From a virus: a DNA stretch of 24,620 nt. The notes beneath the pieces were generated by a model. The model was not told the origin of the DNA and made no database searches. It saw only the letters and a list, made by a program, of their open reading frames with translations. Location: the IMG/VR virus record IMGVR_UViG_3300027708_000284, positions 1 through 24,620 of that record; one strand, 5' to 3'. Made by a program: the position numbers and the translations under genes. Below, piece after piece: positions 1-24,620 of the stretch (position 1 is the first letter of the stretch; each line of letters starts with the position of its first letter).

Positions 1-1
1 C

Positions 2-589
2 ACCCCCGTAACCCCCAAACCTGCAGAAACCACCCCCACCCCACCAGCCACCATCAACACCGAAACCGTCCCCCTCACCCACCTCACCCCCTACCCCGGC
101 AACGCTCGCACCGGAGACATCGGAGCGATCAGCGAATCCCTCCACACCCTCGGCCAATACCGACCCATCATCGTCAACCAGAACGGGCAAATCCTCGCCG
201 GAAACCACACCTACCAAGCCGCCAAAATGCTCGGCTGGACCGAGATCGCCGTCACCTACATCGACGTAGACGAAACCGAAGCCGCCAAGATCGTCCTCGT
301 CGACAATCGCACCGCCGACAAAGCCACCTACGACACCGATGCACTCAAACAGTTACTGACCAGCCTGCCCGACCCCCTCGGCACCGGCTACGGCACCGAC
401 GACCTCGCTGACCTCCTCGGAGGAGGCCCAAGCCGTCCCGGCCCCGACCTCTCCGGGAAAACAACCTGCCGCATCGGCGACTACGCCTTCCGCCACCCAC
501 GCCACGACATCGAACGATGGGCCAACCACACCACCCTCACCGAGATCACCGAACACCTCGGCCTCCCCCCCGCAAGCATCACCGAATAA
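2..589 (+). CDS. ParB-like nuclease-domain protein (5' end outside the window)
   Basis: The reading frame is open from the first bases of the window, so the start lies upstream; 195 residues are visible. After a Pro/Thr-rich stretch comes a ParB N-terminal type domain: VPLTHLTPYPGNAR, then a segment about position-dependent sites (ISESLHTLGQYRPIIV), then GQILAGNHTYQAA, the equivalent of the ParB 'G-(E/N)-R/H-R' box. Phage members of this superfamily are DNA-binding or nuclease-like proteins and are often found beside terminase genes, sometimes fused to methylases. The visible C-terminal part (DLADLLGGG onward) has no motif I recognise. It ends 11 bases before the small terminase start and reads the same way, so it is probably co-transcribed with the packaging genes. 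The ParB-like fold is fairly clear; its activity is not. Confidence 0.8.
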   Translation, partial: TPVTPKPAETTPTPPATINTETVPLTHLTPYPGNARTGDIGAISESLHTLGQYRPIIVNQNGQILAGNHTYQAAKMLGWTEIAVTYIDVDETEAAKIVLVDNRTADKATYDTDALKQLLTSLPDPLGTGYGTDDLADLLGGGPSRPGPDLSGKTTCRIGDYAFRHPRHDIERWANHTTLTEITEHLGLPPASITE

Positions 590-600
590 GGACATCACAC

Positions 601-1095
601 ATGGCAGGGAACAAACGCAGCGGACGCAAAACGATCCTCGACGAAACCATCAAGGAAGCATTCGTCGAAGCCCTCAAAACCGGCACCGTCATCGAAGATG
701 CTGCCGCCTACACCGGGATCAGTGAACGAGTCGTTTACAAGTGGCTCACCCGAGGGCGAGAAGAAGTTGATCGACAAACCGCTTTCCCCGACAGCGACCC
801 CAACCCAGAAGAAGAGATTTATGTTCAATTCATGCAGGAAGTAGAAAAGGCTCGCGCCTCCGCCCGGTTACGCGCCATCGGCGTCATCCAACGCGCCGCC
901 GCCGAAGGAACATGGCAAGCCGCCGCATGGTATCTGGAACGCTCCGCCCCCAAGAATTGGGCGAGACAAACCAAACATGAAGTCACCGGCAGTGAAGGTG
1001 GCCCCGTCCGTCTCGATGTGTCCACCGAAGATTTGGAACGCAAAATCGCTAAGATCACTGAGCAACGTAAACTAGAAATCGGAGGATCCTCATGA
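601..1095 (+). CDS. Terminase small subunit-like protein
   Basis: 164 residues. The frame continues upstream, but the ATG at 601 is preceded by AAGGA at a normal distance and follows the previous stop, so I start there. Residues about 13-48 form a helix-turn-helix of the small-terminase type (IKEAFVEALKTGT, then DAAAYTGISERVVYKWLTRG), followed by a helical segment with WYLERSAPKNWAR, which is common in phage small terminases. The family binds the packaging site on phage DNA and loads the large terminase motor. The gene stands immediately upstream of the terminase block and overlaps the next gene by ATGA, which supports the role. The HTH could belong to another DNA-binding protein, but position and family resemblance favour terminase. 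Confidence 0.82.
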   Translation: MAGNKRSGRKTILDETIKEAFVEALKTGTVIEDAAAYTGISERVVYKWLTRGREEVDRQTAFPDSDPNPEEEIYVQFMQEVEKARASARLRAIGVIQRAAAEGTWQAAAWYLERSAPKNWARQTKHEVTGSEGGPVRLDVSTEDLERKIAKITEQRKLEIGGSS

Positions 1096-1268
1096 GCATG
1101 CCCGAACCGACACAGCCGATCCAGTTGACCGCCGCGCACACGTTCACAGTCACGGCCTACAATGTGGAAACCGCTGGAAAGATCACGATCATCCTCGACG
1201 GGGAAGTCGCTTCACTGATCCCGCACCTGACACAACTGGTGATGGATGCGGCCAGCGCAGCCCAATAG
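1092..1268 (+). CDS. Small protein of unknown function between terminase genes
   Basis: 58 residues, starting at an ATG that overlaps the small terminase stop (ATGA) and is preceded by GGAGGATCCTC, a strong ribosome site. The protein has a beta-rich centre (HTFTVTAYNVETAGKITIILDGEVASLI) ending in a short helix. I do not recognise a family. The tight coupling and good ribosome site make it a real gene, translated together with small terminase. A second in-frame ATG two codons later is also possible. No membrane segment, cysteine motif or signal peptide is visible. Confidence 0.72.
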   Translation: MSMPEPTQPIQLTAAHTFTVTAYNVETAGKITIILDGEVASLIPHLTQLVMDAASAAQ

Positions 1269-1352
1269 AGTCTGTTGGGTGTGTAATGATCTCAGGCAGG
1301 ATTGTGTCTGCATCCTGTCCACGCTCCTATTCACCGATGAGGAGGAGTCGAC

Positions 1353-2963
1353 GTGAGCATCGTTGATCGACTCCTGCAGGCTGAACCCGATGAACGGTTA
1401 GCGATCTATACAAGCCTGACCCCCGATGAGAAGTTAGTCGTCGGACGGATCCTCGACGCGGAAGTGTCGAATCCGTGGATCCGTTATGATGGCGATCCGA
1501 TTGGGTTCATCACCGACGGGCTCGGCGAAACGCTCTGGTCACGGCAACGCGATATCGCCCAATCGGTGATCGATAATCAACGTACCGCCGTCCCGGCCTG
1601 TCACGCCCCCGGCAAGTCGCATCTGTCGGCTCGGATCGTGGCATGGTGGGTGGCGGTGCATCCACCGGGTACGGCGATGGCAGTCACGATTGCGCCCACC
1701 CATCGGCAGGTTCGCAACATTATTTGGCCGCACATCCGTAAGTGTGCGATCCAAGCCAACCTCCCCGGTGAAGTGTTGACGCAGACGTGGAAGATCAACG
1801 GCGATATCGTATCGTACGGGTTCAGCCCCTCTGCCTATGATGAGTCGGCGGCTCAAGGTATCCATGCGCCTCATCTGCTGATCGTCGTGGATGAGGCCGG
1901 TGGTATTGGGGAAGTGGTAGGGCAATCCATTGAGGCGTTGATGACGGGTGGACATACTCGTCTGCTGCTGCTCGGTAATCCGCCCACTGATCATGAAGAC
2001 TCATGGTTTGAACGCTGCTGCAATTCTCCGCTCTACAATGTGATCCCCATCGGCGCGTATGATACGCCGAATTTTACGGGCGAAGAGGTGGGGATCTGCC
2101 GGTCGTGTCCCCCATTTGTGGATCCGCATCCGATCAGTACGCATCTGGTCGATTCTCGGTGGGTGGATGATGTCATCTCCGAATTCGGAGAAGACTCTCC
2201 ATTCGTTGAGGCTCGTGTCTTCGCCCGCTTCCCCCGCGCCACCGCCAACAAAGTCATCCCCTTCGCATGGTGTGAAGCCGCAGCAGACAATGAGCATCCC
2301 GCACTCGGGGAACGGATCCGGCTCGGCGTGGACGTGGCCTCCGATGGTGGTGACGAATTCGTGATCGCTAAGGCCGACGGGTTCACCGTCAGCATCGAAC
2401 ACCGATCCTCCGGGCCAGCCAACCAGAACGCAGTCGACGTGGCCGGGGTCGTGCTGCGTCACATCGATGATGCCGTAAAAATTCATGAGGATCGTGGCGT
2501 GAAAGATCCGGTCGTGGTCAAGATCGACACGATTGGTGTGGGTTGGGGGGTCGTCTCCATTCTGGAAACATGGGGTAAGGAAGGCAAACATCGAGCCAAG
2601 ATCCTGCCCATCAACGTGTCCGAACGTGCCAACGATCCTGAAAAGTTTAAGAATCAGCGAGCCGAGATGTGGTGGAACGGTCGCCTGCTACTGCAGCCCG
2701 GAACCGATCAACCACAAACCGTGCGCCTGAATGTGGATCGTAAGGTGATGGCACAGTTGGCGGGTCCGACGTTCAAATCTGATTCGGCTGGTCGGATTCA
2801 GATTGAGGGGAAGATGGAAATGAAACGTCGTGGCGTCGGGTCACCTGACCGTGCCGAAGCAGTATTATTGGCCGTATATGAGCCTGCGAAGGGTCGGGAG
2901 TCGATCCCGGTCATCCCATTGCAGGTCGGTCAATCGAATTACTGGCTACAGGGAGGCTTGTGA
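1353..2963 (+). CDS. Terminase large subunit (packaging ATPase and nuclease)
   Basis: 536 residues, starting at GTG with GGAGGAG eight bases upstream. The ATPase half has a Walker A-like loop CHAPGKSH (residues 83-90), a Walker B strand LLIVVDE ending in D180-E181 and a coupling motif LLLLGNP (204-210). The C-terminal half is an RNase H-like nuclease: GVDVASDGGDE with D327, and VVVKIDTIGVG with D392 as probable metal ligands. The family pumps DNA into the prohead through the portal and cuts concatemers. Length is typical. The Walker A has a His-Ala-Pro run before GKS, a variation seen in phage terminases. It follows small terminase, but about 10 kb of accessory genes separate it from portal at 13225. 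There is an 84-base gap upstream without a clear promoter. Confidence 0.95.
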   Translation: MSIVDRLLQAEPDERLAIYTSLTPDEKLVVGRILDAEVSNPWIRYDGDPIGFITDGLGETLWSRQRDIAQSVIDNQRTAVPACHAPGKSHLSARIVAWWVAVHPPGTAMAVTIAPTHRQVRNIIWPHIRKCAIQANLPGEVLTQTWKINGDIVSYGFSPSAYDESAAQGIHAPHLLIVVDEAGGIGEVVGQSIEALMTGGHTRLLLLGNPPTDHEDSWFERCCNSPLYNVIPIGAYDTPNFTGEEVGICRSCPPFVDPHPISTHLVDSRWVDDVISEFGEDSPFVEARVFARFPRATANKVIPFAWCEAAADNEHPALGERIRLGVDVASDGGDEFVIAKADGFTVSIEHRSSGPANQNAVDVAGVVLRHIDDAVKIHEDRGVKDPVVVKIDTIGVGWGVVSILETWGKEGKHRAKILPINVSERANDPEKFKNQRAEMWWNGRLLLQPGTDQPQTVRLNVDRKVMAQLAGPTFKSDSAGRIQIEGKMEMKRRGVGSPDRAEAVLLAVYEPAKGRESIPVIPLQVGQSNYWLQGGL

Positions 2964-3163
2964 TGGCAGCGACTCCGAGGGTGGGTTCTCGGGTCCGGTA
3001 TCGTAATGGGTCGGGTCGGATCACGTCTGCTCGGGTCTTATCGGTTGTCGGATCGACGGTGACGTTGCGGGGCGGATCTAAGGGTAATGGTGCTGATGTT
3101 ACGTCGGTGACGAAGCAGACTGGTAAAGGCAGTAGTGCCGGATGGGTGCGGGGTGGACGATGA
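2963..3163 (+). CDS. Small SH3-like protein of unknown function
   Basis: 66 residues. An overlapping GTG at 2960 is in frame, but the ATG at 2963 sits six bases after GGGAGG and overlaps the terminase stop as TGATG, so it is preferred. The sequence is short basic beta strands (VGSRVRYRNGSGRITSARVLSV, then GSTVTLRGG), like a small SH3-type barrel that ends in a Gly/Lys/Arg tail. Similar small barrel proteins accompany phage head genes, but I cannot name a family. It is coupled to large terminase in front and overlaps the histidine-rich gene behind, so all three are one translational unit. Confidence 0.7.
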   Translation: MAATPRVGSRVRYRNGSGRITSARVLSVVGSTVTLRGGSKGNGADVTSVTKQTGKGSSAGWVRGGR

Positions 3164-3774
3164 GTATTCTGGTCCATGATGGTGGGGAACCGAACCCGTT
3201 CGAGTCAGCCTATAGCGGGGTTGTCAAGGCGAACCCGACCGGGATCAACCAATACACCGCGCATACCGCTCACGTCGCTCACACCACACACCAAGCGAAT
3301 GTGGCAGCAGGCGCTGCAGCGGCACACTCTAAGCATGAAGCACATATGGCGCATCTGGCTCACGAGGCGCACGTTCGCCATATGGCGATGAAGCATGGTG
3401 AAGGATCGAAGGAACATAAGGCCGCGCAAGCGAAGAAACCGAAGAAACCGAAGACGGTGACCAAGGCCGCGATGACCCCGCCGCAAGGGGTGCAAGATGC
3501 TGCAGCCCGCGCCCTGCAATGGATCGCCGATGGGAAAGCGGGAGACGGATTCACCAGTGTCGGTAAGATCCGGGCTCAACAACTCGCCGCTGGTGAGACG
3601 ATCAGTGCCGACACGGTTCAGCGCATGAGTTCCTATTTCGCTCGCCATGCAGTCGATGGGCAGGCCGACGGTTTCAACGCTGGCGATCCGGGTTACCCGT
3701 CACCGGGTCGTGTGGCGTGGGATGCGTGGGGTGGCGACGCTGGTCGAGCATGGGTGAAGACGCTCACTCAGTAG
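3160..3774 (+). CDS. Histidine-rich phage protein with NPTGINQYT peptide and C-terminal unknown domain
   Basis: 204 residues from the ATG at 3160, which overlaps the previous stop (ATGA); an in-frame ATG at 3142 lies inside the upstream gene. There are three parts. Residues 23-33 contain KANPTGINQYT, a peptide repeated almost exactly in the Dps-zeta protein (19836). Residues 35-87 are a histidine-rich helix with HxxH spacings (HTAHVAHTTH, HMAHLAHEAHVRH), able in principle to bind metal ions. A Lys/Pro linker (KKPKKPK) leads to residues 108-204, a domain with RMSSYFARH, GYPSPGRVAWDAWGGDAG. I recall that last domain, with unknown function, in many phage head-region proteins. It is the last gene of the rightward terminase operon and its end overlaps the convergent gene by 11 bases. 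Confidence 0.8.
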   Translation: MSILVHDGGEPNPFESAYSGVVKANPTGINQYTAHTAHVAHTTHQANVAAGAAAAHSKHEAHMAHLAHEAHVRHMAMKHGEGSKEHKAAQAKKPKKPKTVTKAAMTPPQGVQDAAARALQWIADGKAGDGFTSVGKIRAQQLAAGETISADTVQRMSSYFARHAVDGQADGFNAGDPGYPSPGRVAWDAWGGDAGRAWVKTLTQ

Positions 3775-4027
3775 GTGGCTGCCAATCATCGGGCACCTTC
3801 ACCAGTACCACATTCCCGTGAACCTCAAACCCGTCGAGTAGGCGCGTCCCAATCGGGTTCACCTGCAATCCGAGAGAATCTTCTGCTTCGGCATACCAGA
3901 TGATGATCCCCGTGTCGGGCAGGCGGTGACCTTGCGCGTAAAATCCTATGGCTGTTTCAACATCATCACGGTTAGCCGCTGGTAGCGAAGTGATGATGCT
4001 GTCGGGGGTGACGAGTAGCGTTTTCAT
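3764..4027 (-). CDS. Small protein of unknown function, leftward operon end
   Basis: 87 residues on the minus strand. The start ATG (4027-4025) overlaps the stop of the gene at 4024-4245 (ATGA), so the two are translationally coupled. The sequence is an alternation of predicted strands and helices (MKTLLVTPDSIITSLP, DDVETAIGFYAQGH, TGIIIWYAEAED, VVLVKVPDDW) with no motif I recognise; it looks soluble. It closes the leftward cluster and its last 11 bases overlap the end of the histidine-rich gene, so two transcripts converge here with no visible terminator hairpin. Confidence 0.72.
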   Translation of the reverse strand: MKTLLVTPDSIITSLPAANRDDVETAIGFYAQGHRLPDTGIIIWYAEAEDSLGLQVNPIGTRLLDGFEVHGNVVLVKVPDDWQPPTE

Positions 4028-4245
4028 GGTGACATCTTACTGCTCGGGTGTCGCCATGTTGCCTCTAGCCATGCGATGTAATGATCGTCGGGGTGGATCT
4101 CGTCGATCTCATCGTCGGGGCTGACTGATCCTCGTCCAACGAATTCGGCGATGGCTCCGAGCAGGATGCAGGCGACGACGTAGCCGATGAACAGGACCGA
4201 ACAGCCGATCCAGAGGATTTGGATGAGGCGTAGTGTGAAATCCAT
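4024..4245 (-). CDS. Small single-pass membrane protein
   Basis: 73 residues on the minus strand. A hydrophobic segment at about residues 9-34 (ILWIGCSVLFIGYVVACILLGAI) is long enough for one membrane helix, perhaps with a short helical hairpin. The acidic tail (DDEIDEIHPDDHYIAWLE) would probably face the cytoplasm if the N-terminus points out, but orientation is uncertain. Small membrane proteins in phages include holins, superinfection-exclusion factors and lysis regulators. No lysin is visible nearby, so I do not assign a role. The stop of the next gene upstream lies one base before this start region, giving a tight operon. Confidence 0.7.
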   Translation of the reverse strand: MDFTLRLIQILWIGCSVLFIGYVVACILLGAIAEFVGRGSVSPDDEIDEIHPDDHYIAWLEATWRHPSSKMSP

Positions 4246-4246
4246 G

Positions 4247-4540
4247 TCAGACCACCTGCCCTAATTGTTCGGAGGTGACAGCGTATCCGAGTTGCAGGAC
4301 TTCATATTCTCCAGCGCACCGGCATCCTGATCCGCAGTCTGCTCGTCGCACGCGGACGGTGAGGGGCATGCCGCTCTTGGAGACGGCCAAACATTGTGAC
4401 CAATCATCGGAGAGCGGTTTGGGATTGAAACCGACGAAGGTGATCACGTCACGATTCTGATCCCATTTGGTGAAAAGGATCCTTTGCGCTGGGTCGACGG
4501 GTCGGAGGGTGCGTTGATCGTCGGTGAGGGCTTTGGGCAT
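4247..4540 (-). CDS. Protein of unknown function with a cysteine cluster
   Basis: 97 residues on the minus strand, starting at an ATG preceded by AGGAGCC, the ribosome site used by most genes of this phage. The middle has VGFNPKPLSDDWSQCLAVSKSGMPLTVRVRR followed by DCGSGCRCAGEYEV, with three closely spaced cysteines after an earlier lone cysteine. These could bind a metal, but the spacing matches no family I know. Its end is one base from the start of the membrane-protein gene, so these leftward genes are probably one transcript from the promoter near 4970. Confidence 0.7.
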   Translation of the reverse strand: MPKALTDDQRTLRPVDPAQRILFTKWDQNRDVITFVGFNPKPLSDDWSQCLAVSKSGMPLTVRVRRADCGSGCRCAGEYEVLQLGYAVTSEQLGQVV

Positions 4541-4590
4541 GATGGCTCCTAGGGTGAGGTGTTTCTAGTGTGACATGTGGGGGGGTGTGG

Positions 4591-4770
4591 TTAGTCGGAT
4601 CCGTCGAACGTGTCGCTGGTCGCGTCGGCCCAACCGTCGGTGTCGGCGAGGTCGGGGTTGTCGATGCGGAATTGGCGGGATGCTTCGAGTTGGGCTCGGA
4701 CGAAGGCTGCTTTTTGTGCCCACCGTTCGGGGGTTTTAGCGGGTGGGGGTGCGTCGGGGAATGCGGGCAT
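4591..4770 (-). CDS. Small protein of unknown function
   Basis: 59 residues on the minus strand, read directly from the sequence. The ATG at 4770 is preceded by AAGGAGCCCACC, matching the standard ribosome site of neighbouring genes. The protein starts MPAFPDAPPPAKTPERWAQ and continues as a helix (KAAFVRAQLEASRQFRI) ending in an acidic tail (DATSDTFDGSD). An overlapping plus-strand reading frame exists but lacks a ribosome site and has skewed glycine/valine composition. It is the first gene after the long leader starting at the promoter near 4970. Confidence 0.65.
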   Translation of the reverse strand: MPAFPDAPPPAKTPERWAQKAAFVRAQLEASRQFRIDNPDLADTDGWADATSDTFDGSD

Positions 4771-4968
4771 GGTGGGCTCCTTCGGTGGGTGGTGGGCGGA
4801 GAATCGGGGGACCGTTCACGTTGTGGGCCTACTCGGGGGTTCCTGTAGTCTCGGTGCGTGGCCGAGAGTGAGTTAGCACCCTTTACGAGATGATGGGGGG
4901 ATCAGCCCTACTCGTTGCCTTCCCTGTCCCGTGAACGGCTTCCCGATCCTCCGCTCTCTGACATCTAA
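4771..4968 (-). other. Long untranslated leader with possible secondary structure
   Basis: About 190 bases between the leftward promoter near 4969-4987 and the first gene start at 4770 hold no convincing reading frame. A perfect 6-base stem with a 7-base loop lies at 4849-4867 (TCTCGG / CCGAGA). Partial complementarity between about 4885 and 4915 could form a second stem. The length is unusual for this compact genome, where other leaders are 10-60 bases. It may be a structured leader or small RNA. I recognise no known riboswitch. Confidence 0.35.
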
Positions 4969-4987
4969 AGAATACCACACGGGGGTT
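4969..4987 (-). promoter_or_regulatory. Repeated promoter element, leftward
   Basis: On the minus strand this reads aacccccgtgtggtattct: the shared C-rich box, five bases, then a -10-like hexamer (tattct). It is one of eight copies aligned base for base in this window. The first downstream leftward gene starts at 4770. Confidence 0.6.
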
Positions 4988-5003
4988 GATTTACCTAATC
5001 GGG

Positions 5004-5465
5004 TTAGAACGGTGGCGCATACGCAGCCTTCACCTGCTCCACGATCCGAGCGACCTGCTTCAAGTTCAACCGCATATCACGCAGATCCGAGGAGTTCCTC
5101 CGCCATGCGATGGCCTCATCGGTCCACCCCTCAAACAGGAAGGGCGCGATAATCTCGAAATCCTCTTTCGCTTCAGCCTTCGCCTTCTCCCGCGCCGCCG
5201 CCATCGCGACCTCCAGCCGATCTGCAGCCGCCGCCATTCGGATCGCTTCGGCTTCGGGGTAGCGCACCGCGATGATCGGGAACACGGTGTCCCACGGCTG
5301 ACCGTCCCGCTCGAAGCGCACCGCAACTTCCCACCTGTTGCCGCGCTTGACGGGGGCGGACAGGATGGTGGCGATGCAATACGACAAGGTGAACGTGGTG
5401 ACGGTGATCGAGGGTGAACGGTTGACGAAATAGCGTTCGCCGACCCTGATGTCTTTAACCTTCAT
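5004..5465 (-). CDS. Protein of unknown function with long C-terminal helices
   Basis: 153 residues on the minus strand. The frame extends upstream, but the ATG at 5465 follows GAGAGGAGCCAC, while the upstream extension runs through a strong hairpin, so I start here. The N-terminal half is beta-rich (VKDIRVGERYFVNRSPSITVTTFTLS, then RWEVAVRFERDGQPW). The middle is an Ala/Lys/Glu helix (AAAREKAKAEAKEDFEI), and the end (RDMRLNLKQVARIVEQV) is another helix. I recognise no family. It is the last of the four leftward genes that run from 6625 down, and a long gap and a new promoter separate it from the next leftward group. Confidence 0.75.
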   Translation of the reverse strand: MKVKDIRVGERYFVNRSPSITVTTFTLSYCIATILSAPVKRGNRWEVAVRFERDGQPWDTVFPIIAVRYPEAEAIRMAAAADRLEVAMAAAREKAKAEAKEDFEIIAPFLFEGWTDEAIAWRRNSSDLRDMRLNLKQVARIVEQVKAAYAPPF

Positions 5466-5482
5466 GTGGCTCCTCTCGGTGA

Positions 5483-5505
5483 GGGGGGAGATCGGCTCTC
5501 CCCCC
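5483..5505 (-). other. GC-rich hairpin in the leader of the gene at 5465
   Basis: GGGGGGAGA (5483-5491) and TCTCCCCCC (5497-5505) form a perfect 9-base stem with a TCGGC loop. It lies between two leftward genes, just upstream of the AGGAGCC ribosome site of the second. No run of T follows, so it is not a classic intrinsic terminator. An attenuator, RNA-stability element or processing site is possible. Confidence 0.55.
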
Positions 5506-5512
5506 CCGGGGG

Positions 5513-5872
5513 TTAGAACGAGTAGTCGTAGTACATGTCCCGGCTGCCGATCCTGACCGCTGTCCCGCTCGCGGTCCTGAACCCCTTGGTGGTCCATTTG
5601 GCCCGAATGATGTTGCCGTTGGGATTGGGGGTGATGTCATAGGATTGGGCATCGGATTGACCGTTGGTGTCGATCCGGGTGGCGGTGTCGGTTTGGATCA
5701 CGAGAGCCTTGACCTGACCGGCCTTGGCTCCGGTCTTAAACCGTTCGATGTCGAGGATGGTGCCCGGTGATCGGTCTGACCACTGGAGGAAGGTGACGCC
5801 CATCCCGATCTCGGGTTCGATGCTCGATGGGCCTGCGCTGAGGGTGTTGATGAGGCTTCCGAACTGTGTCAT
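5513..5872 (-). CDS. Phage protein of unknown function, beta-rich
   Basis: 119 residues on the minus strand, ATG preceded by AGGAGCCGCAC. The sequence is a set of predicted strands: GVTFLQWSDRSPGTILDIERF, KALVIQTDTATRIDTNGQS, SYDITPNPNGNIIRAKWTTKGF, VRIGSRDMYYDYSF. I recall small phage proteins with the same 'QWSDR..GTI..' and 'TPNPNG' signatures and the YYDYSF ending, all of unknown function. It has its own candidate promoter and a leader hairpin upstream, so it may be transcribed separately as well as from the divergent region. Confidence 0.78.
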   Translation of the reverse strand: MTQFGSLINTLSAGPSSIEPEIGMGVTFLQWSDRSPGTILDIERFKTGAKAGQVKALVIQTDTATRIDTNGQSDAQSYDITPNPNGNIIRAKWTTKGFRTASGTAVRIGSRDMYYDYSF

Positions 5873-5887
5873 GTGCGGCTCCTGTCC

Positions 5888-5902
5888 GGGGGTGTTTCCC
5901 CC
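5888..5902 (-). other. 5'-terminal GGGGG/CCCCC hairpin
   Basis: GGGGG (5888-5892), TGTTT loop, CCCCC (5898-5902). It lies just after the predicted transcription start (about 5906 on the minus strand) of the promoter at 5913-5932 and before the ribosome site of the gene starting at 5872. It would therefore be at the very 5' end of that mRNA. Confidence 0.5.
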
Positions 5903-5912
5903 TCCGATATCC

Positions 5913-5932
5913 AGCGTACTACAACCCCGGTT
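5913..5932 (-). promoter_or_regulatory. Repeated promoter element, leftward
   Basis: The minus strand reads aaccggggttgtagtacgct: the box in its CCGGGG form, six bases, then tacgct as a -10-like hexamer. It lies 41 bases upstream of the ATG at 5872 and belongs to the same repeat family as 7723, 8319 and 8507. Confidence 0.6.
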
Positions 5933-5939
5933 GGTTTGT

Positions 5940-6143
5940 CTACTTGGCGTCCATCGTCTGCAACACCTCGCCGGTCGCGAGATCGGTCAACTCGATAGCC
6001 CCCTTCGCCCATGCCCCGGTCGGGTTCGCGGCAGCATTGTCGAGCACGATGGCGATCCCGGCGAACGTGGCATCGATAGCATCGTCGGCGGTGAAGGTCT
6101 TAGCGACGGTGACCCCGGCGAGGGTGGCGGTGATCTTGAACAT
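5940..6143 (-). CDS. Small protein of unknown function
   Basis: 67 residues on the minus strand, ATG preceded by CAGGAGCCACC. It reads MFKITATLAGVTVAKTFTADDAIDATFAGIAIVLDNAA then EVLQTMDAK: strands around a central helix. I do not recognise it. The alternating hydrophobics are amphipathic rather than a membrane segment. A 9-base perfect hairpin (6169-6194) lies in its leader. It sits in the leftward run 6625 to 5004, where all genes are separated by 60-70 base gaps containing hairpins. Confidence 0.7.
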   Translation of the reverse strand: MFKITATLAGVTVAKTFTADDAIDATFAGIAIVLDNAAANPTGAWAKGAIELTDLATGEVLQTMDAK

Positions 6144-6168
6144 GGTGGCTCCTGTCTGGTTGATGCTA

Positions 6169-6194
6169 CCTCCGGGGCCGGGTGACCCCGGAGG
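6169..6194 (-). other. GC-rich hairpin between two leftward genes
   Basis: CCTCCGGGG (6169-6177) and CCCCGGAGG (6186-6194) make a perfect 9-base stem with an 8-base loop. It lies between the stop at 6203 and the start at 6143. No T-tract follows in the direction of transcription. Confidence 0.55.
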
Positions 6195-6202
6195 GGTGGA
6201 CG

Positions 6203-6625
6203 CTAGTCGAGGCGTCCGTTGGCGTAGGCGCTGATCCCGTAGGATTGCAGCACTGCAGCGGCGGCGGTCGCGGCCTTCATGGCCCGCTCGTAGGATTGGC
6301 TGGAGCGACCCACGTTACCGAACTCCCACGAGGACAACTCCCATCCACCGTAGTAGCCCTTGCGGCCCTTATTCTTGGACTTGAGCCACGTCACGAGTTT
6401 GCCGCGTGCGGGACGAATGGTCACCCATGCGAATCCGCACACTCCCTCGTTGACAACCCAGACCGGCTTGTCGTAGTCGATCTCGTTGGCTCCGGGGCCG
6501 ATGATCGACTTGGATGAGCCGACGATCATCGGTTGGGGTTGCGCTGCCTTGAAGGCGGCTTCGGCGGCAGCGGCTGCCTCGGCATAAATCACTGAGGGGG
6601 CTGCTTGCTTGAGCACTGTGGTCAT
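6203..6625 (-). CDS. Phage protein of unknown function, alanine-rich N-terminus
   Basis: 140 residues on the minus strand. The ATG at 6625 follows AGAGGAGGTGATCAA, a near-ideal ribosome site; the upstream in-frame ATG at 6661 runs through the promoter region and is rejected. The N-terminal helix is Ala-rich (YAEAAAAAEAAFKAA). A compact domain follows with VCGFAWVTIRPARGKLVTWLKSKNKG, YYGGWELSSWEF and SQSYERAMKAATAAAAVLQSYGI. I recall this domain, with GFAWV..RPARG and YGGW, as a widespread phage protein of unknown function. It is the first leftward gene from the divergent promoter region. Confidence 0.8.
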   Translation of the reverse strand: MTTVLKQAAPSVIYAEAAAAAEAAFKAAQPQPMIVGSSKSIIGPGANEIDYDKPVWVVNEGVCGFAWVTIRPARGKLVTWLKSKNKGRKGYYGGWELSSWEFGNVGRSSQSYERAMKAATAAAAVLQSYGISAYANGRLD

Positions 6626-6642
6626 TTGATCACCTCCTCTCT

Positions 6643-6658
6643 GGGGGGATTTCCCCTC
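6643..6658 (-). other. 5'-terminal GGGG/CCCC hairpin
   Basis: On the minus strand GGGG AAAT CCCC forms a hairpin just after the expected start site (about 6659) of the promoter at 6666-6684 and immediately before the AGAGGAGG ribosome site. Its position matches that of the hairpins at 5888-5902 and 10160-10174. Confidence 0.45.
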
Positions 6659-6665
6659 CACTAAG

Positions 6666-6684
6666 AAAGTACCACACCGGGGTT
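6666..6684 (-). promoter_or_regulatory. Repeated promoter element, leftward arm of the divergent pair
   Basis: The minus strand reads aaccccggtgtggtacttt: box, five bases, -10-like tacttt. It faces the rightward copy at 6719-6738, with about 35 bases between them, and would drive the leftward gene starting at 6625. Confidence 0.65.
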
Positions 6685-6718
6685 AGTAATGCAACTCGAC
6701 ACCCCCGATTAGGTTATC

Positions 6719-6738
6719 CACCCCCAGTGTGGTACACT
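6719..6738 (+). promoter_or_regulatory. Repeated promoter element, rightward arm of the divergent pair
   Basis: The plus strand reads cacccccagtgtggtacact. The gtgtggtac core is identical to that of the leftward arm. The start site would be near 6745, with AGGAAAGGAGCC and the ATG at 6765 following. Confidence 0.65.
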
Positions 6739-6764
6739 CAGTTCTGGTCAGGAAAGGAGCCACG

Positions 6765-6938
6765 ATGACCACATCAACCTGCACCTCCCCCCAGCACCAA
6801 GAATGGGACTGCCCCCGCCACTATGCATGGCGCAAACAATTCACCCGCACCAAATGGTGCGAACCCTGCCGCACCAAAACCATCGACGCCGCAGGCCGGG
6901 GTTACTACGCCGACAAACGGAAGAAGGTGAACGCATGA
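6765..6938 (+). CDS. Small Cys/His-rich protein, possible zinc-binding
   Basis: 57 residues; the ATG at 6765 follows AAAGGAGCCACG. The sequence has CTSPQHQEWDCPRH and later KWCEPC, so four cysteines with nearby histidines could bind one zinc ion. The C-terminal part (TKTIDAAGRGYYADKRKK) is basic. No named family is recognised. It is the first rightward gene after the divergent promoters, and its stop overlaps the metallopeptidase start (ATGA), so the two are co-translated. Confidence 0.68.
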   Translation: MTTSTCTSPQHQEWDCPRHYAWRKQFTRTKWCEPCRTKTIDAAGRGYYADKRKKVNA

Positions 6939-7720
6939 CCACCGTCAGAGACACCCAGAAGCAACGGGTATACCGAGCCGAGAATGAAACGTGGAACACC
7001 CTCCACGGCCAGTTCTGGCAGCAAACCATCCCCAACCACGAACTCGAAGCCTACGTGTCGAAGATCCTCGCCAAGCGAGCAATCCGATCCCGATGGGGAG
7101 CCCGACACATCCGGGTCACCCTCAAACGCGGCGGCAAAGCCCTCGCCCACGGGTCGAGCCGGATCAGCCTGCCCGCAGGAGGCCGCAACCCGTGGGTCAT
7201 CTGTCACGAGGTCGCTCACTGCCTCACCCCGTCCAACGTGGCAGGACATGGACCCGAGTATGCCGGGATCTACCTGTTCGTCGTCAAGACCGTACTCGGA
7301 GCGCAGGCCGCTGCAGCATTGCGAGCCTCCTTCAAGGAACATCGGGTGCGGATCTCCAACATCAGGATCCCCGCCGTGCGAGCCGTGGTCCCCCAACCCC
7401 ACCAGTTGGGGCTCGACGCGGTGAAGGCAGCGCGTAAGCCTCCGGTGAAGAAACCTCCGGTGCCCCGTCGACCGGGGAAGGCTGCGGTGCTCAAGGCCGC
7501 GACGACGTTCGGGATTAAGGTCGTGGACTACGGCGGTGATCGGTGGAATGGGTATGAGGTTGAGGCCGAAGCCCCGGACGGCTGGTGGTTCGCGGCAGAT
7601 GAATCCCATTATCAGCGGGGCTATGGCGATACCCGGTCGCAGGCATGGTCCTCGTTGGCTGATTGTCTGGTTCCGAATCCGGGGTTGGAGCGGTGTGTTG
7701 ACTGCTGCAAGATTGCTTAA
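6935..7720 (+). CDS. HExxH metallopeptidase-like protein, TIGR04338-like, with C-terminal extension
   Basis: 261 residues from the ATG overlapping the upstream stop; longer in-frame starts lie inside the upstream gene. The N-terminal part (RDTQKQRVYRAENETW) and the block ICHEVAHCL (HEVAH at 91-95) with GHGPEY (H105) and GIYLFVVKTVLG match what I remember of the actinobacterial putative metallohydrolase family TIGR04338 (H-E-x-x-H plus downstream HGPEF). H91, H95 and H105 are likely zinc ligands and E92 the catalytic base. A Lys/Pro linker (168-181) leads to an extra domain at 185-245 (FGIKVVDYGGDRWNGYEVEA, DTRSQAWSSLADCL), then a CVDCC tail. The substrate is unknown. Cytosolic; no signal peptide. 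Confidence 0.78.
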   Translation: MTTVRDTQKQRVYRAENETWNTLHGQFWQQTIPNHELEAYVSKILAKRAIRSRWGARHIRVTLKRGGKALAHGSSRISLPAGGRNPWVICHEVAHCLTPSNVAGHGPEYAGIYLFVVKTVLGAQAAAALRASFKEHRVRISNIRIPAVRAVVPQPHQLGLDAVKAARKPPVKKPPVPRRPGKAAVLKAATTFGIKVVDYGGDRWNGYEVEAEAPDGWWFAADESHYQRGYGDTRSQAWSSLADCLVPNPGLERCVDCCKIA

Positions 7721-7722
7721 CC

Positions 7723-7741
7723 AACCCCGGTAGGGTACACT
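7723..7741 (+). promoter_or_regulatory. Repeated promoter element
   Basis: Reads aaccccggtagggtacact, immediately after the metallopeptidase stop. TTGCTT 17 bases upstream of the -10 (7713-7718) could be a -35. The next gene starts 26 bases downstream after GAAGGAGCC. Confidence 0.65.
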
Positions 7742-7766
7742 TGAGGTGGAGAGAGAAGGAGCCAAC

Positions 7767-8045
7767 ATGACCGATGAACAGTGGGACAAGATCACCGCCA
7801 GCAAAGCCGCCGACGGCGAACGCTGGTGCGAAGACTGCGGCTGGACCAAGGATGGCAACTGGCCCACCCTCGCCGACCGGCGCACCCTCTGCCCACCCTG
7901 CGCTGACCTGACCGGCTACCTGCGCTGCACCATCTGCGGGGAGTCCGATTTCGAGGTGCTGGGTAAACCACTACCGACCGGCTGGGCCTGTCCCTTCTGC
8001 GTCGACAACCGACCCGACGAGGTTCAGAATGAGGAGACGAAATGA
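7767..8045 (+). CDS. Double zinc-ribbon-like protein
   Basis: 92 residues. The ATG at 7767 follows GAGAAGGAGCCAAC; the upstream in-frame start lies in the promoter and is rejected. Four CxxC knuckles are visible: WCEDCG, LCPPCA, RCTICG and ACPFCV. They would make two zinc-binding ribbons, one from the first pair and one from the second. Such small zinc-ribbon proteins are frequent in phages and may bind DNA, RNA or host proteins, but I cannot name the partner. Its stop overlaps the start of the next gene (ATGA). Confidence 0.75.
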   Translation: MTDEQWDKITASKAADGERWCEDCGWTKDGNWPTLADRRTLCPPCADLTGYLRCTICGESDFEVLGKPLPTGWACPFCVDNRPDEVQNEETK

Positions 8046-8311
8046 ATAAGCAGCGACGCAAGATGATCACCGAAATCATCGCCGACCTTGAGAAGCGCGA
8101 AACCTTCGACAACTGTCTGATGGACATCGAGACGGTGCTCGACGAGGAGCAGGACGCCTTCGACAATATGCCCGAGGGGCTGCAGAGCAGCGAGCGGGGC
8201 GAGCAGGCGCAGGAAGCGATCAACCAGTTGGAGGAGGCCAAGGATGCGTTGGAGGAAGCCTTGAGCAAACTGGAGGAGGCGGTTGAGGCGTTGAATGCGG
8301 CAGCCGAATAG
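8042..8311 (+). CDS. Small acidic coiled-coil protein
   Basis: 89 residues, ATGA-coupled to the zinc-ribbon gene. After a basic start (MNKQRRKMITEIIADLEK) the middle reads DEEQDAFDNMPEGLQSSERGEQAQEAI, and the last 40 residues are a heptad-rich helix (LEEAKDALEEALSKLEEAVEAL). I recall short proteins with the 'EEQDA(F/Y)DN(M/L)PE.LQ.SERG' signature from many phages and plasmids, all of unknown function; they probably form dimers through the helix. Confidence 0.8.
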   Translation: MNKQRRKMITEIIADLEKRETFDNCLMDIETVLDEEQDAFDNMPEGLQSSERGEQAQEAINQLEEAKDALEEALSKLEEAVEALNAAAE

Positions 8312-8318
8312 ACTACTC

Positions 8319-8337
8319 AACCGGGGTATAGTACACT
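8319..8337 (+). promoter_or_regulatory. Repeated promoter element
   Basis: Reads aaccggggtatagtacact, followed by gattgtagagagaggagg. The downstream part is shared nearly exactly with the copy at 8507, so the repeat extends through the ribosome site. Confidence 0.65.
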
Positions 8338-8362
8338 GATTGTAGAGAGAGGAGGTGATCAA

Positions 8363-8503
8363 ATGAAGTGCAAAACCTGTCAAACCACTATCGAGCCCCT
8401 CGAAGCCTTTCCCGGCAAACTGTGTGTGACCTGCTGGAGCGAAACCGCCGAGGGGCAACGGATGGTGACCGCCGAGGAACTGGTCAAGATGTGGGGTGGA
8501 TAA
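8363..8503 (+). CDS. Zinc-ribbon microprotein
   Basis: 46 residues, read directly from the sequence. The ATG at 8363 follows GAGGAGGTGATCAA. It begins MKCKTCQTTIEPLEAF and has a second knuckle LCVTCW, giving CxxC-x(15)-CxxC, a compact four-cysteine zinc site. The rest (TAEGQRMVTAEELVKMW) is a short helix. It lies alone between two copies of the repeated promoter and so may be a single-gene transcript. The function is unknown. Confidence 0.7.
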   Translation: MKCKTCQTTIEPLEAFPGKLCVTCWSETAEGQRMVTAEELVKMWGG

Positions 8504-8506
8504 CCA

Positions 8507-8525
8507 AACCCCGGTACGGTACACT
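8507..8525 (+). promoter_or_regulatory. Repeated promoter element
   Basis: Reads aaccccggtacggtacact, followed by gattatagagagaggaaggagcc. Together with 8319-8350 it makes a direct repeat flanking the microprotein gene. Confidence 0.65.
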
Positions 8526-8550
8526 GATTATAGAGAGAGGAAGGAGCCAC

Positions 8551-8868
8551 ATGAGCAAGCGCGACATGACCAGCGAGATGGCCTCAACACTACTCGCCCA
8601 GATAGGCCGAATGAACGTCTTCGCCATCAGCGGAGGCCGAACCCAACTGGTCGACGGAACCATGATCCTGCCCGTCGGATCCGGCTACAGCGTCGAGATC
8701 GACCTCGCCGCCAACGACACCTACACCGTGCGACGAGTCTTCAAGCGCGGCATCAAGCAGTGGGTCAAGGGTGAACTGACCGGCGTCTACTGCGACGAGA
8801 TCGGGGAGCGAGCCTACGAAGCCTCCTGCTTCCGCTCCTACGAATTCCCCAAGGAGATGGCAGCATGA
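8551..8868 (+). CDS. Protein of unknown function
   Basis: 105 residues. The ATG at 8551 follows AGGAAGGAGCCAC. The sequence is a helix (SEMASTLLAQIGRMNVFAIS) followed by several strands (GTMILPVGSGYSVEIDLAAND, YTVRRVFKRGIKQWVKGELTGVYCDEIGE) and an aromatic end (ASCFRSYEFPKEM). The 'LxQIGRMNVFAISGGR' start is familiar from small phage proteins of unknown function. It begins a chain of overlapping genes running to 10143. Confidence 0.78.
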   Translation: MSKRDMTSEMASTLLAQIGRMNVFAISGGRTQLVDGTMILPVGSGYSVEIDLAANDTYTVRRVFKRGIKQWVKGELTGVYCDEIGERAYEASCFRSYEFPKEMAA

Positions 8869-9023
8869 CCAAGTGCGACTACTGCAGGGCCGTAGAAGTC
8901 AAGAATCAGACGGGCCACTGGCCTGAGCACCTGATCGGTGCGGTCTGCCGGGGCTGCTGGTGCAATCCGACCCCGGAGCGTGTCAACGAGTTCAATGACT
9001 GGTGGAAGCAGGTGACCCAATGA
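8865..9023 (+). CDS. Zinc-ribbon microprotein
   Basis: 52 residues, starting at the ATG that overlaps the previous stop (ATGA). MTKCDYCRAVEV gives the first CxxC and VCRGCWC the second, with a histidine pair (GHWPEH) between them. The tail (NEFNDWWKQVTQ) is aromatic. No family is recognised. Both ends overlap neighbouring genes by four bases, so translation is coupled through this gene. Confidence 0.65.
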   Translation: MTKCDYCRAVEVKNQTGHWPEHLIGAVCRGCWCNPTPERVNEFNDWWKQVTQ

Positions 9024-9202
9024 GCAAGGTATCGGTAGTCAAAGTTGGCCCCGCATTAGGGCGATACGGTGCGATGTATCAAGTGTCGTGGATAGACAGC
9101 GCAGGCCAGTTCAATAAGGTGAGCCTGCGCGGATACGGCAAAGCCCACGGCTACGCTAGACTTCTACGTCGTCTGGCCCGCGAGCAGGCGGTGACACCAT
9201 GA
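9020..9202 (+). CDS. Small basic protein, related to the protein at 9746
   Basis: 60 residues. An in-frame GTG at 9002 lies within the previous gene; the coupled ATG at 9020 is preferred. The pattern is strand (VSVVKVGPALGRYGAMYQVSWIDSAGQ), strand (FNKVSLRGYG), helix (YARLLRRLAREQA). The second half resembles the protein at 9746 (LYLVTWVDEYGHAQRACVIG then a helix), which suggests an old duplication. No function is known. Confidence 0.65.
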   Translation: MSKVSVVKVGPALGRYGAMYQVSWIDSAGQFNKVSLRGYGKAHGYARLLRRLAREQAVTP

Positions 9203-9543
9203 CCGCCTGCGAGGTGATAGATGCGACCACGGGTTTACCGTACATACACGAGAGCGACATTGTGCCATCTGGCGGGCTAGGCGCACACACTCAGTGGGAT
9301 ATGAACACTAAACACGCGAAGCGTATCGGCGCAGAACGTCAGTGCCAGCACTGTGCCCGCCCGCTGAACACCGGGGCTGGATGGGAGGCGGCGTGGGCCG
9401 CTGACGGTACGTTCTGTCCGCTCGCAAATGCTGGGCACAACGGCTACCAGATTATTGCATTGGGTAACGAATGTGCGCGACAGTTTATGAAGGGTCTACC
9501 TGCGGCCCTGAAGGCCCTCTACTTTCGTGAGGTGACACCATGA
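9199..9543 (+). CDS. Protein of unknown function with Cys/His motif
   Basis: 114 residues, ATGA-coupled to the previous gene. A knuckle RQCQHCARPLNTGAGWEAAW is followed by TFCPLANAGH and NECARQF, so four or five cysteines and histidines could form one zinc site. The segment NGYQIIALGNECARQFMKGLPAALKALYF looks like a helix-forming C-terminal domain. I recall similar phrasing (NGYQ..LG.DCARK) in phage and plasmid proteins of unknown role. No membrane or signal segment is visible. Confidence 0.7.
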   Translation: MTACEVIDATTGLPYIHESDIVPSGGLGAHTQWDMNTKHAKRIGAERQCQHCARPLNTGAGWEAAWAADGTFCPLANAGHNGYQIIALGNECARQFMKGLPAALKALYFREVTP

Positions 9544-9749
9544 GTCGTGATACCGGAAACTTCATCGCCACCTCCCGACGCAACCCGGCCTACTACAGCC
9601 GCGACGGATATTGGATCGCCCGCAGCGGTCGTCAATGGAAACTGCTACGCCGACCCGACACCACCCAAGGTCGCCAATGGGAACTGATCGCCACCTTCCC
9701 CACCCTGACCGCCGCCGTCGCTCACCACCGAGAAATGATCACACCATGA
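9540..9749 (+). CDS. Small protein of unknown function, WxL-type beta repeat
   Basis: 69 residues, coupled by ATGA at both ends. The sequence is rich in aromatic and basic residues: RNPAYYSRDGYWIARSGRQWKLLRRPD, then GRQWELIATFPTLTAAVAHHREM. The two GRQW segments are short strands and the end is a helix. Small phage proteins with 'W.l......f.TL..A...h' endings are common and unassigned. It may bind nucleic acid given its charge, but this is a guess. Confidence 0.65.
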   Translation: MSRDTGNFIATSRRNPAYYSRDGYWIARSGRQWKLLRRPDTTQGRQWELIATFPTLTAAVAHHREMITP

Positions 9750-9922
9750 TCGCTACACGAGTCCGAGTCAAACGCTGGAGCCGACGTAGTTCACGGGCAA
9801 CCTGCCTGTATCTGGTGACGTGGGTCGACGAATATGGGCACGCGCAACGCGCATGCGTGATCGGGAATTCTGCCGCCCATGAGATGGCCGGATGGTTGCG
9901 GATGGCTGGTCGTCGACGTTGA
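9746..9922 (+). CDS. Small basic protein, possible paralogue of the protein at 9020
   Basis: 58 residues from the ATG overlapping the previous stop; a longer frame begins inside the upstream gene. It is strongly basic at both ends (RVRVKRWSRRSSR and RMAGRRR). The centre CLYLVTWVDEYGHAQRACVIGNSAAHEMAGWL follows the same strand-strand-helix pattern as the protein at 9020. No family is recognised. Confidence 0.62.
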   Translation: MIATRVRVKRWSRRSSRATCLYLVTWVDEYGHAQRACVIGNSAAHEMAGWLRMAGRRR

Positions 9923-10143
9923 TGTCGTGGACGGGTGCCTATCGGGATTTGATTCGGGGGTGGCAGCAGACAACGGTGCATCCTCCCGAGGTCGTGCAAT
10001 GGTTGTCCCGGTGTCCTGAGTGTGATGGGCGAGCATTGTGGACGGCGATCTGCTGGTCGAGTCGACGGTTGGAGCGTCGGATTGAGTGTGATGGGTGTGG
10101 GCCGGTGTCATGGACCGAATGTGACAATACAACCGTAGTCTGA
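9922..10143 (+). CDS. Small zinc-ribbon-like protein
   Basis: 73 residues from the ATG at 9922, which overlaps the previous stop as TGATG. An in-frame ATG at 9892 would add ten residues, but neither has a clear ribosome site, so the start is uncertain. RCPECDGRALW and ECDGCGPVSWTEC give CxxC-x(n)-CxxC, a typical zinc ribbon. The N-terminal part has tryptophans (MSWTGAYRDLIRGWQQ). Its end overlaps the next promoter element. Confidence 0.65.
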   Translation: MSWTGAYRDLIRGWQQTTVHPPEVVQWLSRCPECDGRALWTAICWSSRRLERRIECDGCGPVSWTECDNTTVV

Positions 10144-10149
10144 TACACT
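10131..10149 (+). promoter_or_regulatory. Repeated promoter element, degenerate box
   Basis: Reads aaccgtagtctgatacact, followed by gattgtagg. The box is degenerate, but GTGACA at 10121-10126, exactly 17 bases before the -10, is a good -35. It overlaps the end of the gene at 9922. Confidence 0.6.
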
Positions 10150-10159
10150 GATTGTAGGA

Positions 10160-10174
10160 GGGGGAGCCACCCCC
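10160..10174 (+). other. 5'-terminal GGGGG/CCCCC hairpin
   Basis: GGGGG (10160-10164), AGCCA loop, CCCCC (10170-10174). It begins a few bases after the predicted transcription start and before the AAGGAGCCC ribosome site, matching the leftward leader hairpins in type and place. Confidence 0.5.
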
Positions 10175-10191
10175 GACGGAAGGAGCCCGGA

Positions 10192-10515
10192 ATGGATGCC
10201 AGAATCCTGTTCACCGCCCTGCAGGAACAAACCACCAACGAAGACTTCGCCGCACAAATCGCTGTCCGCGCCAACCAATCGATCACCCGAGCCCAACGCG
10301 AACTGCAAATCCTGATCGACGAAGCCACCAAACTGCAACGAGATCTGGACAGCCCCGACATCAAAAGGATCTGGACCGCCCTCGGACGCTACGGAAACTT
10401 CGGAAGCAGCGGCTCACTAATCGCTCAAGCCAGCACCATCCAAAGCAACCTCGCCAAAGCCAACACGATCATCGAAACGGCACTGATCCCCGAAATCCTC
10501 ATCGCCACCAAATAG
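10192..10515 (+). CDS. Helical protein of unknown function
   Basis: 107 residues, ATG preceded by GAAGGAGCCCGGA. It is almost entirely helical: MDARILFTALQEQT, AAQIAVRANQSITRAQRELQILIDEATKLQRDL, then a glycine-rich turn (YGNFGSSGS) and a last helix. No cysteine motif or membrane segment is seen. It starts a new set of small genes (10192-11675), each preceded by AGGAGCC or coupled by ATGA. The function is unknown. Confidence 0.75.
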   Translation: MDARILFTALQEQTTNEDFAAQIAVRANQSITRAQRELQILIDEATKLQRDLDSPDIKRIWTALGRYGNFGSSGSLIAQASTIQSNLAKANTIIETALIPEILIATK

Positions 10516-10524
10516 GAGCCAACC

Positions 10525-10698
10525 ATGACCCCCGAACAAAACTACCGAGCCCTCAAGGCCATCATCCTCGCCACCCCACCCTGCCAAGATTCACCCGGCC
10601 CCCTCGCCTGTGCATCCTGCCTCGCCCAAGCCTTAGCCCAAGACGGGGTAGCAGCCCCGGAAGGATCAACCCCACCACCGATCAAGAAATGGGATTAG
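10525..10698 (+). CDS. Small cysteine-containing protein
   Basis: 57 residues, read directly from the sequence. The ATG at 10525 follows TAGGAGCCAACC. The sequence MTPEQNYRALKAIILATPPC is a helix, followed by CQDSPGPLACASCLAQAL; the three close cysteines may bind a metal. The tail is proline-rich and ends KKWD. No family is recognised. It lies in the series of AGGAGCC-initiated microproteins. Confidence 0.6.
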   Translation: MTPEQNYRALKAIILATPPCQDSPGPLACASCLAQALAQDGVAAPEGSTPPPIKKWD

Positions 10699-10707
10699 GA
10701 GCCAACC

Positions 10708-10857
10708 ATGACTTGCGCCACATGCAATGAAGCCCCCGCCACCGAAGGCAAAAACTGTTTCTCCTGCACCGAAGAACTCGCATGGCTACTGGCCGATGCC
10801 GCAATCGAATTCGGTCTCGACCCGGCACAAACAGCGAAGGGAGCATGGTCACGATGA
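10708..10857 (+). CDS. Zinc-ribbon microprotein
   Basis: 49 residues, read directly. The ATG at 10708 follows TAGGAGCCAACC. MTCATCNEAPATEGKNCFSC gives CxxC-x(10)-CxxC, a compact zinc-ribbon, followed by a helix (ELAWLLADAAIEFG). It is similar in plan to the protein at 8363. Its stop overlaps the start of the next gene. Confidence 0.65.
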   Translation: MTCATCNEAPATEGKNCFSCTEELAWLLADAAIEFGLDPAQTAKGAWSR

Positions 10858-11180
10858 GCCTCAAATTTCAATGGCGATCCAAATCGAACGGTGAACGTCT
10901 AGCCAAAATTCAGATCGCCTTCTTCGTCAACCGTCAGGATCTGGTCGAAGCCGCCGCCGAATGGTTTGAGTTCGAGCAAGAGCGAAGCAAAACGAAAACC
11001 CCAACCCGCATCGACATCGAACGCAAGGTGCGATTCAAGTTCGGTTCATACGGGGACATGAGCGACACCTCATCGGTGGAAGAAATCGTCTGGGATGACG
11101 AAGGGGTCAAGGTCCGTAACCCGATCTGGGATGATGCCGAAACCATCATCGACACCCTATTCCCCGAGGTAACGACATGA
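10854..11180 (+). CDS. Protein of unknown function
   Basis: 108 residues from the ATG at 10854, which overlaps the previous stop; an ATG nine bases earlier is in frame but sits directly on the AAGGGAG ribosome site. It alternates strands and helices: LKFQWRSKSNGERLAKIQIAFF, RQDLVEAAAEWFEFEQE, TRIDIERKVRFKFGSYGD, EIVWDDEGVKVRNPIWDDAETIIDTLF. I do not recognise a family. There is no zinc motif, unlike its neighbours. Confidence 0.72.
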   Translation: MSLKFQWRSKSNGERLAKIQIAFFVNRQDLVEAAAEWFEFEQERSKTKTPTRIDIERKVRFKFGSYGDMSDTSSVEEIVWDDEGVKVRNPIWDDAETIIDTLFPEVTT

Positions 11181-11359
11181 GCGATCAAGTAGTCAAATGG
11201 GACGTGCGCTGGTGCAAGGCATGTGAATCCCAGTCGTTTCACCAGACGAAGAGCGTCATGGTTTACAGCCCCGGCGGAGCGCAACGCACGCTTATGTGGT
11301 CATGCGAGAAGCATCCGCTGGATGACGTGATGACCGTGCATGAGACTGAGGCAACATGA
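11177..11359 (+). CDS. Small Cys/His protein, possible zinc-binding
   Basis: 60 residues, ATGA-coupled. VRWCKACESQSFHQ provides CxxC and a histidine; MWSCEKHPLDD provides a further Cys and His, so a C2CH-type zinc site is plausible. The strand between them (SVMVYSPGGAQRTLMW) resembles the loop of other zinc-ribbon microproteins in this window. The function is unknown. Confidence 0.65.
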   Translation: MSDQVVKWDVRWCKACESQSFHQTKSVMVYSPGGAQRTLMWSCEKHPLDDVMTVHETEAT

Positions 11360-11487
11360 TTCGCTGTCGATGCTGTCATCACTTCACCACCACCCCCATC
11401 TGGATGCTCGTCCCCCAACCCACCGCCGCCTGCAGCCCCATCTGCCAAGCCATCCTCATCGCCAACTCGAACAGGAGCCGCCCATGA
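11356..11487 (+). CDS. Cysteine-rich microprotein
   Basis: 43 residues, read directly. The ATG at 11356 overlaps the previous stop. MIRCRCCHHFTTTPIW has three cysteines and two histidines, and ACSPICQAIL adds two more cysteines, so one metal site is possible. The end runs through the AGGAGCC ribosome site of the next gene and overlaps its start (ATGA). It may be a genuine microprotein or mainly a device for translational coupling. Confidence 0.5.
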   Translation: MIRCRCCHHFTTTPIWMLVPQPTAACSPICQAILIANSNRSRP

Positions 11488-11675
11488 AAACCCTCGACGC
11501 ACTCATCGCTGACCTGATCACCGGAGAGTTCCTCATCCTCGACATCACCCAAACCGAAGACGGACCCGAAGCCGACGGGTTCTACATCGACGCCGAAATC
11601 GCTGCCACCATCGGTAACCTGATCATGACCAAACTGTGCGCCCAAGCAAGCCAAGCCTGCCAACACGCGACCTGA
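11484..11675 (+). CDS. Small helical protein of unknown function
   Basis: 63 residues; the ATG at 11484 follows CAGGAGCCGCC. It reads MKTLDALIADLITGEFLILDI, an acidic middle (TQTEDGPEADGFYID), and a helix ending in cysteines and a histidine (LIMTKLCAQASQACQH). The longer upstream frame has no ribosome site. No family is recognised. Confidence 0.65.
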   Translation: MKTLDALIADLITGEFLILDITQTEDGPEADGFYIDAEIAATIGNLIMTKLCAQASQACQHAT

Positions 11676-11722
11676 TCAACAGCCCAACCATGAGCGTCCC
11701 CAAATGCTCCTACCCTAAACGT

Positions 11723-12007
11723 ATGTCCGAGCAAGACGGTACTCCCACCGAGGAGGAGATCCCCCTCGGCGCACGCATGGAAGAAACCCTGCACGCCATG
11801 AGCAAAGGCTCATTCCCCGAGGGTGCGATCTGCACCGGCTGGATCTCAGTATCGGAATGGCTCGATGTCAATGGTGAATACTGGACCTACGTCAGTGTCG
11901 ACCAGACCAATCCGCCGTGGCGTCACTCCGGGCTCCTGTCATGGGTGTTGGATAGTGACGTGCTACGACCAAACCACGATTACGATCTCGATCATGACGA
12001 TGAGTGA
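11723..12007 (+). CDS. Protein of unknown function
   Basis: 94 residues from the ATG at 11723. An in-frame ATG at 11690 would add 11 residues (MSVPKCSYPKR). Neither has a ribosome site. TACCCT at 11711-11716 lies seven bases before the ATG at 11723, so a leaderless transcript starting on it is possible, which is common in actinobacteria. The protein has a helix (LGARMEETLHAMSKG), then AICTGWISVSEWLDVNGEYWTYVSVDQ and SGLLSWVLDSD. I recall small actinophage proteins with 'TGW..V.EW.D..G..W' of unknown role. Confidence 0.7.
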   Translation: MSEQDGTPTEEEIPLGARMEETLHAMSKGSFPEGAICTGWISVSEWLDVNGEYWTYVSVDQTNPPWRHSGLLSWVLDSDVLRPNHDYDLDHDDE

Positions 12008-12161
12008 ACCCGCACGCGGTGAACGCTACCCGTTACATATTCGTGATCTAGAAAAGTCAAGCGAACAGATCCATCAACTCGTGGTCGAACGGTACGGCAC
12101 CATCGACCAGATCAGACATGAACGCATCACATCGCCCAGTGAGCAGCGGCATGGAACTTGA
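12000..12161 (+). CDS. Small protein of unknown function
   Basis: 53 residues from an ATG that overlaps the end of the previous gene; an ATG six bases earlier is also in frame. The sequence is a basic, helical SEPARGERYPLHIRDLEKSSEQIHQLVVERYGTIDQIRHERI. No motif is seen. Support is only the coupled position and plausible composition. Confidence 0.45.
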   Translation: MSEPARGERYPLHIRDLEKSSEQIHQLVVERYGTIDQIRHERITSPSEQRHGT

Positions 12162-12321
12162 CATCGCCCACGCCTATCGATGGCTCGCTGATCAGGTCAT
12201 CACCCTCGTCCTCACTCATGAGGAGTTGACCCTGTTGTGTGCAGCGATCCGGGAAGCGCAACCCGTGGTGGCCGCGCCGATCCTCGACGATCTCCTCGAC
12301 ACGGTGGATGATTACCTGTGA
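12151..12321 (+). CDS. Small protein of unknown function
   Basis: 56 residues from the ATG at 12151, overlapping the previous gene by 11 bases; an in-frame ATG at 12118 is possible. The sequence MELDIAHAYRWLADQVITLVLTHEELTLLCAAIREAQ then a helix (APILDDLLDTVDDYL) resembles small phage proteins with a 'LT..EL..L..AL..' helix pair. No metal or membrane motif. An 81-base gap with the next promoter follows. Confidence 0.55.
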   Translation: MELDIAHAYRWLADQVITLVLTHEELTLLCAAIREAQPVVAAPILDDLLDTVDDYL

Positions 12322-12346
12322 CACGCCGAACAAAATAAACCCCCAG

Positions 12347-12374
12347 TTGAACCGGATGGCATAGCGTTATCCTA
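12347..12374 (+). promoter_or_regulatory. Candidate promoter for the WhiB gene
   Basis: TTGAAC (12347-12352), 16 bases, TATCCT (12369-12374). It lies in the only non-coding gap of this part and a C-rich box (cccccag) precedes it. The start site would be near 12381, 20 bases before the WhiB ATG. Confidence 0.5.
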
Positions 12375-12406
12375 TGAGCGGACACTCCGGGCCGGTTGAT
12401 CAATGA
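12374..12406 (+). CDS. Possible leader peptide of WhiB
   Basis: A 10-residue frame (MSGHSGPVDQ) whose stop overlaps the WhiB start as ATGA. If transcription starts at the candidate -10, this ATG would be upstream of or at the start site, so it may be untranslated. It is listed because WhiB has no ribosome site of its own and the overlap would allow coupling. Confidence 0.2.
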   Translation: MSGHSGPVDQ

Positions 12407-12750
12407 GTCGACCGCCGGTCATGGACGGCTCACAATTATGCGCCTCCTCAGATCCTGAGGCATGGTTCCCCGAATCATGGAGCGCAGAAAACCGTCAAGC
12501 AATCCTGATCTGCAATCAATGCCACTATAAGGAACCCTGCCTCGACTATGCGTTATCGGTTAACGTGCTCGGGATTTGGGGAGGCACCACCGAGAATGAT
12601 CGGAGGAGAATCAGAAAACAGCGCGGTATCAACGTGATACCAATCTGGTTGACGTTGACCACGCCCACACCCGGAGCATTACGCTTACGAGCCAAACGAG
12701 CCCAAGAGAAAGAGAACCAGAATGAGCCAGAGCATGACCGTGATTGGTAA
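12403..12750 (+). CDS. WhiB-family iron-sulfur transcription factor
   Basis: 115 residues. Cysteines C13, C37, C40 and C46 follow the WhiB pattern C-x(n)-C-x2-C-x5-C, which holds a [4Fe-4S] cluster, and GIWGGT (57-62) is the WhiB turn, followed by the basic stretch RRRIRKQRG. WhiB proteins occur only in actinobacteria and their phages and act by binding the principal sigma factor at the -35 region. Known phage members can change host transcription or cell division. The start lacks a clear ribosome site. The C-terminal tail (residues 85-115) is a charged extension. The gene overlaps SSB by 29 bases. Confidence 0.92.
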   Translation: MSRPPVMDGSQLCASSDPEAWFPESWSAENRQAILICNQCHYKEPCLDYALSVNVLGIWGGTTENDRRRIRKQRGINVIPIWLTLTTPTPGALRLRAKRAQEKENQNEPEHDRDW

Positions 12751-13153
12751 CCTCGCCGCCGACCCCGAACTACGCTTCACCGCCCAAGGCAAAGCCGTCT
12801 GCGAAATCGTCATCGCCACCTCCAAATCAAAACGCAACGATGACGGCACATGGGACAACGGCACCCCCACCTACTGGACCGTCAAAGCATGGGACAGCCT
12901 CGGCGAAAACATCGCCGAATCCCTCCGCAAGGGCGACCCCATGATCGCCTTCGGTATCGCCGAATGGCGAGCATGGGAAAATAAGGACGGATCCAAGGGA
13001 GGCAAGATGGAGATCAACGCATGGCATATCGGCTACGACCTGAAGAAAGCCCCCGTCACCGTCACCCGCCAAAACCGTCCCAGTAACGGTACGGTTGCGC
13101 CCACCCAAGACCCGTGGACCACTGAATCAACACTAGATGCCCCACCATTCTAA
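12722..13153 (+). CDS. ssb: Single-stranded DNA-binding protein
   Basis: 143 residues. The N-terminal 110 residues are an SSB OB fold: MTVIGNLAADPELRFTAQGKAVCEIVIATS, then YWTVKAWDSLGENIAESLRKGDPMIAFG and WENKDGSKGGKMEINAWHIGYDL. The disordered tail ends DAPPF, a degenerate form of the acidic tip through which SSB recruits repair and replication proteins. It coats single-stranded DNA in replication and recombination. It starts inside the end of the WhiB gene, so both are probably translated from the same mRNA. It is the last gene before the structural block. Confidence 0.93.
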   Translation: MSQSMTVIGNLAADPELRFTAQGKAVCEIVIATSKSKRNDDGTWDNGTPTYWTVKAWDSLGENIAESLRKGDPMIAFGIAEWRAWENKDGSKGGKMEINAWHIGYDLKKAPVTVTRQNRPSNGTVAPTQDPWTTESTLDAPPF

Positions 13154-13162
13154 GCGAGTCTG

Positions 13163-13194
13163 ACCCCGGTTAGTCGCACATGTAGCACTAGAAT
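13163..13194 (+). promoter_or_regulatory. Candidate promoter of the structural operon
   Basis: The accccgg box (13163-13169) lies 19 bases before TAGAAT (13189-13194), so here the box takes the -35 place. The start site would be near 13201, 24 bases before the portal ATG. A similar arrangement precedes 19836 and 23818. Confidence 0.5.
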
Positions 13195-13224
13195 CGGTGA
13201 ACACCATCAACTGAGGGGCAGCGC

Positions 13225-14673
13225 ATGGCACCACGCCCGGATCTAACTGAAATTGGTTCGACAGGTTTACGTCGCGCAGGCGGAACTGTATTTGAAGAGT
13301 TCCTCAACAACCTGCGCGGAATTCGTGGTGTCCGCGTCTACCGGGACATGGCCGACAATGATCCGGTCGTCGGCTCGATCCTGTTCGCGATGGAGAAAGT
13401 CATCACCCGCCTCGAATGGCGCGTCGACCCGTTCGTTGATCCCGGCGAAGAAGGCGACCCGAAAGATCCCGATGCCGAGACCGCCGATTTCGTCGAATCC
13501 TGCCTAAACGACATGTCCGACTCATGGGATGTGACCCTCTCCAGCATCCTGTCGATGCTCACCTACGGATGGGCATATCACGAGATCGTTTACAAGAAAC
13601 GAGTCGGCCCCGAACAGGACGATCCCACTAAACGCAGCAAATACACCGACGGCAAGATTGGGTGGCGTAAATGGCCCACCCGATCACAGGACACCCTCGT
13701 CTGGTGGGTGTTCAGCGACGACGGTGGCATCCGAGCCCTCGAACAGCAGGATCCAGCCACCGGGGGACGCCACACCATCCCCATCGAGAAAGCCCTCCTG
13801 TTCCGTACCCATTCACAGAAAAACAATCCCGAGGGTCGTTCCCTGCTCCGCAACGCTTACCGCCCGTGGTGGTTCAAACGTCGCATCGAAGAGATCGAAG
13901 CCATCGGTATCGAACGCGATCTCGCGGGCCTACCCATCGCCTACGTGCCACCGGAATACTTGTCCAGCACCGCCACCGATGAGCAACGTGCCGTCCTCGC
14001 CGCCATCGAACAGATCGTGCAAAACGTCAAACGCAACGAGCAGGAAGGTCTAGTCTTCCCCACCCAATACGATGACAACGGACATAAACTGTTCGACCTC
14101 GTGCTGCTGTCTGCTGGTGGGGCTCGACAATTCGACACCGACAAGATCGTGTCCCGATACGATCAACGCATCGCCATGTCAGTGCTCTCCGATTTCATTC
14201 TCCTCGGACATGAACGAGTCGGATCCTTCGCGCTCGGCACCGCGAAAATGGATCTCTGGTCGATGGCCGTAGATGCGATTGCTAAATCCATTGCCGAAGT
14301 CATCAATCAGCATGCGATCCCACGCCTGCTCCGATTGAACGGGATGGACTCATCCCGCCCACCACGGCTCACCTATGGTGAAGTGTCTCATGTGGATCTG
14401 GGTGAGATCAGTGACTTCGTATCGAAGATGAGCAGCGCCGGGGTGATCGCCTCAGATCCGAACCTCGAAGATTACATGCGAAACATTGCCGGTCTCCCCC
14501 CGGCAGAACATAATGCCGACACGACCGGGGCAGTGGATCCGGCTCAAGCCCTCCAACCCCCGACCCCCGATACGCAGGGCAGCGCACAAGATGCGAACCC
14601 GCAGGACACGAGCCCGGACTCGACACCACCACCACCGGATAAGGGACAGCCTCCAGCGAAGCCCGCGAAGTGA
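13225..14673 (+). CDS. Portal protein (DUF935 / Mu gp29-like)
   Basis: 482 residues, ATG with GAGGGGCAGCGC before it. Residues about 35-260 contain YRDMADNDPVVGSILFAMEKVITRLEW, MLTYGWAYHEIVYKKR, RSQDTLVWW and GRSLLRNAYRPWWFKRRIEEI, typical of the DUF935 portal group. The family forms the dodecameric ring at one head vertex through which terminase packs DNA. The last 60 residues are Pro/Asp/Thr-rich and probably disordered. It stands four bases before the MuF gene, as usual, but is unusually far from large terminase. Confidence 0.9.
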   Translation: MAPRPDLTEIGSTGLRRAGGTVFEEFLNNLRGIRGVRVYRDMADNDPVVGSILFAMEKVITRLEWRVDPFVDPGEEGDPKDPDAETADFVESCLNDMSDSWDVTLSSILSMLTYGWAYHEIVYKKRVGPEQDDPTKRSKYTDGKIGWRKWPTRSQDTLVWWVFSDDGGIRALEQQDPATGGRHTIPIEKALLFRTHSQKNNPEGRSLLRNAYRPWWFKRRIEEIEAIGIERDLAGLPIAYVPPEYLSSTATDEQRAVLAAIEQIVQNVKRNEQEGLVFPTQYDDNGHKLFDLVLLSAGGARQFDTDKIVSRYDQRIAMSVLSDFILLGHERVGSFALGTAKMDLWSMAVDAIAKSIAEVINQHAIPRLLRLNGMDSSRPPRLTYGEVSHVDLGEISDFVSKMSSAGVIASDPNLEDYMRNIAGLPPAEHNADTTGAVDPAQALQPPTPDTQGSAQDANPQDTSPDSTPPPPDKGQPPAKPAK

Positions 14674-14676
14674 CCT

Positions 14677-15711
14677 ATGGGTCTTGTCATCAAAGGGAAA
14701 ATCCCTCGGATCAAAGCACTCGACGCCGTTGAACAGGAACTCGCCAATGTCCTAGCCCGCTTGATGCGGAACACGGGCAAAGCAGTTGACTGGGATGCGA
14801 TTGCTGTAGCGATCACGAATCGGGATTCCGATGCGATCAACCGGATGGTAACCGGGTTGAAGTTCGCCGCTACCGGGGTGTGGAGTGATCTAGAAAACCT
14901 GCTACATGATGTACTGTCACAATCTGGTGCAGCGGAAGCGTCAGCCATCCGTAACGTGATCGCCTCAACATTCTCATGGGGCACAGATAATACGATCACC
15001 GGACAACCGAGCGTACCGTTTCGTTTCGATCAGACCGAACCGAATGCGATGCGGTGGGCACAGATGCGAGCCGCACAACTGGTCACCAGCATCGACCAGT
15101 CCACCGAGGAATCAATCAAACGAATCATATTTGAATCGTTCAAGGAACAGATCACCGGAGTCGACACCGCGACCCGGCTCCGCAACATCATCGGTCTGCA
15201 TCCACGCTGGGCCTTAGCGGTGAACCGTTTCGCGACCACCGAATACAATCGACTCCGCAACGCCGGGATCCCTCATGCTCAAGCGTTGGCTCAATCACAA
15301 GCCGCCACCGAACGCTACCGACTCAAACTGATCCGGGCCCGAGCCACGATGATCGCTCGCACCGAAATCATGACCGCCTCCAACATGGGACGACAAATGT
15401 CATGGTCACAGGGAGCCAATCAGGGGTACGTCGATCCAACCTCGATGAAACGCTGGTCAACCTCAGCAACCTTGGCCGGGTTGAAAGATGCTAAACGTGG
15501 CGTGTGTGATCGCTGTCGTCCGATGCGTAATGAGATGGTGCGGATAGATCAACCGTTTAGTAACGGTTTGATGATGCCACCGGCTCATCCGCATTGTCGT
15601 TGCACGGCAGCCCTCGTCCCACCATCGCGGGGATTGACAGGGTTACCGTCACAGAATCTGGATGCGGTTGTGGCCGAGTTAGGGTCGACATCAGCGGACG
15701 TAGCATCATGA
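14677..15711 (+). CDS. MuF-like minor head (head morphogenesis) protein
   Basis: 344 residues. The C-terminal third has RARATMIARTEIMTASNMGRQ, CDRCRPMRNE and finally PAHPHCRCTAALVP (HPHCRCT at 304-310), the hallmark of the MuF/SPP1 gp7 domain. MuF proteins sit inside the head near the portal, and in some phages a toxin is attached at the C-terminus. Here the protein ends 34 residues after the motif, and the next gene, overlapping by four bases, encodes the multi-domain effector-like protein. The N-terminal 150 residues are helical. The start ATG has no ribosome site; translation may couple from portal. Confidence 0.9.
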   Translation: MGLVIKGKIPRIKALDAVEQELANVLARLMRNTGKAVDWDAIAVAITNRDSDAINRMVTGLKFAATGVWSDLENLLHDVLSQSGAAEASAIRNVIASTFSWGTDNTITGQPSVPFRFDQTEPNAMRWAQMRAAQLVTSIDQSTEESIKRIIFESFKEQITGVDTATRLRNIIGLHPRWALAVNRFATTEYNRLRNAGIPHAQALAQSQAATERYRLKLIRARATMIARTEIMTASNMGRQMSWSQGANQGYVDPTSMKRWSTSATLAGLKDAKRGVCDRCRPMRNEMVRIDQPFSNGLMMPPAHPHCRCTAALVPPSRGLTGLPSQNLDAVVAELGSTSADVAS

Positions 15712-18515
15712 GCGTCGTTGTCAAGTTCAACCCCAATCATGATGCTCGTGGCAGGTTCGGATCTGGCGGTACGGGTGGCAGCGGGGAAACTCATGCCGTG
15801 ATGCGTGGCGTGGCGATGAACCTACCGGCGGGCAAAGCCGACGAGGTACATCGCCTACTGCAACCACCACAATCAGAGAGCGAGATCGATCAACACTTCG
15901 CAGCGGGAAAAATCCTCCTCGACGAATTTGTGAACCGTGGCGGTGGACAACACTGGACAGGTTCATCTCGTGGGATTGCAGAAATCGGTGCCGGGGCTCG
16001 TGCGGGTGGAACTCATGTGCCCGTCATCGTTCATGCCACCTATTCCGGTCCACGTTTCGCTGCAGGTCGGTCAACGATTCATGATGAAGATGAACACACC
16101 ATCCCACCCGGTACACATATGCGGGTGACAGGGATCGAAGTGAAAACTGCTGATGGTTGGGTTCAAGTGTTGAAAGATCCGCACGACATCGTGCTCGGAC
16201 AGACCGTCACCAAATCCGTGGTGGTCCGCACCCCGATGCTCAAGCATCCCGGTCATCCTGATCAGAAGGTACATGGACGCCGACATGCCACAACAGTCAA
16301 CCCCGCCGTGGCATCAAAAACAATGGAGATGGTCCGCGAAAACGGTGGCCTATCAATCAAAATGACCGACGGCTCTGAACCACCATCGGGTTACATGGTC
16401 GCCCGCAATTCAACAAAATTCGGTACAGTCGTAAGTGCCCAAGATTTCTATGATCCAGTACAGGGACCACGTATCCTCGCCGATCATCTCAACAATAATC
16501 GTTCCGAACTCGGTTCAGGTCGTGCCTATCTTGGTGTCTGGCATCAGAAACAGGAGCAAGGCCCAGATGGGAAAATGCGAGATCTACCCTTCGCCGAACA
16601 GAAGGTGCATCTCGATGTGACCGACATGATCGTGGACAGGGAACAGGCTGTTAGACTAGGTAGACGACGCAACCAGATCAGCGTATGGGATGTAGCCAAT
16701 TTTGATGAGATCGCGACTGGAGGAACGGGTGGAGAAGTCAGTAAACGAACCATTGAAGGTTTCAGTGACGCCGAAACCGTTGACTCAAATGTCATACGAC
16801 GAGATCCTGCAGTGGGCCACCGAACAATGGACGGTGCTCGCAGCGGATCAGCAGTCGTCTTCTTCCCCGTAGGTAAGCATGGTCATCATGATCAGAAGAC
16901 ACACGGTCGTCGAGCCGGAACTCGGATGGCCGGTATCGCCGATGATGTGATGGCCGGTAAGCCCGTCACCATCGAACCAGCCGACGTGAAAACTTTACTC
17001 ACTCATCTATCGGCTCGTGACGGACAACCTGACCTGACGAATGTGACAGTGATCGGGCATGAAGGCAAAATTTTTGATGCCCCGAACATTGGTGTTCCTC
17101 GCAGTGGGATGCCGCAAGTGCCATCGAAAATGAAACCTGAATTCGTTGATTCGATGGCTCGTGATGGTTATCGGGTGACAAGGGAATCCGTTGACCCATT
17201 GTCGTTGAACATTGTGCAGGCCGAGATCAGTGGCAAACTATCTGGTCAAATTATGGAAGCATCTGATCGCACTGGCCCACCTCAAACGGATAAGGCCCGG
17301 ATCATCATCTCCTCCGATGGTTACGTGTTGGATGGTCATCATCGGTGGGCTGCTGTAGTCGCGTTGCATTTGGCGGGTGATTCTCGTGCCGCCGACATTC
17401 CTGTGTTCCGTTTAGATGCGACCCGTGATCAGGGTTTGAAGATTCTGCATCAATGGGCTAATGAGCATAATGTTGAAAGTTTGGGCATGGGAGAGACGCA
17501 AAATTCTCGTGCTGCAAACAAGTCGGTGGTGGTGAAGTTTAATCCGCATCATGATAGTAAGGGCCGGTTCGGTACGGGCGGTACGGGTGGTGGGGCTGCG
17601 GCTGGTTCGGTGAAGGAGCGGGTCGCTGCAGCGCAAGATTCTGGCGATCCGATGGGATTGGATTATTCACCGAATATGCAAGAAAAGTTTGATGCCTATG
17701 TGGCGAACCCTGATCAACGTACAGAAATGGGATTGCAACTTGCGGCCTCAGCGAATGCTTACACTGCAGGGTTGCGTGGTAATGATTCCGACTACTGGTC
17801 GATGGCGGTGCAAGGTCGAGCGTACAACGCTATTGATCAGAATAAGCATTGGGATACGCAGACTGATCAACAGAAAGCAGACACTCTCTCCGGTGTCAAT
17901 TTCGTGAGACAGAACGGTACTGTATGTGTCGCGGCTCCGATGGATGCATCGATTGGAGCATTAGAGGATGGTCGTTTCAAATCTCAATTTGAGACTGGTT
18001 CATCGCGTGGCTATCTCGATGAGCAGGTTCGTTCGGTGCAAGAGACTGCCATGTTCGATACGCATCCGAGCATGGCGGTTGATCGGCGGCCTATCTACGG
18101 ATTCGTCTCATTGAACGCTGACCATACAACTGCTGGTGTTGGGCAATATGGTGAAGTACGGTTCGTGTTGAAACCTCATGCTCGGGAACGTACCACGATG
18201 ACTGTTGGTGATTCGTTGAGTACCCGAGCAACACCCGTACCGATGAATGGGACGATCACGGCTCGTCAAGCACACGATGCGTGCGCGATTCGTTATGGGA
18301 CAATGCATAATGCTGAGGTTGTGCAGTCTTTCCCGACGATCACATCGTTTCATTCCCGAGAATACTTCGAGGCTCAGATTCATCATGGGGTGTCGATGGC
18401 TGATGTGGCTGAGATTCATGTTGATGGTGGAGAAAGTGATTTCTCGTCGTCGACGGTGAGGAACTTGCGGGACGGGGCTGCTCGACATGGTATCCCTGTC
18501 ATCTTCCACGAATAA
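15708..18515 (+). CDS. Multi-domain polyvalent-type protein: ART-like, unknown, ParB-like and DUF3626-like domains joined by peptide tags
   Basis: 935 residues from the ATG overlapping the MuF stop. Domains in order: 5-24 peptide VKFNPNHDARGRFGSGGTGG; 30-160 ADP-ribosyltransferase-like (MRG at 32-34, QHWTGS at 81-86, DEDEHTIPPGTHMRVTGIE); 179-192 peptide KHPGHPDQKVHGRR; 195-342 a phage domain of unknown function (GYMVARN, YLGVW, GRRRNQISVWDVANFDEIATGGTGG); 390-402 peptide KHGHHDQKTHGRR; 410-595 ParB/sulfiredoxin-like domain with LDGHHRWAAV (541-550); 606-628 second peptide KSVVVKFNPHHDSKGRFG; 633-935 DUF3626-like domain (RRPIYGFVSLN, YGEVRFVLKPHARERTTMTVGDS, EAQIHHGVSMADV). Such proteins are thought to enter the host with phage DNA. 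The segment 353-388 may be frame-shifted. Domain activities are inferred. Confidence 0.8.
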   Translation: MSVVVKFNPNHDARGRFGSGGTGGSGETHAVMRGVAMNLPAGKADEVHRLLQPPQSESEIDQHFAAGKILLDEFVNRGGGQHWTGSSRGIAEIGAGARAGGTHVPVIVHATYSGPRFAAGRSTIHDEDEHTIPPGTHMRVTGIEVKTADGWVQVLKDPHDIVLGQTVTKSVVVRTPMLKHPGHPDQKVHGRRHATTVNPAVASKTMEMVRENGGLSIKMTDGSEPPSGYMVARNSTKFGTVVSAQDFYDPVQGPRILADHLNNNRSELGSGRAYLGVWHQKQEQGPDGKMRDLPFAEQKVHLDVTDMIVDREQAVRLGRRRNQISVWDVANFDEIATGGTGGEVSKRTIEGFSDAETVDSNVIRRDPAVGHRTMDGARSGSAVVFFPVGKHGHHDQKTHGRRAGTRMAGIADDVMAGKPVTIEPADVKTLLTHLSARDGQPDLTNVTVIGHEGKIFDAPNIGVPRSGMPQVPSKMKPEFVDSMARDGYRVTRESVDPLSLNIVQAEISGKLSGQIMEASDRTGPPQTDKARIIISSDGYVLDGHHRWAAVVALHLAGDSRAADIPVFRLDATRDQGLKILHQWANEHNVESLGMGETQNSRAANKSVVVKFNPHHDSKGRFGTGGTGGGAAAGSVKERVAAAQDSGDPMGLDYSPNMQEKFDAYVANPDQRTEMGLQLAASANAYTAGLRGNDSDYWSMAVQGRAYNAIDQNKHWDTQTDQQKADTLSGVNFVRQNGTVCVAAPMDASIGALEDGRFKSQFETGSSRGYLDEQVRSVQETAMFDTHPSMAVDRRPIYGFVSLNADHTTAGVGQYGEVRFVLKPHARERTTMTVGDSLSTRATPVPMNGTITARQAHDACAIRYGTMHNAEVVQSFPTITSFHSREYFEAQIHHGVSMADVAEIHVDGGESDFSSSTVRNLRDGAARHGIPVIFHE

Positions 18516-18522
18516 ACTAGGG

Positions 18523-18535
18523 TAGGATAAGACTA
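18523..18535 (+). promoter_or_regulatory. Possible -10 of a leaderless transcript
   Basis: TAGGAT (18523-18528) lies seven bases before the ATG at 18535, and no ribosome site exists there. A leaderless mRNA starting at the ATG would fit. No convincing -35 is present. Confidence 0.35.
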
Positions 18536-19626
18536 TGAATCCGGGAGATATCATCGCCACCCGACAAGGGGGCTGGCTACTCATTTACGACGGAGTAGCC
18601 GACGGGCTCGACACCGGACATGTCGTCGACCCCAAGGGTCGCGCCTTCCCCTCCCAATACGTTGCCGCTATTGCAGCCCGAGGCTACTGGGAGTCCGTCA
18701 CCCCCACCACCAAATCAGTGATCGTAATCAAGCATGAACGTCACGATCAAAAAACACATGGCCGAGGACGTAGCATTGCCAATGTTCCCGGCGGAGCGGG
18801 ATCAACACGACCAGCCAGCGCAGATGATATTGCACGCATTCAAAGCGAGCACGGCTATAAGGTGCCAACGCATTGGGTCGAAGCCCATGTCCCTACCGAT
18901 TCAACGTCGGGGCTCGTCGTCAAAGGTGTCGACGCTAAAGGTAAAACGCATTATGTGTATTCAGCGTCGCATGTGGATTCTCAATCGGCGATCAAGTTTG
19001 CACGAGTCAAAGAGATGAATGAAGCAATGCCAAAATTGGATTCTGCGCTTGCTCGTGATTTGCACCCGGATCGCATGAATCCTGATGCGATTGCCGTGGG
19101 CATCATGCGACATACCGGATGTCGAGTTGGAGATGAATCGGCTGTTCGTGGCCGGTTAGTTCGAGATGCTACTTACGGCGCAACAACGCTTCGGGCCAAG
19201 CATGTAACGGTCAATCCATCGGGTTCTGTGACCTTAGATTTCGTCGGCAAAGATGGTGTCAGACAGAAACTGTTGATCAAAGATCCCGTGTTGGCCGCTG
19301 CAATCACAAAACAAAAGGGGGATAAGAAGGGTAATGACAGGATTTTCCCTGATTCGGTTAACAACAATTCGACGATGAAATATTTGCGAGACGCTACAGG
19401 TTTGCCTCACGCGAAGAATCATGATTTGCGTACTCACATGGCAAACTCTGTCGCCTTAGCGTCGAAGGGAACTCGCAAACCGAAGACCCGTAAAGAGTTC
19501 CGGGAGAAAAGGAAAGCAATCGGGGAGAAAGTCGCGAAACAATTAGGAAACACACCTGCGGTAGCATTGGGAACATACATCAATCCGATAGTTTTTGCTG
19601 ACTGGATGCAACCGGGGTGGGAGTAA
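18535..19626 (+). CDS. Type IB DNA topoisomerase with KHERHDQKTHG peptide
   Basis: 363 residues. Residues 1-55 are a small beta domain (GDIIATRQGGWLLIYDGVADG). Residues 66-78 hold the peptide KHERHDQKTHGRG shared with neighbouring proteins. Residues 100-363 are a topoisomerase IB: RVGDE (R197), LDFVGKDG (K239), HDLRTHMAN (R299) and LGNTPAVALGTYINP (Y348, predicted to form the 3'-phosphotyrosyl link). The family relaxes supercoils of both signs without ATP. Phage copies are rare relative to viral and bacterial ones. It is not a tyrosine integrase: LGNTPAV..YI.P is specific to topoisomerase IB. Its place among head genes and its tag suggest packaging in the virion, which is inference. Confidence 0.88.
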   Translation: MNPGDIIATRQGGWLLIYDGVADGLDTGHVVDPKGRAFPSQYVAAIAARGYWESVTPTTKSVIVIKHERHDQKTHGRGRSIANVPGGAGSTRPASADDIARIQSEHGYKVPTHWVEAHVPTDSTSGLVVKGVDAKGKTHYVYSASHVDSQSAIKFARVKEMNEAMPKLDSALARDLHPDRMNPDAIAVGIMRHTGCRVGDESAVRGRLVRDATYGATTLRAKHVTVNPSGSVTLDFVGKDGVRQKLLIKDPVLAAAITKQKGDKKGNDRIFPDSVNNNSTMKYLRDATGLPHAKNHDLRTHMANSVALASKGTRKPKTRKEFREKRKAIGEKVAKQLGNTPAVALGTYINPIVFADWMQPGWE

Positions 19627-19766
19627 TGTCTGAACCTGTAGATTTCAATATAGCCGTAGGCGATGCTGCACTCGACGATTTCTTCAACACCGTCGAACTA
19701 ATCGACATCCCGTTCACGAGCATCCCCGATGCCACCTATGATGAACCAGAACCAGATGATCTGTAG
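19626..19766 (+). CDS. Small acidic protein of unknown function
   Basis: 46 residues, read directly. The ATG overlaps the topoisomerase stop (TAATG). It reads MSEPVDFNIAVGDAALDDFFNTV and ends in DEPEPDDL, with a strongly negative charge and no lysine or arginine. It lies just before the Dps-zeta gene. An antitoxin-like or DNA-mimic role is conceivable, but no sequence motif supports it. Confidence 0.6.
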   Translation: MSEPVDFNIAVGDAALDDFFNTVELIDIPFTSIPDATYDEPEPDDL

Positions 19767-19773
19767 CGAGCCT

Positions 19774-19804
19774 AACCGGGGTGTGTGTAGCAATCCTGTA
19801 TTCT
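19774..19804 (+). promoter_or_regulatory. Candidate promoter of the Dps-zeta gene
   Basis: The aaccgggg box (19774-19781) lies 17 bases before TATTCT (19799-19804), placing the box at -35. TAGCAA at 19788 is an alternative -10. It is followed by GAGGAG and the ATG at 19836. Confidence 0.5.
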
Positions 19805-19835
19805 GAGCAGGTTCTAAGACTGCGAGGAGTCCCCC

Positions 19836-22232
19836 ATGAGTGAAGCCGTGTCGGCAACCCTCGTCGATCTCGACGATGTGGATCTAGTCGAAACGCACCA
19901 CCGTCTAGATAAGTCAACCGACTACTCATCGGCGACGGTAATGGCGCATCATCTGGTCACCGCCGAGATGCTGCGACGTGGCATGACTCATGGACATACC
20001 GATGATGGCTGGTCGAAACTGGTCATCGAAGTAGAGAAAACTTTCGCTGTTCCCGTGGCCGAGATCACCAGCGACATGCCCGAGCCCGTCGCCCAAGAGG
20101 TCACCGCCGAGGTCGGAGAGTATGCCGATGTTACGACACTGCTCTCGGTTGAAGGTTACGCGATGCGTTTCGATAAGGCGCAGGTCGACGATCCGCCGGT
20201 CGTGCAAGAAGCCTTAGATGAATATGATCAGGTTGAATCTGAAACCGAACCACCAGAAGATCTCGCCGACACTCTCAACGAATTACTATCCGGGGTTGTC
20301 ACCCTCTACTTTCAAGCGCACGGCTACCACTGGAATGTGACCGGCCCCAACTTTACGCAGTATCACATCCTGTTCGAGGAAATCTATACCGACACCTACT
20401 CCTCGATTGATCCGTTAGCCGAAAACATTCGTAAACTCGGCGGCTTCCCGAACTGGCGTCTGCGCGATTTCTTCGGCATGTCTGAGATCGAAGAATCTGA
20501 TGTGCTCGAAGGTGAAGCCGAAGAGTTGGTTCCCGAACTGCTCGCCTCGACCGTGGTCCTGATCGAAGAATTGAATGAAGCATTCGACGCGGCCATCGCC
20601 GAGAATCAGCAGGGCATCGCTAACTTCATTGCCGAACGAATCGACGCGCACCAGAAATGGGCATGGCAGTTACGTGCCTCGCTATCTGATTCGGCATGGC
20701 AAGCGTTGGATGATGCAAATGGGGAGTCGATTCTCGCTACTCTCACCGATGCCACTTACAAGTCCACCGAGCGCGTCGAAAAGTTTAACCCGACCGGCAT
20801 CAACCAGTACACGCACGGTGGACATGCCATCGGATCGATGTCTCGTGGTGAGACCCGACGTATCGGTGGATCGTTAGGCAAACGATCAGCCGCACTGCAT
20901 TACAACGAAGGATACGACCGGGCCAAGCAGCACATGAGTGCAGGCGGCAAGCCGCAGGTGCGTGAACATATGGGGCATCTGGCGCGGGCTCGTGCGGGTC
21001 ATGCGAACGCTCAAAGTCATATGGAGCGTCAGACTCATGCTGAACATGCGGTGCATTCGGCTGGATATTTAGATGCAGTCGCCGGTCGTAAGCGTTCGAT
21101 CCGTCGGCCCCTGTTCGGCACTAACGTGATGGATTACGCGACAGCGACAAAGGCCAGTGAGCAGGAGCCGGTAGTTAAGCATCCCGGACATCCGAGCCAG
21201 AAGGTACATGGCCGTCGCGCTGGTGCCAATGGCATATCAGATCAACAACGTGAGGGTGTTGCTGCCGGTATCGAGTTTGGTCGTGGTGAGGAAGGTGCGC
21301 CGAAAACTCTGGAAGAGTTTAAGACTCGCACTGCGAGTATCGCTCAACCCGAACCGGGTGTGTACAGTCCACGTCCGGGGCAACCTGATCCTCGATACCC
21401 AGATAAACCTGAAACAATCATTATCCATGATGGTTTCGAGAACGTAGAAATTAATAACACCCAGTCGTTGTGGCATCACATGGAGCCTGATGGTAAGGGT
21501 GGATGGCAGGTTTCTGCTGAACGTCAAGCCCTACATCGTGAGATCTCCGAACAGATGATTGGTGGCCCTCCGCCTGCTGGTCGTGGTAATCCTCCATCGG
21601 TTGAACATCCGACTGCTACGTTCCTCGGTGGTGGCCCTGCCGCCGGTAAGACAACGATGGAGAAAGATCCGAATTCTGGTATTCAGCCTCGTGATGAGCG
21701 GGTCACTATCGCCGCTGATCATGCGAAGTTTGCTACCCCTGAATACATCCAGATGGTTCATGAAGGAAGATCAGATGTGGCGGCTGGTTTCACCCATGAA
21801 GAATCATCATACATCGCTAAACAGGCTCAAGGATTGGCAGCGTCTCGTCGTCAGAGCATGGTCATTGATGGGCTAGGCAATTCAAGTGAAGAGAAGTTGA
21901 CTCGTAAAGTTGAGAATTTGCGTCAAGACGGTTATCGAGTTATCGGACGTTACGCAACTGTTCCAACAAATGAGGCAGTTCGGCGTGCTGGCGAACGGGG
22001 AAAGAAGACCGGCTTCAATGTGCAAGAGAGGGCCGTGCGAGAAGGCCATGTCGGAGTGTCACGGGTTGCTCCTAAATTGCCGAAGATTTTCGATGACGTT
22101 GAGGTGTATGACACTTCGGGTGGGGGTAAGCCGGTACTGATCGCTCGCGCTACTCGCGGAAGTGCATGGAGTGTCGATAATTCGACGGGCTGGTCAGCGT
22201 TCCTAGCGAAAGCGGACGAGCCGACCACCTAA
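19836..22232 (+). CDS. Dps/ferritin-like domain fused to a zeta-toxin-like kinase, with shared peptide tags
   Basis: 798 residues, ATG with GAGGAG upstream. 1-140: variable region with a small helical domain (ATVMAHHLVTAEMLRRG). 142-285: Dps-type four-helix domain; YHWNV (H165), QYH (H177), and IDPLAENI (D192, E196) match the ferroxidase ligands. 316-326: KFNPTGINQYT, as in the protein at 3160, followed by a His-rich helix (366-410). 448-461: KHPGHPSQKVHGRR. 588-775: zeta-like kinase with Walker A GGGPAAGKTT (598-607), THEESS (653-658), VIDGLGNSS and YDTSGGG. Zeta toxins phosphorylate UDP-N-acetylglucosamine and poison wall synthesis; Dps oxidises iron and protects DNA. I know no standard protein with this fusion. 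No epsilon antitoxin is recognisable nearby. Confidence 0.85.
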   Translation: MSEAVSATLVDLDDVDLVETHHRLDKSTDYSSATVMAHHLVTAEMLRRGMTHGHTDDGWSKLVIEVEKTFAVPVAEITSDMPEPVAQEVTAEVGEYADVTTLLSVEGYAMRFDKAQVDDPPVVQEALDEYDQVESETEPPEDLADTLNELLSGVVTLYFQAHGYHWNVTGPNFTQYHILFEEIYTDTYSSIDPLAENIRKLGGFPNWRLRDFFGMSEIEESDVLEGEAEELVPELLASTVVLIEELNEAFDAAIAENQQGIANFIAERIDAHQKWAWQLRASLSDSAWQALDDANGESILATLTDATYKSTERVEKFNPTGINQYTHGGHAIGSMSRGETRRIGGSLGKRSAALHYNEGYDRAKQHMSAGGKPQVREHMGHLARARAGHANAQSHMERQTHAEHAVHSAGYLDAVAGRKRSIRRPLFGTNVMDYATATKASEQEPVVKHPGHPSQKVHGRRAGANGISDQQREGVAAGIEFGRGEEGAPKTLEEFKTRTASIAQPEPGVYSPRPGQPDPRYPDKPETIIIHDGFENVEINNTQSLWHHMEPDGKGGWQVSAERQALHREISEQMIGGPPPAGRGNPPSVEHPTATFLGGGPAAGKTTMEKDPNSGIQPRDERVTIAADHAKFATPEYIQMVHEGRSDVAAGFTHEESSYIAKQAQGLAASRRQSMVIDGLGNSSEEKLTRKVENLRQDGYRVIGRYATVPTNEAVRRAGERGKKTGFNVQERAVREGHVGVSRVAPKLPKIFDDVEVYDTSGGGKPVLIARATRGSAWSVDNSTGWSAFLAKADEPTT

Positions 22233-22241
22233 CAGCCCTAG

Positions 22242-22259
22242 TTATGCAACTGGTATACT
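22242..22259 (+). promoter_or_regulatory. Candidate promoter of the prohead protease gene
   Basis: ttatgcaactggtatact: a strong -10 (TATACT) in the only gap before the protease, but without the C-rich box. The following ataagtgggagagagaggagg matches the leader style of the boxed promoters. Confidence 0.5.
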
Positions 22260-22289
22260 ATAAGTGGGAGAGAGAGGAGGTGAAACGAG

Positions 22290-23480
22290 ATGACGGAAAT
22301 AGATTTCGAGCAATGGGCACGAGACAATCGTGACGATCTAGTCAGCGACGGTAACAACGTGATCCCGTTTGAAGGCGGAGCAACCAGTTGGGAGGCAGTG
22401 TTTGCACCCAATCTTGCCGGTGAATGGGGAGCCGAAATTCTCGCTAAACTGAAAGAAAACAGGAAGAAATACGGGAACCAGAACACCATCGCAAAATCAG
22501 ACTCGGATCACCCTCGGCCTGAGAGCCAAGAAATGACACTTGTCTCGAAGGCCGACACCGAACGACGCTACACCCTCGGCCCAATGTACGTCCCGGACAG
22601 CCTCGACGCACACGCCGAATGGACCGACGCCAACGAACTACAGAAAGCGGTCTGGGAGTACGTCCGCAAAGGCGACCGACGGATCCGCCTACAACATGAT
22701 CGTGAAGTAGTCGCAGGCGAATTCGTTGAAGTGATGGCATGGCCCTACCCCGTCACCGTCCCCATGCAAAAATCAGACGGCAGCAGCGTCGACACCACCT
22801 TCCCCCAAAACACCGTATTCCTCGGAGTCGTCTGGGAACCGTGGGCATGGGAGATGGTGAAGAATCGGGAACTACGCGGCTACAGCATCGGCGGGAAAGC
22901 CCAACGAGTGTACGTCGACCTACCCAACCCCGATCCGGCAGATGTCGCCAAAGCCGCCAACAAATGCCCCATCGCCACCCACGATATCGGGGTGAACCTC
23001 GCGCATCGACAGAAAGCCATCGACACCGCACACTATGGACCGTTAGATCCTGCAGCACCCAACGCAAAATTTTGGCAAGCCAAAGCAGACATGTGGGATA
23101 TGAGTATCGTCGAGGCTCGTAAACCACGCTGCGGATCATGCGCCGCTTTCATCCGCACCCCAGCCATGATCGACTGCATCGAAACAGGATTAGCCGAGGG
23201 TGATACGGCTACGGATGCGTGGGGCACCGTCAATGCGGGAACATTAGGTTACTGTGAAGCATTCGATTTCAAATGTGCATCGAAGCGGACCTGTGATGCG
23301 TGGATCGCTGGCGGACCAGTCACCGAGGAGAAGATCACTAAATCTGATCCCGGAGTTGAAGCGGTCCATGTCGATACGATCATGAACCCGAAGAAGAAGA
23401 AACCGAAACTACCACCGGGGATCATGTCCACCGATCCGAAAAATTTGGGCACCGACAATACGGGAGCATCAAGTTCCTGA
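22290..23480 (+). CDS. XkdF-like prohead protease with cysteine-rich C-terminal domain
   Basis: 396 residues; the ATG follows GAGGAGGTGAAACGAG. Residues 88-208 are an XkdF-type prohead protease: RRYTLGPMYVPDSLDAHAEWT, IRLQHD (H136, probable catalytic histidine), VEVMAWPYPV, NTVFLGVVWEPWAWEMVKNRELRGYSIGG (S199, probable nucleophile). These proteases cut scaffold and capsid proteins during head maturation. Residues 226-341 are a separate domain with CPIATH, RCGSCAAF, DCIE, GYCEAFDFKC and RTCDAW: seven cysteines, possibly holding a metal or iron-sulfur centre. I recall this domain in other phage proteins with no assigned function. The tail is Lys/Pro-rich. Neighbours are the effector genes before and the scaffold after. 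Confidence 0.86.
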   Translation: MTEIDFEQWARDNRDDLVSDGNNVIPFEGGATSWEAVFAPNLAGEWGAEILAKLKENRKKYGNQNTIAKSDSDHPRPESQEMTLVSKADTERRYTLGPMYVPDSLDAHAEWTDANELQKAVWEYVRKGDRRIRLQHDREVVAGEFVEVMAWPYPVTVPMQKSDGSSVDTTFPQNTVFLGVVWEPWAWEMVKNRELRGYSIGGKAQRVYVDLPNPDPADVAKAANKCPIATHDIGVNLAHRQKAIDTAHYGPLDPAAPNAKFWQAKADMWDMSIVEARKPRCGSCAAFIRTPAMIDCIETGLAEGDTATDAWGTVNAGTLGYCEAFDFKCASKRTCDAWIAGGPVTEEKITKSDPGVEAVHVDTIMNPKKKKPKLPPGIMSTDPKNLGTDNTGASSS

Positions 23481-23683
23481 TGACGGTCAACGTGGATCTA
23501 CCCGAAGTGCCACCGATTGTGCAGGCATGGATTCTTCAACTCACTGATCCTACGTTCCTCGCCATGATGCGGACGTGGCCTGCCGAGCAGGTTGATGTCC
23601 GGTTGACTGCTTCGCGGGGTCGAGTGCGTCGCCTTCCCGAGATCGTATTCAATGGCGGGCCGCAGGAGATGGTGAATCCGTAA
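23480..23683 (+). CDS. Small protein of unknown function
   Basis: 67 residues from an ATG overlapping the protease stop (TGATG). It reads MTVNVDLPEVPPIVQAWILQLTDPTFLAMM, then RTWPAEQVDVRLTASRGRVRRLPEIVFNGG. The middle might be a helix pair; no motif is recognised. Its position between protease and scaffold suggests a minor head or assembly role, but nothing in the sequence proves it. Confidence 0.65.
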   Translation: MTVNVDLPEVPPIVQAWILQLTDPTFLAMMRTWPAEQVDVRLTASRGRVRRLPEIVFNGGPQEMVNP

Positions 23684-23691
23684 CGGCGTGT

Positions 23692-23707
23692 CGGGGGTCA
23701 ACCCCCG
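23692..23707 (+). other. Hairpin after the gene at 23480
   Basis: CGGGGG, TCAA loop, CCCCCG. It starts just after the stop at 23683 and overlaps the C-rich box of the next promoter. No T-tract follows, so termination is uncertain. Confidence 0.45.
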
Positions 23708-23735
23708 GCTTAGTGTCTGTCAAGAATGCTACGCT
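23701..23735 (+). promoter_or_regulatory. Candidate promoter of the scaffold/capsid genes
   Basis: The acccccgg box (23701-23708) is followed 21 bases later by TACGCT (23730-23735), and ccggcttagt parallels ccggttagt at 13167. A leader of about 75 bases and GGAGGCGAC precede the ATG at 23818. Confidence 0.45.
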
Positions 23736-23817
23736 CCTAATTGTTCGAGACCTGCGGGTCGTCACCTACTCCCCGGATGGGAGCGGGATGACGACTCGTT
23801 TCTGTTAAGGAGGCGAC

Positions 23818-24582
23818 ATGGCTCAATCGCGCACCCGCAAGATGGTCAACCTCGATATTGAGGAGACCAGCGGAGTGGATTACCCCGCTCATCTTCATGA
23901 TGGGTGGCTCGTGATGAAAGCCGCTGACGCTAACGATGTGCAGCAGGTTCTCGAATCCACCATGACTAATCAGGAGGAATCGGTGCAGACAACCGAGGAG
24001 CACCTCGAAGAGGCGCTAGACGCACTGGCGAAGGCCGAGGCTAAGATCGCCGAACTGGAAACTACACAGACCGTTGAGGTTGCTACCGAACCCGAAGCCA
24101 CTGATGAAGATATTCTGAAGTCGGCTGATGAGGCTGTCGTCAAGATGGTAACCGACCTACGCAAGGCCGCTGATGAAGCAATCGCGGCGAAGGTGGAAGC
24201 CGAAGCCGCTCTCACCAAGGCTCGTGATGATGCTGCCGATCAGGTCGCTATCGAACAGGTCGCTGCATGGGACAACCTGTCCCTCGATGCGGAGACGGTG
24301 GGCAAGTCACTGCGACTGCTCAACGATACCAACCCTGACCTTGCTAAGGCTCTCACTGATGCGCTCGCTTCGGTGAACGCGCAAGCCGAGTCCGCTAACA
24401 TCTTCGCCGAGATCGGCAAGTCTTCGGCTTACACCGGAGGAACGGCAGTCACTCAGATGTCTGCCATGGCGAAGTCTGCTGTCGAGAACGGAACTGCTGC
24501 CACCGTGGAGCAGGCATTCGCTCAAGCCGCAATCGAAAACCCCGCCCTATACGCCCAATACCTTGATGAGAAGGGTGCCTGA
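23818..24582 (+). CDS. Scaffold-like head assembly protein
   Basis: 254 residues, ATG with AAGGAGGCGAC. Residues 10-36 (VNLDIEETSGVDYPAHLHDGWLVMKAAD) match a segment I recall from the ends of phage proteases and the starts of scaffolds. The middle (residues 55-140) is a long Glu/Ala/Lys coiled coil (EEHLEEALDALAKAEAKIAELE, AADEAIAAKVEAEAALTKARDD), typical of scaffolds that line the prohead interior. The C-terminal part is helical. It directly precedes the probable capsid gene. Scaffold is therefore the best guess; a capsid-associated decoration role cannot be excluded. Confidence 0.7.
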   Translation: MAQSRTRKMVNLDIEETSGVDYPAHLHDGWLVMKAADANDVQQVLESTMTNQEESVQTTEEHLEEALDALAKAEAKIAELETTQTVEVATEPEATDEDILKSADEAVVKMVTDLRKAADEAIAAKVEAEAALTKARDDAADQVAIEQVAAWDNLSLDAETVGKSLRLLNDTNPDLAKALTDALASVNAQAESANIFAEIGKSSAYTGGTAVTQMSAMAKSAVENGTAATVEQAFAQAAIENPALYAQYLDEKGA

Positions 24583-24584
24583 TC

Positions 24585-24620
24585 ATGGCATACGAGATTA
24601 ATCCTTACGCCGTCAAGATC
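24585..24620 (+). CDS. Probable major capsid protein (only the first 12 residues)
   Basis: The ATG at 24585 follows the scaffold-like gene by two bases; MAYEINPYAVKI is visible before the window ends. Identity as the capsid is inferred only from its position after protease and scaffold. GAAGGGTGCC upstream is a weak ribosome site. Confidence 0.45.
   Translation, partial: MAYEINPYAVKI

What the first reader, a model, noticed from the sequence alone, without database searches (positions are those of the whole stretch)
19836..22232. Dps ferroxidase domain fused to a zeta-toxin kinase
Seen: residues 142-285 keep the four Dps ferroxidase ligands (H165, H177, D192, E196), and residues 588-775 keep the zeta Walker A and THEESS motifs, in one continuous frame with two tags between. 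Known: Dps cages oxidise iron and shield DNA; zeta kinases poison wall precursors. Inference: an iron-handling or DNA-protecting module and a toxin travel together, possibly to be separated by proteolysis. I know no characterised protein of this design.
Basis: partly seen in the sequence, partly recalled or inferred. Interest (0 to 1): 0.72.

Follow-up and report, generated by a model that had tools for sequence, protein, structure and literature searches.

The report
Phage head-cargo polyprotein carrying Dps
A bacterial virus encodes, among its shell-building genes, one long protein that joins a cage-forming iron-oxidising domain (Dps) to a kinase of the zeta-toxin type; relatives show that such viruses repeatedly couple Dps to their head-maturation protease, which suggests that Dps is packed into the virus head as cargo rather than made only to protect the host cell.

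Summary
ORF 19836-22232 (798 aa) is one open frame with a Dps domain (residues 142-285) and a zeta-type kinase (about 526-795). It is not an assembly join: contig L310 encodes an ortholog (1006 aa) with the same order and tags, followed by the same two genes, and L312 encodes protease-Dps-tag-kinase in one frame. First, the whole protein is a head-cassette polyprotein: unknown N-domain, interchangeable slot (Dps here), tag, middle domain, tag, kinase, lying between MuF/portal and an XkdF head protease, scaffold-like gene and capsid. Its KHPGHPxQKVHG / HDQKTHG tags recur on MuF, portal, ADP-ribosyltransferase, topoisomerase and other phage proteins, and never fell inside an assigned domain (0/75). 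In contigs 97% identical to the window, the cargo changes at the tag. Second, the recurrent partner of Dps is the head protease: fused to an S78 protease in 49 contigs, to XkdF in 3, and beside XkdF in others. Best explanation: Dps and kinase are virion cargo, taken into the prohead, probably cut apart by the protease and delivered with the DNA. Packaging and cleavage are inferred. The kinase lacks the zeta residues that bind UDP-GlcNAc, so "poisons wall precursors" is unsupported.

The parts
19836..22232 (+). Dps-zeta cargo polyprotein, 798 aa
   Evidence: ortholog L310
19836..20195 (+). N-terminal domain (residues 1-120), confident alpha/beta fold, no PDB match; shared by head-cassette polyproteins
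20259..20690 (+). Dps (ferritin-like) domain, residues 142-285, ferroxidase ligands H165 H177 D192 E196
20781..20822 (+). tag 1, KFNPTGINQYTHGG (residues 316-329)
20823..21143 (+). middle basic/His-rich domain (residues 330-436), homologous to the inter-tag domain of L274/L277/L280 and L310
21177..21224 (+). tag 2, KHPGHPSQKVHGRRAG (residues 448-463)
21411..22220 (+). zeta/AvrRxo1-type P-loop kinase domain (residues 526-795)
21627..21653 (+). Walker A GGGPAAGKT (residues 598-606)
21792..21809 (+). THEESS motif (residues 653-658)
22290..23480 (+). XkdF-type head maturation protease (S78_2) with a C-terminal Cys-rich domain that is a separate gene in L257/L284
23818..24582 (+). scaffold-like head protein; homologs lie just upstream of the major capsid gene in Arthrobacter phages
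18535..19626 (+). topoisomerase IB cargo with tag KHERHDQKTHG; in near-identical L135 the tag and cargo after the N-terminal stub differ
15594..18515 (+). 973 aa multi-tag cargo protein (DUF3626 at its C end)
14677..15711 (+). MuF-like minor head protein
13225..14673 (+). portal protein
3142..3774 (+). small tagged cargo ORF (NPTGINQYT); cargo differs after the tag in near-identical L031

Best explanation
The ORF is a head-cassette cargo polyprotein of a tailed phage, probably of an actinobacterial host. Its N-terminal domain and tags bring it into the prohead. The head protease encoded 58 bases downstream (XkdF type) probably cuts it at or near the tags, freeing a Dps cage-forming module and a zeta/AvrRxo1-type kinase, which stay inside the mature head and enter the next host with the DNA. 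There Dps would remove iron and peroxide around the incoming genome, or bind it through the basic middle region, and the kinase would alter host metabolism by phosphorylating a small molecule, more likely a nucleotide or cofactor than UDP-GlcNAc. Shown here: domains, tags, gene order, recurrence, and exchange of cargo at tags. Inferred: entry into the head, cleavage, delivery and enzyme activities.
For: The gene lies between MuF/portal and protease/scaffold-like genes (relatives). The tag type is on MuF and portal proteins and on ADP-ribosyltransferase, PARP, SprT, HNH, GNAT, topoisomerase and zeta proteins. 102 of 119 tagged loci hold a head gene, and the tag is kept as peptide, not DNA (120 DNA versions among 233 tags). 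It is never inside an assigned domain (0/75) and is often within 60 aa of the N-terminus (65/119). Cargo differs from the tag onwards between contigs about 97% identical (L135, L031). The slot between N-domain and kinase varies: WGGD, ParB-like, Cys cluster, Dps. Dps is fused to an S78 protease in 49 distinct contigs (51 held loci), is in one frame with XkdF in L312, L325 and L355, and is next to XkdF or the scaffold gene in others. L310 has the same design, followed by XkdF and scaffold. Dps ligands are intact in 89/90.
Against: No virion proteomics. Cleavage at tags is untested. The S78-Dps phages lack the HDQ tag, so tag and Dps-protease linkage are separate phenomena, and a Dps fused to a protease could act as an assembly part. 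L312's Dps has lost two ferroxidase ligands. The Dps domain is very acidic (net -20), so DNA binding would depend on the basic middle region.
Confidence: 0.6

Rival explanations
1. Dps is a late-expressed auxiliary gene that protects the infected host cell (or phage DNA in it) from reactive oxygen; fusion to head genes is an accident of a mosaic late operon.
For: This is the published reading for stand-alone phage Dps or ferritin (PMC6669764, PMC8008677, PMC6802176). Thirty-nine of the loci held show Dps without a recognised head gene beside it.
Against: Fusion or adjacency to the head protease recurs in several arrangements and both orders (Dps before S78; S78-like region before Dps in L185/L212; XkdF before Dps in L312/L325/L355). 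In the window Dps lies inside a polyprotein whose tag type also occurs on MuF and portal proteins.
Confidence: 0.22
2. The Dps oligomer is a structural element of prohead assembly: a 12-mer core that clusters the protease or the cargo, with iron chemistry secondary.
For: Dps is fused or adjacent to the protease and scaffold genes, and L312's Dps has lost two ligands.
Against: Ferroxidase ligands are kept in 89 of 90 distinct domains; relatives with the same cassette show no Dps in the stretch held, though many records are fragments.
Confidence: 0.12
3. The zeta-type kinase is a classical toxin aimed at cell-wall precursors (UDP-GlcNAc), helping entry or lysis, with Dps a passenger.
For: Pfam Zeta_toxin E 5.8e-19; polyvalent-protein work proposes this for MuF-zeta fusions (PMC5512222).
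Against: UDP-GlcNAc contact residues of zeta (E100, T118, R120, T121, T128; PMC4938570) are not conserved; the best fold match is AvrRxo1, reported not to use UDP-GlcNAc; the R171 equivalent is Phe in the window.
Confidence: 0.1
4. Assembly artefact joining two genes.
For: The window comes from one metagenomic contig.
Against: Independent ortholog L310 with the same order; L312; in-frame homology on both sides of Dps.
Confidence: 0.01

Closest known systems
Polyvalent proteins and MuF-type phage toxins (Iyer et al. 2017, PMC5512222; PMC5576092)
   Same: Multidomain proteins encoded among virion genes, combining effector domains, including zeta-type kinases fused to MuF; thought to be injected with DNA.
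   Different: The text of PMC5512222 does not mention ferritin or Dps; here modules are bounded by short conserved tags, and Dps and the head protease are part of the set.
Stand-alone phage Dps (Lactobacillus phages PMC6669764; Gratiaviridae PMC8008677)
   Same: Dps-family domain.
   Different: Those are single genes explained as oxidative-stress protection; these are fused to or beside head-maturation genes.
T4 internal proteins with capsid-targeting sequences cut by the prohead protease
   Same: Short peptide, often N-terminal, on proteins believed to go into the head; protease in the same cassette.
   Different: No sequence relation tested; targeting and cleavage by the tags here are not shown.
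Encapsulins with ferritin-like cargo (e.g. PMC9321382)
   Same: Protein shell loaded with ferritin-superfamily cargo (HK97 fold of encapsulins from my own knowledge).
   Different: Phage head with DNA; Dps rather than the encapsulin ferritin-like proteins; no homology of loading peptides tested.
epsilon/zeta, PezT and AvrRxo1 kinases
   Same: P-loop kinase fold and core residues.
   Different: UDP-GlcNAc contacts not conserved; no antitoxin gene recognised nearby; here the kinase is the C-terminal domain of a cargo protein.

Membership tests
Dps (PF00210 / PHROG 3636) | Ferritin-like domain scoring over the family cut-off | tested here: met
   68.3 bits against 24.5; PDB Dps match E 1.9e-22
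Dps (PF00210 / PHROG 3636) | Ferroxidase ligands H, H, D, E | tested here: met
   H165 H177 D192 E196; 89/90 distinct domains
Dps (PF00210 / PHROG 3636) | Dodecameric cage | not testable with these tools
   no multimer prediction is on offer
Dps (PF00210 / PHROG 3636) | DNA binding (not universal in Dps) | tested here: inconclusive
   domain net charge -20; following region 316-440 net +11 with 11 His
zeta toxin (PF06414) | Family score over the cut-off | tested here: met
   68.7 bits against 22.3
zeta toxin (PF06414) | P-loop kinase core (K46, T47, D67, K70, R158 equivalents) | tested here: met
zeta toxin (PF06414) | R171 equivalent | tested here: not met
   Phe in the window; Arg in at least 90% of the 16 aligned; the role of R171 is from my own knowledge
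zeta toxin (PF06414) | UDP-GlcNAc contact residues E100, T118, R120, T121, T128 | tested here: not met
   read from the profile alignment to 1gvn; residue list from PMC4938570
zeta toxin (PF06414) | cognate epsilon-type antitoxin | not tested
   none recognised among the neighbouring genes scanned, not searched for specifically
polyvalent / head-cargo protein | several effector domains in one protein, encoded among virion genes | tested here: met
polyvalent / head-cargo protein | present in the virion and delivered | not testable with these tools
   needs proteomics

The most novel reading that the evidence does not exclude
A large group of uncultured tailed phages packs ferroxidase-competent Dps cages into HK97-fold heads, made in cis with the head protease or in a tag-bounded cargo polyprotein, and injects them with kinases and other effectors: a phage counterpart of encapsulins loaded with ferritin-like cargo, with a short portable peptide as packaging or cleavage signal.
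Probability: 0.38. Interest if true: 0.85.

Novelty: new variant of a known kind. Interest (0 to 1): 0.64.

Why it matters
Phage Dps has been read as a gene that protects the infected host. Its repeated fusion to head-maturation proteases makes a different, directly testable claim: that it is a virion protein. If so, phages carry iron chemistry or a DNA-protecting cage into the cell with their genome, and HK97-fold shells loaded with ferritin-fold cargo would exist in both phages and encapsulins. The portable tag, absent from the literature searched, offers a sequence handle to list the head cargo of many environmental phages and a possible signal for loading proteins into heads.

Tried and rejected
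Full-length alignment for structure prediction (A4) gave low identity for the N-domain and kinase rows (misaligned) and was not used; domains were aligned separately. PDB fold search of the N-domain gave nothing; the only significant viral hit was an unnamed 759 aa protein. NPTG.NQYT as a DNA pattern also hit unrelated proteins and only 7 of 37 such loci held head genes, so that tag alone is a weak marker. A genome-contig scan for Dps-S78 fusions found one, in a 4.7 kb metagenome-bin contig, so no host assignment came from it. No named phage record had Dps together with a protease or zeta in one match. I considered that the tag is a DNA recombination site only; 120 different DNA versions among 233 tags argue for selection on the peptide.

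Full report
OBSERVATION. The window is a 24,620-base virus record from IMG/VR. ORF 19836-22232 is open for 798 codons. Pfam places Ferritin at 145-284 (E 8.9e-19) and Zeta_toxin at 586-760 (E 5.8e-19). The Dps part matches solved Dps structures (8ff9, E 1.9e-22). The named ligands H165, H177, D192, E196 are present and are conserved in 89 of 90 distinct Dps domains collected. The kinase part was modelled (pLDDT 85, pTM 0.83); best PDB matches are AvrRxo1 (E 6e-10), zeta (6e-9) and PezT (5e-8). The two tags exist, at 316-329 and 448-463.

IT IS NOT AN ASSEMBLY JOIN. A profile scan with the kinase domain found 383 relatives, of which 80 were kept. Among them L310 (another metagenome) has a 1006 aa protein with N-domain, WGGD domain, Dps, tag KHPGHPDQKVH, middle domain, the same tag again, kinase; it aligns to the window protein over the N-domain (37%), Dps (48%) and middle-to-kinase (35%) and is followed by XkdF protease and scaffold-like genes as in the window. 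L312 has XkdF-Dps-tag-kinase in one frame. L325 and L355 have an XkdF-Dps ORF abutting a tagged kinase ORF.

ANATOMY. Residues 1-120 are a domain shared with many head-cassette proteins, confidently predicted but with no PDB match. Residues 323-459 are homologous to the inter-tag domain of L277, L274 and L280 (E 6e-10 for L277). L274 reads N-domain, Cys cluster, tag, middle domain, tag, kinase; in the window Dps stands where L274 has the Cys cluster, and in L274, L277 and L280 Dps is a separate gene after the XkdF protease. In other relatives the slot holds WGGD, WGGD-tag-ParB-like or the XkdF protease. So the Dps-zeta fusion is one arrangement of a conserved neighbourhood: kinase polyprotein, protease, Dps, scaffold-like protein, 130 aa protein, capsid protein. 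('WGGD domain' is my name for an unnamed domain ending in a VAWDAWGGDAG-like motif; 'ParB-like' is my reading of another, not a Pfam assignment.)

THE TAG SYSTEM. Of 57 tagged proteins scanned, 7 match ADP-ribosyltransferase, 6 DUF3626, 5 MuF, 3 zeta; others portal, PARP, topoisomerase IB, SprT, HNH, GNAT, HAD, XkdF. Tags are never inside a domain recognised by my HMMs (0 of 75) and the first tag is within 60 residues of the start in 65 of 119 ORFs with a complete start. 102 of 119 tagged loci hold a head gene; 233 tags use 120 different DNA spellings. Two contigs about 97% identical to the window show exchange at a tag: in L135 the ORF matching 18535-19626 keeps its first 60 or so residues and then has a different tag and cargo in place of the topoisomerase; in L031 the ORF matching 3142-3774 is the same through NPTGINQYT and then differs. 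No paper in the library holds the tag string.

DPS AND THE HEAD PROTEASE. A Dps profile scan found 353 relatives in viral contigs; the best 80 were kept, which favours forms like the query. Over all loci held, Dps is fused to an S78 prohead protease in 51 loci (49 contigs), is in one frame with XkdF in 3 (L312, L325, L355), lies near a head protease gene in 15 loci (several are the same contig), near scaffold or zeta only in 6, in other long ORFs in 7, and without a recognised head gene in 39. Pfam confirms S78 plus Ferritin in seven representatives at E 1e-37 or better for S78; in L185 and L212 a weak S78 match precedes Dps, the opposite order. In a tree the window Dps falls in a weakly supported group (87/94) with all the S78-fused Dps and the L122/L274/L280 copies, its place inside unresolved. 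Of 20 such S78-Dps records none carries the HDQ tag in a matching gene (one chance-like match), so tag and protease linkage are independent clues. Cultured kin by capsid protein are Arthrobacter phages Ottawa and Laroye and Microbacterium phage ValentiniPuff (55-61% identity); in Ottawa and Laroye the XkdF protease is fused to a 2H phosphoesterase, again an enzyme joined to the head protease.

KINASE. Zeta core residues K46, T47, D67, K70 and R158 have equivalents; the UDP-GlcNAc contacts listed in PMC4938570 do not. A profile match over nearly the whole domain and the best fold match are to AvrRxo1, reported to phosphorylate NAD (PMC5491322). A near-invariant Arg in the family, aligned with zeta R171, is Phe here, so this copy may be weak or altered. 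The substrate is open.

MECHANISM. Most likely (0.6) the protein is head cargo: tag and N-domain take it into the prohead, the neighbouring protease separates the modules, and they enter the host with the DNA. Shown: domains, gene order, recurrence, exchange at tags. Inferred: packaging, cleavage, delivery, activities. The strongest rival is the published one, a late host-protection gene; it does not explain why Dps keeps being joined to the head protease.

NOVELTY. Multidomain phage proteins with zeta-type kinases, thought to be injected, are known (PMC5512222). Dps as part of head-maturation proteins, and the tag that marks exchangeable head cargo, were not found in the literature searched. 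The library lacks most subscription papers, so this is not proof of absence.

Noticed in passing
L185:1864-6858, L252:1711-6933: 1664-1740 aa polyproteins with WGGD domain, repeated Cys/Trp segments, S78-like region and Dps in one ORF.
   Followed up: partly
window 22290-23480, residues 207-344: The XkdF protease carries a Cys-rich C-terminal domain that is a separate 144 aa gene in L257/L284 (64% identity).
   Followed up: partly
L011:3496-5781, L015:3592-5346 (similar start in L007, L016, L017): HAD-type phosphatase domain upstream of Dps in the Dps-S78 protease proteins.
   Followed up: no
L312:3-2033: Dps domain with two of four ferroxidase ligands lost (S-H-D-Q) inside an XkdF-Dps-tag-kinase polyprotein.
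   Followed up: yes
L285:7347-8486, L286:8840-9961: Genes annotated RNA ligase (Ottawa) and aldolase (Laroye) in Arthrobacter phages are 2H phosphoesterase-XkdF protease fusions.
   Followed up: yes
window 19626-19766: Small ORF overlapping the topoisomerase stop (taATG), between the topoisomerase and Dps-zeta genes.
   Followed up: no
L178, L180, L186, L190 and similar: Another group of phages with a stand-alone Dps placed on the strand opposite to a conserved set of genes (421, 147, 211 aa).
   Followed up: no
L072:1501-4767, L134:664-4176: Portal proteins with the HDQKTHG tag followed by a long Ala/Lys-rich tail.
   Followed up: no
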